From Cyanobium sp. ATX 6A2 (GTDB lineage Bacteria > Cyanobacteriota > Cyanobacteriia > PCC-6307 > Cyanobiaceae): a stretch of 64,000 nt of DNA. The position numbers and the translations under genes were made by a program. The notes under the pieces were generated by a model. It did not search any database. It worked only from the letters and a program-made list of their open reading frames with translations, and had not been told where the DNA came from. Each line of letters begins with the position of its first letter. Position 1 is the stretch's first letter. The stretch lies in the NCBI RefSeq assembly GCF_024346355.1, contig NZ_JAGQCU010000002.1:62001-126000 (forward strand), given 5' to 3'. Positions 1-64,000 of this stretch are shown one piece after another.

Positions 1-1
1 C

Positions 2-931
2 CGCTGGGTGGCCCTCGATCCCGAGCGCGGCGCCATGGCGGCGGTGGCCGAGGCCGCCCGCAACCTCAGCTGCGTGGGCGCTGAGCCCCTGGCTGTCACC
101 GACAACCTCAACTTCCCCTCCCCCGAAACCCCCACCGGCTACTGGCAGCTGGCCCTGGCCTGCCGCGGCCTCTCGGCGGCCTGCAGCGCCCTCGACACGC
201 CGGTCACCGGCGGCAACGTGTCGCTCTACAACGAGACCCGCCTGCCCGATGGCTCCATGCAGCCGATCCACCCCACCCCCGTGGTGGGCATGGTGGGTCT
301 GGTGCACGATCTGGCCCAGGTGCGCGGCCAGGCCTGGCGCGAAGCCGGCGACGCCATCTGGCTGCTGGGGGTGCCGCTGGAAACGGGGGAGACTCCCGCC
401 GATCCGCGCCTGGGCCTGGCCGGCAGCAGCTATCTGGAGCGGCTGCATGGAGCCGTCACGGGGCGCCCGCCCGAGATCGATCTGGCGCTGGAGCGCGCGG
501 TGCAGGCCTTCCTGCGCCAGGCGATCGCCCAGGGCCTGGTGGCCTCCGCCCACGACCTCAGCGACGGCGGCCTGGCGGTGGCTGCGGCCGAGTGCTGCAT
601 CGCCTCCGCTGCCGCCGCGCCCCTCGGCGCCGAGCTGGAGCTGCCGGCCAGCACGGTCCGGCTGGATCGGCTCCTGTTCGCCGAGGGTGGGGCCCGCATC
701 CTCGTGAGTGTGCCGGTGCGGTGCGCCGACCGCTGGCAGGCCGCCCTTGAGGCCGCCGCCGCTGGCGATCCCATCTCCGCCGTCCGGCTGGGCAGCGTGC
801 AGGCCGCCCCGCGGCTCCGCCTGCGCCAGGGTGATCAGTCCGTGCTGGATCTCCCCATCGCCGAGCTGCGGGCCAGCTTCGAGCAGGCGATCCCGCGCCG
901 ACTCGGTGCGGATCTTCCGCCCACCAGCTGA
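2..931 (+). CDS. purL: Phosphoribosylformylglycinamidine synthase subunit PurL, C-terminal part (cut by window start)
   Basis: Fourth step of de novo purine synthesis: ATP- and glutamine-dependent conversion of FGAR to FGAM in the cytoplasm. About 309 residues of the C-terminal half are visible and the frame is open to the window edge, so the true start lies upstream. It carries AIR-synthase-type features, including the DNLNFPSPE stretch, GGNVSLYNE and the [14 protein letters not shown] motif typical of the PurL C-terminal ATP-binding fold. The next gene in the same direction is purF, separated by a 124-base gap with an unusual tandem repeat. Pairing with purF supports the call. Confidence 0.95.
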
Positions 932-1004
932 ACCGAGCCGCTCCACCCCCAGGTGCCGGATCCCTGGTGCAGAATGGTTCTTCGGCTAGCGCAACGAGAG
1001 GCCT

Positions 1005-1072
1005 GTGCTGATGGTGTTCTCGTGAAGGTGGTGCTCTCGTGACGATGGTGTTCTCGTGACCACGGTGTTCTC
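1005..1072 (+). repeat. Four 17-bp tandem repeats forming a GTGA start/stop chain into purF
   Basis: Four imperfect 17-bp units begin at 1005, 1022, 1039 and 1056; the last one is the purF start itself. Each unit starts with GTG and carries a GGTG[TC]TCTC core. Because 17 is not a multiple of three, every unit starts a short frame that ends in TGA overlapping the GTG of the next unit (overlaps at 1022, 1039 and 1056). A Shine-Dalgarno-like GAGAGG at 996-1001 is well placed for an ATG at 1011. This would allow a chain of termination and re-initiation into purF, but it may simply be slippage debris. Confidence 0.75.
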
Positions 1073-2566
1073 CGCGCGCAACCACGAGTCCAGCGGTGAG
1101 CGTCCTGACAAGCCCGAGGAGGCCTGCGGCGTCTATGGCGTGATGGCTGCGGATCAGCCCGTGGCCAACCTGGCCTACTTCGGCCTCTATGCCCTCCAGC
1201 ACCGCGGCCAGGAGTCGGCCGGCATCGCCGTGTTCGACGACGACGGTGAGGTGCGCCTGCACAAGGACATGGGTCTGGTGAGCCAGGTGTTTGACCAGGA
1301 CGTGCTGGCGCGGCTGCCGGGCTCCCTGGCCATCGGCCACAACCGCTACTCCACCACCGGCAGCAGCAAGGTGTGCAACGCCCAGCCGGTGCTGCTCAAC
1401 AGTCGCCTGGGCCCCTTTGCTCTGGCCCACAACGGCAATCTGGTGAATGCCGCCGAGCTCCGCCACGAGCTCGCCGAACTGGCCGACGAACTCACCTCCA
1501 CCACCGATTCCGAGCTGATCGCCTTCGCCGTTCAGCGGGCCGTGAACGGCGGCATGGACTGGGAGGCCGCCATCCGCACGGCCGCCGGCCTCTGCCGCGG
1601 GGCCTTCAGCCTGGTGATCGGCACCCCGGCGGGGCTGTTCGCCCTGCGCGACGGCCATGGCATCCGACCGCTGGTGTTCGGTCACCTGGGCGAGCAGGAG
1701 CAGGCCTGCTGGGTGGTGAGCAGCGAGACCTGTGGGCTGGACATCATCGGTGCCAGCTTCTGTGGCGATGTGCTCCCCGGTGAGCTGATTCATTTCCGTC
1801 TCCACGATCCCGAACCCCGTCGCCTGCGCTGGTGCGAGGAGCCCACCAAGCTGTGCGTGTTCGAGATGATCTATTTCGCCCGGCCTGACAGCCGCTTCTT
1901 TGGCGAATCGCTCTACAGCTACCGGGTGCGCATCGGCGAAGTGCTGGCCCGGGAAACCCCCGTGGCGGCCGACATCGTGATCGGCGTGCCCGATTCCGGA
2001 ATCCCCGCCGCCATCGGTTATTCCCAGTTGAGCGGTATCCCCTTCGCCGATGGTCTGATCAAGAACCGCTATGTGGGCCGCACCTTCATCCAGCCCACCC
2101 AGGCGATGCGTGAGGCCGGCATCCGCGTGAAGCTCAACCCCCTTCCCGACGTGCTGGCCGGCAAGCGGGTGGTGGTGATCGACGATTCGATCGTGCGCGG
2201 CACCACGAGTCGCAAGCTGGTGGCGGCCCTGCGCGATGCCGGTGCCACCGAAGTGCACATGCGCATCAGTTCGCCGCCGGTCACCCACCCCTGCTTCTAC
2301 GGCATCGACACTGACACCCAGGACCAGCTGATCGCCGCCCGCCTCACCCTCGAGGAGATCGCCGCCCATCTCGGTGTCGATTCGCTGGCTTACCTCAGTA
2401 AGGAGGGCATGGTGGAGGCCGCCCAGGCCCAATCCGGCCACTTCTGCACCGCCTGCTTCGACGGGGCCTACCCGATCGAGATGGACGAGGAGTTGCGCTC
2501 CAGCAAGCTGATGCTGGAGCCCTCGGGCCTGGCCGCCTCCCGCCAACCGCTGGCCTCCGCAGCGCG

Positions 2567-2570
<4 letters not shown>
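1056..2570 (+). CDS. purF: Amidophosphoribosyltransferase
   Basis: Committed step of purine synthesis: PRPP plus glutamine gives phosphoribosylamine. The protein has 504 residues, normal for the family. An N-terminal propeptide precedes the catalytic cysteine in ACGVYGV (Cys24), which would be exposed by self-cleavage. The glutaminase domain shows HRGQESAG and HNGNLVN, and the PRPP loop reads [13 protein letters not shown]. Cysteines near the C terminus (HFCTACFDG) fit the Fe-S type of PurF. The GTG start at 1056 is chosen because it gives this propeptide; it is the fourth copy of a 17-bp repeat. The TAG stop overlaps the stop of the convergent parC within a CTAG palindrome. Confidence 0.96.
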
Positions 2571-5080
<2,510 letters not shown>

Positions 5081-5157
5081 CCGGTGCTGCGGTGTGAGGG
5101 CGAAATGAGGCGATCAGCCTACCGATGCAGCCCAGCCCGCCCGGCCGCTGCCCAGCC

Positions 5158-6039
5158 TCAGAGGCTGGCGTTGGCCTCAGCCCGTTCCACATCGACGCGC
5201 AGTTCCTCCAGCTCCAGCAGGCGCTGGGTGGTGCTGCGCAGCTTCGTCCCCCACAGCTGCTCCTCCTGATGGCTGGCGAGCACATAGTTGGGTTCGGAGG
5301 CGAGCGCCTTGCTGGCTAGGTCCAGGGCCTCGCGGCGGCCGTCGGCGCCGCGCCCGAACAGGGCGGCGGCCAGGGCCAGGTTGGGTTCGGCGGCCTCCGG
5401 CTGGATCTGCAGCACCCGGCGCCAGTGCGTGATCGCCTGGTCCACCTGGTCCAGCTCGTAGAGCACCAAGGCCTTGTTATTGATCGCCTCCCAGAAGTCG
5501 CGCCGCAGGTCGGCGGCCCGGGCGAAGGCCTCCAGCGCCTGGCGAGGCTGGTTCAGCAGGATATGGGCGTTGCCCACATCGAAGTAGGCGTTGGCGTTGC
5601 GGGGGTCCCGGCGCAGCCCCTGGCGCAGCAGCTCGAGGCCCTCGCCGGGCCGGCCGTCGCGCAGGGCCAGCGAGCCCTGGGCGAACCAGATGCCGGCGTT
5701 GTCAGGATCGAGTTCCCGGGCCCGTGACAGCGACACCCCGGCGGCCTCGGCCTGGTCGCTGCGCAGCTGGGACTCCGCCAGCAGCACCCAGCCGCGGGGA
5801 TCGGCCGGCAGCAGCTGCACGGTGAGCGCCGCCAGCCGCGCCGCATCCTCCGCCTGGCCCAGCTGCAGCAGCCGCGCCGCCGCCTGGGCGATGCCCAGAC
5901 CCGTGGCCTCCAGCTCCGGGCGCTGGGGCACGTAGACGAAGGGCACCAGGGCCTTGGCCGCTGGCGTGCTGCCGAGGCCCATGCCAAGCGCCAGGAGCGG
6001 GAGGGTGCGCACCAGGGTGCGCCGCCAGCGCGACGGCAT
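5158..6039 (-). CDS. TPR-repeat protein, probably exported or membrane-anchored
   Basis: Tetratricopeptide protein of 293 residues with an N-terminal hydrophobic segment (TLPLLALGMGLGSTPA) after basic residues, so probably lumenal or periplasmic. Helical repeats run over most of the remainder, with several typical turns such as ARELDPDNAGIWFAQGSLAL and LRRDPRNANAYFDVGNAHIL. TPR proteins are scaffolds, and no partner can be read from the sequence. The ATG at 6039 is preferred over a TTG at 6057 because it places basic residues directly before the hydrophobic stretch. It lies 24 bases downstream of queG and upstream of parC. This gene is conserved at this position in the lineage, from memory. 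Confidence 0.85.
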   Translation of the reverse strand: MPSRWRRTLVRTLPLLALGMGLGSTPAAKALVPFVYVPQRPELEATGLGIAQAAARLLQLGQAEDAARLAALTVQLLPADPRGWVLLAESQLRSDQAEAAGVSLSRARELDPDNAGIWFAQGSLALRDGRPGEGLELLRQGLRRDPRNANAYFDVGNAHILLNQPRQALEAFARAADLRRDFWEAINNKALVLYELDQVDQAITHWRRVLQIQPEAAEPNLALAAALFGRGADGRREALDLASKALASEPNYVLASHQEEQLWGTKLRSTTQRLLELEELRVDVERAEANASL

Positions 6040-6063
6040 CGAACGGGGGCAAGTCAACCCAGC

Positions 6064-7023
6064 CTAGGGATCCACTTCCGCCCCACCCTCCAGGACGGCA
6101 AGGATGTTGCGCCGCCACATCCAGGGTCTGATGCGCCGCAGGGCCGAGGCCCGCAAGCGCTCGTCCCACTCCGCATCGCTCCAGCCCAGGGCCTCCTCCG
6201 CCCGCAGATTGAGCCACCAGGGGCGTGGTTGCAGGTCTGGGTCGTCGCTGGCTGGCAGGGCCTGCTGGTTCCAGGGGCAGGCCTCCTGGCAGAGGTCACA
6301 GCCGGCCACCCAGCCCTGCAGCTGCCGGGCGATCGGCTGCGGCAGGGCGTCGTCGCGGTTCTCGATCGTGTGGAAGGCGAGACAGCGGCGGCTGTCCACC
6401 ACGAAGGGTTCGCTGATGGCTCCGGTGGGGCAGGCGGGAATGCAGCGGCTGCAGCTGCCGCACAGGGGCCGGGCAGGTGCATCGGCCGGCAGCTCCAGGG
6501 TGGTGAGCAGGTGTCCGAGCAGCAACCAGGAGCCCCGTCGGCGGTGGATGAGGTTGCCGTGCTTGCCGATCCAGCCCACACCGGCTTCCTCGGCCCAGGC
6601 CTTGTCCATCAGCGGTGCACTGTCGACGCAGGCACGCCAGCCCACCGTGTCCACCTGGCGCTCCAGCCAGCGCCCAAGCCGTCGCAGGCGCCCGTCGATC
6701 ACCCGGTGGTAGTCGCGGCCCCAGCCGTAGCGCGCCACCTTCAGGGACCCGGGGGTCCGCTGTGCCCCCACGTGGTAGCTCAGCCCCACGGCCAGCAGGC
6801 TGCGCACACCGGGCAGCAGCGTTTCCACCGCCCGGCGCCGCGGATCGGCCATCCAGGCCATGTCGGCCTGGTGACCCCGCTGCAACCAGCGCGCCAGCGC
6901 GGCGCTGCGCAGGGCCATCCGCTCGCCGCCCGGCACGGAGGCGATCCCCACGGGATCGAAGCCCAGACGGCGGGCCTCCTCCCGGAGCCGCGCCGCCAGT
7001 GTGCTGGCAGAGCCGGCAGCCAC
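6064..7023 (-). CDS. queG: Epoxyqueuosine reductase
   Basis: Last step of queuosine synthesis in tRNA anticodons: cobalamin- and Fe-S-dependent reduction of epoxyqueuosine. Two 4Fe-4S cluster motifs are visible, CGSCSRCIPACP and CDLCQEACPWN, along with RDYHRVIDGRLRRL and WIGKHGNLI, all typical of QueG. I place the start at a GTG at 7023 (319 residues), because family members begin about 15-20 residues before the LGFDPVGIA block. GTGs at 7050 and 7122 and an ATG at 7092 are in frame too, but they would run into the divergent gene. The tail of about 55 residues after the Fe-S region is normal. Confidence 0.93.
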   Translation of the reverse strand: MAAGSASTLAARLREEARRLGFDPVGIASVPGGERMALRSAALARWLQRGHQADMAWMADPRRRAVETLLPGVRSLLAVGLSYHVGAQRTPGSLKVARYGWGRDYHRVIDGRLRRLGRWLERQVDTVGWRACVDSAPLMDKAWAEEAGVGWIGKHGNLIHRRRGSWLLLGHLLTTLELPADAPARPLCGSCSRCIPACPTGAISEPFVVDSRRCLAFHTIENRDDALPQPIARQLQGWVAGCDLCQEACPWNQQALPASDDPDLQPRPWWLNLRAEEALGWSDAEWDERLRASALRRIRPWMWRRNILAVLEGGAEVDP

Positions 7024-7060
7024 CCGTACAGTTGCGCCACTTCTCTCCACTCTGCTGCGC

Positions 7061-7735
7061 TTGGCTCCCACATCCGCGTCCTCCGGCCGCATCGCCCTCC
7101 TGCTCCGCTGGCTGGGGCTCACTCTGGTGGTGCTGATGGGGCTTCAGCTCACAGCCCTGCTGGTGAACTGGAACTGGGGCCTCGAACCCTTCCGCCAGGT
7201 GTTCCTCGACCGGCTGGTGGGCGAGGGCCCCATGGCCCTGGTGGGTCTGCTGCTGATGCTGACCGCCCAGCGGCTGGATGCAGCGGCCGGCCGGACTCCC
7301 CTGCGCTGGCTGGTGGGGGTGCTCGCCGTGGTGTTGGCGATCGCCATGGTGGTGGCCGTGCCGTTGTCGGTGAGCAGCGAGGCCGCCCTGGCCCAGGAGG
7401 TCCAGCAGCAGGATGCCGCGATTGCCCAGCAGGCGATGCAGCTGGAGATGCAGAAGCAGCAGGTGGAGGATCCCGGTTTCGTCGACCAGCTGATCGCCGA
7501 GGCCGAAAAGGAGGGCCGCATCCCGCCCGAGGCCAGCGAGGAGGAGAAGAAACAGCGGGCCCGTGAGTTCATCGACAGTCAGATCAGGCCGCAGCTTGAG
7601 CAGGCGGAGCAGCAGCTCGCCCAGGCCCGCTTCGGTCGCAACCTGGCGGTGCAGCAGCGCCGCTTCGGGGGTACCGGCCGCGCCGTTGTCCTGGCCATCG
7701 CCTTTGTGCTCGTGGCGGTGGTGGCCCTGGTCTGA
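7061..7735 (+). CDS. HpsJ-like membrane protein
   Basis: Integral membrane protein of about 224 residues. Hydrophobic helices lie at the N terminus (LTLVVLMGLQLTALLV), in the middle (MALVGLLLMLTA and WLVGVLAVVLAIAMVVAV) and at the extreme C terminus (AVVLAIAFVLVAVVALV). Between the last two is a polar, Gln/Glu-rich segment of about 100 residues likely to be coiled coil. This layout resembles picocyanobacterial proteins annotated as HpsJ family; the function here is unknown. The TTG at 7061 is my best start since no ATG or GTG lies in a better place, and an upstream GTG at 7001 would overlap queG. Divergent from queG with about 40 bases between starts. Confidence 0.7.
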   Translation: MAPTSASSGRIALLLRWLGLTLVVLMGLQLTALLVNWNWGLEPFRQVFLDRLVGEGPMALVGLLLMLTAQRLDAAAGRTPLRWLVGVLAVVLAIAMVVAVPLSVSSEAALAQEVQQQDAAIAQQAMQLEMQKQQVEDPGFVDQLIAEAEKEGRIPPEASEEEKKQRAREFIDSQIRPQLEQAEQQLAQARFGRNLAVQQRRFGGTGRAVVLAIAFVLVAVVALV

Positions 7736-7804
7736 TGGGCACCGTGGGGGGAACGGCTGGCTAGGTTGACGGACTGATCTGATGGCCAGAACGCCGGGTT
7801 TGCC

Positions 7805-8533
7805 TTGGTCCAGTCCAATCCCAGACCAGACCTGCCGATTGGCAACCGTCTCCAGCAGGACCTCAAGAACGATCTGATCGCCGGCCTGCTGGTGGTGATT
7901 CCGCTGGCCACCACCATCTGGCTGGCCACCACGGTCAGCCGGTTCGTGCTGGCGTTTCTCACCACGATTCCCAAGCAGTTCAACCCCTTCAACACCCTCA
8001 ATCCGTTTCTGCAGGAGCTGATCAACCTGGGGGTGGGTCTGCTCGTTCCCCTGCTGGGAATCCTGCTGATCGGTCTGATGGCCCGCAACATCGTGGGCCG
8101 CTGGTTGCTGGAATTCGGTGAGGGCACGCTGCTGCGCATTCCCCTGGCCGGCTCGGTCTACAAGACGCTCAAGCAGCTTCTGGAAACCTTCCTGCAGGGC
8201 AAATCCAGCCGTTTCCGCCGTGTCGTCCTGGTGGAATACCCCCGCGAGGGTCTCTATGCGGTGGGTTTCGTCACCGGAGCCGTGGGCACCGCCCTTCAGA
8301 GCGGCTTTGACGAGCCGATGCTGAGTGTCTTCATCCCCACCGCCCCCAACCCCACCACCGGCTGGTACACCGTGCTTCCCGAGCGGCTGGTGAAGGATCT
8401 GGATCTCTCGGTGGAGGATGCTTTCCGCACGATCATCTCCGCCGGCATCGTCAGCTCCGACGAGCGCGAAGATCGTTCCAGCCGCAGCTTCTCCAGCCTT
8501 CTGGCCCAGCTGCGGGCCCCCCAGATGTCCTGA
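7805..8533 (+). CDS. DUF502 membrane protein
   Basis: Protein of 242 residues from the DUF502 (COG2928) family of unknown function. Two transmembrane segments lie near the N terminus (IAGLLVVIPLATTIWLATTV and LLVPLLGILLIGLMA), followed by a soluble domain with the family-typical IPLAGSVYKTLKQLLETF, VVLVEYPREGLYAVGFVTG and FIPTAPNPTTGWYTVLP stretches. The TTG start at 7805 gives the expected N terminus. The TGA stop overlaps the nusB ATG (TGATG), so the two are probably translated together. The family is widespread in cyanobacteria and plants; no activity is established. Confidence 0.88.
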   Translation: MVQSNPRPDLPIGNRLQQDLKNDLIAGLLVVIPLATTIWLATTVSRFVLAFLTTIPKQFNPFNTLNPFLQELINLGVGLLVPLLGILLIGLMARNIVGRWLLEFGEGTLLRIPLAGSVYKTLKQLLETFLQGKSSRFRRVVLVEYPREGLYAVGFVTGAVGTALQSGFDEPMLSVFIPTAPNPTTGWYTVLPERLVKDLDLSVEDAFRTIISAGIVSSDEREDRSSRSFSSLLAQLRAPQMS

Positions 8534-9183
8534 TGTCCAGCCGCAGTCTTTCCCGTGAACTGGCCCTGCTGATGCTGGGCCAGACCAACGACCGTGGCGA
8601 GACGAGCGCCCCACGGCACCGCAGTGACCCCGAGCCGGCCCTGGAGGGGCTGCTGCAACAGGCCCTGGCCAGCCTCAGCCAGCACGTGCGCGATGCCCTG
8701 GACAGCTCTGCCGCCGATCTGCAGACCGCCCAGCAGGAGCTGCTGGACAGTGAATTGCAGGAGCAGGGTGTCCAGCAGCTGCCGCGGGTGCGCCAGCACC
8801 TCCAGCAGGGTCTGGCGGCTGCCGAACAGGCGCTCAATCGCCTCTCCGCCAGCCTGGAGCTGCCGCGTCTGCTGCTGCTTGCCGACCAGGAGGAGGTGCG
8901 GCGCGGAGCCGTGGAGCGTGCGCGGGCGGTGCTGCGCGACCGGGAGGACATCGACCGCCGCCTCGATGCGGTGATGGAGGGCTGGCGCCTGGGCCGGCTG
9001 CCACGCATCGATCGCGACATCCTGCGCCTGGCGGTGGTGGACCTGGCGGAGTTCGCCACCCCCGCCGCCGTGGCCTGCAGCGAGGCCGTGGAACTCGCCA
9101 ACCGCTACAGCGATGAGCAGGGCCGGCGCATGATCAACGGCGTGCTGCGTCGTTACACCACGGCTGTACGGAGTGGGGCCTGA
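8533..9183 (+). CDS. nusB: Transcription antitermination factor NusB
   Basis: NusB binds boxA RNA with NusE (S10) in antitermination of rRNA operons. The protein has 216 residues, longer than the roughly 140 of E. coli NusB, because of a helical insertion of about 60 residues after SRELALLMLGQTND that is common in cyanobacterial versions. The conserved C-terminal helical bundle is clear: LPRIDRDILRLAVVDLAEF followed by EAVELANRYSDEQGRRMING. Its start overlaps the DUF502 stop and its stop overlaps the ftsY ATG, so the three genes form a translationally coupled string. Confidence 0.93.
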   Translation: MSSRSLSRELALLMLGQTNDRGETSAPRHRSDPEPALEGLLQQALASLSQHVRDALDSSAADLQTAQQELLDSELQEQGVQQLPRVRQHLQQGLAAAEQALNRLSASLELPRLLLLADQEEVRRGAVERARAVLRDREDIDRRLDAVMEGWRLGRLPRIDRDILRLAVVDLAEFATPAAVACSEAVELANRYSDEQGRRMINGVLRRYTTAVRSGA

Positions 9184-10721
9184 TGGTGTTCGACTGGTTC
9201 AGACGCAACCTTCAGCCCCAACCGGCGGCCCCCGAGGAGCCGGCCGTGGCTCCAGAGCCGGCGGAGGCCCCGGAGGAGCCGGCCGTGGCGCCCTCTCCTG
9301 CCGTCGCTGAGCTCCCGGCTGCGCCCCCTGCCGCTGCACCCACAGCCTCCGCCCCACCCCAGGAGGCCCCATCCCGCGAGGCCGCGTCCGACGCGACCTC
9401 CCAAGATGCCCTCGAATGGGCCCGCCAGGCCTATGCGCGCCTCAAGGCTGAGCAGGAGGCCGCCCGCCTCCAGAACACCCAGGCCGCCCCTGAGCAGCCC
9501 GCCCCGTCTGCCCCCACCGAGCCGTCCCCTGCGGCCCTCGAGCCCGAGCCATCCCCTGCCGCCGGTCCGTCGCTGCTCGAGCAGGCGGCCGCCCGCCGCG
9601 CCGAGCGCCAGCAGGCCCTCACCGCTCCGCCGGTGCCCGACGCCGCCCCCGACGCCGCCCCAGCGGCCGAGCCGGCGGTGGAGCGCGTCGACAGCGCCGA
9701 GCCCCGTCTGGGGGCCTTCGATGACACCTTCACCTGGTCGGCCGAGGTGCTGGCGGCCCAGGGCCGGCGGATCGATCAGGTGTCGCTGGAGGAGATCGAT
9801 TGGCTGGGCCGGCTGCGCCAGGGCCTGGAGAAAACCCGCCGCGGCTTCGTCACCCAGCTCCTCGACAGCCTTGGCGACGACCCCCTCAGCCCCGAGCTGC
9901 TCGATGACCTCGAGACGGCCCTGCTGCGGGCCGACGTGGGCGTGAGTGCCACCGACCGGGTGCTGGAGGCCCTGCGCCAGCGTCTCAACGAGGAGGTGGT
10001 GGAGTCGGCTGAGGGACTGCGCTTCCTCAAGGACCAGCTGCGCTCCATTCTCGAGGGCCCCATCGAAACCAGCGGCGTGCCCCTGCTGGCGCCCCAGAAG
10101 GGGCGCCTGAATGTGTGGCTGATGGTGGGTGTGAACGGAGTGGGCAAGACCACCACCCTCGGCAAGCTCGCCAACCTGGCCGTGCGCAGCGGCTACAGCT
10201 GCCTGATCGCCGCAGCCGACACCTTTCGGGCCGCCGCGGTGCAGCAGGTGCAGGCCTGGGGCGACCGCAGCCAGGTGCCGGTGATCGCCAACCCCAGCGC
10301 CAACGCCGATCCCGCGGCCGTCGTCTACGACGCCATCGGCGCGGCTCAGGCCAAGGGCACCGAGCTGGTGCTGGTGGACACCGCCGGCCGGCTGCAGACC
10401 AAGCACAACCTGATGGAGGAGCTCACCAAGGTGCGCCGCATCATCGACAGGCTGGCCCCCGAGGCTGCCGTGGAATCCCTGCTGGTGCTCGATGCCAGCC
10501 AGGGCCAGAACGGCCTCAGGCAGGCCATGGCCTTCGCCAGTGCCGCAGGCCTCACGGGAGTGGTGATCACCAAGCTCGACGGCAGTGCCCGCGGCGGCGT
10601 GGCCCTGGCGGTGGCCTCGGAGGCCGGTCTGCCGATCCGCTTCATCGGCGCCGGCGAGGGCATCCGCGACCTGCGACCCTTCAACAGCTTCGAATTCGTG
10701 GAGGCCCTGCTCGCAGGCTGA
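9183..10721 (+). CDS. ftsY: Signal recognition particle receptor FtsY
   Basis: SRP receptor GTPase that docks ribosome-SRP complexes at the membrane. The protein has 512 residues. The first 170 or so form an acidic, Pro/Ala-rich A-domain with repeated EEPAVAPEPAEAPEEPAVAP-type units. The NG domain follows, with the P-loop GVNGVGKTTTLGKLANLA near residue 320, then DTFRAAAVQQ, DTAGRLQTKHNL and TKLDGSARGG. It overlaps nusB by one stop/start (TGATG) and runs in the same direction as the following rsbU-like gene. Confidence 0.97.
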   Translation: MVFDWFRRNLQPQPAAPEEPAVAPEPAEAPEEPAVAPSPAVAELPAAPPAAAPTASAPPQEAPSREAASDATSQDALEWARQAYARLKAEQEAARLQNTQAAPEQPAPSAPTEPSPAALEPEPSPAAGPSLLEQAAARRAERQQALTAPPVPDAAPDAAPAAEPAVERVDSAEPRLGAFDDTFTWSAEVLAAQGRRIDQVSLEEIDWLGRLRQGLEKTRRGFVTQLLDSLGDDPLSPELLDDLETALLRADVGVSATDRVLEALRQRLNEEVVESAEGLRFLKDQLRSILEGPIETSGVPLLAPQKGRLNVWLMVGVNGVGKTTTLGKLANLAVRSGYSCLIAAADTFRAAAVQQVQAWGDRSQVPVIANPSANADPAAVVYDAIGAAQAKGTELVLVDTAGRLQTKHNLMEELTKVRRIIDRLAPEAAVESLLVLDASQGQNGLRQAMAFASAAGLTGVVITKLDGSARGGVALAVASEAGLPIRFIGAGEGIRDLRPFNSFEFVEALLAG

Positions 10722-10783
10722 GGTTGAGCTGAGCTCGTTTGCGTGCGAACGCGGCTATCTTGCGACTCCTTCGCGGCAGCTCG

Positions 10784-12190
10784 GTGAGCCAGACGCCGCC
10801 AGCACTGCCCCAGCCCCCGCTCTCGCCCGGCACCTCGCTGCGGCAGCTGCTCGACAGCCTCAACCGCGAGCAGCGCCGCAACCAGGAGCTGTTGGCGTCC
10901 CTGGGCTTCGTGTTGCGCAGCTTCACCAACCTCAGCCGCCTTCTGGAGCTGGTGCCGCTGGTGGCCGCCCGCCTGGTGGAGGCCGACGGGGCCCTGCTGG
11001 TGTCCTTCCACGAGGACGGGCGCCTGTGGCGTGAGCAGGTGCATGCCGCGCCCCTGGAGCACAGCGCCGACCTGGTGCGCCGCCTGGCGGCCCTGCCGGA
11101 GGCCGACCTGCAGGTTGTGGCCCACGACGACGGTGAGGCCGAGCTGGAGCAGGCCTCCCGACTGGATCGGCAGGTGGGCAGCCTGCTGGGCCGCGTTGAG
11201 CTGTTTTCCACCTCTTTGGTGGCCCGTGGCCGCCAGCGCGGGCGGCTGTATGTGTTCAGCCGGCGGGAGGGGTATTGCTGGAGTGAGGTGCACCGCCGCC
11301 ATGTGCAACTGGTGGCCGATCTCACCGCCGTGGCCCTGGAGAACGAGGTGCTGCAGCAGGACATGCGTCGCCATGAGCGGGTGGACCGGCAGCTCAGCAT
11401 CGGCGCCGAGATCCAGGCCCAGCTGGTGCCGGACCGCTGTCCGGTGATCGAGGGGGTGGACCTGGCGGCCCGCTGCCGCCCCGCCTTCGAGGTGGGCGGC
11501 GACTACATCGACTTCATCCCCACCCGCCCCCGCCTGCTCGGGCGCCGCCGCGAACGCGGCCGCTGGGCGGTGGTGGTGGGGGATGTGATGGGCAAGGGGG
11601 TGCCGGCGGGCCTGTTGATGACCCTGCTGCGGGGCATGTTGCGGGCGGGTGCCCTCAGCGGCCATGCCCCCGATCGCATCCTGCATGACCTCAACCAGCT
11701 GGCCCAGGAGGACCTCTCCCAGTCACACCGGTTCGTGACGCTCTTCTATGCCGACTTCGATCCGCTGACACGGCTGCTGCGCTACAGCAACGCGGCCCAC
11801 AACCCCCCGCTGCTCTGGCGGCGGCGTCTCAACCGCGTCGAGCGCCTCGATGCTCCTGGCCTGCTGATCGGCCTGCAGAGCGAGGCCGATTACGGCCTCG
11901 AGTCGATCGTGCTCGAGCCCGGCGATGTGGTGCTCTTCTATACCGATGGCGTCACCGAGGCCAGCAGCCTCAGCGGCGAGCGTTACGAGGAGGAGCGGTT
12001 GCAGCGCAGCCTGCTGGTGGCCAGTCGCGCGGGCCTGGAGGCCCAGGGCATCCTCAACCAGCTGTTCGGCCGCCTGGATCGCTTCGTGGGAGCAGACCGG
12101 CAGCCGCAGGACGATGCCTCCATGGTGGTGTTCAAGGTGCGCGACGAGGTGATGCTTCCCACCCTCTCCCCGGGCGGCCCCGGGAGCTGA
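10784..12190 (+). CDS. PP2C-type serine phosphatase (RsbU/SpoIIE family)
   Basis: Probable regulator of a partner-switching or stress pathway: a metal-dependent serine phosphatase that dephosphorylates an anti-sigma-antagonist-type protein. About 468 residues. Residues 30-200 look like a GAF-type sensor domain, followed by a short helical linker (ENEVLQQDMRRHERVDRQL) and the SpoIIE catalytic domain. Metal-binding acidic motifs are present: EVGGDYID, VVVGDVMGKGVPAG and LFYTDGVTEAS. The GTG at 10784 is preferred; a TTG at 10739 would add 15 residues unlike family N termini. No partner anti-sigma gene lies next to it, so the target is unknown. Confidence 0.88.
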   Translation: MSQTPPALPQPPLSPGTSLRQLLDSLNREQRRNQELLASLGFVLRSFTNLSRLLELVPLVAARLVEADGALLVSFHEDGRLWREQVHAAPLEHSADLVRRLAALPEADLQVVAHDDGEAELEQASRLDRQVGSLLGRVELFSTSLVARGRQRGRLYVFSRREGYCWSEVHRRHVQLVADLTAVALENEVLQQDMRRHERVDRQLSIGAEIQAQLVPDRCPVIEGVDLAARCRPAFEVGGDYIDFIPTRPRLLGRRRERGRWAVVVGDVMGKGVPAGLLMTLLRGMLRAGALSGHAPDRILHDLNQLAQEDLSQSHRFVTLFYADFDPLTRLLRYSNAAHNPPLLWRRRLNRVERLDAPGLLIGLQSEADYGLESIVLEPGDVVLFYTDGVTEASSLSGERYEEERLQRSLLVASRAGLEAQGILNQLFGRLDRFVGADRQPQDDASMVVFKVRDEVMLPTLSPGGPGS

Positions 12191-12235
12191 GTGGCAAGCT
12201 GAACCCCAGCCCGCTCAGCCGTTGCGCGCCCGTCC

Positions 12236-13648
12236 ATGGCCGTTGACTCCACCTCGTCCACCTGGAGCCAGCGCTTCGAGCAGGGGTTGCATCCCGCCAT
12301 CGAGCGCTTCAACGCCTCGATCGGCTTCGACATCGCCCTGCTGCAGGACGACCTGGATGGTTCGGTGGCCCATGCCCGCATGCTCGGCCAGTGCGGGGTG
12401 ATCAGTGAGGTGGAGGCGGCGCGGCTGATCGAGGGTCTGGAGCTGGTGCGGGCGGAGGCGGCCGCGGGTCGTTTCAACCCGGGCCTGGAGGCCGAGGACG
12501 TGCACTTCGCCGTGGAGCGCCGGCTGATCGAGCTGCTCGGAGCGCTGGGCAAGAAGCTGCACACCGGCCGCTCCCGCAACGACCAGGTGGGCACCGATCT
12601 GCGCCTGTGGCTGCGGCGCCAGATCGATGCCATCGACGGCGATCTGCAGCGCTTTCAACGGGCCCTGCTGGCCCAGGCCGAACGCCACGCCGACACCCTG
12701 ATCCCCGGTTACACCCATCTGCAGCGGGCCCAGCCCCTCTGCCTGGCCCACCACCTGCTGGCCTACATCGAGATGGCGGAGCGCGACCGCTCCCGCCTGG
12801 CGGACGTGCGCCGGCGGGTGAACATCTGCCCGCTGGGGGCGGCGGCCCTGGCCGGCACCCCGGTGCCGATTGACCGCCGCGCCACCGCGGCGGAGCTGGG
12901 CTTCGAGGCCATCTACGCCAACAGCCTCGATGCCGTGAGCGACCGCGACTTCGCCGTGGAGTTCATGGCCGCAGGTGCGCTGGTGCTGGCCCATCTCAGC
13001 CGCCTGGCCGAGGAGGTGATCCTCTGGGCGAGTGAAGAGTTTGGCTTTGTCGCTCTGAGTGATCGCTGCGCCACCGGCAGCAGCCTGATGCCGCAGAAGA
13101 AGAATCCCGACGTGCCCGAACTGGTGCGCGGCAAGAGCGGCCGGGTGTTCGGCCACCTGATGGGGCTGCTCACCATGATCAAGGGCCTGCCGCTCGCCTA
13201 CAACAAGGACTTCCAGGAAGACAAGGAGGCCCTGTTCGACGGTGTGCGCACCGTGCGCGACTGCCTTGAGGCGATGGCGATCCTGTTTGAGGAGGGCCTG
13301 GAGTTTCGCCCCCAGCGGCTGGAGGCGGCGGTGGCGGCCGACTTCTCCAACGCCACCGACGTGGCCGATTACCTGGTGGCCAGGGGGGTGCCCTTCCGGG
13401 AGGCCTATCAGCTGGTGGGGGGCCTGGTGAAGACCTGCCTGGAGCAGGGGGTGCTGTTGCGCGATCTGCCCCTGGAGCGCTGGCGGCAGCTGCATCCGGC
13501 GTTTGAAGCCGACATCTTTGCCGCCATCGCACCGCGCCAGGTGGTGGCGGCCCGCCGCAGCGAGGGGGGCACCGGCTTCGAGCGGGTGCGTGCCCAGTTG
13601 CTGGCGGCCCGGCAGCGGCTGGAGCCGGCGCTGCAGAATCCTGCCTGA
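12236..13648 (+). CDS. argH: Argininosuccinate lyase
   Basis: Last step of arginine synthesis: cleavage of argininosuccinate to arginine and fumarate. The protein has 470 residues, the usual length. Family motifs include [17 protein letters not shown], the [10 protein letters not shown] loop with the catalytic histidine, and the signature [15 protein letters not shown] carrying the catalytic serine. The ATG lies 45 bases after the phosphatase gene. The stop is followed 61 bases later by the RRM gene in the same direction. Confidence 0.97.
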
Positions 13649-13709
13649 ACCGGCCCTAGGCTTCTGGAGCCCCAGTGCTGGGTTCCTTCCCCCCGCCTAC
13701 CCCTTAGAC

Positions 13710-14261
13710 GTGAGCATCTTCGTCGGCAATCTGCCCTTCCGCGCTGAGCAGGAGGATGTGGTGGAGCTGTTTTCCCCCCATGGGGAGGTGGTCAACTGCT
13801 CCCTCCCCCTTGAGCGCGACACCGGTCGCAAGCGCGGCTTCGCCTTCGTTGAGATGGCCGATCCCGAGATGGAAAGCCGGGCCGTGGAGGCCCTCCAGGG
13901 CGCCGAACTGATGGGCCGCCCGCTGCGCATCAACAAGGCCGAACCCCGTGGCAGCGCCCCGCGCCGTGCTGGCGGTGCTGGCGGCGGTGGCTATGGCGGC
14001 GCCGGCGGTGGTGGTGGCTACGGCGGTGGTGGCGGCTATGGCGGTGGCGGAGGAGGCGGCGCCGCGCCCGTGGCCGCTGATGGCTCCAGGGGTTCCGGGG
14101 CCCGCGGCTGGGAAGACCGCAGCTACGGCGGAGGATCCCCTGAGAGCGGTTTTGAGGCCGGGCGTACGCGTCGCCGCCGCAGCGGCAGTGCCGGTGCCGG
14201 TGGCGGTTTTGACGGCGGCTTCCAGGACGGCGACGGCGGTTACCCCGGCGCCGAGGACTGA
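13710..14261 (+). CDS. Glycine-rich RRM RNA-binding protein
   Basis: Small cyanobacterial RNA-binding protein (Rbp type) of 183 residues. The first 80 or so form one RNA recognition motif, with RNP2 SIFVGNLPF at the start and RNP1 KRGFAFVEM near residue 50. A long Gly/Tyr/Arg-rich tail follows, with GGGYGG repeats between about residues 87 and 115. Family members bind RNA and some are cold-regulated; in this strain that is inference. The GTG at 13710 puts the RRM at the N terminus as in homologues, while longer upstream frames run into argH. The end overlaps the convergent dus gene by 22 bases. Confidence 0.92.
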   Translation: MSIFVGNLPFRAEQEDVVELFSPHGEVVNCSLPLERDTGRKRGFAFVEMADPEMESRAVEALQGAELMGRPLRINKAEPRGSAPRRAGGAGGGGYGGAGGGGGYGGGGGYGGGGGGGAAPVAADGSRGSGARGWEDRSYGGGSPESGFEAGRTRRRRSGSAGAGGGFDGGFQDGDGGYPGAED

Positions 14262-15316
14262 GCCTCCTCCAGCTGCCGGGCGGCCCGCTCCAGCACCTCG
14301 GCTCCGGCCTGGCGCTCCCCGGCGGCCAGGCTGAGCTGGTGCCGCCAGCTTCGGGCCCCCGGAACGCCTTCCACCAGCTTCACCAGGTGGCGGGCGAGGG
14401 GCCAAAGCCGCTCGCCCTGGCCGCACCAACGCTCGGCGTAGGGCACCAGCCCCCGCAGCACCGCCGCGGCCCTGGCCAGGTGGGGTCTGCCGGCATACGC
14501 ACTGCCGGCGCCATGGATCGCCTCATCCACGCCGATCCAGCGCAGCGGATGGTTGTAGGCCGCGCGCCCCACCATCGCCCCATCCACGTGACGCAGCTGC
14601 TGCAGGCAGTCGTCCAGGGTCTGCAATCCGCCGTTGATCTCGATGATGAGATCCGGCCGCTCGGCCTTGATCCTGTGCACCCAGTCGTGGCGCAGGGGCG
14701 GGATGGTGCGGTTCTGCTTCGGGTCGAGACCCTGCAGCCAGGCCTTGCGGGCATGCACGCTGAAGCGCCGCGCCCCGGCGGCCGCCACGGTGTCCACGAA
14801 AGCCAGCAGCTCCGGGAAGGAGTCGCGCGTGTCGATGCCGATGCGGTGCTTCACCGTCACCGGCAGCGGGCCGGCGACCGCCATGGCCTCCACGCAGCGC
14901 GCCACCCGCTCCGGGTCGGCCATCAGGCAGGCCCCGAAGCGGCCCTGCTGCACCTTCTCGCTCGGGCAGCCCACGTTGAGGTTGATCTCGTCGTAGTCCC
15001 AGTCGGCAGCCAGCTGGGCGGCTTCGGCCAGCAGCGCCGGCTCGTCGCCGCCCACCTGCAGCGCCAGCGGCTTCTCGCAGGGGTCGAAGCCGATCAGCCG
15101 CTCCAGCCGTCCGTCCCGTCTGCCCGGCCGCTCCGCTCCGGCCTCCCGCCGGGCATGGTGCAGGGCCCGGGCCACCACCATTTCGGTGTAGAGCAGGCTG
15201 TGGCGAGTGACCTGGCGCATCAGCACGCGGAAGTGCCGATCCGTGCAGTCCATCATCGGCGCCACACTGAAGCGGTAGCTGGCTCCCCGCTGGCCTGGAT
15301 CCACGTGCTGCTCCAT
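14240..15316 (-). CDS. dusA: tRNA-dihydrouridine synthase A
   Basis: FMN-dependent reduction of uridine to dihydrouridine in the tRNA D-loop. About 358 residues from the ATG at 15316. Diagnostic stretches are the flavin-barrel start RFSVAPMMDCTDRHFR, NLNVGCPSEKVQQGRFGACL with the catalytic cysteine in GCPS, VTVKHRIGID, and the SVHARKAWLQGLDPKQNR segment characteristic of the DusA branch. Upstream open frame to 15502 is probably not coding. It overlaps the RRM gene tail-to-tail and is divergent from the flavoprotein gene, with only 19 bases between starts, which must hold both initiation signals. Confidence 0.94.
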   Translation of the reverse strand: MEQHVDPGQRGASYRFSVAPMMDCTDRHFRVLMRQVTRHSLLYTEMVVARALHHARREAGAERPGRRDGRLERLIGFDPCEKPLALQVGGDEPALLAEAAQLAADWDYDEINLNVGCPSEKVQQGRFGACLMADPERVARCVEAMAVAGPLPVTVKHRIGIDTRDSFPELLAFVDTVAAAGARRFSVHARKAWLQGLDPKQNRTIPPLRHDWVHRIKAERPDLIIEINGGLQTLDDCLQQLRHVDGAMVGRAAYNHPLRWIGVDEAIHGAGSAYAGRPHLARAAAVLRGLVPYAERWCGQGERLWPLARHLVKLVEGVPGARSWRHQLSLAAGERQAGAEVLERAARQLEEAQSSAPG

Positions 15317-15335
15317 TCCCCCATGCTGCCCAGCC

Positions 15336-16598
15336 ATGCATCCTGAGCGGTTGCCGGTGGTGGTTGCCGGTGGTGGTCCGGCCGGGTTCATGGCCGCGAT
15401 CGTCGCTGCCGAGGCCGGTGTGCAAGGCGTGCATCTGCTGGAGGCCACCCCCGAGCCCCTGGCCAAGGTGCGCATCAGCGGCGGCGGCCGCTGCAACGTC
15501 ACGCACGCCTGCTGGGATCCCCGCGAGCTGGTGGCGCACTACCCCCGGGGCAGCAGGGCGCTGCGCGGTCCCTTTTCCCGGTTCGCGGCGGGGGATGCCC
15601 TGGCCTGGTTTCAGGATCACGGCCTGGAGCTGGTGGAGGAGCCCGACGGCCGCCTGTTTCCCCGCTCCAACCGCTCCAGCTCGGTGGTGGACACCCTGCG
15701 GCGCGCCGCCGCCAGGGCCGGGGTGACGCTGCACACCGGCCTGGCCCTGCAGGCGGTGGCACCTGTTGCGGAGGGCTTCGCGCTGGAGCTGCGGGGGGAG
15801 CCCCAGCCGCTCACGGCAGGACAGCTGGTGCTGGCCACCGGCAGCCATCCCAGTGGTCGCCGCCTGGCGGCGGCCCTTGGCCACAGCCTGGTGCCGCCGG
15901 TGCCCTCCCTGTTCACCCTGGCCCTGGCCGGCGAGCCCCTGCTGGCCCTGGCCGGTGTGGCGATGGATCCGGTGGGCCTGATTCTGGAGCTGCCCGATGG
16001 CGGCAGCCAGCGGCAGCGCGGGCCGGTGCTGATCACCCACTGGGGCCTCAGCGGGCCGGCCACCCTGCGGCTCACGGCCTTCGCCGCCCGCCAGCTGCAC
16101 ACCAGCCGCTACCGGGCCCGGCTGCGGGTTGACTGGAGCGGTGGCCGCTCCCAGGCGGATCTGGAGCAGCTGGTCCAGCAGGCCCGCTCCTCCCAGGCCC
16201 GCCGCCAGCTGGCCAGTGCCCGGCCCTGGCCGGAGCTGAGTCGCCGCCTCTGGCAGCACCTGCTCACCAGGAGCGGCGTGGAGCCCGAGCGTCGCTGGGC
16301 CGATCTCACCCGGGAGCAGCAGCGCCATCTGATCAGCGCCCTGCGGAATTCCGTCTATGCGGTGAGCGGCCGGGGACCCTTCGGCGAGGAGTTCGTCACC
16401 GCCGGCGGCGTTCCCCTCGCGGAGGTGAATCTGGCCACGATGGCGAGCCGGCTGCAACCCGGGCTTTCCCTCGTGGGCGAGCTGCTGGATGTGGATGGCA
16501 TCACTGGCGGCTTCAACTTCCAGCACTGCTGGACCTCCGGCTGGATCGCCGGCATGGCCCTGGCGGACCAGCTCAGCGGATCTGGTCGAAGATGTTGA
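15336..16598 (+). CDS. BaiN/HI0933-family FAD-dependent oxidoreductase
   Basis: Two-dinucleotide-binding flavoprotein of 420 residues in the BaiN/HI0933 (also annotated aminoacetone oxidase) family. The N terminus has the FAD-binding VVAGGGPAGFMAA, then KVRISGGGRCNVTHA, a family hallmark. The C-terminal part has EFVTAGGVPLAEVN and GLSLVGELLDVDGITGGFN followed by WTSGWIAG, also diagnostic. The physiological substrate is unknown. Its 3' end overlaps the convergent pilC by 26 bases. Confidence 0.9.
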   Translation: MHPERLPVVVAGGGPAGFMAAIVAAEAGVQGVHLLEATPEPLAKVRISGGGRCNVTHACWDPRELVAHYPRGSRALRGPFSRFAAGDALAWFQDHGLELVEEPDGRLFPRSNRSSSVVDTLRRAAARAGVTLHTGLALQAVAPVAEGFALELRGEPQPLTAGQLVLATGSHPSGRRLAAALGHSLVPPVPSLFTLALAGEPLLALAGVAMDPVGLILELPDGGSQRQRGPVLITHWGLSGPATLRLTAFAARQLHTSRYRARLRVDWSGGRSQADLEQLVQQARSSQARRQLASARPWPELSRRLWQHLLTRSGVEPERRWADLTREQQRHLISALRNSVYAVSGRGPFGEEFVTAGGVPLAEVNLATMASRLQPGLSLVGELLDVDGITGGFNFQHCWTSGWIAGMALADQLSGSGRRC

Positions 16599-17832
16599 AT
16601 ATGGGCAGATACATGGCCACAAGAATCACACCCACGATTCCCCCCACAACGATGATCATCAGAGGTTCCAGCAGGGAGGTGAGGGCCTTGGTGGCATTTT
16701 CCACTTCATCTTCGTAGAAATCGGCGACCTTGGACAACATCGTGTCCATCTCACCGGTTTCCTCGCCGATCGAGAGCATGCTCAGAGCCAGATCGGGAAA
16801 GGCCTTCGTACGCCCCAGGGCCACGCTCAGGGGAATCCCCTGCATCACATCCTCGCGGCTGTTGGCAATGGTGTCGGCAATGATCGAGTTGCCGGTGATC
16901 TCGCGCACCACATCGAGGGAGAGCAGGATCGGCACCCCGGCCCGGGTCAGAGAACTGAAGGTGCGGCAGAAGCGCGCCGTGGCGGTTTTCTGGATGAGGT
17001 CGCCGAACAGCGGCAGTTTCAGCATCAGGGCGTCGATGCGCCGCCGCCCGTAATGGGTTTTGTAAAACCGCACCAGCACAAAGATGGCCAGTGCCAGACC
17101 GGCAGCCAGGAACAGGGCGGCACTCGAGCGCAGCAGGTTGCTGACGTTCACGAAGAACAGCGTGAATGCAGGCAGCTCGCCGCCCAGCTGGGCATAGAGG
17201 TCGGCGAAGATCGGGATGATGAACAGCATCATCCCCAGAAATACCGCGATCGCAATCACCAGAACGGCGATCGGGTAGGCCAATGCTCCCTTGATCTTGT
17301 TCTGCAATCTGGCGTTCTGCTCCAGCAGCTGGCCCAGCCTGCGCAGGGCTTCATCGAGCACACCGCCGGCTTCACCGGCCTCCACCATGGCGATCGTGAG
17401 GCGATCAAACACCTTCGGCCAAGCGCGCATCGCCGTGCCGAGGCTGTTGCCCTGGTTCAGCTCCAGGCTCACCGATTCCAGAGCTCGCTTGAACATCGGC
17501 AGCTTCTGCTGCGACGCCATCAGATCGATGCTGCGGATGATCGGCACCCCGGTGCTCACCAGGGCGCCCATCTTGCTGGCGAATACGGCCCTGTGCTTGA
17601 TGCCAGGCCGGCGTTCGAAGACGCTCTTCAGACCCGAGAACCGCAGCTTCTGATTCAGTTCCCGCTGGGCGCGCAGGCTGCTGGCCGAGCTTTGCGGTTT
17701 GACCTTGATGTCGGTGACCCGGATGCCGCGCTGGCGCAGGCGGCGTTTGGCCTGCAGGGCATCACCGGCATCGACGTCGATGTCCTGGGTCTTGCCCCGG
17801 CTGTTGGTGTAACTGGCGGTGAAGGTGGGCAT
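16573..17832 (-). CDS. pilC: Type IV pilus inner-membrane platform protein
   Basis: Polytopic GspF/PilC platform that couples the PilB/PilT motors to the pilus. The protein has 419 residues with two GspF domains, each with ASKMGALVSTGVPI- or FSSLTRAGVPILLSLDVVRE-type cores, and three membrane spans (AYPIAVLVIAIAVFLGMMLF, AALFLAAGLALAIFVLV and IIVVGGIVGVILVAMYLPI). It ends with the typical MYLPIFNIFDQIR tail. It is third in the pilB-pilT-pilC operon, 34 bases after pilT. Type IV pili in this group serve DNA uptake, motility or attachment; which applies here cannot be read. Confidence 0.96.
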   Translation of the reverse strand: MPTFTASYTNSRGKTQDIDVDAGDALQAKRRLRQRGIRVTDIKVKPQSSASSLRAQRELNQKLRFSGLKSVFERRPGIKHRAVFASKMGALVSTGVPIIRSIDLMASQQKLPMFKRALESVSLELNQGNSLGTAMRAWPKVFDRLTIAMVEAGEAGGVLDEALRRLGQLLEQNARLQNKIKGALAYPIAVLVIAIAVFLGMMLFIIPIFADLYAQLGGELPAFTLFFVNVSNLLRSSAALFLAAGLALAIFVLVRFYKTHYGRRRIDALMLKLPLFGDLIQKTATARFCRTFSSLTRAGVPILLSLDVVREITGNSIIADTIANSREDVMQGIPLSVALGRTKAFPDLALSMLSIGEETGEMDTMLSKVADFYEDEVENATKALTSLLEPLMIIVVGGIVGVILVAMYLPIFNIFDQIR

Positions 17833-17866
17833 GGGTTGGGCCTGGGCGGCGATCGACGCAGGGGGA

Positions 17867-18946
17867 TCAGCTCAGCTGGGTGATCAGACGCTTCAGCTCC
17901 TCGGGCTTGGTGCTCTTCGAGAGGGCCTCATCCATGGTCACCTGGTTGGCCACCACCAGATCGGCCAGGGCCTTCTCCAGGGTCTGCATGGCCATCTGCC
18001 CGCCCGTCTGGATCTGGGAGTAAAGCTGGGCTGTCTTGCCCTCGCGGATCAGGTTGGCGACGGCGGGGTTGTTGATCATGATCTCCTGGGCCATGACCCG
18101 GCCCAGTTCCCCCGGGGCGGGGTTGTGGCGCACGCAGAGGGTCTGGGCAAACACCGCGGCCAGGCTGGTGCTGAGCTGCACGCGGATCTGGGTCTGCTGG
18201 CCGGCGGGAAACACATCCACCATGCGGTCCACCGTCTGGGCGGCGGAGCTGGTGTGCAGGGTTCCTAACACCAGGTGACCTGTTTCGGCAGCGGTGATCG
18301 CCAGCTGGATGATCTCCAGATCGCGCAATTCTCCCACCAGGATCACGTCAGGATCTTCGCGCAGCGAGGCGCGCAGCGCGTTGGCGAAGCTGCGGGTGTC
18401 GTCGTGCACCTGCCGCTGGTGCACGACGCTCTTGTCGGATCGGTAGGTGAATTCGATCGGATCCTCGATCGTGATGATGTGCTCGGCGCGTGTTTTGTTG
18501 ATGTGATCCAGGATCGCCGCCAGAGTGGTGGTCTTGCCCGAGCCCGTCGGTCCGGTTACCAGCACCAGACCCTTCGGCAGACGGCTGGTCTCCTCCACGA
18601 TCGGCGGCAGGCCCAGGGCCTGCATGCTGGGAATGTCATTGCCCAGGGCCCGCAGGCTGGCCGCGTAGGTGCCGCGTTGGCGGAACACGTTCACCCGGAA
18701 GCGCGCCACCCCCCGCAGGCCGTAGGAGCAGTCGAGCTCCCAGTTCTGCTCCAGCTGCTTGCGCTGGGAATTGTTGAGCAGCGAGAAGATCAGCTTGTTG
18801 CAGGCATCACTGTCCAGCCGCTCGTCCTGGATCGGCCTGAGCTGGCCGTTGAAGCGGCCGTAGGGGGGCAAGCCGGCGCTGATGTGCAGGTCGCTGCCGC
18901 CGTCGGCAACGAGCTGGCTCATCAGGTCTTCGATCATCACGGCCAT
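17867..18946 (-). CDS. pilT: Type IV pilus retraction ATPase
   Basis: Hexameric ATPase that retracts pili. The protein has 359 residues from the ATG at 18946; a longer open frame upstream lacks family similarity. Landmarks are GGSDLHISAGLPPYGR near the N terminus, the Walker A loop GPTGSGKTTTLAAILDHI, the Asp box ITIEDPIEFTYRSDKSVVHQR, the Walker B region LREDPDVILVGELRD, and the His-box segment ETGHLVLGTLHTSSA. It lies 22 bases after pilB and 34 before pilC. Confidence 0.96.
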   Translation of the reverse strand: MAVMIEDLMSQLVADGGSDLHISAGLPPYGRFNGQLRPIQDERLDSDACNKLIFSLLNNSQRKQLEQNWELDCSYGLRGVARFRVNVFRQRGTYAASLRALGNDIPSMQALGLPPIVEETSRLPKGLVLVTGPTGSGKTTTLAAILDHINKTRAEHIITIEDPIEFTYRSDKSVVHQRQVHDDTRSFANALRASLREDPDVILVGELRDLEIIQLAITAAETGHLVLGTLHTSSAAQTVDRMVDVFPAGQQTQIRVQLSTSLAAVFAQTLCVRHNPAPGELGRVMAQEIMINNPAVANLIREGKTAQLYSQIQTGGQMAMQTLEKALADLVVANQVTMDEALSKSTKPEELKRLITQLS

Positions 18947-18968
18947 GGGGAACCTGAAACGGCGGAGC

Positions 18969-20753
<1,785 letters not shown>

Positions 20754-20778
20754 GCGCCGAAGGTGCGGGCTTCCCCCG

Positions 20779-20800
20779 CTTGTGGGGTGAGCCCCTCAAG
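20779..20800. promoter_or_regulatory. Inverted repeat between divergent pilB and grpE
   Basis: CTTGTGGGG at 20779-20787 and CCCCTCAAG at 20792-20800 pair over nine positions with one T-T mismatch and a four-base loop TGAG. It lies 26 bases upstream of the pilB ATG and 40 upstream of the grpE ATG. It could be an operator or an RNA hairpin in the grpE leader. It does not match the CIRCE element of HrcA-controlled heat-shock genes. Confidence 0.4.
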
Positions 20801-20839
20801 TTCCAACATGTCTAGAACCAAACAGTGCGCTTGTCAGCC

Positions 20840-21604
20840 ATGAGTGGAGAACCTGCGGTGGGGCCCGAGTCCAGTGCCGGAGCTGATCTGCAGCAGCCAC
20901 TCCAGGGGGCCGCGGCCGGGAGCCAGGGGGGGCACGACACCCTCCCGGGTGGCGGTGTCCCTGAGGCGCCGTTCGCCAGCAGTGGTCCCGCGGAGGCTGC
21001 CGGCGCCGATCCTGCGGTTGATCCCAGCGACGCCGATCCAGCCGAGCGGGCCGCCCGGCTTGAGGCCCAGCTCGCGGCCCTGAGGGCCGAGCACGACAAC
21101 CTCAACAGCCAATACATGCGCCTGGCGGCGGACTTCGACAATTTCCGCAAACGCCAGAGCCGTGACCAGGACGACCAGCGCGTGCAGATCACCTGCAGCA
21201 CTCTCAGTGAGATCCTGCCGGTGGTGGACAACTTCGAGCGCGCCCGCCAGCAGCTCACCCCCGAGCACGAGGAGGCCCAGAATCTCCACCGCAGCTACCA
21301 GGGGCTCTACAAGCAGTTGGTGGAGGTGTTCAAGCAGCTGGGCGTCTCGCCGATGCGGGTGGAGGGCGAGCCGTTCGATCCCAGCCTGCACGAGGCGGTG
21401 CTGCGGGAAGAGAGCCATGACCACCCCGAAGACGTGGTGATCGCCGAGCTGCAGCGCGGCTATCAGCTCAACGGCCGCGTGCTGCGCCACGCCCTGGTCA
21501 AGGTGTCCATGGGCCCCGGCCCCGGCGCAGGGTCCGGGGCCCCTCCGGCCGCCGCCGCCGCACCGGCCGATGGCGCCGCCGGGGTGCCCACCTCCGACTC
21601 CTGA
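20840..21604 (+). CDS. grpE: Nucleotide exchange factor GrpE
   Basis: DnaK co-chaperone that releases ADP. About 254 residues. A disordered acidic N terminus of about 75 residues is followed by the long dimerising helix ([32 protein letters not shown] region) and the beta-domain with [10 protein letters not shown] and [18 protein letters not shown] Pro/Ala-rich tail closes the protein. The ATG at 20840 is chosen over an in-frame GTG 15 bases upstream. dnaJ starts three bases after the stop. Confidence 0.95.
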
Positions 21605-21607
21605 TCC

Positions 21608-22732
21608 ATGGCCGATTACTACGACCTGCTCGGGGTCAGCCGGGACGCCGACGCCGACAGCCTCAAGCGGGCCTACCGGCGTCTGGCGCGTCAGTATCAC
21701 CCCGACATCAACAAGGATCCGGGCGCCGAGGAGCGCTTCAAGGACATCGGCCGCGCCTACGAGGTGCTCAGTGATCCCCAGACGCGCGCCCGCTACGACC
21801 AGTTCGGTGAAGCCGGCCTGGGTGGCGCCGCCGGCATGCCGGACATGGGCGATGTGGGCGGTTTCGCCGATCTGTTCGAAACCTTCTTCAGCGGCTTCGG
21901 TGGGGCGGCCGGCGGCGGACCGCGGCGCCGCGGTCCGCGCCAGGGTGACGATCTGCGCCTCGACCTCACCATCAGCTTTCAGGAGGCGGTGTTCGGGATC
22001 GAGAAGGAGGTGCAGATCCGCCACCTGGAAACCTGCAACACCTGCAACGGCAGCGGCGCCAAGGCCGGCAGTGGGCCCACCACCTGCACCACCTGCGGCG
22101 GTGCGGGCCAGGTGCGCCGCGCCACCCGCACCCCCTTCGGCAGCTTCACCCAGGTCACCACCTGCCCCACCTGTGAGGGCAGCGGCGAGGTGATCGCCGA
22201 TCCCTGCACCGCCTGTGGCGGTCAGGGGGTTCAGCAGGTGCGCAAGAAACTGCGCATCAACATTCCCGCCGGCGTCGACTCCGGCACCCGCCTGCGGGTG
22301 GCCCATGAGGGCAACGCCGGCCAGCGAGGCGGCCCTGCCGGCGACCTCTACGTGTTCCTGAGCGTGCAGCCCCATCCCCACCTGCGCCGCGATGGCATCA
22401 CCATCCAGTCGGAGGTCACGCTCAACTACCTGCAGGCGATCCTCGGCGACACGATCGAGGTGGAGACCGTGGACGGCCACGAGCAGCTGCCGATCCCGGC
22501 CGGCACCCAACCCGGCGCCGTGCTCAGCCTGCAGGCCAAGGGGGTGCCGAAGCTCGGCAACCCCGTGGCTCGCGGCAACCACCAGTTTAGCGTCAAGGTT
22601 CAGTTGCCCACCAAGATCAACGACCACGAGCGCGAGCTGCTCGAGGAGCTGGCCGGCCACCACACCAGCAAGGGTCACAAGCATCCGCACAAGAGCGGCC
22701 TGTTCGGCGGCCTGTTCGGTCATCGCGACTGA
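21608..22732 (+). CDS. dnaJ: Chaperone protein DnaJ (type I)
   Basis: J-domain co-chaperone stimulating DnaK ATPase. The protein has 374 residues with the full type I layout: a J domain with the HPD motif in QYHPDINKD, a Gly/Phe-rich linker (about 75-115), four CxxCxGxG zinc repeats ([32 protein letters not shown]), and the C-terminal substrate-binding domains. A Lys/His-rich tail follows. Translationally coupled downstream to the TusA-like gene by TGATG. Confidence 0.97.
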
Positions 22733-23010
22733 TGCCATTGCCCACCCCCAGCACCTGTCTGGACCTGCGCGGCACCCCCTGCCCGCTCAACTTCATCCGC
22801 TCCCGGCTGGCCCTCGAGGCGCTCGAACCCGGGGCCTGGCTGCAGGTGGATCTCGATGGCGGCGAACCGGAGCAGATGGTGGCCGAGGGCCTGCGCCAGG
22901 CCGGCCACCAGGTGCAGCTGGTGGACCCGCAGCAGCCAGCCCAGCCCAGTGGCGACCCCCCTCCCGCACCGGCGGCCGTGCGCCTGCTGGTGCGCCGCCA
23001 TGGCGGCTGA
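22732..23010 (+). CDS. TusA/SirA-like sulfurtransferase
   Basis: Small protein of 92 residues with the TusA-family signature LDLRGTPCPLNFIRSRLALE, in which the CP pair holds the persulfide-carrying cysteine. Members relay sulfur to tRNA thiolation or cofactors; the pathway here is not evident. Its ATG overlaps the dnaJ stop, and its end overlaps the rsgA start by 11 bases. The same adjacency is remembered from related genomes. Confidence 0.85.
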   Translation: MPLPTPSTCLDLRGTPCPLNFIRSRLALEALEPGAWLQVDLDGGEPEQMVAEGLRQAGHQVQLVDPQQPAQPSGDPPPAPAAVRLLVRRHGG

Positions 23011-24079
23011 TCCCTGCCCGTATCCGTGCACCGGCAGCGGGATGGTGGTGGCCCTGCAGGCCAATTACTGCTGGGTGGATCTGGAGCAGGCCGGGCCCGG
23101 AGGGCTGCGGCGGCTGCTCTGCACCCGCCGCAGCCGTCTGGCCAAGGGCGGCCAGAGCATCTGTGCCGGGGATCGGGTGCACCTGGAGGGCATCGACTGG
23201 GCTGGCGGCCGCGGCGCCGTGGCTGCCGTGCAGCCGCGCTCCTCGCTGCTGGTCAGACCGGCCGTGGCCAACGTGTCGCGGGTGGTGGTGGTGGTGGCTC
23301 TGGCGGAGCCACGCCCTGACCCACTGCAGCTCACCCGCTTCCTGATCACCGCCGAGGCCAGCGGCCGGGCCGTGGAGCTGGTGTTCTCCAAGGCGGATCT
23401 GCTGCCCCCGCTGCAGGTGGAGGCCTGGTGCACCCGGGTTCGGGGCTGGGGGTACGACCCGCTGGCGGTGTCCGAGCGCAGCGGTCTGGGCCTGGAGCCG
23501 CTGCGCCGTCGCCTCGCCCAGGCCGGCATCGCCGTGCTCTGCGGCCCCTCCGGCGTGGGCAAGAGCAGCCTGCTCAACAGCCTCAGTCCTGCCCTGGAGC
23601 TGCGGGTGGGGCCCGTATCCGGCCGCCTCCAGCGGGGCCGCCACACCACCCGCCACGTGGAACTGTTCGCCCTCGCTCCCGGCGCCCTGGTGGCTGACAC
23701 GCCCGGCTTTAACCGGCCCGAGCTGCCGGCTGATCCAGCGGCCCTGGCGGCGCTGTTCCCGGAGTTGCGCCAGCGCCTCAGCGGGGGGCACTGCCGCTTC
23801 AGCAACTGCCTGCACCGGGGGGGCGAACCGGGCTGTGTTGCCGCCGAGCCCTGGGATCGCCAGCTCCACTACCACCACTGCCTGGAGCAGATTCAGGCGC
23901 AGCTGGCAGCACAGCAGCGCTCCGGGGCCGCCAGTGGCTCCGAGCAGCCGGACCTCAGGCGCCGGGGCAATCGCCTTGAGCCGAGGCTCGATCCCCGCTT
24001 GCGCCAGCCGTCCCGACGCAGCCGGCGGCAACGGCTGGGGCGCGAGAGCAGCGCCGAGCAGACCGGCGCCGGGGGCTGA
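23000..24079 (+). CDS. rsgA: Ribosome small-subunit-dependent GTPase A
   Basis: Circularly permuted GTPase that checks late 30S subunit assembly. About 359 residues from the ATG at 23000. An OB-fold is followed by GTPase motifs in permuted order: G4 FSKADLL, G1 GPSGVGKSSLLNSL, and G3 DTPGFNRPEL. The zinc-binding GHCRFSNCLHRGGEPGC lies near residue 275. The last residues GAGG are encoded within a perfect 18-bp inverted repeat shared with the convergent ybaB. Confidence 0.94.
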   Translation: MAADPCPYPCTGSGMVVALQANYCWVDLEQAGPGGLRRLLCTRRSRLAKGGQSICAGDRVHLEGIDWAGGRGAVAAVQPRSSLLVRPAVANVSRVVVVVALAEPRPDPLQLTRFLITAEASGRAVELVFSKADLLPPLQVEAWCTRVRGWGYDPLAVSERSGLGLEPLRRRLAQAGIAVLCGPSGVGKSSLLNSLSPALELRVGPVSGRLQRGRHTTRHVELFALAPGALVADTPGFNRPELPADPAALAALFPELRQRLSGGHCRFSNCLHRGGEPGCVAAEPWDRQLHYHHCLEQIQAQLAAQQRSGAASGSEQPDLRRRGNRLEPRLDPRLRQPSRRSRRQRLGRESSAEQTGAGG

Positions 24080-24110
24080 GGGTCCCCAGGGTCTCAGCCC
24101 CCGGCGCCGG
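24063..24110. terminator. Perfect 18-bp inverted repeat between convergent rsgA and ybaB
   Basis: The arms are 24063-24080 and 24093-24110, perfectly complementary (CCGGCGCCGGGGGCTGAG and its reverse complement), with a 12-base loop. The arms contain the last codons and TGA stops of both convergent genes, so both proteins end in GAGG. There is no U-tract, so it would act as a bidirectional hairpin or 3'-end stabiliser, not a textbook intrinsic terminator. Confidence 0.75.
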
Positions 24111-24435
24111 GAAGATTGAGGTTGAGTCCGCCGGTGAGCTCCTCCATGCGGCCCTTCATGGTGCCGGTGGAGGTTTCGTAGGCCGCCTGCAGGGCCTCCA
24201 GGACGGCGGCCTCGCAGCTGCCGGCCCCCTCGGCCACCAGCTCCGGTGCCAGGCGCACCTTGAGGGGCTGCTGGTTACCCGAAAGCCAGACGCTGGCGCG
24301 GCCATCGGCGCTGCAGCCCTCCAGTTCCATGGCATCCAGTTCCTCCTGGAGCTTCTGGGCGTTCTGCTGCAGTTCCTGGGCCTTCTTGAAGGCTTCGGTG
24401 AGCTGTCCGAAGTTGGGAAGTCCGAAGCCGGCCAT
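24094..24435 (-). CDS. YbaB/EbfC nucleoid-associated protein
   Basis: Small DNA-binding protein of 113 residues. The N-terminal helix [20 protein letters not shown] and the core with VRLAPELV are typical of YbaB/EbfC dimers, which bind DNA as tweezers. Met-Glu-rich [16 protein letters not shown] near the C terminus also matches. Convergent with rsgA across the shared hairpin; murB lies 43 bases upstream on the same strand. Confidence 0.92.
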
Positions 24436-24478
24436 GCCTGGGGAATCGTTTGCCGAAGGCTAAGCGCTGGCGTGGGGC

Positions 24479-25390
24479 TCAGAATCCCAGCCGCTTCACC
24501 TCGGTGTGCAGCCGCAGCTGGTGGGCGGCTTCCACCCGCTCCTGCACGGCGGCGATGAGGGCGTCGATGTCGGCCGCCGTGGCGTTGCCGGTGTTGACGA
24601 TGAAGTTGGCGTGGATCGGAGACACCTGGGCGCCGCCGATGCTCAGCCCCTTGAGGCCCAGGTCTTCGATCAACCGGCCCGCCTTCTGCGGTTCGGGATT
24701 GCGAAACACGCTGCCACAGCTGGGCTGCTGGTAGGGCTGGGTGCTGGTGCGGCTGTGCAGGTTGGCGCTGGTGCGGGCCGTGACCGTGGCCGGATCGTGG
24801 CCCGGTTCAAGGCGGAAGCGCGCTGAGAGCACCACCAGGGGCTCCTGCTGCAGGCGGCTGTGGCGGTAGGCGAAGGCCAGCTCGCTGGCCTCCAGGGTGA
24901 AGGGCTGGTCCGGGCGGGCTGGATCCAGCACCCGCAGGGAGTGCAGCCACTCGGCCGTGCAGCCCCCCTGGGCGCCGGCATTCATCACGGCCGCACCGCC
25001 CACCGTGCCGGGGATGCCCACGGCCCATTCCAGCCCGCTCAGCCCCGCCCGGGCGGCCTTGCGGGCCAGGGTGGGGATGGGCTCACCGGCCTCGGCCTCC
25101 ACCCAGCCCTCCCGCCCATCGAGGCGGCTGCCCTGGAGCCGGCGCAGGCACAGGCACAGCCCCGCCAGGCCGCTGTCGGCGATCAGCAGGTTGGAGCCGG
25201 CTCCCAGGCAGTGCAGGGGCAGGTCGGCCTCGAGGCGCCAGCGCAGCAGGGCCTGCAGCTCGGCGCTGCCGGCGGGTTCGGCGAACCACTCGGCCTCTCC
25301 GCCCACCTTCCAGGTGGTGAAGTCCCGCAGGGCCACAGCGGGACGCAGGCATTGGCGCAGGCTCGGCGATGGGCTCACGGAAGCGGCCAT
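24479..25390 (-). CDS. murB: UDP-N-acetylenolpyruvoylglucosamine reductase
   Basis: NADPH- and FAD-dependent second step of UDP-MurNAc synthesis. The protein has 303 residues. FAD-binding features include [20 protein letters not shown] and the [16 protein letters not shown] block. The proton-donating serine lies in [11 protein letters not shown], placing it with type I/II MurB. Only seven bases separate it from the upstream murC, so murC-murB is an operon in this order. Confidence 0.95.
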
Positions 25391-25397
25391 GGCAGGG

Positions 25398-26891
25398 CTA
25401 GGCCACGAGCTCCCTCAGGTCGGTGGAGGGGCTGCTGAGGCGATCCCAGAGGCTGTTCACATCGCCGGCGCCCATGGCCAGCACCAGATCGCCGGCAGCG
25501 GTCTCCCGGCTGATGGTCTCCGCCAGCTCGTCCATGCTGGCGGCCGCGCTCACCCGCAACGCCGGCGCCAGTCGGCGCACGGCTGCTGCCAGAGCCTCAC
25601 TGTCCACCCCCTCGATCGGCTGCTCACCGGCGGCGTAGAGGGGGGCAATGTGCACGGCGTCAGCCTGGGCCAGGGCCGCGGCGAACTCCTCGAGGAACTG
25701 GGCCGTGCGGCTGTAGCGATGGGGCTGGAACACCGCCACCAGGCGCTGCGGGGGGGCGGGCAGGGGGCTGCGGCCGCTGGTCACCATCAGCCGCGCCATC
25801 GCCAGGGTGGCGGCCACTTCACTGGGGTGATGGGCGTAGTCGTCCACCACCAGGCGGCCGTTCCAGACGCCGCGCGGGTCGAAGCGCCGCCCCGGCGGCC
25901 GCAGGCCGGAGACGGCCTCGGCCAGGGCGCTGAAGGCCACCCCCTCCAACCGGCAGGCGGCCAGGGCGGCGGCGGCGTTGCTGAGGTTGTGCCGGCCGGG
26001 GAGGGGCAGATCCAGATGGCCCACCAGCTCTCCCTGCTCGTAGTAGGCCACCCGGCTGCCATCCCCCCGTTCCTCGATGGCGATGGCGGCGAAGTCCACC
26101 CCCTCGGGCGACGTCGTCGACCACCAGTGGCCGGCCTCGAAGTGCTCCCGCAGGATCGGGCAGTCGCGGTTGGCGAGCAGCCGGCGGCTGCCCCGGGCGA
26201 AACGCTGCAGGGTGGCGATCAGGGCATCGAGATCGGGGTAGTGATCCGTGTGGTCGAGCTCCACATTGGTGAGCACGCCGAGCTCGGGCCGGAACTTCAC
26301 CAGCGAGCCATCGGATTCATCCGCCTCGGCCACCAGCAGCCGGCCGGCGCCATGGCGGCCGTTGCTGCCGAAGGCGGGCACCACACCACCGATCACCGCT
26401 GTGGGGTCCTGGCCGGTGGCGGCCAGCAGGCTGGCCACCAGGGTGCTGGTGGTGGTTTTGCCGTGGCTGCCGGCCACGGCGATGGCGGGTTGATCATTGA
26501 TCAGGGCCGCCAGCACATCGGAGCGATGGCAGATGGTCAGGCCCAGACGCCGGGCCTCGCCCAGCTCGGGGTTGGAGTCCGGCACCGCCGAACTGATCAC
26601 CACCAGGGGGGGCTGGTCAGTGCCACTGCCCACGGCCTCCAGGGTGGCCGCGGTCTGCTCCAGGAACACCCGCACCCCCAGTTGACGCAGCCGCTCCAGC
26701 ACCGCGCTGTCACGCCGGTCGGAGCCGCTCACCCGATGGCCCCGCTCCGCCAGGATTCCGGCCAGTGCCGACATGCCGATCCCGCCGACACCGATGAAGT
26801 GCAGGGGCTGCTGTCGACAGAGCGGGGGAATCAAGGGTGGGCTCCGGTCTGATGGCTCAACGCCGAAGGCGTTGATGGGCTGGACGCCCAT
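25398..26891 (-). CDS. murC: UDP-N-acetylmuramate--L-alanine ligase
   Basis: ATP-dependent addition of L-Ala to UDP-MurNAc. About 497 residues from the ATG at 26891. The Rossmann start [28 protein letters not shown], the ATP loop [16 protein letters not shown], and later [12 protein letters not shown] and [16 protein letters not shown] are diagnostic. About 27 residues precede the conserved core. The open frame extends to 27065, but that part has no family similarity and would overlap the gap2 promoter region. Confidence 0.94.
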
Positions 26892-27049
26892 GGCGCAACG
26901 GATGCTGCCAGACGAACCGGCAGGGGTCAGGGAGGAAATTAAGGCGTCCGGGTGACCGCTGCAGTGAACACTTGCAACGTCGGCTGCCGCCCCGGGCTTG
27001 GCCGTTGCCGCAGCGACGCCCCGCGGAGGGGCTGAGACGGTGATTTCTG

Positions 27050-27093
27050 TATGATCTGTGGCCAAATCTCCCAGCTGCCGGCGGATTCCGCCG
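27050..27093 (+). promoter_or_regulatory. Probable gap2 -10 element and leader hairpin
   Basis: TATGAT at 27050-27055, preceded directly by TG, is a good -10 candidate in an otherwise GC-rich stretch. No convincing -35 is visible. Downstream, CGGCGG (27079-27084) and CCGCCG (27088-27093) form a six-bp hairpin with an ATT loop ending 10 bases before the gap2 ATG, where it could affect ribosome access. Confidence 0.4.
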
Positions 27094-27103
27094 TGCCCTT
27101 GCC

Positions 27104-28129
27104 ATGACGTTGAAAGTTGCGATCAATGGATTCGGCCGCATCGGTCGCAACTTCATGCGCTGCTGGCTCAGCCGCGGCGCCAACACCGGCATCGAAGTGG
27201 TGGGCCTGAACGACACCTCCGATCCCAGGACCAATTCCCACCTCCTGCAGTACGACTCGATGCTGGGTCATATCCGTGATGCGGAAGTGTCCTACACCGA
27301 CGATGCCATCGTTGTGAATGGGCGTGAGATCAAGTGTTTCTCCGATCGCAATCCGCTCAATCTTCCCTGGAAGGAATGGGGCGTTGATCTGGTGATCGAG
27401 AGCACCGGTGTCTTCGTGGACAAGGCCGGTGCCGGCAAGCACATCCAAGCCGGCGCCTCCAAGGTGCTGATCACGGCTCCAGGCAAGGGCGAGGGCGTGG
27501 GGACCTTCGTGGTTGGCGTGAACGAGCACGAATACCGCCACGAGGACTGGCAGATCGTCTCCAACGCCAGCTGCACCACCAACTGCATGGCCCCACTGGT
27601 GAAGGTGCTGGATCAGACCTTCGGCATCGTCAAGGGCACGATGACCACCACCCACAGCTACACCGGGGATCAGCGCATCCTCGATGCCTCCCACCGCGAT
27701 CTGCGCCGGGCTCGCGCCGCTGCCATCAACATCGTGCCCACCAGCACTGGTGCCGCCAAGGCCGTGGCCCTGGTGTACCCGCCCGTGACGGGAAAGCTCA
27801 ACGGCATCGCCCTGCGCGTGCCCACTCCCAATGTGTCGATCGTGGACATGGTGCTGGAGGTGAACCGCTCGACCACCCGTGAGGAGGTGAATGCCACCCT
27901 CAAGGCCGCTGCTGAAGGCTCGATGAAGGGGATCATCAAGTACTGCGATCTGCCGCTGGTGTCCTCCGACCACGCCGGCACCGATCAGAGCGCCATCGTC
28001 GATGCCGATCTCACCCTGGTGATGGGCGACAACATGGTGAAGGTGATCTCCTGGTACGACAACGAATGGGGCTACAGCCAGCGGGTTGTGGACCTGGCCG
28101 AGGTGGTAGCCCGCAACTGGCCGAAGTGA
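27104..28129 (+). CDS. gap2: Glyceraldehyde-3-phosphate dehydrogenase, photosynthetic type
   Basis: Tetrameric GAPDH serving the Calvin cycle (NADPH/NADH) and gluconeogenesis. The protein has 341 residues. The N-terminal Rossmann fold [15 protein letters not shown], catalytic cysteine in SNASCTTNC, and [16 protein letters not shown] near the end are all present. It resembles the GapB/Gap2 class that binds both NADP and NAD. Its last 58 bases overlap the antisense 3' end of thiL, an unusually long tail-to-tail overlap. Confidence 0.96.
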
Positions 28130-29169
28130 GCGAAACCGGCGCCCCCAGGCAGGCTCCCCTCCTCCCCCAGCCAGCCGACCGCGCCCCCTCTCCCGCCGTC
28201 TGTCGCTCCGCCGAGCGCTGAAGGCTCGCCAAGGCAGCCGATGATCCGGGCGTCTGGCAGCATCGCCACCAGGCGCTCTGCCCAGATCGGATCGAGCGCC
28301 AGCACCAGTTCGAAATCCTCGCCGCCCCCCAGGCACCAGTCGGTGGCCTGGGGCAGCAAGGCCATGGCCGGATCCAGGGGCAGCCGTTGGCGGTCCAGCA
28401 GGGCCCGGCAACCACTGGCCGTGGCCACGGCCCCAACGGCCGCCGCCAGTCCGTCGCTGCTGTCGGTGCCACCCACCCGCCAGGGCACACCCTGCGGCTG
28501 ACTGGCATGCAGGGCCGCCACCGCATCCAGCCGTGGCTGCGGCCGCTGGTGGGCCGCGATCGCCCGCTGCACCAGAGTGGATTCAAGGGCCTCCTGGCCC
28601 CCGCCCAGGGGCCACTCGCGCTTCTGCAGCAACGCCAGGCCGAGGCGACTGAGCCCATGGTGCCCGGTGCTCACCAGCTGGTCTCCGGCCCGCCCATCGG
28701 CCCGCCGGATCGGGGCCGGCTCGCCGCTGCTGCCGCGGGCCAGGGGGCCCAGGGCGGTGATCGCCAGCAGCCGCTGGGCACCGCCGCTGCAGTCGCCGCC
28801 CAGCAGCAGCCCGCCATGGGGCTCCAGGCACGCCCGCAGGCCGCTGTACACGGCCTCCACCCAGCTCCAGCGGGTCTCCCCCGGGGCCACCAGCCCCACG
28901 GTCAGCCCCCAGGCACCGCGGCACCCCATCGCCGCCAGATCCGAGAGGTTGGCGGCGGCGGCCCGCCAGCCCACGTCAAAGCCGCTGGTGGTGGCCTCAC
29001 TGAAATGCACCCCCTCCACCAGCACGTCGGTGTTCAGCACCTGGGGGCCCTGCAGGTCGAGGAGGGCGGCATCGTCGTGGAACTGACCGGGTGGGGCGAA
29101 GACGGCCAGCCGCTCGATCAGTGCCGCCTCGCCCAGCTCGGCCAGGCTGGGATCCTCAGGAGCGGCCAT
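28072..29169 (-). CDS. thiL: Thiamine-monophosphate kinase
   Basis: Phosphorylates TMP to the cofactor TPP. The protein has 365 residues. Motifs include [62 protein letters not shown], and [12 protein letters not shown]. The family usually ends near GFAHFG; here about 15 further residues are read through the antisense strand of gap2 before a stop. Its ATG overlaps the stop of the upstream cyclophilin gene. Confidence 0.93.
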
Positions 29170-30284
29170 CAGCCATGGGGCTGGAGATTGCCAGCCCCAT
29201 CGATCACCTGCGCCTTGACGATGGCGTCATCGACGCCGAGCTCCTGCAGCACCTCGAAGCCGTCCACCACGTAGCCGAAGGCGGCATAGCGGCCATCCAC
29301 CAGATTCAGGCCAGCCGGCGTGAGTTCGGCTTCGTAGAGAAAAAAGAAGAACTGCGACGAACCATCATCGAGCCGCTCGTCGGAGTGGGCCCAGCCCAGG
29401 GTTCCCAGGGTGGCGAAGGGCAGCACGGCGGTGGCCTTGTAGCGGCCGAGATCTTCAAAGGTCTGGTTGTAGAAGGGCGCCTCCTCCTCCGGAACCCGGA
29501 TCTCCAGCGGCACGGAGCGCTGCTGGCCGGTCTTCGGATCCACGTAGCCCTGCTCAGGACCCTTGGGATCGCCGCTCTGGAGCACGTAGAAGTCCTCGGC
29601 CCGGATGAAGGGAAGGCCGTCGTAGAAGCCGCGCTGCACCAGGTCCACGAAGGCGCCTGCCGTCAACGGCGCGTTGTAGCCGTCCACCACGGCGGTGAGG
29701 TCTCCCTTGGTGGTGGAGATCAGCACGCTGGCCCGCCCCAGCAGGCGCGGCAGGGCGTCGAACTCGGGGGGGATGGTGTAGGGGAAGTCGCCCACCAGCA
29801 GGGCCTCGGCCTCACCGATGGCGGCCAGGGCTTCGCGGCGAGCGCTGAGGAATGCCTCCCGTTGCTGATCCGCGGCGGCGCTGGCCATCAGCTGCAGTTG
29901 GCCGTCCAGCGATTCGAACAGGGCCTGGGCCCGGCTCTGATCGGCGGGCTGGAAGGCGTTGAGGATGGCGTTGCGGTTGCTGCTCAGCTGTGACTGGCTG
30001 CGGCGCACCCCGTTGGCCAGGGCTGACCAGCGCTTGGCGCGCAGGTCGTCGCTGGTGTCCTCCAGCCGGTGCTGCAGCTCCTGCAGCTTGGGGGCGTCCA
30101 GCGGCAGGGCGTTGCGCAGAATGGCGGCCGGATCCTTCACGGCGTTGCCCTGGGGCAGGGCGGCCCGGGCGGCGGGGGCGATCAGCAGCAGGGCCAGCGC
30201 CAGGGCCACGGCTCCCCGCCACAGCCAGGCCATCGGGGGCCGCATCAGGGGCTGGGTAGCGGGGCGAATCGGGCCCTGGGCCAT
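29169..30284 (-). CDS. Lumenal cyclophilin-type peptidyl-prolyl isomerase (CYP38/TLP38-like)
   Basis: About 371 residues from the ATG at 30284. A signal peptide ([21 protein letters not shown]) directs it to the thylakoid lumen or periplasm. A helical bundle of about 130 residues precedes a cyclophilin-like beta-barrel with [15 protein letters not shown] and [24 protein letters not shown]. This two-part layout matches plant CYP38 and cyanobacterial homologues involved in photosystem II assembly; that role is by homology. Translationally coupled to thiL. Confidence 0.9.
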
Positions 30285-30366
30285 GGCCTTGCAACCTCTC
30301 TGGCCGGACTTTGGCACAGCCCCAGGGCCGATGCCGGCACTGTTCATGGCTTGCTGTAGCCAGCCG

Positions 30367-30372
30367 TACAAT
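30367..30372 (+). promoter_or_regulatory. Possible efp -10 element
   Basis: TACAAT lies 22 bases upstream of the efp ATG, with a weak TTCATG 18 bases further upstream as a possible -35. The spacing and match are modest. Confidence 0.35.
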
Positions 30373-30394
30373 CCGCCCGATCCGAACCGTCGGA

Positions 30395-30955
30395 ATGATC
30401 TCCAGCAACGACTTTCGTACCGGGACCTCGATCGAGCTGGATGGGCAGGTCTGGCGAGTCGTTGAATTCCTGCACGTGAAGCCCGGCAAGGGCTCGGCGT
30501 TCGTGCGCACCAAGCTGAAGGCGGTGCAGAGCGGCAACACGGTGGAGAAAACCTTCCGTGCCGGGGAGATGCTGCCCCAGGCCCTGCTTGAGAAGAGCAC
30601 CCTGCAGCACACCTACATGGAGGGAGATGAGTATGTGTTCATGGACATGGGCAGCTATGAGGAAACCCGCCTCAGCGCTTCCCAGATCGGCGATGGCCGC
30701 AAATACCTCAAGGAGGGCATGGAAGTGAACGTCATCTCCTGGAATGACAGGCCGCTGGAGGTGGAGCTGCCCAATTCGGTGGTGCTGGAGATCACGGAGA
30801 CCGATCCCGGCGTGAAGGGAGATACGGCCACTGGCGGCACCAAGCCCGCGATCGTGGAGACCGGTGCCCAGGTGATGGTGCCCCTGTTTCTCTCGGTGGG
30901 GGACAAGATCAAGATCGACACCCGCAGCGACAGCTATCTGGGCCGGGAGAACTGA
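30395..30955 (+). CDS. efp: Elongation factor P
   Basis: Rescues ribosomes stalled at polyproline stretches. The protein has 186 residues, three beta-barrel domains. The modification-loop region reads [18 protein letters not shown], with the lysine at the tip of PGKGSA. Domain III carries [22 protein letters not shown], diagnostic. accB starts five bases after the stop, a pairing common in cyanobacteria. Confidence 0.97.
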
Positions 30956-30960
30956 TCGCC

Positions 30961-31452
30961 ATGCAGCTCGACCACGATCAGCTCAAGGCTCTGCTGGCCC
31001 TGCTCGGGGACAGCGACATTCAGGAATTCAAGCTCGAGGGCGATGATTTCCGGTTGGAGGTGCGCCGCAATCTGCCCCATGCCGCGCCTGCGCTGCCGTC
31101 TCAGTCGTCGCCAGCCATGGCCGCCTCGACACCGGCGGCTTCGGTCCACCCCGGCGCCATGGCCGAGGTGCCCTCCGCTCCCCCACCGTCCGCAGCCGCC
31201 AACCGCAGTGATCTGCTGGAGATCACGGCACCGATGGTGGCCACCTTCTATCGCGCCCCGGGCCCCGGAGACTCTGCGTTTGTGGAGCTGGGCAGCCGCA
31301 TCCGCGAGGGCCAGACCGTGTGCATCCTCGAGGCGATGAAGCTGATGAATGAACTGGAGTCCGAGGTGAGCGGTGAGGTGGTGGAGATCCTGGTGGAGAA
31401 CGGCACGCCGGTGGAGTTCGGCCAGGTGCTGATGCGCGTCAAGCCCGGTTGA
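30961..31452 (+). CDS. accB: Biotin carboxyl carrier protein of acetyl-CoA carboxylase
   Basis: Carries biotin between biotin carboxylase and carboxyltransferase for malonyl-CoA synthesis. The protein has 163 residues. An N-terminal region of about 40 residues is followed by an Ala/Pro/Ser-rich swinging linker and the biotinyl domain with the biotinylation site EAMKLMNELE. Immediately downstream of efp, probably in one operon. Convergent with pdxA, 22 bases away. Confidence 0.96.
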   Translation: MQLDHDQLKALLALLGDSDIQEFKLEGDDFRLEVRRNLPHAAPALPSQSSPAMAASTPAASVHPGAMAEVPSAPPPSAAANRSDLLEITAPMVATFYRAPGPGDSAFVELGSRIREGQTVCILEAMKLMNELESEVSGEVVEILVENGTPVEFGQVLMRVKPG

Positions 31453-31474
31453 GCCTCTTGGCCAAGCTCCCCTC

Positions 31475-32500
31475 TTAGCCCAGCTCCCAAGCCGTCTCGA
31501 TCGCCGCCGCCATGCTCAGGGGCCTGGCGATGCCCTGCCCGGCGATGTCGAAGCCGGTGCCGTGGTCGGGTGAGGTGCGCAGAAAGGGCAGGCCGAGGGT
31601 GGTGTTCACCGCGGCGTCGAAGGCCAGCAGTTTCACCGGGATCAGGCCCTGATCGTGGTACTGGGCCAGGTAGCCGTCGGGTCCCTGGCCCTGCCCGCGC
31701 CAGGCGGCGGCCGCATCCAGCCAACAGCTGTCCGGGGGGCGGGGGCCGTCCAGCCGCACCCCGGGGTGGCAGGTTCGCCAGGCCTCCAGGCAGCCCTCGA
31801 GCCAGTCGCGCTCCTCATGGCCCAGGCTGCCGGCCTCGCCGGCGTGGGGGTTGAGGGCGGCCACCACCAGATGGGGTTCGGGGTTGAAGCGCCGGCAGAA
31901 AGCCAGCAGCAGATTGAGCTTGCGCGCCAGCAGATCGGCGTTGAGCAGCCCGGGCACGGCGGCCAGAGGAATGTGTGTGGTGGCCAGCATGGTGTTGAGG
32001 CGCCAGCTGCCTGTCGGGGCGCGGGCGGTGAACAGCATTGCCGCCCCGTCGCTGCCCGTCAGTTCCGCCAGCCGCTCCGTCTGCCCCGGGTAGTGGTGGC
32101 CCGCCGCATGCCAGCTGGCCTTGGCGATCGGTGCTGTCACCAGGGCCCTGCAGTCGCCCCTCTGCACCAGCCCGACCGCCGCCTCCAGCCAGGCGAAGCT
32201 GGCGGCGCCCGCGGCCGGGCCGCTCTGGCCTGGCTGCACGGGCTCCTCCAGGGGCAGATCGACGATCTCCAGGCTGGCGGGATCGCGCAGCGGCCCCTCG
32301 CAGCACTGCCGCAGGGCCGCATGGCTGGACTCCAGCCAGCGGCGGCAGCCCACCAGCACCGGCTCCAGCCCCGCCGGCAGGGGGTGGGCCAGGGCCTTGA
32401 GCACCACCTCTGCGCCGATGCCGGCCGGGTCGCCCAGGGCGATGGCCAGCCGCCGCCCGATCGAGTTGGATGGCGTCGGGATGCCGCTGCCGTTGCCCAT
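31475..32500 (-). CDS. pdxA: 4-hydroxythreonine-4-phosphate dehydrogenase
   Basis: Pyridoxal-phosphate synthesis by the deoxyxylulose-dependent route. About 341 residues from the ATG at 32500. Metal and substrate-binding motifs GDPAGIGAEV, HYPGQTERLAELTG, ALNPHAGEAGSLG and QYHDQGLIPVKLLAF are clear. The ATG at 32500 shares a CATG with the start of a small divergent frame, leaving no room for separate leaders. An upstream in-frame ATG at 32545 is possible. Confidence 0.94.
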   Translation of the reverse strand: MGNGSGIPTPSNSIGRRLAIALGDPAGIGAEVVLKALAHPLPAGLEPVLVGCRRWLESSHAALRQCCEGPLRDPASLEIVDLPLEEPVQPGQSGPAAGAASFAWLEAAVGLVQRGDCRALVTAPIAKASWHAAGHHYPGQTERLAELTGSDGAAMLFTARAPTGSWRLNTMLATTHIPLAAVPGLLNADLLARKLNLLLAFCRRFNPEPHLVVAALNPHAGEAGSLGHEERDWLEGCLEAWRTCHPGVRLDGPRPPDSCWLDAAAAWRGQGQGPDGYLAQYHDQGLIPVKLLAFDAAVNTTLGLPFLRTSPDHGTGFDIAGQGIARPLSMAAAIETAWELG

Positions 32501-32711
32501 GGTGCGCTGGTTGTTGCTGTTGGCGTTGCTGTGGGGGATGGGCACAGGGGTCAGCCGCGGCTGGATCGAGCTGCGCTGGGGCCGGATGCTTTACGACCTG
32601 GGCCTGCCCTTCATGGCCGATCCTGGCCCGCCTGACGACTGCCCGCCGGCCAGCGAGGCCTCAAGCGAGGCCTCCTCCTCCCTGAGGCAGGCGGCCAACC
32701 CCTCCCGATAG
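32499..32711 (+). CDS. Small membrane-anchored hypothetical protein
   Basis: A 70-residue frame with an N-terminal hydrophobic helix (VRWLLLLALLWGMGTGV) followed by an amphipathic stretch IELRWGRMLYDLGLPFM and an acidic Ser/Pro-rich tail. The start codon overlaps the divergent pdxA ATG in one CATG. The second half overlaps the convergent SDR gene by about 120 bases, so its tail may be shaped by that gene. I recall small genes at this position in related genomes but cannot confirm homology. Confidence 0.45.
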   Translation: MVRWLLLLALLWGMGTGVSRGWIELRWGRMLYDLGLPFMADPGPPDDCPPASEASSEASSSLRQAANPSR

Positions 32712-33565
32712 CTGGGGTAGTGCAGCCGGTATCCCAGCCCTGCGCAGAGCAGGCGGTTGCTGGCCCGCCGGTTCTCGGCCCAGAAGCTGCGCGCCATCGG
32801 ACTCAGGTCGGCGGCGATGGCCGCGTAGCGCTCCACGGGCGGCAGCTTGAGATGCAGCAGATGGCTGGCAAAGCCGAGGATCTCGCTGGACGGGCAGGGG
32901 CAGTCGTCGGTGATGTTGAGCAGCGGCGGTCGGCTCTCGGCTGGCAGAGCCAGGCAGTGCAGCAGGGCGCCGACGATGTCGTCGACGTGCACGCGTGAGA
33001 ACACCTGGCCCGGTTTGTGGATCAGCCGGCTGCGGCCGGCCCGCAAACCGGCGAACGGGCTGCGACCGGGTCCGTAGATCGCCGGCAGCCGCAGGATCTG
33101 CACGGGCAGGCCGCTGGCCCGCCAGGCCTCCTCCGCCTCCAGTCGGGCCTGGCTGCGGCCGGCCCGCGGGCGGGGCGGGGCGGTTTCATCCACCCAGGCG
33201 CCCGCCGTGCAGCCGTACACCCCTGTGGTGGACAGGTAGCCCACCCACTCCAGCGGCAGGTCAGCGAGCAGGGGTCCCAGGCAGCGCAGGCTGGGATCCC
33301 CCGGCCCGCCGTCCGGGGGCGCGCTCACCAGCACGTGGCTCACGTCCGCCAGGGCGCTGGCCTCCGGACGCCGTGGCTCCTGGCTGTCGAACTGCAGCCA
33401 GGAGAGATCGGGGGGCAGGGCAGCCACCATCTCGGCCGGCGGTGGCTGCCGGCTGGTGAGCACCGGTGCCAGCCGCCGCCGGGCGGCGAGGGCGAAGCGC
33501 CGGCCGGTGTAGCCGCCGCCCACCACCAACAGGCGCCCCGCCGGCTTGACAGGCGCTTCAGTCAT
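32591..33565 (-). CDS. NAD(P)-binding SDR/epimerase-like protein
   Basis: About 324 residues, an atypical extended short-chain dehydrogenase resembling YeeZ-type nucleoside-sugar epimerases. The N-terminal loop LLVVGGGYTGRRFALAA binds the dinucleotide. Later features are YLSTTGVYG, and LRLPAIYGPGRSPF with the YGP signature of extended SDRs, plus VHVDDIVGALLHCLA. A canonical YxxxK pair is not obvious, as in YeeZ. Substrate unknown. ATG at 33565 is chosen; further upstream frame is Gly/Ala-rich noise. Confidence 0.85.
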   Translation of the reverse strand: MTEAPVKPAGRLLVVGGGYTGRRFALAARRRLAPVLTSRQPPPAEMVAALPPDLSWLQFDSQEPRRPEASALADVSHVLVSAPPDGGPGDPSLRCLGPLLADLPLEWVGYLSTTGVYGCTAGAWVDETAPPRPRAGRSQARLEAEEAWRASGLPVQILRLPAIYGPGRSPFAGLRAGRSRLIHKPGQVFSRVHVDDIVGALLHCLALPAESRPPLLNITDDCPCPSSEILGFASHLLHLKLPPVERYAAIAADLSPMARSFWAENRRASNRLLCAGLGYRLHYPSYREGLAACLREEEASLEASLAGGQSSGGPGSAMKGRPRS

Positions 33566-33706
33566 GAGTACACCTGTACCACCTGCCTCTGGTCCGTGTC
33601 CCCTCTGTCCGCCGTCGGCCCCACTCCGCGCCTCCGCCCGCGCCTCCACCCGCAGCACCGCTCGCAGCTCCGTTCGGCATTCCCCTCGACCCTCCCTTCA
33701 GCCCCC

Positions 33707-33913
33707 ATGGGGGCTGCTCAGTTCAGGCCCCAGCTTGCCGCCAGACCTGCCCGGGTGGGTCTGGCGGAGGAGCCTCAGCCCCTGGGGCTGCCCATCCTGC
33801 TGGCTGTGGGGCTGTTGGTGCTGATGGCGGCCACGTTGGCGCCGGAGCGGCCCCAGGATCAGGCGGCGATCTGCCAGCGGCACAACGGTCCGGTGGCCTG
33901 CCGGGTGTGGTGA
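33707..33913 (+). CDS. Small single-pass membrane hypothetical protein
   Basis: A 68-residue frame with one membrane helix ([20 protein letters not shown]) and a C-terminal [13 protein letters not shown] motif, which I recall from small conserved picocyanobacterial proteins. The two cysteines may pair outside the membrane. The 3' end overlaps the convergent HNH gene by 55 bases. No function is known. Confidence 0.6.
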
Positions 33914-34260
33914 GGACTGGTCCACTCCAGCAGGCGGATGGCCAGCCGCAGGTCGCTATCCAGCCAGGCCCGGATCGCCATGGCCCGGCGCGGGTCGTAG
34001 AAGGGCTGTTGCCGATACCACACGAACACATCGCCGTCGCCCTTATGGCCATTGCAGGCCAGGCAGGCGGGAACGCAGTTCTCGGTGACGCTCGAGCCAC
34101 CGCGGCTCTGGGGGTGCACATGGTCGATCGATTCCGATCGCCGGCCGCAGTAAACGCAGGTGTGGTCGGTGAGCTCGTGCAGGGAGCGGCGCCAGCGCCG
34201 CTGTTTGAGCTTGGGACAGAGCTCCTCGAGGGAGACGGCGTTGATGGCCGGGGGATGCAT
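33859..34260 (-). CDS. HNH endonuclease-like protein
   Basis: About 133 residues from the ATG at 34260. A zinc-coordinating HNH fold is readable: [21 protein letters not shown], then [15 protein letters not shown], giving two CxxC pairs and the DH-N-H core of His-Asn-His nucleases. Similar free-standing HNH proteins are widely conserved in cyanobacteria, so it is probably a resident protein and not a homing enzyme. It is divergent from the SNF2 helicase gene; whether the two cooperate is unknown. Confidence 0.8.
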
Positions 34261-34354
34261 CCCGGCCTGGAGCGATCCCAACGGTCCCCTGTCCCTGGCC
34301 TGCATGCGCGTGGCTCGGTTGGCACAGTTATGCCGCAAGGCAGGCGGAGGCACT

Positions 34355-35968
34355 GTGTCCGGGGCTGCAGTCGGATCGCTTCATTGCTGCTTGCGCCTGG
34401 GTGCCACCGGTCGCATCGAGGTGGTCAGCCCCTTCGATGCGGTCACCCAGGCCCAGCTGCGGAGGATCCGCCCCCGGGGCCAGTGGAACGGCCAGCGGCG
34501 CTGCTGGGACTTCCCGCTCGAGGCCGCCGAAGCCCTGCACCGCACCCTCAACGACCGTTTTCCAGTGGAGCCGGAACTGGCCCAGTGGTTGGCCTGGCTG
34601 AGGCAGCCATTGCCGCCGCTGCCGCCCCACCGCCAGCTGGTGCAGGCGGCCACCCTGGCTGAACCCCTGGCGGATGGCCGCCGTCTGTTCGTCCACCAGC
34701 GGGCCGGGGCCCGCTGGCTGCTGGCCCGCCGTGGTGCCGTGCTGGCAGACGCCATGGGTCTGGGCAAGACCCTCTCGGCCCTGGCCGCGGCCAGGGCCAT
34801 GGTGCGTCTGGCCGACTGCCGCGTGCTGGTGCTGGCGCCGGTGGGTCTCCACGATCACTGGCGCAGTGAGGCCCTGGCCCTGGGCCTGCGCCTGGAGCTG
34901 CACAGCTGGGCGCGGTTGCCGGCCTCGTTGCCGCCGGCCGGCACCGTGCTGATCGCCGATGAGGCCCACTTCGCCCAGAACCTGCACACCGCCCGCAGCC
35001 GCGGCCTGCTGCGTCTGGCCCGCCACCCCCGCCTGCGGGCTGTCTGGCTGCTGTCCGGCACGCCGATGAAGAACGGCCGCCCAGCCCAGCTCTATCCGCT
35101 GCTGGCCGCCATCGACCATCCCCTGGCCCGCGACCGGCGGGAGTTCGAGGAGGTGTTCTGTGAGGGCCACTGGAGCGAGCGCGGCGGCCGGCGCCTCTGG
35201 CAGGCCAATGGCGCCAGCAATCTGGCGGAGCTGCAGCGCCTGATCCGCCCCCTGCTGCTGCATCGCCGCAAGCAGGACTGCCTCGATCTGCCCCCCAAGC
35301 AGCGCCGGCTGCACCCGCTGCAGCTCGATGATTCCCAGGGGCGCGGCTTCCAGCACCAACTGGAGTGCCGGGTGCGCGACTACCGCCGCCGCGCCGCCCG
35401 CGGGGAGGTGCGCCGGGACGCCGAGGTGCTGGCTGTGCTCACGGCCCTGCGCCAGATCGGCTCCGACTACAAGCTGCCGGCGGCACGGGAGCTGGTGGGG
35501 CGCCTGCTGGAGCAGGGGGAGGCCGTGGTGGTGTTCACCGCTTTCGTGCGCAGTGCCCGCCTGTTGCAGCGCGAGCTCGGCCCCGCCGCCCTGCTCACCG
35601 GAGCGGTGCCGGTGGCCGAACGCCAGCGCCTGGTGCACAGCTTTCAGGCCGGTGCCGTGCCGCTGCTGATCGCCACCTTCGGCACCGGCGGCCTCGGCTT
35701 CACGCTGCACCGGGCCCGCCACGTGGTGTTGATCGAGCGCCCCTGGACTCCCGGCGATGCCGAACAGGCCGAGGACCGCTGTCACCGCATCGGCATGGGC
35801 GGCAGCCTCACCAGCCACTGGCTGCAGCTGGGGGTGGCCGATCAGCTGGTGGATGGCCTGATCGCCAGCAAGGCCGAGACCATCGCCCTCACGCTCCACC
35901 GCGGCGAGACGCAGCTGCGCCGCCGCCGGCTCACGGCGATGGTGCGAGAGGTGTTGGCGGCGATGTGA
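34355..35968 (+). CDS. SNF2-family helicase with HARP-like N terminus
   Basis: About 537 residues. The first 90 or so ([18 protein letters not shown] and [20 protein letters not shown]) resemble the HARP/SMARCAL1 annealing-helicase accessory domain. The SNF2 ATPase core follows: [40 protein letters not shown], then helicase C with [21 protein letters not shown]. Such enzymes reanneal or remodel DNA at forks. GTG at 34355 is chosen for its GGAGG Shine-Dalgarno four bases upstream; ATG at 34304 is an alternative. The end overlaps a convergent lipoprotein gene by 38 bases. Confidence 0.85.
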
Positions 35969-36368
35969 GCGGCCCCTTCGCGCAGAGGTCCCGGCGCACC
36001 TCCAGGTCACTGCGCAACTGGGCATCCAGCTCGTTCTCGGGCAGCTGCTCCGCCAGGCGCAGGGCCTCGCGCAGGTCCGCACAGGCGTCGTCGTCGTTGC
36101 CGGCCAGGCTGTGGAGCAGGTAGCGCTCATTGCGGGGGCCGGGATCGTCGGGATAGGCAGCCACCACCTCGTCGCAGATGGCGATCTGGTCGTCCAGCCG
36201 ATCCAGGGTCACCTCCCGCAGGCAGTCGTCGCGGCGCACCCGGTCCTGCTGCGGCAGCGGCTGCTCCTGGCAGCTCAGCAGCAGCAGGGACAATGCCGCC
36301 AGGGCTGTGGCCCGCAGGTCGATGGCGCTGAGGCGGCCGCGCCGGTTGTCAGTAGCCGTAGCGCTCAC
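35931..36368 (-). CDS. Putative small lipoprotein with TPR-like helices
   Basis: A 145-residue frame with an N-terminal hydrophobic run ending in a lipobox-like LLLLSC, so probably lipid-anchored. The mature part is acidic and helical, with DDQIAICDEVVAAYPDDPGPRNERYLLHSLAG reading like one or two TPR units. GTG start at 36368 overlaps the 3' end of the exported-protein gene upstream by 20 bases, so the two are coupled. The 3' end overlaps the SNF2 gene. No function recognised. Confidence 0.7.
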   Translation of the reverse strand: MSATATDNRRGRLSAIDLRATALAALSLLLLSCQEQPLPQQDRVRRDDCLREVTLDRLDDQIAICDEVVAAYPDDPGPRNERYLLHSLAGNDDDACADLREALRLAEQLPENELDAQLRSDLEVRRDLCAKGPLTSPPTPLAPSP

Positions 36369-36771
36369 CCCGGGTCATCCCTCCAGCCGCTGACTGCGGC
36401 GAGGCCTGAGTCTCCTCCCGGCGGTAGAGATCGCCCAGGTACATGCCGCAGTTGGGGAAGGTGTCGGGGCCCTGCACCACGGCTTCGGTGATCATCACCG
36501 CCGCCTGTTGCGGTGAGGTGCGCAACAGCCCGCTGCTGTGGCGTTTGATCACCTCATAGGCCGCATCCCAGCTCACCTGGTGGTTGTTGCCGCTGTCGCG
36601 CATGAAGCAATAGATCTGGGCGCCGCGGCCACCCGGAGTGGACATCACCACCGGCACCACGCCGCCATTCTGGGCGGATGCAGCAGCGGGCAGCCAGGCG
36701 GCGGCGGTCAGGGTCAGTGGCACCAGCCAGGCCCGTAGCCGAGCCTGCCGGGAGGCGCGTCGAACGGCCAT
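36349..36771 (-). CDS. Exported conserved hypothetical protein (DUF6554-like)
   Basis: About 140 residues with a cleavable signal peptide (AWLVPLTLTAAAWLPAAASAQ). The mature part has IYCFMRDSGNNHQVSWDAAY, LLRTSPQQAAVMITEAVV and FPNCGMYLGDLY; the two Cys residues may form a disulfide. This resembles a picocyanobacterial exported family that I recall as DUF6554; that assignment is from memory. ATG at 36771 fits the signal peptide. Coupled to the downstream lipoprotein gene. Confidence 0.72.
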   Translation of the reverse strand: MAVRRASRQARLRAWLVPLTLTAAAWLPAAASAQNGGVVPVVMSTPGGRGAQIYCFMRDSGNNHQVSWDAAYEVIKRHSSGLLRTSPQQAAVMITEAVVQGPDTFPNCGMYLGDLYRREETQASPQSAAGGMTRGERYGY

Positions 36772-36885
36772 GGTTCCTCTCGGGCATCGGGGGCCCAAGG
36801 TATCGATGCCCCCCGACGGCGTCGAGGTTGGCCGCGGCAGGAACTGGACGGGGCCGATGGCTGGCGGGCGGTCCGCTGGCGCGCA

Positions 36886-37401
36886 TCAGGGTGGCGGCTG
36901 GGCGATCGGCAGCATCAGCCGCAGCAGCAGGGGCGTGACGATCAACACCGTGATCAGCCGCAGCGCGTGCAGCAGGGCCACCGCAGCCCCAACGCCGAAC
37001 TCGGCACCGGCGAGGCTCATGCCGGTGATCCCCCCTGGAGCGGAGCCCAGCAGGGCGACCACCGGATCGACGCCCAGCAGGCGGCTGCACACCAGTGCCA
37101 CGGCCAGTCCCGCCAGCACCAGCGTGCCGGTGATCAACAGGGCGGGCCGCCACAGCTGCCGCAGCTCCAGCAGGGCGGCGCCACTGATGCTGGTGCCGAT
37201 CACCGTGCCGATGGCGATTTCCAGCGCCGTGCGGGTGCCCGGTGGCCACTGGGCCGGCTCCAGACGGCCACTGGCACTCACGAGCCCTGCGGCCAGCAGG
37301 GCGCCGGCCAGGGGCGCGGCAGGCAGGCCGCTGCGCAGGGCCAGCAGGCCGCCCGCTGTCCCTGCCAGGGCGTACAGCAGCAGGGTCCAGAGCAGGGTCA
37401 T
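36886..37401 (-). CDS. Half-length AbrB/AmoA-type membrane protein
   Basis: A 171-residue polytopic membrane protein rich in Ala/Leu/Gly with about five helices. GLPAAPLAGALLAAGLVSA and LLGSAPGGITGMSLAGAEFG match the repeat of the AbrB/AmoA family (PF05145). Full-length members contain two such repeats over about 350 residues; this one has a single repeat. No sign of a frameshift at either end, so it may work as a dimer. Transport role is only suggested by the family. Confidence 0.72.
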   Translation of the reverse strand: MTLLWTLLLYALAGTAGGLLALRSGLPAAPLAGALLAAGLVSASGRLEPAQWPPGTRTALEIAIGTVIGTSISGAALLELRQLWRPALLITGTLVLAGLAVALVCSRLLGVDPVVALLGSAPGGITGMSLAGAEFGVGAAVALLHALRLITVLIVTPLLLRLMLPIAQPPP

Positions 37402-37481
37402 CAGTCCATCATCGCCAGAAGCCGCATGGGTGCGGAAGGCATGGGGATGTGTTGTCATCGGCTCCAGCGCACCGCACCACC

Positions 37482-37853
37482 ATGGCCACCCCCTCCGTGT
37501 CCTTCCGGATCAGCCGCAGCACTGAAGATCTGGCGCAGACCACCCATGCCCTCTCCCAGCGGCTGGTGAAGCTCGAGCAACGCCTTGAAGGGCTGGAACG
37601 GCAGCTCACCGTGGCCATGGAGCGTCGCGAGCAGCACGACCCCGAGGAACTCAGCAGCCTGGAGACAGTGGAACAACTCCTGACGGACTGCCGCCTGTTG
37701 CTGGGGCTGGACGATCAGCAGTCGGGCGTCGAGGTCGATGCCTCTGGTGCCGTCACGGCCGCTCCTGAACATCTGGCCGCCCCCGAGAGCCTGGCTCAGC
37801 CTTTCCGTGAACAGGGTGATGACAGTGGCGACCAGCAGGTTTTGGCGGCCTGA
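37482..37853 (+). CDS. Coiled-coil hypothetical protein
   Basis: A 123-residue frame. Residues 14-70 form a likely coiled coil (LAQTTHALSQRLVKLEQRLE, then RQLTVAMERREQHDPEEL), followed by LETVEQLLTDCRLLLGLDD and an acidic low-complexity tail. No enzymatic motif. It resembles small conserved picocyanobacterial proteins. Divergent from the AbrB-like gene by about 80 bases. Confidence 0.65.
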   Translation: MATPSVSFRISRSTEDLAQTTHALSQRLVKLEQRLEGLERQLTVAMERREQHDPEELSSLETVEQLLTDCRLLLGLDDQQSGVEVDASGAVTAAPEHLAAPESLAQPFREQGDDSGDQQVLAA

Positions 37854-37917
37854 ACGTCAGGGCGTTCCGGGCGCTGCCGCCGCCGCGCCCTCGCCTTTAC
37901 CGGCACGTGATGCCAAA

Positions 37918-38247
37918 ATGGGAAGAAAGCAGCTCATGACATTCCCCACGCCAGCCCATTCCCCAGGTAGCGCCCAGGCCGCCTCTCTGGGCTCGCCTTC
38001 TTTGGGCACCGCTTCTCCTGGTGCGGCTTCCGGTACCGGCTCCCCCAGGCCCGCGTCTCACCGCACTGGCTCGGCAACATGCACGAGCCCCGCTCCTGTA
38101 TCCCGCAGTGATGAAGGGGATCATCAACATGAGAAGCTGCAGTTTGCCCTCGCGGTCGCTCTCACCCGAGGCGATCGCGAACGGGAGCAGGTTCTCCGCG
38201 AACAGATCGCAGCCCTGGGCGATTACTGCGAAGAACCTGGAACCTGA
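37918..38247 (+). CDS. Small hypothetical protein with helical C terminus
   Basis: A 109-residue frame: a long Ser/Pro/Gly-rich N-terminal half of low complexity, then a compact helical end HEKLQFALAVALTRGDREREQVLREQIAALGDYCEEPG. Only the last 45 residues look conserved. Starts at 37918 or 37936 are both possible. No function recognised. Confidence 0.5.
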   Translation: MGRKQLMTFPTPAHSPGSAQAASLGSPSLGTASPGAASGTGSPRPASHRTGSATCTSPAPVSRSDEGDHQHEKLQFALAVALTRGDREREQVLREQIAALGDYCEEPGT

Positions 38248-38648
38248 GGCCTCCGATGGCTCCGGGCTTGCCAGTCAGTTGGAGGGTTGTCGGAGCCATC
38301 AATTTGCTTGACCGCCGATCAGCTAATATTGAACTGTTAGCGCATTTCGCTTGCGCCATTCGGTCTCTACCCTGGTCTGGGTTCAAGCTCGTTTCAGGTT
38401 CAACCCTGTTTATTCATCGCGGGCCCTGAGCTGTTTTCAGGCCATGCTCCTTGCATTCTCTGGGCATTCTCACGGCATTGCCTTCGCCGCAAGTGTGCTG
38501 CTCCGGCGCCCCTCCACCGTGGCATTCCGGTTCGGTCATTCCGGTTCAGCCATCGCTGTTGCGTTCATCCGGTTCAGTGATTGCGTCTATGAGGCCTTGA
38601 CCCCTCAGGCATCTGCCCCTGCTGCATCACGCCAACATCCGGTTCATC
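38248..38648. other. 401-base gene-poor stretch with an inverted repeat and phased short repeats
   Basis: No convincing coding frame. GATGGCTCCG (38255-38264) and CGGAGCCATC (38291-38300) form a 10-bp inverted repeat with a 26-base loop followed by AATTTG, possibly a terminator for the preceding gene. TAATAT at 38324-38329 looks like a -10. TCCGGTTC occurs four times, at 38526, 38540, 38568 and 38638, all separated by multiples of 14 bases, the last one just before the next gene. Base composition is clearly less GC-rich than the neighbours. It may be a long leader or a non-coding RNA gene. Confidence 0.55.
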
Positions 38649-38912
38649 GTGTCTTCCATTACTCTTTCCGCAACGCAAACCCCCGCGATTGGTCCTGCTC
38701 CTGGCCATCGAGATCGCGACCAGAAGGGAGAACGCCACCAGAAGCTGGAGCTCAGGGCCCGCATCCTCGAGCTGGACCACCAGGCCAGGGCCGCTGCCGA
38801 CGCCGGCGAGATTGAGCAGTGTGCGCGGGCGATCCTGGCCGCACTCGACTGTGAACGCCGCCTGGCTGCCACCGGGCCCCAGGTGCTGCAGCTGATCAAA
38901 CCCCGCTCCTGA
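38649..38912 (+). CDS. Small conserved helical hypothetical protein
   Basis: An 87-residue frame from GTG at 38649. The first 25 residues are polar; the rest is a helical hairpin (HQKLELRARILELDHQARAA and CARAILAALDCERRLAATG) ending VLQLIKPRS. This C-terminal block resembles small conserved proteins of marine Synechococcus, from memory. It follows the repeat-rich non-coding stretch. No function known. Confidence 0.6.
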   Translation: MSSITLSATQTPAIGPAPGHRDRDQKGERHQKLELRARILELDHQARAAADAGEIEQCARAILAALDCERRLAATGPQVLQLIKPRS

Positions 38913-39009
38913 CCCTGGCTGTAACGGTCGCCCAATCCATTCAGGTGGCCCAGCGGTAGTCAGGGCGTCCCCGTCGAGATCGCGGCGGTCATGGTGTCCA
39001 TCACAGACT

Positions 39010-41253
39010 GTGACCCCAGCGGCTTCGCCGACTCACCCCGCCAGCGCCATGGTGTGCCACCCCATCACGGGCTCGGAACGGGCGGGGGCTGATCGGGTTG
39101 CTCTCCCCCAGCGATCGTGGCTGTTCTGGCTTGCGCTGGTGCCCCCTGTGGCCGGATCGGTTCTGGTGCACGGCACTGGGGCTGGTGAGGTTCGCTGGGC
39201 GGCTCCTCTGCTGGTGTTGGCCTGGGCCCTCTGGCTGCGCCGTCGCCCTGAGGTTGGCCTGCCCATGGCCGCCCGCCGCAGCGCGATTGTGCTGATCGCA
39301 CTGCTCAGCCTCAGCTACCTGGTCTGGCGCGCCAGTAGCACCCTCAACCTGAGCACGACCCTGGCCACGGCCATCAGCCTCACGATGCTGGCTGCGGAAG
39401 CCGCCCTGCTCGGCCATGGCCTGCTGCAGCTGGCTCTGGCCTGGTATCGCCAGCCGCCGGTGGCCAAGGAGGCCGAGCAGGCGGCCCTGCGGCTGGCCCA
39501 GCTCCGTGGGCACGATCCCCAGGCCCTGCCCGCCGTGGACGTGCTGGTGCCCTGTTGCGGTGAACCGCTGGAGCTGGTGCAGCGCACCCTGGGCGGGTGC
39601 CTGGCCCTTGCCTATCCGCGGCTCACGGTGTGGCTCCTCGACGACGGCGACCGTTCGGAGCTGGCCGCGCTCTGCTCCCGGCTGGGCTGCCGCTACCGCA
39701 GCCGAGCCGATCCCCGCCAGGCCAAGGCCGGCAATCTCAACCAGGTGCTGCCGGAGCTGGCTGGCGATCTGGTGGCTGTGTTCGACGCCGATGTCGTGCC
39801 CCAGCACGACTTTCTCAGCCGCTGTGTGGGCCTGTTCGACGACCCGCGGGTGGGCCTGGTGCAGACCCCCCAGAGCTACATGAACGCCGATCCGGTGATC
39901 CGCAACCTGGGCCTGGAGCGGTGGCTGATGCCGGATGAGGAGTACTTCTATCGCTGGATCGAGCCCATCCGCCAGGGGGTGGGTGCCGTGGTCTGTGCCG
40001 GCACGTCCTTTGTGATGCGTCGTCGGGCCCTGGTGCGGGTGGGCGGTTTCGAAACGGCCACCTCCTCGGAGGACCTGGCCACCGGGATCCGGCTCAGCGC
40101 CGCCGGCTATCGCTGCGTGTATCTCAACGAGAAGCTCAGTGCTGGCCTGGCGCCCTCCAGCCTGGAGGCGATGGCCCGCCAACGCAGTCGCTGGGCCAGC
40201 GGCACGCTCCAGATCCTGCGCACCTCAGCCAGCCCGCTCACGATCCCCGGGCTTTCGCCTCTGCAGCGCCTGGCCTACCTGGAGGGGATCCTGCACTGGT
40301 TGAGCGTGGTGCCACAACTGCTGCTGCTGCTGCTGCCCCTCAGCTTCGGTCTGTTGCGGGTGCCACCGCTGGTGATCAGCGACGACGGTTGGCTGACCCT
40401 GGCCCTGCCCATGGTTGTGGCCCAGTTGCTGCTGGTGCGCTGGTTCAGCCGAGGATCCCGCTCGGCGCTGCTGCCGGAGCTCTACCGCTGGGTGTTTCTG
40501 GCGCCGTTGCTCCGCGCCGTGCTGAGCACGCTGGTGGGGCGGCCGCTGCGCTTCCGCGTCACGCCCAAAACGGCTCCACCGCAACGCCTGGCTCCGGCGG
40601 CCCCCCTGGCGGCCCCCCTGGTTGGGCTGCTGGCCCTGCAGCTGTTCAATCTGCTGCTGCTGCTGCGGGGACCCGCTCCGGCTCTGCCCCCAGTTCCGGC
40701 TCTGCCACTGGTGTGGAGTGCCCTGGCGATCCTCAGCCTGCTGGCTGCCCTGAAGGCCTGCTGGGATCGGCCCGGTCGCGGTCTTGAGGTGTGGTTCCAG
40801 CCCCTCGCCGCAGCGGTGTGGCTCGAGCAGAGCGGCCAGCGCTGGCCGGCTCGCCTCACAGCGATCAGCGAACAGGGCGTGGAGCTCGCCTGGCGCCGCG
40901 CAGGCGATCACGGCCCGGAGCCAGACCTGCAACGGCCCCTGCACATCGAGGCCCCGGCTCTGGCCGGGGACGACTGGCAACTGCTGGCTCAGCGCCTGGA
41001 GCGCCGCGGTCAGCAGGTCCGGCTGGGGGCCGGTTGGCTGGTTCAGTCCGCGGCCGCGCGCGAGCGGCGGCAGACCCTGCTTTACCGGCAGTGCTGCCGG
41101 TGGCCGATGCGGCAGGCCCCGCCCGAGCCCCGCGCCCTGCTGGCTGTGCTGGTGGCGTTGCTGCGCCCTCTGCCGGCGCAGGGCTGGTTTCGGCGCAGCG
41201 TCCTCCCCATCCAGCTGGCGCCGCCGGCCGCCGCGCCTGAGCTGGTGAGTTGA
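39010..41253 (+). CDS. Cellulose-synthase-like family 2 glycosyltransferase
   Basis: Membrane GT2 enzyme of 747 residues resembling BcsA/CesA. Several N-terminal membrane helices are followed by the catalytic domain with all processive-GT signatures: DVLVPCCGE, LLDDGDRSE, AVFDADVVPQHDF, TATSSEDLATGI-type TSED, and the QRSRWASG (QxxRW) box. More helices follow, then a C-terminal domain with WPARLTAISEQGVELAWRR that may be a degenerate PilZ domain. No BcsB, BcsC or cellulase gene is adjacent, so the polymer is uncertain. GTG 39010 is taken as start; ATG at 39049 is an alternative. Confidence 0.85.
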   Translation: MTPAASPTHPASAMVCHPITGSERAGADRVALPQRSWLFWLALVPPVAGSVLVHGTGAGEVRWAAPLLVLAWALWLRRRPEVGLPMAARRSAIVLIALLSLSYLVWRASSTLNLSTTLATAISLTMLAAEAALLGHGLLQLALAWYRQPPVAKEAEQAALRLAQLRGHDPQALPAVDVLVPCCGEPLELVQRTLGGCLALAYPRLTVWLLDDGDRSELAALCSRLGCRYRSRADPRQAKAGNLNQVLPELAGDLVAVFDADVVPQHDFLSRCVGLFDDPRVGLVQTPQSYMNADPVIRNLGLERWLMPDEEYFYRWIEPIRQGVGAVVCAGTSFVMRRRALVRVGGFETATSSEDLATGIRLSAAGYRCVYLNEKLSAGLAPSSLEAMARQRSRWASGTLQILRTSASPLTIPGLSPLQRLAYLEGILHWLSVVPQLLLLLLPLSFGLLRVPPLVISDDGWLTLALPMVVAQLLLVRWFSRGSRSALLPELYRWVFLAPLLRAVLSTLVGRPLRFRVTPKTAPPQRLAPAAPLAAPLVGLLALQLFNLLLLLRGPAPALPPVPALPLVWSALAILSLLAALKACWDRPGRGLEVWFQPLAAAVWLEQSGQRWPARLTAISEQGVELAWRRAGDHGPEPDLQRPLHIEAPALAGDDWQLLAQRLERRGQQVRLGAGWLVQSAAARERRQTLLYRQCCRWPMRQAPPEPRALLAVLVALLRPLPAQGWFRRSVLPIQLAPPAAAPELVS

Positions 41254-41307
41254 GGGCAATCCGAACCGGAGTGCTGGCGGTAAACAGCACGGTTGCACTT
41301 CCGATTC

Positions 41308-41490
41308 ATGCCTTCTCTCTCATCCCGCCTGCGTGCCGGGCTTGCCGTTGCGGCGCTGTCCGCCGCTGCCCTCACCCTTCCCGCCTGTGCAGGCATCTGC
41401 GGCCCCCGAGGGGGTTGTGGGGGCAAGCAGGAGCAGAAGGCCGGCTGCTGTGCCGCGGGCAAGAAGGGCGGCGGCTGCGCCGCTCAGTAG
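41308..41490 (+). CDS. Exported Cys/Gly-rich small peptide 1
   Basis: A 60-residue protein: leader MPSLSSRLRAGLAVAALSAA with a hydrophobic core ending in LPACAG, which may serve as a signal peptide or lipobox. A 30-residue core follows, rich in Cys, Gly and Lys (CGPRGGCGG, GCCAAG, GGGC) with eight cysteines in the whole protein. The leader matches that of the second peptide at 48871 in about 17 of 28 positions. The high thiol content next to arsenic genes suggests metal or arsenite binding, which is inference. A DUF6969-like gene begins five bases downstream. Confidence 0.7.
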   Translation: MPSLSSRLRAGLAVAALSAAALTLPACAGICGPRGGCGGKQEQKAGCCAAGKKGGGCAAQ

Positions 41491-41495
41491 CTCCC

Positions 41496-42134
41496 ATGCG
41501 TGAGCGCTATCAGGCCGGTTGCCGCAGCCTGCGCCACTGGCTGAAGGTGAATGCCCGGCACGGATCGCTGGTGCGCGCCTGCACCGGCGATGGCGTGGTG
41601 CTGGCCGAGCGCCACTACCCCGAGGACGACTGGCGCGACCCCCACAGCGGTGGCCAGGCCTACTACCACTGCCACCGATCGGGCGACGAACACGGCCATC
41701 TGCACCTGTTCATGGCCGCGGAGCCCGGCGCTGAGCTCACCCATCTGCTGGGCATCGGCCTCGATCCCCGGGGGTTGCCTCTCAGCCTGTTCACCGTGAA
41801 TCGCTGGGTCGCCAACGACGCCTGGCTACCGGCCGAGCCCAGCTTCGCGCTGGTGCGGCGTTTCAGCCTGGCGGCCAGTGAGGCCGATCCCTCCGTCAGC
41901 GCCTGGATGGACAACGTCTTGCGCTTCTATGCGCCGGCCATTCACACCCTGCTGCTGGAGCGCGATCGGGCCCTGGCGGATCTGGGCAGCCCCCTCGAGC
42001 AGGCGCTCGAGGACCGGGACCTGGAGATTCCCAGCCAGGTGGCCATCGATTGGGGCGCTGATCTCGATGCCGTTCAACACCAGTGGCGCGCCCATGTGGA
42101 GCAGCTGAGGTTCAGCAGCAGGCGCCGCTCGTAG
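41496..42134 (+). CDS. DUF6969-like hypothetical protein
   Basis: A 212-residue soluble protein. Features are HYPEDDWRDPHSGGQAYYHC, HGHLHLF, LFTVNRWVANDAWLPAE and a C-terminal LEDRDLEIPSQVAIDWGADL. This arrangement matches a bacterial family I recall as DUF6969, with conserved His residues that could bind metal; function unknown. It follows the Cys-rich peptide by five bases. The 3' end overlaps the convergent arsM by 23 bases. Confidence 0.75.
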   Translation: MRERYQAGCRSLRHWLKVNARHGSLVRACTGDGVVLAERHYPEDDWRDPHSGGQAYYHCHRSGDEHGHLHLFMAAEPGAELTHLLGIGLDPRGLPLSLFTVNRWVANDAWLPAEPSFALVRRFSLAASEADPSVSAWMDNVLRFYAPAIHTLLLERDRALADLGSPLEQALEDRDLEIPSQVAIDWGADLDAVQHQWRAHVEQLRFSSRRRS

Positions 42135-43233
42135 CGGAGGCGGCAGCCGGTGCGGCAGTGGTCGTATTCGCCGGAGTGCCGAACGGCAGGGCGGCACCGC
42201 AGCCCTCGAACAGGCCGTAGTGGCGGCTGAAATCGCCGATGAACTCAAAATGCGGTGCCAGGCGGCTGTCCGCAAGCATGCGGAAGGTGTTGCCGCACAC
42301 CGGAAACACCTTGCCGGCCTCGATCCAGTGGTGCTTGTCGAAGGGCAGGGCGTGGGGGTGCTCGGCGATCGTGCCCCGGTAGATCACCGCCTGGCCGTGG
42401 TCTTCGCAGGCATCCTCCAGCTCGGGGATGGAGAACAGCCGGTAGGTGGCGGAGAAGAAGCGGATCGCGCCGGTGCGGGCGGCCAGCTCGGGATCGGTGA
42501 CCTCCAGGGGCCGGTCGCTCACCAGGCGGGGATCAGCGAAGCCGGCGCGGCGGGCCAGGCGCACGAAGTCGTTCCAGTAGAGGGCGCCGCTCAGGCATTC
42601 GCCGTAGAGCACCGGATCGTGGCGCAGGGCCTCGGGCACCCTCCGGTCGGCGTACACGTCGGCGAAGAAGAACTCGCCGCCGCTCTTGAGCAGGCGCCGC
42701 ACGCCATTGAGCACGGCCAGCTTGTCGGCCGAGAGATTCACTACGCAGTTGGAGATCACCAGATCGAAGCTGCCGGGCTCCAGGGGCAGCTGTTCGAGCT
42801 GTTCGATGCGGCCCTCCAGGAACGTCACGTTGGCGAAGCCGAACTGTTCGGCATGGTGCTGCTGGTGCCGGCGGGCCACCGCCAGCTGCTCCGGCGTCAT
42901 GTCCACCCCCACTACCGCGCCGCCGGGTCCCACCAGCTGGGCCAGCAGGTACACGTCGCGGCCACTGCCGCAGCCCAGATCCAGCACCCGCAGGCCCTCC
43001 AGCAGCGGCGGCACCACCAGGCCGCAGCCGTAGTAGCGCGACAGCACTTCGGGATGGATGCGGGCCAGCAGGGGACGCAGGGCTTCGGGCACGCTGCTGG
43101 CGTCGCAGCAGGCGTCGGTGCGCAGGTCGGCGCTACTGCTGAGGGTGGCGCCGTAGTACTCCTGCACGCCGCGGCTGACGTCGGTGGGGCTGCAGCAGCT
43201 GGTGGTGGAGGTGGCGTCTGTGGGGCTGGCCAT
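42112..43233 (-). CDS. arsM: Arsenite S-adenosylmethyltransferase
   Basis: Methylates trivalent arsenic using SAM; the first committed step of methylarsenical and arsenosugar formation. About 373 residues from ATG 43233. SAM motif VLDLGCGSGRDVYLLAQLVG. The three arsenic-binding cysteine sites of the family are visible: TDACC (Cys42/43), SNCVVNLS, and GECLSGALYW. The C-terminal half contains FPVCGNTFRML and ends in Cys-Cys. An upstream frame to 43407 is low-complexity and not included. It lies 40 bases downstream of the TVP38-flavoprotein gene. Confidence 0.93.
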   Translation of the reverse strand: MASPTDATSTTSCCSPTDVSRGVQEYYGATLSSSADLRTDACCDASSVPEALRPLLARIHPEVLSRYYGCGLVVPPLLEGLRVLDLGCGSGRDVYLLAQLVGPGGAVVGVDMTPEQLAVARRHQQHHAEQFGFANVTFLEGRIEQLEQLPLEPGSFDLVISNCVVNLSADKLAVLNGVRRLLKSGGEFFFADVYADRRVPEALRHDPVLYGECLSGALYWNDFVRLARRAGFADPRLVSDRPLEVTDPELAARTGAIRFFSATYRLFSIPELEDACEDHGQAVIYRGTIAEHPHALPFDKHHWIEAGKVFPVCGNTFRMLADSRLAPHFEFIGDFSRHYGLFEGCGAALPFGTPANTTTAAPAAASATSGACC

Positions 43234-43273
43234 GGAAGGGTGCAGGGGGTTGGACAGGAGGGCTTCGGTGGGC

Positions 43274-45478
43274 TCAGCCGCGCCGCCGCCAGGCGTGGTA
43301 GCGGCGCAGCCAGGGCATGAGGTGGTGGGGCACCCGCTGCTTCTTCCAGCTGGCGGCGGCGAACTTGTTGGCCTCCGCCATGGTGGGGTAGGCGTGAATG
43401 GTGGCAAAGATCCGGCCCAGCCCCAGGCCCCACTTCATCGCCAGCACGAACTCGGCCAGCAGCTCGCCGGCGTGCTCGCCCACGATCGTGGCGCCGAGGA
43501 TGCGGTCGCTGCCGGGCTGGGTAAGCACCTTCACGAAACCCTGCTCGGCGCTCTCCACGATGGCGCGGTCGAGTTCGTGCAGGGGGAAACGGGACACGTC
43601 CACAGCGATGGCCTGCTGCGCGGCGTCGGCTTCGGTGAGCCCCACCGTGGCCACCTCCGGTTCGGTGAAGGTGGTGCGGGGAATCACCCGGTAGTCGGCC
43701 TTGAAGGCGCGCAGGTTGCCGAACAGGGCGTTCACGGCCGCATACCAGGCCTGGTGGGCGGCGGTGTGGGTGAACTGGAACGGCCCGGCCACATCGCCGG
43801 CGGCGTAGATGTTGGGGTAGTTGGTCTGCAGGAAGGCGTTGGTGGTGACCGTGGCGCCGGTGGGGATGCCCAGCTCCTCCAGGCCGTAGCCCGTGAGCCG
43901 GGCGCGCCGGCCGAGGGCGCAGAGCACGGCATCGCAGGCGATCCGCTCCTGCCGTTCGCCCCGCTGCACCAGCACCGTCACCGCACCCTGGGGGCCTGGT
44001 TCCCGCTCGAAGCCGAGCACCTGGGCGCCCATGAGCAGGGTCACGCCGTCGGCCTCCAGGGCCCGCTGCACCTCGGCGGCCACGTCGGCGTCCTCCTTCT
44101 TCAGCAGGCGCTCGCTGCGCTGGATCTGGGTGATCGGCAGGCCCAGCTGGGCCAGGGCCTGGGCCAGTTCGCAGGCGATCGGCCCGCCCCCCAGCACCGC
44201 CAGCCGCGGCCGCTCCAGGGCGCAGCTGCCCAGCCAGCTCCACACCGTTTCGCTGGTGAGCAGGGGCACGGCATCGCTCCCCGGCCAGTGGGGCACAACC
44301 GGCTCGGCGCCGGTGGCCAGCACGATCGCGCGGGCCGTGAGCTTGTGCTCTTCCCCCTCGGGCCCCTGGATCGCCACGGTCCAGGGATCGAGCAGGCGGG
44401 CCTGGCCCCGCAGCACCTCCACCCCCAGGCCCTCGTAGCGCTCGACGCTGTCGTGGGGCGCGATCGCCTCCACCTTGGCGGCCACCCGCGCGAACACCTG
44501 CCGCACGCTCAGGCGCGGCTCCACCGGTTCGAGGCCGTAGCGGTCGGCGCGGCGCATGCGGGCCGCCAGCCGCGCCGAGCTGATCAGGGCCTTGCTGGGC
44601 ACGCAGCCGGTGTTGAGGCAGTCGCCGCCCATCTCGGCGCGCTCCACCAGGGTCACCCGCGCCTTCACCGTGGCGGCGATGTAGGAGGTCACCAGACCCG
44701 CCGCGCCGGCGCCGATCACGATCAGGTTGCGGTCGAACCGTCGGGGGCGCTGCCAGGGGCGGTAGAGACGCCAGATCTGCCAGCGGCGGGTGGCCGCCTT
44801 CGCCAGCCAGGGGAACAGGGCCAGCAGCAGCAGCGAGCCCAGCAGCGGGGGGCTGAGGATGCCCCCGAGTCCGCGCAGCTGGGCCAGCTGGGTGCCGGCG
44901 TTCACGTACACCAGGGTGCCGGGCAGCATGCCCAGCTGGCTGGTGAGGTAGAAGCTGACGGCCCGCATCGGCGTCAGCGCCATCAGCAGGTTGATCAGAA
45001 AGAAGGGGAACACCGGCGCCAGCCGCAGGCTGAGCAGGTAGAGCACCCCATCGCGCTCCACGCCCGCCTCGATCGGCGCCAGCTGGCGGCCGAAGCGGCG
45101 CCGCACCAGATCGCGCAGCAGGGTGCGGGCCACCAGGAACGCCAGCAGGGCGCCCAGGCTGGAGGCGAACGACACCAGCAGCGTGCCCAGCCCCAGGCCG
45201 AAGATCGCCCCGCCGGCCAGGGTGAGCACCGCGGCCCCCGGCAGCGACAGGGCCGTGACCAGCACGTAGATGACCATGTAGGCCCCCGCCACCAGCAGGG
45301 GCGATTGCGCCCGCCGCTCCAGCAGGGCGCCATGGGCGCGCTGCAGCCCCTCGAGGGTGAGCTGGCGGTGCAGGCCCAGGCCGAAGAACAGGACCACCAC
45401 CAGGGCGATGGCGGCGATCAGCAGCAGCTGGCGCCAGCGGGGGCGCCGGCCGGCCGGTGGAGATGGGGTTGAGGACAT
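43274..45478 (-). CDS. TVP38/TMEM64 membrane domain fused to a mercuric-reductase-like flavoprotein
   Basis: A 734-residue fusion. Residues 1-235 are a TVP38/TMEM64 (DedA-like) membrane domain, with GAAVLTLAGGAIFGLGLGTL and LRLAPVFPFFLINLL. From about 250 a class I disulfide flavoprotein follows: FAD loop NLIVIGAGAAGL (256-261), redox-active pair GGDCLNTGCVPSKA (Cys287/Cys292), NAD loop LAVLGGGPIACELA, and C-terminal HAYPTMAEANKF. Such fusions exist in other bacteria. The domain order places a thiol reductase on the cytoplasmic face. Upstream partner of arsM; reduction of an arsenical thiol is a reasonable guess only. Confidence 0.9.
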   Translation of the reverse strand: MSSTPSPPAGRRPRWRQLLLIAAIALVVVLFFGLGLHRQLTLEGLQRAHGALLERRAQSPLLVAGAYMVIYVLVTALSLPGAAVLTLAGGAIFGLGLGTLLVSFASSLGALLAFLVARTLLRDLVRRRFGRQLAPIEAGVERDGVLYLLSLRLAPVFPFFLINLLMALTPMRAVSFYLTSQLGMLPGTLVYVNAGTQLAQLRGLGGILSPPLLGSLLLLALFPWLAKAATRRWQIWRLYRPWQRPRRFDRNLIVIGAGAAGLVTSYIAATVKARVTLVERAEMGGDCLNTGCVPSKALISSARLAARMRRADRYGLEPVEPRLSVRQVFARVAAKVEAIAPHDSVERYEGLGVEVLRGQARLLDPWTVAIQGPEGEEHKLTARAIVLATGAEPVVPHWPGSDAVPLLTSETVWSWLGSCALERPRLAVLGGGPIACELAQALAQLGLPITQIQRSERLLKKEDADVAAEVQRALEADGVTLLMGAQVLGFEREPGPQGAVTVLVQRGERQERIACDAVLCALGRRARLTGYGLEELGIPTGATVTTNAFLQTNYPNIYAAGDVAGPFQFTHTAAHQAWYAAVNALFGNLRAFKADYRVIPRTTFTEPEVATVGLTEADAAQQAIAVDVSRFPLHELDRAIVESAEQGFVKVLTQPGSDRILGATIVGEHAGELLAEFVLAMKWGLGLGRIFATIHAYPTMAEANKFAAASWKKQRVPHHLMPWLRRYHAWRRRG

Positions 45479-45722
45479 GAAACAGGCTCGTCCCCGTCGT
45501 TACCCGTGAAGCCTCGCTGCGGATTGCCCGAAATGGGCAGGGCCCAAACCGGCAGCACGGGTTCGCTTCCCTGGAACAGTGCCGCGCTCTCCGCCATCAG
45601 CCGCGATCGTCGGCCCATGCTGGGATGGTGATGGCGGGAGCAGTGCCCCCTGGCCGATCCCGACGACCCAGACAACCTGGATCGTCTACCGCAGCCGGTT
45701 CGTAGGCAACTCGGGATCGTCC

Positions 45723-46454
45723 ATGGCCCTGGATCAATCGCAAACCTGGCCCGCCACGGAACTGCTGGACAGCATTCAGGTGGTGATCCCGGTGCGCGAT
45801 GAGCAGCAGACGCTCGCCCATGTGATCGGCCAGCTGCAGAGCCAGGGGCTGCGCCGCATCCGGGTGGTGGACAACGGCAGCCGCGATGGCAGCGCGGTGA
45901 TCGCCCTGGAGCTGGGAGCGGAGGTGCTCAGCGAACCGAGGCCCGGCTATGGCCGGGCCTGCTGGAGGGGTTGCGGGAACCTCGACCCTGCGACCCGCTG
46001 GCTGCTGTTCTGCGATGGCGATGGCAGCGACCCGATCGAGGAGCTGCCCCGCTTTCTGCAGCTGGCGCATCACCACGACCTGCTGCTGGGCGATCGCACC
46101 GCCACCGCCGCGGGGCGCGCGGCGCTCACGTCCCTGCAGCACTGGGGCAACCGGCTGGCCACGGCCCTGATCGCCCTGGGCTGGGGGGTTCGCTATCGCG
46201 ATCTGGGCCCCCTGCGGCTGGTGCGGCGTTCGGCCTTCGAGGCCATGGGGATGCGCGACCGCGGCTACGGCTGGACCCTGGAGATGCAGGTGCGGGCCAT
46301 CGAGCTCGGCCTGCGCAGTCGCGAGATTCCCATTTCCCATCGGCCGCGGCTGGCCGGAGACTCGAAGATCTCGGGACGCTGGGGAGCCAGCCTCCGGGCG
46401 GGGAGCGTGATCCTCACCACCCTCGGCCGGTTGTGGTTGCGGCGATGGCACTGA
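45723..46454 (+). CDS. Family 2 glycosyltransferase (DPM1-like)
   Basis: A 243-residue GT-A enzyme. VVIPVRDEQQTLAHVIGQL, RVVDNGSRDGS, CDGDGSDPIEELP (DxD-type metal site) and ISHRPRLAGDSKISG match polyprenol-phosphate hexose synthase-like GT2 proteins. No membrane tail. A likely product is a polyprenyl-linked sugar used by the membrane glycosyltransferase encoded next, whose ATG overlaps its stop (ATGA). ATG at 45723 begins just before the conserved strand. A link to arsenosugar glycosylation is inference from position. Confidence 0.82.
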   Translation: MALDQSQTWPATELLDSIQVVIPVRDEQQTLAHVIGQLQSQGLRRIRVVDNGSRDGSAVIALELGAEVLSEPRPGYGRACWRGCGNLDPATRWLLFCDGDGSDPIEELPRFLQLAHHHDLLLGDRTATAAGRAALTSLQHWGNRLATALIALGWGVRYRDLGPLRLVRRSAFEAMGMRDRGYGWTLEMQVRAIELGLRSREIPISHRPRLAGDSKISGRWGASLRAGSVILTTLGRLWLRRWH

Positions 46455-47797
46455 TGTCGCATCAGCCTGCTCAACAGCGTTCTCCAGAGCGGTTGCAGTG
46501 GCGCCGCTGGCCGGCTCGGCTGCGGCTGCCGGCCAGCGCCCTGCTGCTGATCGGCGGGGCGCTGATGATGCGCCCCCACGGCGATCTGTTCGACGCCGCC
46601 AACCTGCTGCCGTTCTGGATGGCCGCGGCCGTGATGGGGGTGGGGTTCGCCCTCTCCTGGTCGTTGGCCTCGATTCCCAGGGTGTTGTTCTGGGCGGTGG
46701 CGCTGCTCACGCGGCTGGCGCTGCTGGCCATGGAGCCCGGCGATGACATCTGGCGCTACCTCTGGGAGGGGGGAATCCAGTTGCAGGGGTTCAGTCCCTA
46801 TGCGCTGCCGCCGGATGCTGCGGCCCTGGAGGGGCTGCGCACGCCCTGGTGGCCGCAGATCAACCATCCGGACACCACCGCCATCTACCCACCCCTGGCC
46901 CAGCTGCTGTTTCGGCTGCATGCCGCCGTGGCCCAGCAGGTGCTGCTGTTCAAGCTCTCCTTTGTGGCCGCCGACCTGGCCATCTGCGGCCTGCTCGCCG
47001 CCCGCTTCGGCGCGGCGCGCACGGCGCTCTACGGCTGGAATCCGCTGGTGATCTATGGCATCAGTGGCGGCGGCCACTACGACAGCTGGTTCCTGCTGCC
47101 GCTGGTGGCGGGCTGGCTGCTGGCTGACCGCGATCCCCCGCTCCGGGGCCCCCGCCCCCAGGCCTGGATCGACCTGTTGCTGGGCCTGAGTGTGGCCCTG
47201 AAGTGGATCACCCTGCCGCTGCTGATCCATCGCGCCTGGAACCGCTGGCGCACGCTTCGGCGGCCCGGGCCCGTGCTCGGCACCGCGCTGCTGGGGCTGG
47301 CGCCGCTGCTGCTGGGGGCCCTGGTGTTCTGCCGGGGACCGGCCTGTCCACTGCTGCCCACCGGCTCCACGTTCATGCGCCATGGCCGCAGTGCCGAATG
47401 GATGCCCCACTGGATCGGCCAGCTCTGGCCCTGGACCCAGCAGATCAATGCCGTGCACGGGCTGCTGCTGCTGGTGGCCCTGGCGGTGCTGCTGGGCACC
47501 ACGGCGCGGCTGGGGGTGTTCGCCTGGCGCTACCTGCTGGCCCTGCTGCTGCTCTCACCGGTGGTGCACGCCTGGTACTTCATCTGGCTGATGCCCTTCG
47601 CCGTGCCCAGTCAGAACTGGGGGGCCCGGCTGGTGAGCCTCTCCGCCTTCGTGTACTTCGTGCTGCCCTCCCGGCTGCCGGACTGGCAGCTCAGCACCGC
47701 TGAGCGGCTGCTGCTGTGGCTGCCCCTGCTGGTGGGTCTGCTGCTGAGCCTGGAGCCACCGGGCCGTGAGCGAACCGATCCGGCTGTTCAGCGGTAA
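46454..47797 (+). CDS. GT-C-type integral membrane glycosyltransferase
   Basis: A 447-residue polytopic protein with around ten hydrophobic segments. GDDIWRYLWEGGIQLQGFSP and NHPDTTAIYPPLAQLLF are typical of polyprenol-phosphate-dependent mannosyl/hexosyltransferases of the GT-C fold, with Asp residues in an extracytoplasmic loop. LYGWNPLVIYGISGGGHYDS is another family-like stretch. Translationally coupled to the GT2 gene, which may supply its lipid-linked donor. Acceptor unknown. ATG 46445, nine bases upstream, is also in frame. Confidence 0.8.
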   Translation: MSHQPAQQRSPERLQWRRWPARLRLPASALLLIGGALMMRPHGDLFDAANLLPFWMAAAVMGVGFALSWSLASIPRVLFWAVALLTRLALLAMEPGDDIWRYLWEGGIQLQGFSPYALPPDAAALEGLRTPWWPQINHPDTTAIYPPLAQLLFRLHAAVAQQVLLFKLSFVAADLAICGLLAARFGAARTALYGWNPLVIYGISGGGHYDSWFLLPLVAGWLLADRDPPLRGPRPQAWIDLLLGLSVALKWITLPLLIHRAWNRWRTLRRPGPVLGTALLGLAPLLLGALVFCRGPACPLLPTGSTFMRHGRSAEWMPHWIGQLWPWTQQINAVHGLLLLVALAVLLGTTARLGVFAWRYLLALLLLSPVVHAWYFIWLMPFAVPSQNWGARLVSLSAFVYFVLPSRLPDWQLSTAERLLLWLPLLVGLLLSLEPPGRERTDPAVQR

Positions 47798-47827
47798 ACC
47801 CCCGTATCCGTCATCTGCCCTCAAGCC

Positions 47828-48691
47828 ATGCTCCCTGTCCGCCACCGCGCCCCGCTGGTTCTGCTCTGCGGGGTGCTGCTGCTCGGCGCCGCGGGCTGCG
47901 CCGGCGGACCGGCCGCGCTGCTGGGCCGCGGCACCAGCGGCAGCGCCGTCAGCGCCGCCGCCCAGCCACCCCTGGATCCAGCCGACCTCAACGCTGTGCT
48001 GGAGCGGGTGGTGGATGGGCGCGGCATGGTCGCCTACGAAGCCCTGCAGCGGGAACCGGCCCAGCTCGACCGCTACCTCCAGGCGCTGGCCGAACTCACC
48101 CCCGAGCGCTTCGCCTCCTGGAGCGAGGCCGAGCAGATCGCCCTGCTGATCAACGCCTACAACGCCCTCACCCTGCGCTCGATCATCGATCACGATCCGA
48201 TCCGGCCCACCATCAAGGCCATCCCCGGCGTGTGGAAATTCCGCCGCCACCCGGTGATGGGTCAGCGCCTCACCCTCGACGAGATCGAGCACCAGATCCT
48301 GCGGCGCGAGTACAACGAGCCCCGCATCCACGCCGCCCTGGTGTGTGCCGCCATCAGCTGCCCGCCGCTGCGCCGCGAGGCCTTCACGGGCCCGGAGCTG
48401 GAGCGGCAGCTGGAGGATCAGACCAACCGCTGGCTGGCCAGCAGCGAGGGTCTGCGGATCGACCGGGACGCCGGGGAGGTGGCCATCTCCTCGATCTTCG
48501 AGTGGTTTGGCGAGGACTGGCCGCGCGCCGACCCCGATGCCGCCCCCGTGCCGGGCCACGAGAGCGAGAGCGCCGTGCTGCACTTCATCGCCCGCCACCG
48601 CCCCGCGGAGGAGCAGGAGCTGGTGCTGGGGGGCAACTACCGCCTGGCCTATCTCCCCTACAACTGGGACCTGAACCGCCAGAGCCCATGA
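47828..48691 (+). CDS. DUF547 lipoprotein
   Basis: A 287-residue protein with a lipoprotein signal (LVLLCGVLLLGAAGC) and a DUF547 domain: SEAEQIALLINAYNALTLR, LTLDEIEHQILRREYNEPRI, and HAALVCAAISCPPLRREAF with the conserved CxxxSCPPLR. The NYRLAYLPYNWDLN end is also typical. DUF547 resembles papain-like/transglutaminase folds, but no activity is established. It follows the glycosyltransferases in the same direction. Confidence 0.88.
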   Translation: MLPVRHRAPLVLLCGVLLLGAAGCAGGPAALLGRGTSGSAVSAAAQPPLDPADLNAVLERVVDGRGMVAYEALQREPAQLDRYLQALAELTPERFASWSEAEQIALLINAYNALTLRSIIDHDPIRPTIKAIPGVWKFRRHPVMGQRLTLDEIEHQILRREYNEPRIHAALVCAAISCPPLRREAFTGPELERQLEDQTNRWLASSEGLRIDRDAGEVAISSIFEWFGEDWPRADPDAAPVPGHESESAVLHFIARHRPAEEQELVLGGNYRLAYLPYNWDLNRQSP

Positions 48692-48870
48692 GGAGCCGCG
48701 CTGGCACCAGCAATGGCGGTGCTGCAGCTCGATAGCCCGCCTGCAGCGCCCCCGACTCACGGCCCCGGCAATCCAGGCGGCGTGTTGAGCGGTACTTACA
48801 ACAGTCGACCGCAGGCGGTGTCTCCACAACGCCCCGGCTGCCGATCGACCTTTCCCTTGCCATCTTCGCC

Positions 48871-49095
48871 ATGACCTCCCTTTCCCGCCGGCTCTCCCAG
48901 GGCCTTGCCGCCGCCACGATCTCACTGGCGGCCCTGCCGCTCGCAGCCCAGGCCATGCCCCACCAGCGGGGCTCCCTCACCGGATGGCCTGCCTCCCCCG
49001 CCGCCGAACGCTCCCGTTGCGGTGCCGGTGGCTGTGGCGCGGCCCGCACCGGCGACTGCGGCCCGGCCCGCACCGGCTGCGGCCCCCGTCGCTGA
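48871..49095 (+). CDS. Exported Cys/Gly-rich small peptide 2
   Basis: A 74-residue protein with a clear signal peptide (MTSLSRRLSQGLAAATISLA, cleavage likely after AAQA). The mature part is 45 residues ending in RCGAGGCGAARTGDCGPART and a final CGPRR, giving evenly spaced Cys in Gly-rich CGxx units. The leader aligns with that of the peptide at 41308. GTG of the AhpD-like gene follows directly after the stop, so it is co-translated with that gene. Its function is unknown; metal or arsenical binding, or a modified-peptide precursor, are possibilities. Confidence 0.7.
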   Translation: MTSLSRRLSQGLAAATISLAALPLAAQAMPHQRGSLTGWPASPAAERSRCGAGGCGAARTGDCGPARTGCGPRR

Positions 49096-49671
49096 GTGAC
49101 CGTGCCGTCTTATCCCGTTCACACGATCGAGGCGGCTCCGGCCGCCTCCCGGCCTCTGCTGGAGCAGGCACAGGCCGCCTATGGCGTGGTGCCCAATCTC
49201 CTGGCGGTGCTGAGCAGCGCACCGCCGGTGCTCGAGGCCTACCTCACGCTCCAGAAGCTGTTTGCCGCCAGTTCGCTCTCGTCGGTTGAGCAACAGGTGG
49301 TGCTGCTCACGGTCAGCACCGACAACGCCTGCACCTACTGCGTGGCCGCCCACACCCTGATGGCCGGCACCCAGGGGGTCGACCCCGTTGTGCTGGAGGC
49401 GATCCGCTCCTCCAACAGCCTCGGCGATCCACGCCTCGAGGCCCTGCGCGCCTTCACCCAGGCGGTGGTCAGCAGCCGCGGCTGGCCCCCTCAGGACGTC
49501 CTGGATGGTTTTCTCGACGCCGGCTATGGCGAGGTGCAGGTGCTTGAGGTGGTGCTCGGCGTTGCCTTGAAGACCCTGTCGAACTACACCAATCACCTGA
49601 CAGGGACCCCCCTGGACCCCATGTTTGAGGCAACGCGATGGAGTGCCGGCGATGGCGTTGCAGACGATTGA
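49096..49671 (+). CDS. AhpD/carboxymuconolactone-decarboxylase-like protein
   Basis: A 191-residue all-helical protein of the AhpD-like superfamily. NACTYCVAAHTLM contains the CxxC pair and following His used in AhpD-type peroxidase or disulfide chemistry. From memory, an AhpD-like family recurs next to arsenosugar genes in other bacteria, which fits here. Starts at GTG 49096 or 49102. Its 3' end overlaps the DUF4079 gene start by 20 bases. Confidence 0.87.
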   Translation: MTVPSYPVHTIEAAPAASRPLLEQAQAAYGVVPNLLAVLSSAPPVLEAYLTLQKLFAASSLSSVEQQVVLLTVSTDNACTYCVAAHTLMAGTQGVDPVVLEAIRSSNSLGDPRLEALRAFTQAVVSSRGWPPQDVLDGFLDAGYGEVQVLEVVLGVALKTLSNYTNHLTGTPLDPMFEATRWSAGDGVADD

Positions 49672-50365
49672 CTGGCTCTGGCTGCTGCATCCGGCGCTGG
49701 CCGTGGTGGTGATCTACCCCCTGGTGGGCATGGTGGTGCGCCTGGGCGTGCAGGCCCGCCAGCGGCGCCTGGGGCAGAGCAAGCTGCCGGTGACCAGCGG
49801 CCGCGACCACGCCGATCTGGGCCGCTGGCTCACCGGATCCGTGGTGCTGGCCGTGCTGGTGGCGCTGGTGGTGGTGATCCTCACCAAGGTGCCGCTGGCC
49901 GAGTTTGCCGGAGGCCCCTCCCGCCTGGCTCTGCTCACCCTGGTCACGGCCGGTACGGCGGCGGCCTTCGCCGCGTTCTGGCGGGCGCGCCAGCCCCCCT
50001 TCCGGGCCAGCTTCGCGCTGCTCTGCTGGATCGGCCTGATCGGCCTCGGCCTGCAGCCGGAGGTGTGGCGCCTGAGCGACAACCCCCTGGAGCCGGCCTT
50101 CTGGCAGTCCCATTTCTGGGGCGGCATCGGTCTGATCGGGTTGCTGTTGTTCGCCATGGCGGCCAAGCCTGAAACCCAGCGCAGCCTGCGCTGGCGACGG
50201 CTGCACGTGTCCGCCACGGTGCTGGCGGCGGTGGTGCTGGTGGCCCAGGGCATCAGTGGCCCCCGGGATCTGCTGGAGATCCCCCTGCACTGGCAGAAGC
50301 CGGCGATCTACAGCTGCGACTTCGAAGCCCAGCAGTGCCCGGCGGTGCCCGCCCCCCAGTCCTGA
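49652..50365 (+). CDS. DUF4079 membrane protein
   Basis: A 237-residue polytopic membrane protein. WLLHPALAVVVIYPLVGMVV, SVVLAVLVALVVVILTKVPL, two mid helices and RRLHVSATVLAAVVLVAQGI give about five to six spans, the pattern of the cyanobacterial and plant DUF4079 family, which resembles cytochrome b561-like helical bundles. His residues near helix ends could bind heme, not verifiable here. ATG at 49652 lies inside the preceding gene, indicating coupling. Confidence 0.8.
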   Translation: MALQTIDWLWLLHPALAVVVIYPLVGMVVRLGVQARQRRLGQSKLPVTSGRDHADLGRWLTGSVVLAVLVALVVVILTKVPLAEFAGGPSRLALLTLVTAGTAAAFAAFWRARQPPFRASFALLCWIGLIGLGLQPEVWRLSDNPLEPAFWQSHFWGGIGLIGLLLFAMAAKPETQRSLRWRRLHVSATVLAAVVLVAQGISGPRDLLEIPLHWQKPAIYSCDFEAQQCPAVPAPQS

Positions 50366-50529
50366 TCGATCCCGTTCCTCCACTGGTCAACGGGTTGGCC
50401 GCCTAGACGGAGCTGTTCCCGCAGCGGTGGCTGTTTCCAGCCGCTATGGGGATTGCGGCCCTGGCCCTGGCCAGCTGCATGGAAGGGTGCACGCTGTTCA
50501 CCTCCCTGCTGGCTGGATTTGTGCCGGGA

Positions 50530-50653
50530 GCCCTGTTGTCCGCTGGTGATGCTCACGGTGCCCGGTGTGCTGATCGGGGCACCCCTCTGGGCCTGGCTGG
50601 CCAGTCGCCTGCCGCGCCTCTGGCTGGAGCGCGGTGTGGCGCCCAGGAGCAGA
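50530..50653 (+). pseudogene. Remnant of a TauE/SafE-type permease C-terminal segment
   Basis: From about 50548 one frame reads VMLTVPGVLIGAPLWAWLAS followed by RLPRLWLERG, closely resembling the last helices of TauE/SafE sulfite/anion exporters (PGxLxGAxLGAxLARRLP pattern). The preceding sequence, in another frame, reads CTLFTSLLAGFVPGALL. No start, no full gene: a full member has about 250 residues. It looks like a decayed permease between DUF4079 and arsC. Confidence 0.4.
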
Positions 50654-51154
50654 TCACACCAGGCCTGCATCCAGCAGACCACTGATGCGCTGCGACAGCT
50701 CGTCGAAACAGGCGGAGAAGGCCCGCCGGGCCTCCTGGGTCTCCTGATGGGCGGCCGGATCGGGCAGGCCCCAGTGCAGCCTGTTCGGCTCGCCTGGCAG
50801 CGCCCCGCAGTTCTGAGCCGCGTGGTCACAAACCGTGATCACCAGATCGAAGGGGGCCTCCGCCGCGTTCAGCACCGTCGACAGGCTCTTGCTGGAGTAG
50901 CGGGTGGGGTCCACGGGCAGACGGCGGATCTGCTCCAGGGCCAGCGGATGGACCCGGCCCGTGGGGGCGCTGCCGGCGCTGGCGACGTCAACAGCCCCCT
51001 CACCCAGGGCCTGGAAGAGGGCCTCGGCCATGATGCTGCGGGCAGAGTTGCCGGTGCAGACCACCAGCACACGCCTGCTGGCGAGGTTGTCTCGAGCGGG
51101 GTTGTGGGTTGCCACGGTGGTGGTGGATGTGCTGTTCGGCGCAGGGGTGTTCAA
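50654..51154 (-). CDS. arsC: Arsenate reductase, low-molecular-weight phosphatase type
   Basis: Reduces arsenate to arsenite, the substrate of ArsM. About 166 residues. The phosphatase-like loop VLVVCTGNSARS holds the nucleophile Cys33 in CX5R. Two more cysteines, Cys109 and Cys116 (VCDHAAQNCGALP), match the resolving pair of thioredoxin-coupled ArsC. The TTG start at 51154 overlaps the arsS stop; an internal GTG at 51115 would also leave the full catalytic domain. Last gene of the operon sigma factor-anti-sigma factor-arsS-arsC. Confidence 0.92.
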   Translation of the reverse strand: MNTPAPNSTSTTTVATHNPARDNLASRRVLVVCTGNSARSIMAEALFQALGEGAVDVASAGSAPTGRVHPLALEQIRRLPVDPTRYSSKSLSTVLNAAEAPFDLVITVCDHAAQNCGALPGEPNRLHWGLPDPAAHQETQEARRAFSACFDELSQRISGLLDAGLV

Positions 51155-52134
51155 CTCAGGGCCCCCCCACAGCTGGAGCCGGCTCCGGCGCTGCAGCCGA
51201 AACAGTGATCGGCCACCGCGATCGACTCACCGCTGGGGTCGTGCTCCAGCAGCTGGCGCAGGTGGCGCCGTGGGTCGCGGCCGCCGGCCGCCAGGCGCAG
51301 CATCTGCAGACCCAGCATCTGGTTGAAGTCGCAGTCGTAGAGAAAGCCCTGCCAGTCCACGCTCAGCGTGGAGCGGCACATCACCTGGGCCAGGTTGGCC
51401 GGGTTGTGGTGGCTCCGCAGCAGGTCCATGTAGCGCTCCAGCTCGCCCTGCTGGCGGAGCACCGCCGCGAAGCGCTGGATGGGCATGTTGGTGATCGTGT
51501 AGAGCCGGTTGAAGCGGATGCCGAAGTGCTCGGCCAGCTCCCGCCGGTAGTCGGCCTCCAGCAGCCCCTGGGGCGGCGGCAGGCTGGGACCCTGGGGGTT
51601 GTACACCAGATCCAGCTCCAGGCCCGAGCCCTCGGCGCCGTAGCCCAGGGCGTTGAGCTGCCGCAGGCCGGCGATGCTGCGCTCGAACACGCCATCGCCG
51701 CGCTGCCGGTCGACGTTGGCGGCGCTGTAGCAGGGCAGCGAGGCCACCACCGTCACCCCCTGATCAGCCAGGAAGGCCGCCAGATCCCCCTGGCCGGGCT
51801 CCCTGAGGATGGTGAGGTTGCAGCGGTCGATCACCGCCACCCCCAGTTTGCGGGCCCGCTCCACCAGATCCCGGAAGCCGGGATGGAGTTCCGGGGCGCC
51901 ACCGGTGAGATCCAGGCCGGTGATGCCCCGCGCCTGCAGCACCGCCGGTACCAGGGCGATGGTGTCCGCATCCATCATCTCGGTGCGGCTGGGGCCGGCG
52001 TTCACATGGCAGTGGCTGCAGCTCTGGTTGCAGCGGTAGCCGAGGTTCACCTGCAGGGTGGCGAGCTGGCTGCGGCTCAGGGCCGGGAACGCCGTGGGCG
52101 GAGCTTCAGACACTGGTGAGCAGCTGAGGGCCAT
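51151..52134 (-). CDS. arsS: Arsenosugar biosynthesis radical SAM protein ArsS
   Basis: Radical-SAM enzyme that joins a deoxyadenosyl group to dimethylarsenite, the step leading to arsenosugars. The protein has 327 residues. The 4Fe-4S motif is GYRCNQSCSHCHVNAG (Cys35, Cys39, Cys42), followed by LDLTGGAPELHPGFRDLV. The Cys-rich C terminus reads HCFGCSAGAGSSCGG. Many family members carry selenocysteine; here ordinary codons are used and the frame is uninterrupted. The ATG lies 29 bases inside the anti-sigma gene, and the stop overlaps the arsC start. Confidence 0.95.
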   Translation of the reverse strand: MALSCSPVSEAPPTAFPALSRSQLATLQVNLGYRCNQSCSHCHVNAGPSRTEMMDADTIALVPAVLQARGITGLDLTGGAPELHPGFRDLVERARKLGVAVIDRCNLTILREPGQGDLAAFLADQGVTVVASLPCYSAANVDRQRGDGVFERSIAGLRQLNALGYGAEGSGLELDLVYNPQGPSLPPPQGLLEADYRRELAEHFGIRFNRLYTITNMPIQRFAAVLRQQGELERYMDLLRSHHNPANLAQVMCRSTLSVDWQGFLYDCDFNQMLGLQMLRLAAGGRDPRRHLRQLLEHDPSGESIAVADHCFGCSAGAGSSCGGALS

Positions 52135-52840
52135 CGGGGGTGCTGGTATCGGTGCGGAGGGGCTCGAGGGTGATGCTGAGGGCCTGGGCCCCGCTGGTGG
52201 GCTGGCTGGGGATCGGCATCACCACGCTGCCGTCGGCATTGGGCACGAAGTGCACGCAGCGCTTGGTGGTCCCGCCCACGCTGGCCCAAAGGCGGTACAC
52301 ATGGCTGGGCGGAGCCGGCGGAAGTCCGTGGATCAGCAGCAGGTTGTGGGTCTGGCCGGGGTTCACCACCACCTGGCCGAAGAGTTCTGGATGCCCTTCG
52401 GTGCCCCGCATCGGCAGGGTGCGGCTGGCCTGCAGGGCTGGTCCCAGCCCGGTGGGCGCCGGTGGGGCCTGCCGCAGGCTGGCCATTTCCCCGCGCAACT
52501 GCACCACCTGGGTCCCCAGGGCCACCAGGGCGAAGGCCATGGCGGCCAGGCCGAGCTGGGCGGGCTGAGGTCGCCAGCGCTCGGCCTGGCCGGGGGAGCG
52601 GGGTTGGCGCCGATCCTGTTCCGCCCGCAGCAGCCGCTGGCGCAGGCGCGGCGGCGGCTCCGCGGCCCCGGGCAGGGCCATCGGCAGCAGCTGCAGGGTC
52701 AGGCGCAGGTCATCGAGCTGGCGCTGCAGATCAGGGCAGCTGGCGAGGGCATCCTGCAGCTCCTGCCGCTCGCGTTCATCGAGGTCGCCGAGCACGTAGC
52801 CGGCCAGGAGTTCATCGAGGTGGGGGTCAGCGGGGCTCAT
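52106..52840 (-). CDS. RskA-like anti-sigma factor
   Basis: About 244 residues. The N-terminal 45 (HLDELLAGYVLGDLDERERQ) match the anti-sigma domain without an HxxxCxxC zinc site. One transmembrane helix lies at about 96-112 (LGLAAMAFALVALGTQVVQL). The outer C-terminal half shows the RskA domain pattern: HVYRLWASVGGTTKRCVHFV, then ALSITLEPLR followed by TSTPDGPQLL. It would hold the adjacent sigma factor at the membrane until a signal triggers release. ATG at 52840 overlaps the sigma gene stop by 14 bases. Confidence 0.88.
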   Translation of the reverse strand: MSPADPHLDELLAGYVLGDLDERERQELQDALASCPDLQRQLDDLRLTLQLLPMALPGAAEPPPRLRQRLLRAEQDRRQPRSPGQAERWRPQPAQLGLAAMAFALVALGTQVVQLRGEMASLRQAPPAPTGLGPALQASRTLPMRGTEGHPELFGQVVVNPGQTHNLLLIHGLPPAPPSHVYRLWASVGGTTKRCVHFVPNADGSVVMPIPSQPTSGAQALSITLEPLRTDTSTPDGPQLLTSV

Positions 52841-53417
52841 GGCGATCGGCAAGGGAAGGGGGGGTGAGGAGGGGGGCGGAGGAGTCGGCGGCGAAATCCT
52901 GGAGCTGCCGGCGCAGGGCGAGCAGGCCCTGGCGGGAGCGGGTTTTCACGGTGCCCAGGGGAATCTGCAGGTGCTCGGCGATCCCCGTTTGGCTCATGCC
53001 CTCGTAGTAGGCCAGCTCCAGCACCTGGCGCTGGTTGGCGTGGATCTGGGCCAGGGCAGCGCGCATGCGTTCGGCCAGATCCCCCAGCTCGGCCCAGTCG
53101 TGGGGGCTGCGCTGGTGCCCCCCCAGCAGCTGGGTCGACCAGCGCTGCAGCACCTGCCAGCGGTTGCGCTGCTGGTTGAGGCGGTTGATCGCCATCGAGC
53201 GGGTGAGCAGCAGCAGGTAGGCCAGCACCGGCCCCCGACTGGGGTCGTAGCGCTCCTGGCGCCAGTAGCGCAGGAACACGTCCTGCACCAGATCCTCTGC
53301 GGCGCTGGGGTTGCGGCAGAGGCGCAGGGCCAGGCGATAGACGGCCGGGCTGTAGGCGTCGTACAGGCCGGCCAGATCACCGGGTGGTGGTGGCAGGTCG
53401 TGATCGGCGACGCCCAT
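52827..53417 (-). CDS. ECF-type sigma-70 factor (SigK-like)
   Basis: About 196 residues. Region 2 reads LYDAYSPAVYRLALRLCRNP and AAEDLVQDVFLRYWRQ; region 4 reads RQVLELAYYEGMSQTGIAEH and IPLGTVKTRSRQGLLALRRQ. No sigma-1 or sigma-3 region, hence ECF. First gene of a four-gene operon ending in arsS and arsC, so it probably controls arsenic genes or responds to thiol stress; that is inference. ATG 53417 is preferred; 53435 is also in frame. Confidence 0.92.
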   Translation of the reverse strand: MGVADHDLPPPPGDLAGLYDAYSPAVYRLALRLCRNPSAAEDLVQDVFLRYWRQERYDPSRGPVLAYLLLLTRSMAINRLNQQRNRWQVLQRWSTQLLGGHQRSPHDWAELGDLAERMRAALAQIHANQRQVLELAYYEGMSQTGIAEHLQIPLGTVKTRSRQGLLALRRQLQDFAADSSAPLLTPPSLADRHEPR

Positions 53418-53519
53418 GGCTGGATGGTGAACCATGCCGGATATACCCGTGGCCACCGTGATCGGTTTGCGCCCTCCGCAGCTTGGCCGGGTGGAGCTGC
53501 CTTCCGCTGAACTGGGGCG

Positions 53520-54857
53520 ATGGCCAGCAAGCGCACCCTCAATGCCCACAACCTTGAAGCGCTCGGTGCCGCAGCCCTGGCCGAGCTGCTGCTGGAGGTG
53601 AGCAGCGGCAGTGCGGTGCTCCAGCGGCGGCTGCGGCTGGCCCTGGCAGCCGCTGAGGGTGCTGAGGGCGCGGCCCGGGAGGTGCGCAAGCGCCTGGCGG
53701 CGATTGCCCGCGCCACCACCTTCGTGGATTCGCGCAAACGCGCGGCGTTGCTGGCGGATCTGGAGGCCCAGCGCCGAGCGATCAGCACACCGATTGCCCA
53801 GAGCGATCCGGCCCTGGCCGTCCAGTTGCTGGTGCGTTTCCTGCTGCTGGCCGATGGGGTGATGGAGCGCTGCTCCGACACCACCGGCGTGGTGATCGGC
53901 GTGTTCCGCAGGGCGGCGGACGATCTGGAGCCGTTGGCCAGGGCCGCCCCCATCACGCCCCAGGCGCTGGCCGAGTCGCTGGCCGAACTGCTCAACGAGA
54001 ACGGATTCGGCCAGTTCGATCAGCTCATCGCCGGCCTCGCCCCGCTCCTGGGAGAGGACGGGCTGGACCACCTCGAGAACACCCTGCTCGAGCGCGGCGG
54101 CATCGATCGCGCCTTGAGGGGGCAGATCGCCGAGGCGCGGGGCGATGTGGATGCCTATCTGGCGCTGTTCGACGACCGCCAGCTGGGCTGGCCCGACACC
54201 GCCGCCGATGTGGCCCTGCGCCTGCTGCGGGCGGGCCGGGCCGAGCAGGCCCTCGCCGTGCTGGAGCGGGCCTCGCGAGCCGCGGCCAGCCTCGATGCCC
54301 CGGCCTGGGACGACGCCCACATCGCTGTGCTCGAGGCCCTCGGTCGCCGCGAGGAGGCCCAGCACCGTCGCTGGCAGTGCTTCTGCCGCACGCTCTCGAT
54401 CACCCAGCTGCGTGCCTACCTCCAGCGCCTCGACGACTTCGAGGATGTGGAGGCCGAAGCGAAGGCCCTGGCGGTGGCCGAGGCCCATCCCCAGCCGCTG
54501 CTGGCACTGCAATTCCTGGTGGCCTGGCCGGCCCTCTCCCGAGCTGCCCGCTACGTGATGGCGCATTGGCAGGCCTGGGATGGCGACGCCTTCGAGATCT
54601 ACGGCCCCGCCGCCGAGCGTCTCAGCGCCGACCACCCCCTGGCGGCCACCGTGCTGCTGCGGGCGATGGTGGTGTTCGCGCTGGTGATGGGCCGCGCCAA
54701 GCGCTTTCGCCACGCCGCCGAGCACCTGCGCGCCTGCGATCTGCTGGCCTCCCGCATCGACGACTGGCAGGGTGTGGAGCCCCACTCCAGCTTTGTGGGG
54801 CGGCTGCGGGAGGCCTACGCCACGAGCCGGAGCTTCTGGCGGCTGCTGGAGCGCTGA
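53520..54857 (+). CDS. DUF6880-type hypothetical protein
   Basis: A 445-residue largely helical protein. The N terminus TLNAHNLEALGAAALAELLL, the AREVRKRLAAIARATTFVDS block, and LLADGVMERCSDTTGVVIGV match a family I recall as DUF6880, mostly from proteobacteria; this hints at horizontal transfer. The middle resembles TPR-like repeats (ALRLLRAGRAEQALAVLERA). Function unknown. Divergent from the sigma factor gene, about 100 bases between starts. Confidence 0.78.
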   Translation: MASKRTLNAHNLEALGAAALAELLLEVSSGSAVLQRRLRLALAAAEGAEGAAREVRKRLAAIARATTFVDSRKRAALLADLEAQRRAISTPIAQSDPALAVQLLVRFLLLADGVMERCSDTTGVVIGVFRRAADDLEPLARAAPITPQALAESLAELLNENGFGQFDQLIAGLAPLLGEDGLDHLENTLLERGGIDRALRGQIAEARGDVDAYLALFDDRQLGWPDTAADVALRLLRAGRAEQALAVLERASRAAASLDAPAWDDAHIAVLEALGRREEAQHRRWQCFCRTLSITQLRAYLQRLDDFEDVEAEAKALAVAEAHPQPLLALQFLVAWPALSRAARYVMAHWQAWDGDAFEIYGPAAERLSADHPLAATVLLRAMVVFALVMGRAKRFRHAAEHLRACDLLASRIDDWQGVEPHSSFVGRLREAYATSRSFWRLLER

Positions 54858-54892
54858 TCAGGTGTGGTCGTGGCGGTGGCGGGGGGCTTCTG

Positions 54893-54951
54893 AGCTGGTC
54901 AGCCTGTCGGTAGACAGCACTGCGCTCCCGCTTGCGCCCCGCCACGGCCAA
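54893..54951 (-). pseudogene. RelE toxin C-terminal remnant
   Basis: On the minus strand this reads LAVAGRKRERSAVYRQADQL, nearly the same as the end of the RelE-type toxin at 56316 (VVAVGKRERNAVYRQADQR). At DNA level the block gacagcaNtgcgctcccgcttgc is shared. Nothing upstream resembles the rest of RelE, so only the tail survives. Confidence 0.6.
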
Positions 54952-55061
54952 CCGAACGTAGGGTCGTGTATCTACAGCAGGCCGTGGAAGGCCGAGTGGA
55001 TTCCTTGACGCAGTCCCAACCCCAGGGCCGATCGGTTGATGCAGGCCGCCACTTCCAGCAG

Positions 55062-55301
55062 GCGATCCGCCGCTGAGGCAACAGCCTGGCAGTGAGGCTC
55101 CCCGCCGATTGCCTGCGCCAGGCCGGACTGCAGGAAGGCGACCAGATCGAGATCGTTGTTGGCCCCGATGGCCGGCTGAGTCTGGAGCCTTTGCACAAGC
55201 TGGATCGCTCAGCTCTGGCCGCTGACCTTCGCCGGCTGCAGACCTCCATGCCCCTCACTCCCTCGGTGATCGAGGACTGCCGCACCAGTGAGCGCTGGTG
55301 A
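55062..55301 (+). pseudogene. MazE/AbrB-type antitoxin interrupted at its conserved Trp
   Basis: One frame reads AIRR-stop-GNSLAVRLPADCLRQAG, then LQEGDQIEIVVGPDGRLSLE. In MazE/AbrB swapped-hairpin antitoxins this is IRRWGNSLAVRLP, so the Trp codon TGG is TGA here (55074-55076). No start codon in frame remains upstream. Restart at GTG 55092 would give 69 residues lacking the first beta strand needed for DNA binding, though the toxin-binding tail (55193-55301) would survive. The VapC-type toxin gene begins 14 bases later. Confidence 0.75.
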
Positions 55302-55314
55302 CGCTGACCCAGCG

Positions 55315-55653
55315 ATGATCTATCTCGACACCAGCGTGGTGGTCGCGCTGCTGACTCCAGAAGAGCGCAGCCCGCAGGCCCTCGACTGGTTTGAGCAGTG
55401 CCGCGAAACCCTGATCAGCAGCGACTGGCTGATCACCGAGACCCACAGCGCCCTGGGCATCAAGCAACGTCACCATGGCCTCAGCCCGCAGGCACGCCAG
55501 GCGGCGGGGGAGCAGTTCGAGCGACTGCTGCAGGCCGGTGATGCCCTGCATCTGGTGGTGGCGCTCCACAGCCGCTGCACCCAGCTGGCCAGCTTCGATG
55601 GGCGGATGCAGCAAGCCGCCGCTGCACTGGGCCTGAGTCCGACACTGACATAA
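55315..55653 (+). CDS. VapC-type PIN-domain toxin, possibly internally shortened
   Basis: A 112-residue PIN ribonuclease domain. Acidic residues remain: [13 protein letters not shown] (first Asp), [16 protein letters not shown] (Glu), [11 protein letters not shown] (Asp), [12 protein letters not shown] (last Asp). Standard members have about 135-140 residues; the segment between FERLL and QAGDALHL seems to lack about 25-30 residues that normally form a helix and strand. It would therefore be an in-frame deletion and may be inactive. ATG 55315 gives the canonical N terminus; GTG at 55288 is alternative. Confidence 0.72.
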
Positions 55654-55675
55654 GACACCAATCCGCGGCAGGGCC

Positions 55676-55918
55676 ATGACATCACCGTCACTCCCCAATG
55701 AACTCACCACCCAGCAGGCCGCTGATCTGCTGACTGTGTCGCGGCCGTTCCTGATTGAGCAGCTGGAGCGAGGGGAGATCCCCTTTCGCAAGGTCGGCAC
55801 CCACCAGCGCATTCGCCTGGCCGACCTGATGGCCTACAGGCACGCCATCGATCATCAGCGTGTCGTGGCCCTCGATGAATTGGCCGCCCAGGCTCAGGAG
55901 CTCGGCATGGGTTGCTGA
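55676..55918 (+). CDS. Orphan excisionase-like HTH antitoxin
   Basis: An 80-residue protein with a MerR/excisionase-type winged [23 protein letters not shown], then [20 protein letters not shown]. The C-terminal helix ([19 protein letters not shown]) resembles the toxin-binding tail of antitoxins that pair with PIN toxins. No matching toxin lies downstream; instead there is a TOTE-type remnant on the other strand. It could be a surviving antitoxin (anti-addiction) or simply a relic. Confidence 0.7.
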
Positions 55919-56303
55919 TCTGAAATCAGCGAATACCCCATCGCCCGGTAGCCCCGCAGCCGCCGCTCCCACATGCGTTGCGGCACAGGCCAACCGCGGC
56001 TTTTCGCAGATGCCTGGCCGCCACTCATTGGCGCAGGCCGGCGCATAGCCCGATCGCCCGCTGCTGTTGGTGCCAGCGCAGGGCATGGACATCGTCACGG
56101 CCGCGGAAGAGACGCCGGAAGAGCACCACCTTCTCCTGCGTGGAAACGGGACCCTTGACTGGGGCCTGGAGTGAAATTGGCGCAGGTTCAGATGGGGCAG
56201 GTGCGCCGGAGCGCCAGGCGATTCCTTGGGCCTCCAGCAGGGCAATCAGTCGGGCGTCCTCCTGACGTAGCTCATCCAGCTCAGAGGGCTTGGAGTCGGC
56301 CAT
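55893..56303 (-). pseudogene. Frameshifted, internally deleted remnant of a TOTE-type primase/helicase
   Basis: Three pieces in three frames. From ATG 56303: DELRQEDARLIALLEAQGIA and EKVVLFRRLFRGRDDVHALR, matching the start of TOTE conflict-system archaeo-eukaryotic primase proteins. After a shift near 56062-56073: SGRSGYAPACANEWRPGICE followed by KPR (to about 55994), the next conserved block with its Cys/Trp. Then a third frame from about 55977 reads RMWERRLRGYRAMGYSLIS, resembling the end of the helicase part. The primase catalytic core and nearly all of the helicase are gone. Confidence 0.72.
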
Positions 56304-56315
56304 GGGGCATGGGCT

Positions 56316-56597
56316 TCAGCGCTGATCGGCCTGGCGATAGACAGCATTGCGCTCCCGCTTGCCCACTGCCACAACAAGCACCAGCACATCGCGATCCCGC
56401 ACTTCGTAGACGAGGCGAAATCCGGCGGCGCGGAGTTTGATCTTGTAGCGATGACTGGATCCCCGCAGCTTGCTGGCGGGAATCCGCGGTTCGATCAGCC
56501 GTTCGGCCAACTTCTTCTTGAACTGCTCTCGAATCCCTGCGGTCAAGGTCCGCCATTCCCGCAGGGCCTCGGGATGAAAGGCCAGCTCATAGGGCAT
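56316..56597 (-). CDS. RelE/ParE-family toxin
   Basis: A 93-residue RelE-superfamily mRNA interferase or gyrase poison. YELAFHPEALREWRTLTAGI, ASKLRGSSHRYKIKLRAAGF, RLVYEVRDRDVLVLVVAVGK and the basic tail RERNAVYRQADQR follow the RelE fold with Arg/Lys active-site residues. The ATG lies 11 bases inside the upstream antitoxin gene, so the pair is translationally coupled. No damage visible; appears to be the only intact toxin-antitoxin pair of this island. Confidence 0.87.
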   Translation of the reverse strand: MPYELAFHPEALREWRTLTAGIREQFKKKLAERLIEPRIPASKLRGSSHRYKIKLRAAGFRLVYEVRDRDVLVLVVAVGKRERNAVYRQADQR

Positions 56598-56841
56598 CGA
56601 GGCTGACCCGCAGCGGCTCCTGCCCATCCGCCAGCCGGGCATCGGCAATGCGGCCCAGCTCCAGGTCTTCCACGAGATCCATCAACTCCTCGTAGGCCCG
56701 GGCCGGAACGCAGTAGAAGGCCGGCTCGTTGCGGTTGAGCACCGCGACCGCCATCCCTTCACCGGCCGCCACGGTGGCCATGGGGTTCTTCTTGTGTTCC
56801 GAGATGCTTACGGCGGTCTCGGTCAGCACGCGGTGCACCAT
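56587..56841 (-). CDS. Phd/YefM-family antitoxin
   Basis: An 84-residue antitoxin. RVLTETAVSISEHKKNPMAT, GEGMAVAVLNRNEPAFYCVP and ARAYEELMDLVEDLELGRIA follow the Phd/YefM DNA-binding fold and acidic toxin-binding tail (LADGQEPLRVSLDAL). Upstream of and overlapping the RelE-type toxin. Such antitoxins repress their own promoter, which would lie just above 56841; no operator repeat stands out there. Confidence 0.88.
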   Translation of the reverse strand: MVHRVLTETAVSISEHKKNPMATVAAGEGMAVAVLNRNEPAFYCVPARAYEELMDLVEDLELGRIADARLADGQEPLRVSLDAL

Positions 56842-57338
56842 CAGCGGGTCAGACCAGGTCAGGACCGTATCTTAGGTCGCCTGTCAGGTCTCGGGTTCGG
56901 TCGATCCTGTGCGGCGCTCCGGACCGATCAAGGACGGTCAACACGGAAATCGCTGGGCAGTGGAGCTGATGATCTCCGTCGATCCTGCTGATCGCCCAAC
57001 GAACATCCTGGTATCGCCGCAGTGCCTGGGGATCGATCGGTCGTTGGTTGAATCGCCGCGTGGACAAGTTTGCTTGGGTGGTGATGTTGGGCCGCACTCA
57101 GCCCCACTCTCTGCCAACCCTCAACCCGAGCGACCTGCTGAGGCATCGAGACTCAGCTGACTCCACACGGGTGGAGTCAGCTCAGACAATGAAACGACCA
57201 GCAGGGAGAAGCACTGTGAGAAGGTTGAACCAATCGCTGGCACTGCCTTTCACCCCCAGTCAACCTCTGGCATGCCGCCAACGAGTGCCAAGCAAGGCGA
57301 TCGCTTGAGCGACAACAGTTTTCAGGTCTGGACTGAAA
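56842..57338. other. Non-coding stretch of about 500 bases between the Phd-RelE pair and tRNA-Gly
   Basis: No recognised gene. Short frames on both strands (for example minus 56849-57097) match nothing I know. A strong hairpin lies at 57155-57182 and another at 57319-57339 right at the tRNA 3' end. Less GC-rich than the core genes. It is probably the eroded edge of the island. Confidence 0.5.
57155..57182. repeat. Perfect 12-bp inverted repeat with 4-base loop
   Basis: AGCTGACTCCAC (57155-57166) and GTGGAGTCAGCT (57171-57182) pair perfectly around ACGG. No gene end lies close on either strand, so it is not clearly a terminator. It may be an operator, a structured RNA or a mobile-element end. 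Confidence 0.6.
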
Positions 57339-57339
57339 A
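57319..57339 (-). terminator. Hairpin directly downstream of tRNA-Gly
   Basis: TTTTCAG (57319-57325) and CTGAAAA (57333-57339) form a seven-bp stem with a seven-base loop starting at the tRNA discriminator position. It may serve as a 3' end or processing signal; a run of U after the stem is lacking. Confidence 0.4.
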
Positions 57340-57410
57340 GCGGGTGACCGGGCTCGAACCGGCGACGTTCAGCTTGGGAAGCTGACATTCTACCACTGAA
57401 TTACACCCGC
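57339..57410 (-). tRNA. tRNA-Gly (CCC anticodon)
   Basis: Read on the minus strand, GCGGGTG (acceptor) pairs with CACCCGC. The anticodon stem TCAGC/GCTGA encloses loop TTCCCAA, giving anticodon CCC for GGG codons. The TψC arm GCCGGTTCGAGCCCGGT is intact, discriminator U fits bacterial tRNA-Gly, and no CCA is encoded. Total 72 bases. The 3' end faces the toxin-antitoxin island, the usual position for integration sites. Confidence 0.93.
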
Positions 57411-57414
57411 AAGT

Positions 57415-57446
57415 GATAAGCAACTGGCAGGTGACAGTTGCTTATC
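57415..57446 (-). terminator. 12-bp perfect hairpin between the aminotransferase gene and tRNA-Gly
   Basis: GATAAGCAACTG (57415-57426) and CAGTTGCTTATC (57435-57446) pair perfectly around GCAGGTGA. It lies nine bases after the aminotransferase stop and four bases before the tRNA 5' end. No U-run follows, so it may be either a terminator or a 5' processing element for the tRNA. Confidence 0.6.
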
Positions 57447-57455
57447 CAATGCAGC

Positions 57456-58607
57456 CTAGCCCGCCAGGGCGGCGGCACAGGCCGCCACGCCAGCGCCGGG
57501 CGCCCCCGTGTGCAGCCCCAGCTCCTGCACGGTGGCCTCGATGGCGGCCACGGCCGTGAGCACGTCGCGATCACACACGAACCCCAGGTGGCCGATGCGG
57601 AACACCTTGCCCTTGAGGTGGTCCTGGCCGCCCGCCAGCAGGATGTCGAAGCGTTCCTTCACCCGCTTGCGCAGGGTCTCGGCGTCGATGTCCGCGGGGG
57701 CCACAGCGGTGATCGCCGGGCTGCCATGGCCGGCGGCGGCATAGAGCGCCAGGCCCATGGCCGTCATGCCCGCCTGGGCGGCGGCACGGTGGCGGGCATG
57801 GCGGGCAAAGATCGCCTCCAGTCCCTCCGCCTGCATCATCCCCAGCGCCGCCTCCAGGGCGAAATAGAGGTTCACGGCAGGTGTGAACGGGTTGCTGTCG
57901 GCCTGGGCGGATTTGCGGTACTTGAGCAGGTCGAGATAGAACTTCGGCAGGTCGGAGCTCTTGGCGGCCTCCCAGGCCCGCTCGCTCATGGCCACAAAGG
58001 CCAGCCCCGGCGGCATCATGTAGCCCTTCTGGGAGCCCGAGCCGATCACGTCGATGCCCCAGGCGTCCATGGGCACGTCGCAGGCCCCCAGGCTGGTGAC
58101 GCAGTCGGCGATCGTGAGCGCCGTGCCGTGGGCCTGCACATGGCGGGCGATCGTTTCCAGATCGTTGATCACGCCCGTGGAGGTTTCCGAGTGGGTGAGG
58201 ATCACGGCCTTGATCGCCTTGGCCGTGTCGGCCTCGAGGGCGGCCCGGAAGGCCTCTGGATCAAGGGGCTGGCCCCAGTCGGCCTCGATCACCTGCACAT
58301 CCAGGCCGTAGGCCTGGGCCACCTTCACCCAGCGCTCACCAAACTTGCCGTTGTCGCCGCAGAGCACCGTGTCGCCCCGGCTGAGCACGTTGATGATCCC
58401 GGCCTCCATGGCGGCGGTGCCGCTGCCGGTGATCACCACCACATCGCTGCTGGTCTGATGCAGCCACTTCAGCTGCTCGGTGGTGCGATGCACGATCGCC
58501 TGGAAATCGGCGCTGCGGTGGCCGATCGGGTGCCGGCCCATGGCCTGCAGGACGGTTTCCGGCACCGGGGTGGGGCCGGGGATCATCAGGGTGAGCTTGT
58601 CCTGCAT
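57456..58607 (-). CDS. Class V aminotransferase (serine/alanine--glyoxylate type)
   Basis: PLP enzyme of 383 residues, probably acting in photorespiratory glycolate salvage (glyoxylate to glycine). Motifs: LMIPGPTPVPETVLQAMGRH near the N terminus, HRTTEQLKWLHQTSSDVVVI, ITGSGTAAMEAGIINVLS, and the PLP lysine in DVIGSGSQKGYMMPPGLAF. HSETSTGV and IADCVTSLGACDVPMD are also typical. Substrate preference cannot be fixed from sequence. Divergent from cbiD across a 114-base gap. Confidence 0.9.
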   Translation of the reverse strand: MQDKLTLMIPGPTPVPETVLQAMGRHPIGHRSADFQAIVHRTTEQLKWLHQTSSDVVVITGSGTAAMEAGIINVLSRGDTVLCGDNGKFGERWVKVAQAYGLDVQVIEADWGQPLDPEAFRAALEADTAKAIKAVILTHSETSTGVINDLETIARHVQAHGTALTIADCVTSLGACDVPMDAWGIDVIGSGSQKGYMMPPGLAFVAMSERAWEAAKSSDLPKFYLDLLKYRKSAQADSNPFTPAVNLYFALEAALGMMQAEGLEAIFARHARHRAAAQAGMTAMGLALYAAAGHGSPAITAVAPADIDAETLRKRVKERFDILLAGGQDHLKGKVFRIGHLGFVCDRDVLTAVAAIEATVQELGLHTGAPGAGVAACAAALAG

Positions 58608-58672
58608 GGTGGAGGTGGCGGGGGCGAAGCGGGGTGAAGGAGAGCGCGCCCGGCGGCGCCGCAATCGACCAC

Positions 58673-58683
58673 CATAAAAAACA
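58673..58683 (-). promoter_or_regulatory. AT-rich block, possible aminotransferase promoter
   Basis: An AT block (minus strand TTTTTTATGG) sits alone in very GC-rich sequence, 66-76 bases upstream of the aminotransferase ATG. TATGGT may be its -10. No -35 stands out. Confidence 0.3.
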
Positions 58684-58721
58684 GTGCAGGTCTGCCCCTC
58701 AGGTGAACACGTCCATCCCCC

Positions 58722-59876
58722 ATGGCTGAGCCCGGCAGCGGCCAGGCCGGCTACACCCTGCCGGTGTGGACCGCCGCCGCGGCGCGGGCGGCGCTGCAGG
58801 GGCTGCGACGGGAGCCCGTGGATGCGGAGCAGCCCCTGCGCCTCGATCCCGGCGCCGGGATCGAGGCGATCCCGATCGAGGCGGCAGCTCCCCTGGCTGA
58901 TGGCAGCGCCCTGGCCATGGCCCGCTGCGACCCCGGCGCCGGTGTGCTCGATCTCACCCGGGGCCTGCTGGTGTGGGTGCAGGCGCGCTGGCTGGAGGGC
59001 CCGGGCCCCTGGCTGGAGCTGCGCGGCGGTGAGGGCGTGGGTGTGATCCAGGCCAGCGGCCAGGCCTGCCTCTCGGGTTACGCCCGCCAGTTGCTGGACT
59101 GGAATCTGCGCTCCCTGGTGCCGATGGGGAGGCGCCTGGCGCTGGACCTCACGATTCCCGAGGGCCGCCGTCTGGCCGAGCGCACCAGCAATGCCGCCTT
59201 CGGGGTGGTGGAGGGACTGGCCCTGATCGGCACCCAGGCCCGGGTGCAGCGCAGTGCAGCTCCCGAGCAGCTGGAGGAGGCCCTGGGGGTGCTGCGCCAG
59301 CGCGCCGCCGCTCCAGGCTTCGCCGGGGATCTGGTGCTGGTGATCGGCGAGAACGGCCTCGACCTGGCGCCCCGGCTGGGCCTGCCCGCGGCGCTGCTGC
59401 TTAAGGCCGGTAACTGGCTGGGCCCGCTGCTGGTGGCGGCGGCCGAGGCCGGTGTGCGGCGGCTGCTGCTGTTCGGCGTCCAGGGCAAGCTGATCAAGCT
59501 GGCCGGCGGGATCTTCCACACCCACCATCACCTGGCCGATGGCCGCGCCGAGGTGCTCACCGCCCTGGCCGCCCTGGAGGGCCTGGCCGGCTCTGACCTT
59601 GCCCGCCTGCACGCGGCCCCGAGCGTGGAGACGGCCCTCAGCGAGCTGGAGGGGCAGCACCCCGAGCTGGCGGCGCGGCTGCGGGCCCGCATCGCCGCGG
59701 CGATCGAGCAGCGCAGCCAGGCCTACCTGCGCAGCCACGGTCAGAGCGGCCCGCTGGCGGTGGGGGCGGTGCTGTTCGACCGCCGCCGCCGGGTCCGGGC
59801 CTGCGGGCCTGAGGGGCAGCGGCTGCTGGCGGCCTTCGGCGCCGCGGCGGTGGAAGCGCCCGGTGGCGACCCCTAG
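58722..59876 (+). CDS. cbiD: Cobalt-precorrin-5B C1-methyltransferase
   Basis: Anaerobic-type corrin ring methylation for (pseudo)cobalamin synthesis. The protein has 384 residues. YTLPVWTAAAARAALQGL is a family-like start, followed by the LDLTIPEGRRLAERTSNAAF core, GLALIGTQARV, and LLLFGVQGKLIKLAGGIFHT followed by HHHLADGRAEVL, all strongly conserved in CbiD. guaA follows in the same direction 27 bases later. No cobalamin riboswitch is seen in the short leader. Confidence 0.94.
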   Translation: MAEPGSGQAGYTLPVWTAAAARAALQGLRREPVDAEQPLRLDPGAGIEAIPIEAAAPLADGSALAMARCDPGAGVLDLTRGLLVWVQARWLEGPGPWLELRGGEGVGVIQASGQACLSGYARQLLDWNLRSLVPMGRRLALDLTIPEGRRLAERTSNAAFGVVEGLALIGTQARVQRSAAPEQLEEALGVLRQRAAAPGFAGDLVLVIGENGLDLAPRLGLPAALLLKAGNWLGPLLVAAAEAGVRRLLLFGVQGKLIKLAGGIFHTHHHLADGRAEVLTALAALEGLAGSDLARLHAAPSVETALSELEGQHPELAARLRARIAAAIEQRSQAYLRSHGQSGPLAVGAVLFDRRRRVRACGPEGQRLLAAFGAAAVEAPGGDP

Positions 59877-59903
59877 GCTTCAGCGCCGGCCCGCCCAGCG
59901 CCC

Positions 59904-61511
59904 ATGTCCGTGCCAGCGCCCACGCCCGTGATCGACGCCGCCTCCCAGTCGTCCCGCTATCCGGCGATCGTGATCCTGGACTTCGGCTCCCAGTACTCCG
60001 AACTGATCGCCCGGCGGGTGCGTGAAACGGAGGTGTTCTCGCTGGTGATGAGCTATGCCACCAGCGCCGAGCAGCTGCGCGCCCTGTCCCCGCGCGGGAT
60101 CATTCTGAGCGGTGGCCCCAGCTCGGTGTACGAAACCGGGGCGCCGGTGTGTGATCCGGGCATCTGGGAACTGGGCATCCCGGTGCTGGGCGTGTGCTAT
60201 GGCATGCAGCTGATGGTGCAGCAGCTGGGCGGTTCGGTGGTGGCGGCCGGCAAGGCCGAATACGGCAAGGCCCCCCTGCACGTCGACGACCCCACCGATC
60301 TGCTCACCAACGTCGAGGAGGGCTCGACGATGTGGATGAGCCACGGCGACTCGGTGGAGCGCCTGCCGGAGGGCTTCGTGCGCCTGGCCCACACCGTCAA
60401 CACGCCGGAAGCGGCGGTGGCCAACCACGACAGACGCCTGTACGGGGTGCAGTTCCACCCTGAGGTGGTGCACTCCAGCTGCGGCATGGCGATGCTGCGC
60501 AACTTTGTGTATCACATCTGTGGCTGTGAGGCCGACTGGACCACTGCCGCCTTCATCGACGAGGCCATCGGGGACGTGCGACGCCAGGTGGGCGATAAAC
60601 GGGTGCTGCTGGCCCTTTCGGGTGGCGTCGACTCCTCCACCCTCGCCTTTCTGCTGCACCGGGCGATCGGCGATCAGCTCACCTGCATGTTCATCGATCA
60701 GGGCTTCATGCGCAAAGGGGAGCCCGAATTCCTGATGGATTTCTTCGACCGGAAATTCCATATTCAGGTGCAGTACATCAATGCCCGCGAGCGCTTTATC
60801 AGCAAGCTGGCCGGCGTCACCGATCCGGAGCGCAAGCGCAAGCTGATCGGCACCGAATTCATCCGCGTGTTCGAGGAGGAGAGCCGGCGGCTGGGCCCCT
60901 TCGACTACCTGGCCCAGGGCACCCTCTATCCCGATGTGATCGAGAGCGCCGACACCAACGTGGACGCCAAGACCGGCGAGCGGGTGGCGGTGAAGATCAA
61001 GAGCCATCACAACGTGGGCGGCCTGCCCGAGGACCTGCGCTTCAAGCTGGTGGAGCCCCTGCGCCGGCTGTTCAAGGACGAGGTGCGCAAGGTGGGTCGC
61101 AACCTGGGCCTGCCCGAGGAGATCGTGGGCCGCCATCCCTTCCCTGGCCCGGGTCTGGCGATCCGCATCCTCGGTGAGGTCACCGAAGACAAACTCAACA
61201 TCCTCCGTGACGCCGATCTGGTGGTGCGCGAGGAGATCCGCGACGCTGGCCTCTATAACGAGATCTGGCAGGCCTTCGCGGTGCTGCTGCCGGTGCGCAG
61301 CGTGGGGGTGATGGGTGACAAGCGCACCTATGCCTTCCCGGTGGTGCTGCGCTGCGTGTCCTCGGAGGACGGCATGACCGCCGACTGGTCGCGCCTCCCC
61401 TACGAGCTGCTGGAGACCATCTCCAATCGCATCGTCAATGAGGTTCAGGGGGTGAACCGGGTGGTGCTCGACATCACCAGCAAGCCCCCCGGCACGATCG
61501 AGTGGGAGTGA
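59904..61511 (+). CDS. guaA: GMP synthase (glutamine-hydrolysing)
   Basis: Amination of XMP to GMP. The protein has 535 residues. The class I amidotransferase domain contains [18 protein letters not shown], catalytic Cys in [10 protein letters not shown], and FHPEVVHSS. The ATP-pyrophosphatase domain has the PP-loop [19 protein letters not shown]. The C-terminal dimerisation domain ends [14 protein letters not shown], a family hallmark. Confidence 0.98.
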
Positions 61512-61590
61512 GCTTCGGGGGGCGCACGCGGAGGCCCCGTGGCGAGCGCCGGGGGTGTCCGTTACCTTCGGGTCCCCAATTCGTCGTGCC

Positions 61591-62208
61591 GTGAGCGCCG
61601 CCCCCGCGTCATCCAGCGACCCTGAGCTGCAGCGCCGGCTCCAGCAGGACAGCATCCAGCTGGGCGGCAAGACCATCTACCTGAACCCGTTCCTCTACTG
61701 GCGCCGCTTCGACGCCAACACCGACCGCTGGCTGCGCGAACCGGGCCAGATGCCGGAGGAGCAGATCGCGGCCAACCGCGGCCGTTTCTACCCCGAGCTC
61801 GACTGGGACCTGCTCGAGGAGCAGGATCGCCTCGCCAAGGACGGGGCGGTGGAGATGTTCCTCAAGAGCCTGGAGCTGATCACCACCTTCAACCCCGAGC
61901 TCAGCGCCGGCCAGCTGCTGGAGGTGGAACGCAAGATGGCCGTCACCAAGAAACGCTCCTTCGAGCGCTGGGTGAGCCGGTCGCTGCAGCGCCGCCAGCG
62001 GGAGGAGGCCCGCCAGCGCCGCCGCTTCGATCGCGATCGCAGCCTGCGCGCCTGGGGTGAATGGATCGGCCTGGAGGCCACCCGGCAGGCGTTGCTGCCC
62101 CTGGCTGCCCTGCTGGTGGTGGCGACCGTGGGTGGCTGGTGGCTGGGCAGCCAGCAGGCCTGCCGCGCCCCGGCGCCGCGGCCGGCCATCAGCGACACCC
62201 TGCCCTGA
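61591..62208 (+). CDS. Conserved hypothetical protein with C-terminal membrane helix
   Basis: About 205 residues from GTG 61591. KTIYLNPFLYWRRFDANTDR and FYPELDWDLLEEQDRL are distinctive, followed by a strongly basic helical region (SRSLQRRQREEARQRRRFDR) and one membrane span (LLPLAALLVVATVGGWWLG). I recall this protein next to guaA in related genomes; no function known. The charged region next to the helix suggests contact with nucleic acid or lipid head groups. Confidence 0.72.
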   Translation: MSAAPASSSDPELQRRLQQDSIQLGGKTIYLNPFLYWRRFDANTDRWLREPGQMPEEQIAANRGRFYPELDWDLLEEQDRLAKDGAVEMFLKSLELITTFNPELSAGQLLEVERKMAVTKKRSFERWVSRSLQRRQREEARQRRRFDRDRSLRAWGEWIGLEATRQALLPLAALLVVATVGGWWLGSQQACRAPAPRPAISDTLP

Positions 62209-62270
62209 CCCCGGCGCCCTGCCCTGAGCGCGGCGCCCAAGGCAGACTGGAGAGCCCTGCCCCTCCGGTG

Positions 62271-62729
62271 ATGGCCGCCGACCCCCTCGACGCCCTGCGG
62301 CTGACGTTGATGCAGGACGTGCTGCCGGTGGGCATGGCCATGGTGGAGCGGGCCCGCCAGGGCGGTCCCCAGCAGGTGATGGCGGCCTTCGATGGCAGCA
62401 GTGCCGACCCCCTCGGCCAGTTGCGCCAGGAGGGTGAACCGGCGGCCAGCCGGGTGCGTGCCCAGCTCGATCAGGTGAGCCCCGGGCTGGGCAACCCGGT
62501 GATGCAGGTGGAGGTGCGCGATGTGGGCGAGCAGCCCGCCTGCGCCACTGCCAGCGCCGCTGCCACTGCCACTCCCTCTACCTCTGCCACTTTCGCCGAG
62601 GGGGGTGTCGACGCGATTGATCCGCTGGAACTGGAGCAGCGGCTGGCGGCGATCGCCGCGCGGCTGCAGCAGCTTGAGCAGGCGATGGTGCCCCCCGGGT
62701 CACCTGAGGCCGGCGACGCCTCCCGCTAG
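62271..62729 (+). CDS. Hypothetical protein upstream of PBP2
   Basis: A 152-residue frame. The N-terminal helix PLDALRLTLMQDVLPVGMAM, a Pro/Ala/Thr-rich middle, and a C-terminal coiled coil DPLELEQRLAAIAARLQQLE are seen. No membrane segment or enzymatic motif. The mrdA ATG follows two bases after its stop, so they are probably co-translated. Lineage-specific, function unknown. Confidence 0.65.
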   Translation: MAADPLDALRLTLMQDVLPVGMAMVERARQGGPQQVMAAFDGSSADPLGQLRQEGEPAASRVRAQLDQVSPGLGNPVMQVEVRDVGEQPACATASAAATATPSTSATFAEGGVDAIDPLELEQRLAAIAARLQQLEQAMVPPGSPEAGDASR

Positions 62730-62731
62730 CG

Positions 62732-64000
62732 ATGGCGTTCGCCTCCGGCGCCCGCCACAGCGGGCTGGGCCGCCAGCCGGTGTGGCTGCTGCTGCTGCTG
62801 TTGTTGTTCAGCGGCGCCATGGTCACGCGCCTGGCCTGGCTGCAGCTGCTGCACGGGGCCGAGAACCGCCAGCGGGCCGATGAGAACCGCATCCGGTTGA
62901 TGCCGCGCAACCCCATCCGCGGCCGGCTGCTGGATCGCCACGGCCGGGTGCTGGCCACCAGCCGCCTCACCTACAACCTCTACGTGCAGCCCCGCGAGGT
63001 GAGCGATGAGGCCTGGCCGGCCCTGCGCGATCGCCTGGCGGCCCTGCTGGAGCTGCCGGCCAACCAGCTCGAGGAGCAGCGTCGCTCAGGGGCCAACAGC
63101 GAGGGCTTCCGCGTCCAGCTGGCCGAGAACCTCAAGCCCGATCAGGTGCTGCGCTTCCGCGAACGCTCCAGCGAGCTGTCGGGTGCGGAGGTGGATGTGG
63201 ATGTGCTGCGCAGCTATCCCCACGGCCGCCTCGGTGCCCACGTGCTCGGCTACACCAGCGGCATCACCGAGGAGGAATATCAGCGCCTGCGCGACCAGGG
63301 CTATCGCATCCGCGACCGTGTCGGCCGCAGCGGCCTGGAGAAGGTGTTCGAAGCCCATCTGCGCGGTGAGTGGGGCGGCCAGCAGGTGGAGGTGAACGCC
63401 GCCGGTCAGGTGCAGCGGGTGCTGGGGGAGAAGCCGGCCCGGGCCGGCAAGGACCTGCGTCTCACCCTCGATCTGCCCCTGCAGCAGGCCGCCGAGAAGG
63501 CCCTGGATGGGGTGGCCAAGGGGGCGATCGTGGCCATGGATCCCAACACCGGGGCAATCCGGGCGATGGCCAGCCGGCCCTCCTTTGATCCCAACATCTT
63601 CTCCCCGGCCCCGAGCATCCCCCAGTGGGCGGCACTCAACAGCCCCGAGGCTCCCCTGCTCAACCGCACGCTGCAGGGCTTCCCCCCTGCCAGCACCTTC
63701 AAGATCGTCACCAGCCTGGCGGCGCTCGAATCAGAGCGCTATCACCCCGGCTCCACCGAGCTCACCACCGCCTCCTACTGCCGCGCCGGTCTCTGCTATC
63801 GCGACCACGTGAGCATGGGCCAGCTCGGCTTCCCGATGGCCCTGGCCCTCAGCAGCAACAGCTTTTTCTACCGGGCGGGCATCAACATCGGTGGCGATGC
63901 CCTCTTCCACACGGCCAGGCAGCTGGGCTTCGGGCAGCGCACCGGCGTGGAGCTGAGGGATGAGGAGAGCAAGGGCCTGCTGGGGGACAAGGCATGGAAA
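62732..64000 (+). CDS. mrdA: Penicillin-binding protein 2 (cut by window end)
   Basis: Transpeptidase for elongation-mode peptidoglycan synthesis. 423 residues visible, open at the edge. A single N-terminal membrane helix (WLLLLLLLFSGAMVTRLAWL) is followed by NRIRLMPRNPIRGRLLDRHG typical of class B PBPs, the VGRSGLEKVFEAHLRG dimer region, and the transpeptidase domain: SxxK in PPASTFKIV (Ser321) and SSN at 374-376. The KTG box would lie beyond the window. Confidence 0.94.
   Translation, partial: MAFASGARHSGLGRQPVWLLLLLLLFSGAMVTRLAWLQLLHGAENRQRADENRIRLMPRNPIRGRLLDRHGRVLATSRLTYNLYVQPREVSDEAWPALRDRLAALLELPANQLEEQRRSGANSEGFRVQLAENLKPDQVLRFRERSSELSGAEVDVDVLRSYPHGRLGAHVLGYTSGITEEEYQRLRDQGYRIRDRVGRSGLEKVFEAHLRGEWGGQQVEVNAAGQVQRVLGEKPARAGKDLRLTLDLPLQQAAEKALDGVAKGAIVAMDPNTGAIRAMASRPSFDPNIFSPAPSIPQWAALNSPEAPLLNRTLQGFPPASTFKIVTSLAALESERYHPGSTELTTASYCRAGLCYRDHVSMGQLGFPMALALSSNSFFYRAGINIGGDALFHTARQLGFGQRTGVELRDEESKGLLGDKAWK

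Follow-up and report, generated by a model that had tools for sequence, protein, structure and literature searches.

CIME-type cis-mobilizable elements are flanked by att sites, carry no integrase and are accreted in tandem at one tRNA gene. The tycheposons of Prochlorococcus are cargo elements bordered by tRNA genes, found in picocyanobacteria and others and associated with a tyrosine recombinase (PMC10872708). Small chromosomal elements at a specific site are also described as PICMI satellites, and the excision of known satellites is stated to require satellite-encoded integrases (PMC10803314). Lysogeny is described as rare in unicellular cyanobacteria and, as of 2018, inducible prophages had not been found in isolates of Synechococcus or Prochlorococcus (PMC6157547). 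Two systems with related primases are TOTE, named for TPR, OB, TBP and Effector (PMC12458937), and CAPP, whose non-CRISPR relatives with a helicase are typical of mobile elements (PMC8211822). A literature search found no paper on tRNA-Gly genomic islands in Cyanobium, on a tRNA-Gly integrase or prophage in Synechococcus or on the TOTE conflict-system primase and, among papers on cis-mobilizable elements, none that by its title concerns cassettes like those described below.

The window, a stretch of 64,000 nucleotides from Cyanobium sp. ATX 6A2, holds the relic of a primase-helicase gene, dead now and probably once cargo of a small integrative cassette, of a kind in which no integrase was found and which would hitchhike by being moved in trans. 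The element family around it is, as far as can be predicted, a new variant of the tRNA-targeted hitchhiking elements. With CIMEs the cassettes share att flanks, the lack of an integrase and tandem accretion, but their proposed partner is prophage-like and that of CIMEs conjugative. Like PICMI satellites they are small, sit at a specific chromosomal site and carry a primase, and dependence on a helper phage is a proposed parallel; PICMI has int and alpA (PMC10803314), whereas in the cassettes at tRNA-Gly(CCC) no integrase was found. Tycheposons measure 4–200 kb and have seven tRNAs as targets (PMC10872708); the integrase-less cassette is ~3.5 kb long and targets tRNA-Gly.

The cassette gene shares with the third CAPP_A type, "CAPP-helicase", a Prim-Pol catalytic domain fused to a helicase, and the predicted architecture of the intact gene is that of the non-CRISPR CAPP relatives with helicase (PMC8211822). 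Unlike CAPP, the minimal cassette has no recognised CRISPR-cas gene between its att copies (locus L041) but a Phd/ParE pair and tRNA-Gly att repeats. Its AEP domain is the Pfam family AEP-TOTE (PF22548; 330 bits in an intact relative), and the label of the first-pass annotation, which had seen a pseudogene of this family, is upheld by that score and by tblastn with the protein of an intact relative (L015). As a system, however, TOTE is not what was found: the cassette is tRNA-targeted, TBP (PF00352) was detected in none of 20 genomes (four archaeal control genomes were positive) and no TPR or OB (cold-shock) partner was recognised between the att copies of L041 among ORFs of 70 aa or more.

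The relic and its surroundings

The same annotation had described three blocks of the gene as surviving in scrambled form with the middle deleted. All three were recovered at the stated positions, by Pfam or by tblastn with intact relatives (Table 1); the protein of L015 in genome G148 matches the N-terminal block with 91% identity in 82 aa (E 1e-52, 154 bits) and the tail over 24 aa (E 2.5e-9). A chance match was rejected, 50 shuffled copies of the L015 protein peaking at 30.0 bits in the window. Nucleotide alignment with the closest intact gene (L033 in G148, the locus named Cyanobium sp. Cruz-8D1; 789 aa) revealed a net 2-bp deletion near position 56072 and a second loss across a 4-bp microhomology, in which ~1,973 bp (~1.97 kb) of the middle are absent, as proposed. 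"Scrambled" was wrong, since the blocks are collinear and stand in the right order on a single strand; the gene has suffered deletions instead. The remaining sequence ends upstream of the catalytic DFD, SRSxxGAH, GKT and DECH residues, leaving none of these motifs, and the primase-helicase gene is therefore dead.

The profile search suggested at the time did find PF22548 in two relic ORFs, 56025–56303(-) (E 1.3e-5, 25.4 bits) and 55688–56245(-) (E 3.3e-5, 24.0 bits), but each fragment alone falls just under the curated cut-off of 27 bits; the third relic ORF (55894–56046) gave no match to the profile in this Pfam scan. A profile search of the whole genome found PF22548 at the relic site only.

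Table 1. Positions of the relic, the att site and the neighbouring genes in the window
Feature	Position	Strand	Evidence and remarks
DUF6880 gene in island	53520..54857	+	PF21810, E 3.4e-149
Remnant of second ParE C-terminus	54884..54945	-	nucleotide matches to ParE 3' end in relatives; beside MazE/PIN pair
MazE-like antitoxin gene	55092..55301	+	PF04014, E 1.4e-6
PIN-domain toxin-like gene	55288..55653	+	PF01850, E 1.4e-10; adjoins cassette in L033; in islands of L043, L048, L052
HTH_17 protein gene, 80 aa	55676..55918	+	PF12728, E 6.5e-10; abuts relic 3' end; recurs in L035, L037, L045, L050
Relic C-terminal tail GWPVPQRMWERRLRGYRAMGYSLI	55924..55995	-	last 24 codons of intact gene; 95.8% aa identity to L015
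Relic second block TNSSGRSGYAPACANEWRPGICEKPRLAC	55985..56071	-	frame 2; PF22548 positions 23–53, E 3.3e-5; tblastn
Deletion junction	55986..55989		4 bp common to both flanks; ~1,973 bp missing relative to L033 (blastn)
Relic N-terminal block	56073..56303	-	~codons 1–77 of intact gene, frame 1; tblastn with L015 protein, 91% aa identity; stops at net 2-bp deletion
ParE/RelE-family toxin gene, 93 aa, uninterrupted	56316..56597	-	inside ORF 56316–56648 (110 aa, PF05016, E 2e-10); 93-aa reading from internal ATG; kept upstream of intact copies
Phd/YefM-type antitoxin gene, 84 aa, uninterrupted	56587..56841	-	PF02604, E 1.5e-5, under curated cut-off; 98% aa identity in L033
ACCTTCTCACA, arm-type-like site	57215..57225	-	+160 from att core; sole window match at 1 mismatch or fewer
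46-bp att core	57338..57383	-	3' part of tRNA-Gly(CCC) gene; duplicated at far end of intact cassettes
tRNA-Gly(CCC), integration target	57339..57410	-	ARAGORN

The tRNA-Gly(CCC) gene stands 1.0 kb from the relic, in agreement with the tRNA-proximal site noted earlier, and backbone synteny between the window and congener G155 ends at 53473. The second ParE remnant may have been left by a further cassette since lost from this island, and a fragmented relative of the DUF6880 gene adjoins the cassette in L048 (locus of Synechococcus sp. WH 5701). An excisionase role of the HTH_17 gene was set aside: in L262 its copy directly precedes a PIN_3 gene of like orientation, in L035 it lies beside one, and an antitoxin would fit this position better. 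When compared with L033, dN/dS is 0.33 for Phd, 0.26 for ParE and 0.35 for the N-terminal relic block, values which do not separate the toxin-antitoxin genes from the relic because they are alike and all rest on few changes. The integrase that matches best in the genome of the window is fragmentary, contains a stop and lies beside tRNA-Gly(TCC) (L200); among the matches listed the following one is 45% identical. With this and the decay, the relic is left without a working gene, a distal att or an evident helper. L200 (G000:C1:443001-460000; tRNA-Gly(TCC) at 8683–8753) is a second decayed island of this genome, situated at the other tRNA-Gly gene; it holds HTH_17 and what remains of a broken tyrosine integrase (87% over 116 aa).

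In the intact relative L033 the AEP-TOTE domain (residues 61–289, over the cut-off) is followed by an SF2 helicase (ResIII/DEAD, 434–576) and by Helicase_C (646–749), the latter below its cut-off, and the catalytic residues named above are invariant in all 12 aligned proteins. By sequence the primase half comes closest to the Prim-Pols associated with CRISPR (PADLOC PrimPol model, E 3.6e-112; PDB 7nqd/7nqf, E ~3e-10, recorded in PDB as "TPR_REGION domain-containing protein", which we take to be CAPP structures) and the helicase half to XPB and RadD (PDB 6p4f, E 1.6e-15; NCBIfam models). Homologues of ~60–65% identity are found on plasmids and chromosomes of many proteobacteria. Their flanks contain HsdR-type, McrBC, AbiEii, SIR2_2, AlbA, Fic and HipA domains, each in 1 or 2 of 45 proteins; since these 45 were picked from 91 ORFs, mostly the longer ones, with 25 of 29 families shown, the counts are no census. 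A gene for a 180-aa protein upstream of the primase-helicase was matched in 11 of 48 non-cyanobacterial loci; the protein (L166:5445-5990, L167:5445-5996) has no confident family, its gene overlaps the primase-helicase start in some loci and it is a possible functional partner. Viral contigs gave 32 relatives, two of them near full length at ~63% and the others partial, nearly all confined to the helicase region, and none of 1,228 matches in phage records covers 80% of the query, the 15 listed comprising the helicase half only.

The cassette at tRNA-Gly

Among 400 genomes of the family, PF22548 matched 36, the window's included, with 35 over the cut-off and some as fragments; the whole primase domain (PF22548 positions 1 to 226 or more) is present in 25. 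From the 35 other matching genomes, 19 supplied the 20 long loci analysed, another 11 entered with short loci (G180 and G221 also with longer ones) and five with fragments (G048, G077, G143, G249, G351) were left out of the locus analysis. In 18 of the 20 long loci the 5 kb upstream contain, in the orientation of the primase-helicase gene, either tRNA-Gly itself or 45/46 bp copied from its 3' part; the exceptions are L049 and L051. Ten of the 20 have a downstream att copy, and both Phd and ParE were matched in 15. The 11 further genomes, mostly with short flanks, have tRNA-Gly upstream in six cases. Among named loci it is found 0.76–1.75 kb upstream in six of seven cyanobacterial ones, while any tRNA within 4 kb was found in four of 48 non-cyanobacterial ones (none Gly; some of these flanks are cut by contig ends); this count used 55 of 80 named loci, those left out being mostly short or ending near the gene. 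Both isoacceptors, tRNA-Gly CCC and TCC, serve as target. Possibly there is a third, as L202 (G180:C52) has a tRNA-Arg(TCT) at 7711–7784 with an integrase relative (76%), HTH_17 and an N-terminal fragment of the primase-helicase.

The minimal unit of the CCC type (L040, L041, L042, L044, L047) measures 3.3–3.5 kb and consists of att, Phd, ParE, primase-helicase and att, the repeat being 46 bp from the 3' part of tRNA-Gly(CCC); in L041 no gene besides these three was recognised within the att borders when ORFs from 70 aa upwards were scanned. In G124 of genus g35 (L044) 3,474 bp separate the att copies, beside an aminotransferase gene. Of eight congener loci compared with it, six are empty, with the aminotransferase gene, a complete tRNA-Gly(CCC) and the right flank joined, and two are occupied. 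The distal att of L044 is the allele of two empty-site congeners (L220, L226) and its tRNA-proximal att that of both L041 copies, as expected if an inserting element brought the tRNA-proximal att. On these alignments site-specific insertion at the tRNA 3' end with att duplication can be regarded as shown. The att repeats, the duplicated target and the empty sites of relatives all mark the cassette as an integrative element at a tRNA gene, but the window copy lacks the distal att.

The relic is flanked by the same tRNA and aminotransferase genes, and an intact copy in a congener, which the annotation had suggested looking for, is present at this very site in G192 (L040). Congeners G155 (L056) and G180 (L053) have differently broken remains at the same tRNA. 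In L056 an att copy is separated from tRNA-Gly by a 3.7-kb insert (13937–17720; CrtC-like lipocalin, AraC-type regulator), on whose far side Phd, ParE and primase-helicase fragments are found.

Ends of the elements and the integrase

When analysing the ends of 12 CCC-type sequences (11 loci and the window), a 9-mer, CTTCTCACA, was found whose 30 occurrences all lie on one strand at -111, -82, -70 or +159 to +161 from the att core; the 9-mer was chosen from the alignment of these same ends, and the arm-site label comes from spacing alone. The window has a single copy (ACCTTCTCACA), and as 39 of 100 shuffles also yield one match its weight lies in the fixed spacing in relatives. The 9-mer is absent from nine loci of TCC type or without tRNA and from L050. 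Together with the att core at right-end spacing it occurs 26 times in 20 of the 400 family genomes, the reversed control giving 0. From this spacing we infer that the 9-mers are putative integrase arm sites. In L033, L038 and L043 exact 9-mers are found only before the upstream att, as in the right end of another element; since sites of right-end type precede upstream att copies (L033, L038, L041, L043), the elements seem to be stacked in tandem. Elements of 8.6–10.6 kb with the same att and 9-mers (L270, L264, L265) retain only about the last 40–45 primase-helicase codons near the right end, an apparent exchange of cargo within fixed ends; the cargo of L270 includes oxidoreductase and GHMP-kinase genes.

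No PF00589 integrase was matched in the 20 long loci. The integrases concerned escape this profile, against which they score too low (PF00589 E 8e-4; the full-length L260 integrase has no Pfam hit at E 0.001), while PHROGs recognises them. A divergent tyrosine recombinase, whole or broken, stands beside TCC-type copies (L034–L037, L045, L052). Among CCC-type loci matches to it are found only as pieces in L051, and neither search revealed an integrase belonging to a CCC cassette; as the TCC-type relatives have integrases, the CCC cassettes may have lost theirs and be relics of an autonomous form.

Elements at tRNA-Gly(CCC) with a full-length 420-aa integrase and 9-mers at +151 and +163, a spacing that differs somewhat from the ~+160 of the cassettes, were identified in G102 (L259) and G035 (L260), and in G209 (L262) an element with a 422-aa integrase and the same 9-mer spacing lies behind an att copy carrying the right end of another element. 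L260 also encodes KilA-N and Gp2.5-like proteins, and both of these PHROGs are matched in the G102 element as well. There, the nearest further att that was found is 48.7 kb away, and 46 scanned ORFs include matches to portal, major head, Mu Gam-like, primase and integrase proteins as well as to transposases; this 49-kb element is read as prophage-like. The integrase family search is useless for co-occurrence, being so broad that it matches 386 of 400 genomes.

Competing readings and what the cassettes may mean

In the proposed cycle the integrase of phage-like elements would move the cassette in trans, the Phd/ParE pair would stabilise it and the primase-helicase may either act against competing phages or elements or replicate the excised cassette. 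In the window copy the 2-bp and roughly 2-kb deletions have destroyed the primase-helicase while its operon partners Phd and ParE stayed uninterrupted, and with that gene destroyed and the distal att gone the copy would be stuck. A wider proposal, which we put forward tentatively and hold to be somewhat short of probable, is that picocyanobacteria harbour a family of minimal hitchhikers of ~3.5 kb, each an addiction module with a Prim-Pol/helicase and no integrase, which retain the att core and arm sites of prophage-like elements at tRNA-Gly(CCC), may be inserted, stacked and spread between genera in trans and may shield host or cassette from the same phages that lend them an integrase.

For the role of the gene alone, and compatible with the cassette reading, it is quite possible, if on the doubtful side, that the primase-helicase is a replication module that primes and unwinds the excised circle and not a defence effector. 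AEP primases of the PrimPol-PV1 supergroup are described on integrated elements, often in tRNA genes (PMC5862659), the non-CRISPR CAPP relatives on mobile elements mostly have a helicase (PMC8211822) and PICMI satellites carry a primase besides int and alpA (PMC10803314). Against this, some homologues elsewhere lie among restriction and toxin genes, and no tRNA was found within 4 kb in 44 of the 48 loci from outside the cyanobacteria, some flanks being cut by contig ends. It is from these neighbours of homologues that a defence role may be inferred.

Vertical descent of the CCC cassettes from a single insertion that first had an integrase and then lost it, with the empty sites as later excisions, is unlikely. 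A FastTree phylogeny of 17 cyanobacterial proteins is compatible with such descent, as it places most CCC copies in two groups (support 0.97 for both), united with support of only 0.24 among TCC copies, some of them integrase-linked; the CCC copy L050 groups with TCC copies, and L049, without tRNA, is most basal. The cassette DNA of the window, however, is 95.0% identical over 1,008 bp to G148, of another genus, and 82% to congener G192, whereas its aminotransferase gene is 85% identical to G148 and 88% to G192, an opposite order that reads as a signal of transfer, and the att alleles of L044 fit insertion. In all six pairs of four loci the cassette gene also exceeds the aminotransferase gene in similarity, by 4.3 to 9.1 points, for which slower evolution could be an alternative.

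Still less probable is a decayed TOTE-type defence gene that lies near a tRNA by chance, in spite of the PF22548 match, the PADLOC PrimPol score and the restriction and abortive-infection type genes beside some non-cyanobacterial homologues: the TBP, TPR and OB genes are missing in the searches given above, and chance proximity is excluded by the tRNA-Gly linkage, the att duplication and the empty sites. The earlier interpretation is half right: it did not recognise the gene as the cargo of a mobile cassette that targets a tRNA and brings att repeats of its own. An assembly or sequencing artefact is hardly credible: an error might account for the 2-bp change by itself, but faulty base calling does not produce a 1.97-kb loss with microhomology, and the congeners G155 and G180 carry copies at this tRNA that are broken in other ways.

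Taken by itself the relic is ordinary and matters only as a dead end of the cassette cycle. The att site at tRNA-Gly shared by the cassettes and the prophage-like element provides named sites for a prophage search. If the reading is true, a cassette consisting of DNA sites and a three-gene payload shows how far satellites can shrink, and its cycle would offer a reason for the coming and going of TOTE/CAPP-type primase-helicase genes at tRNA genes of picocyanobacteria.
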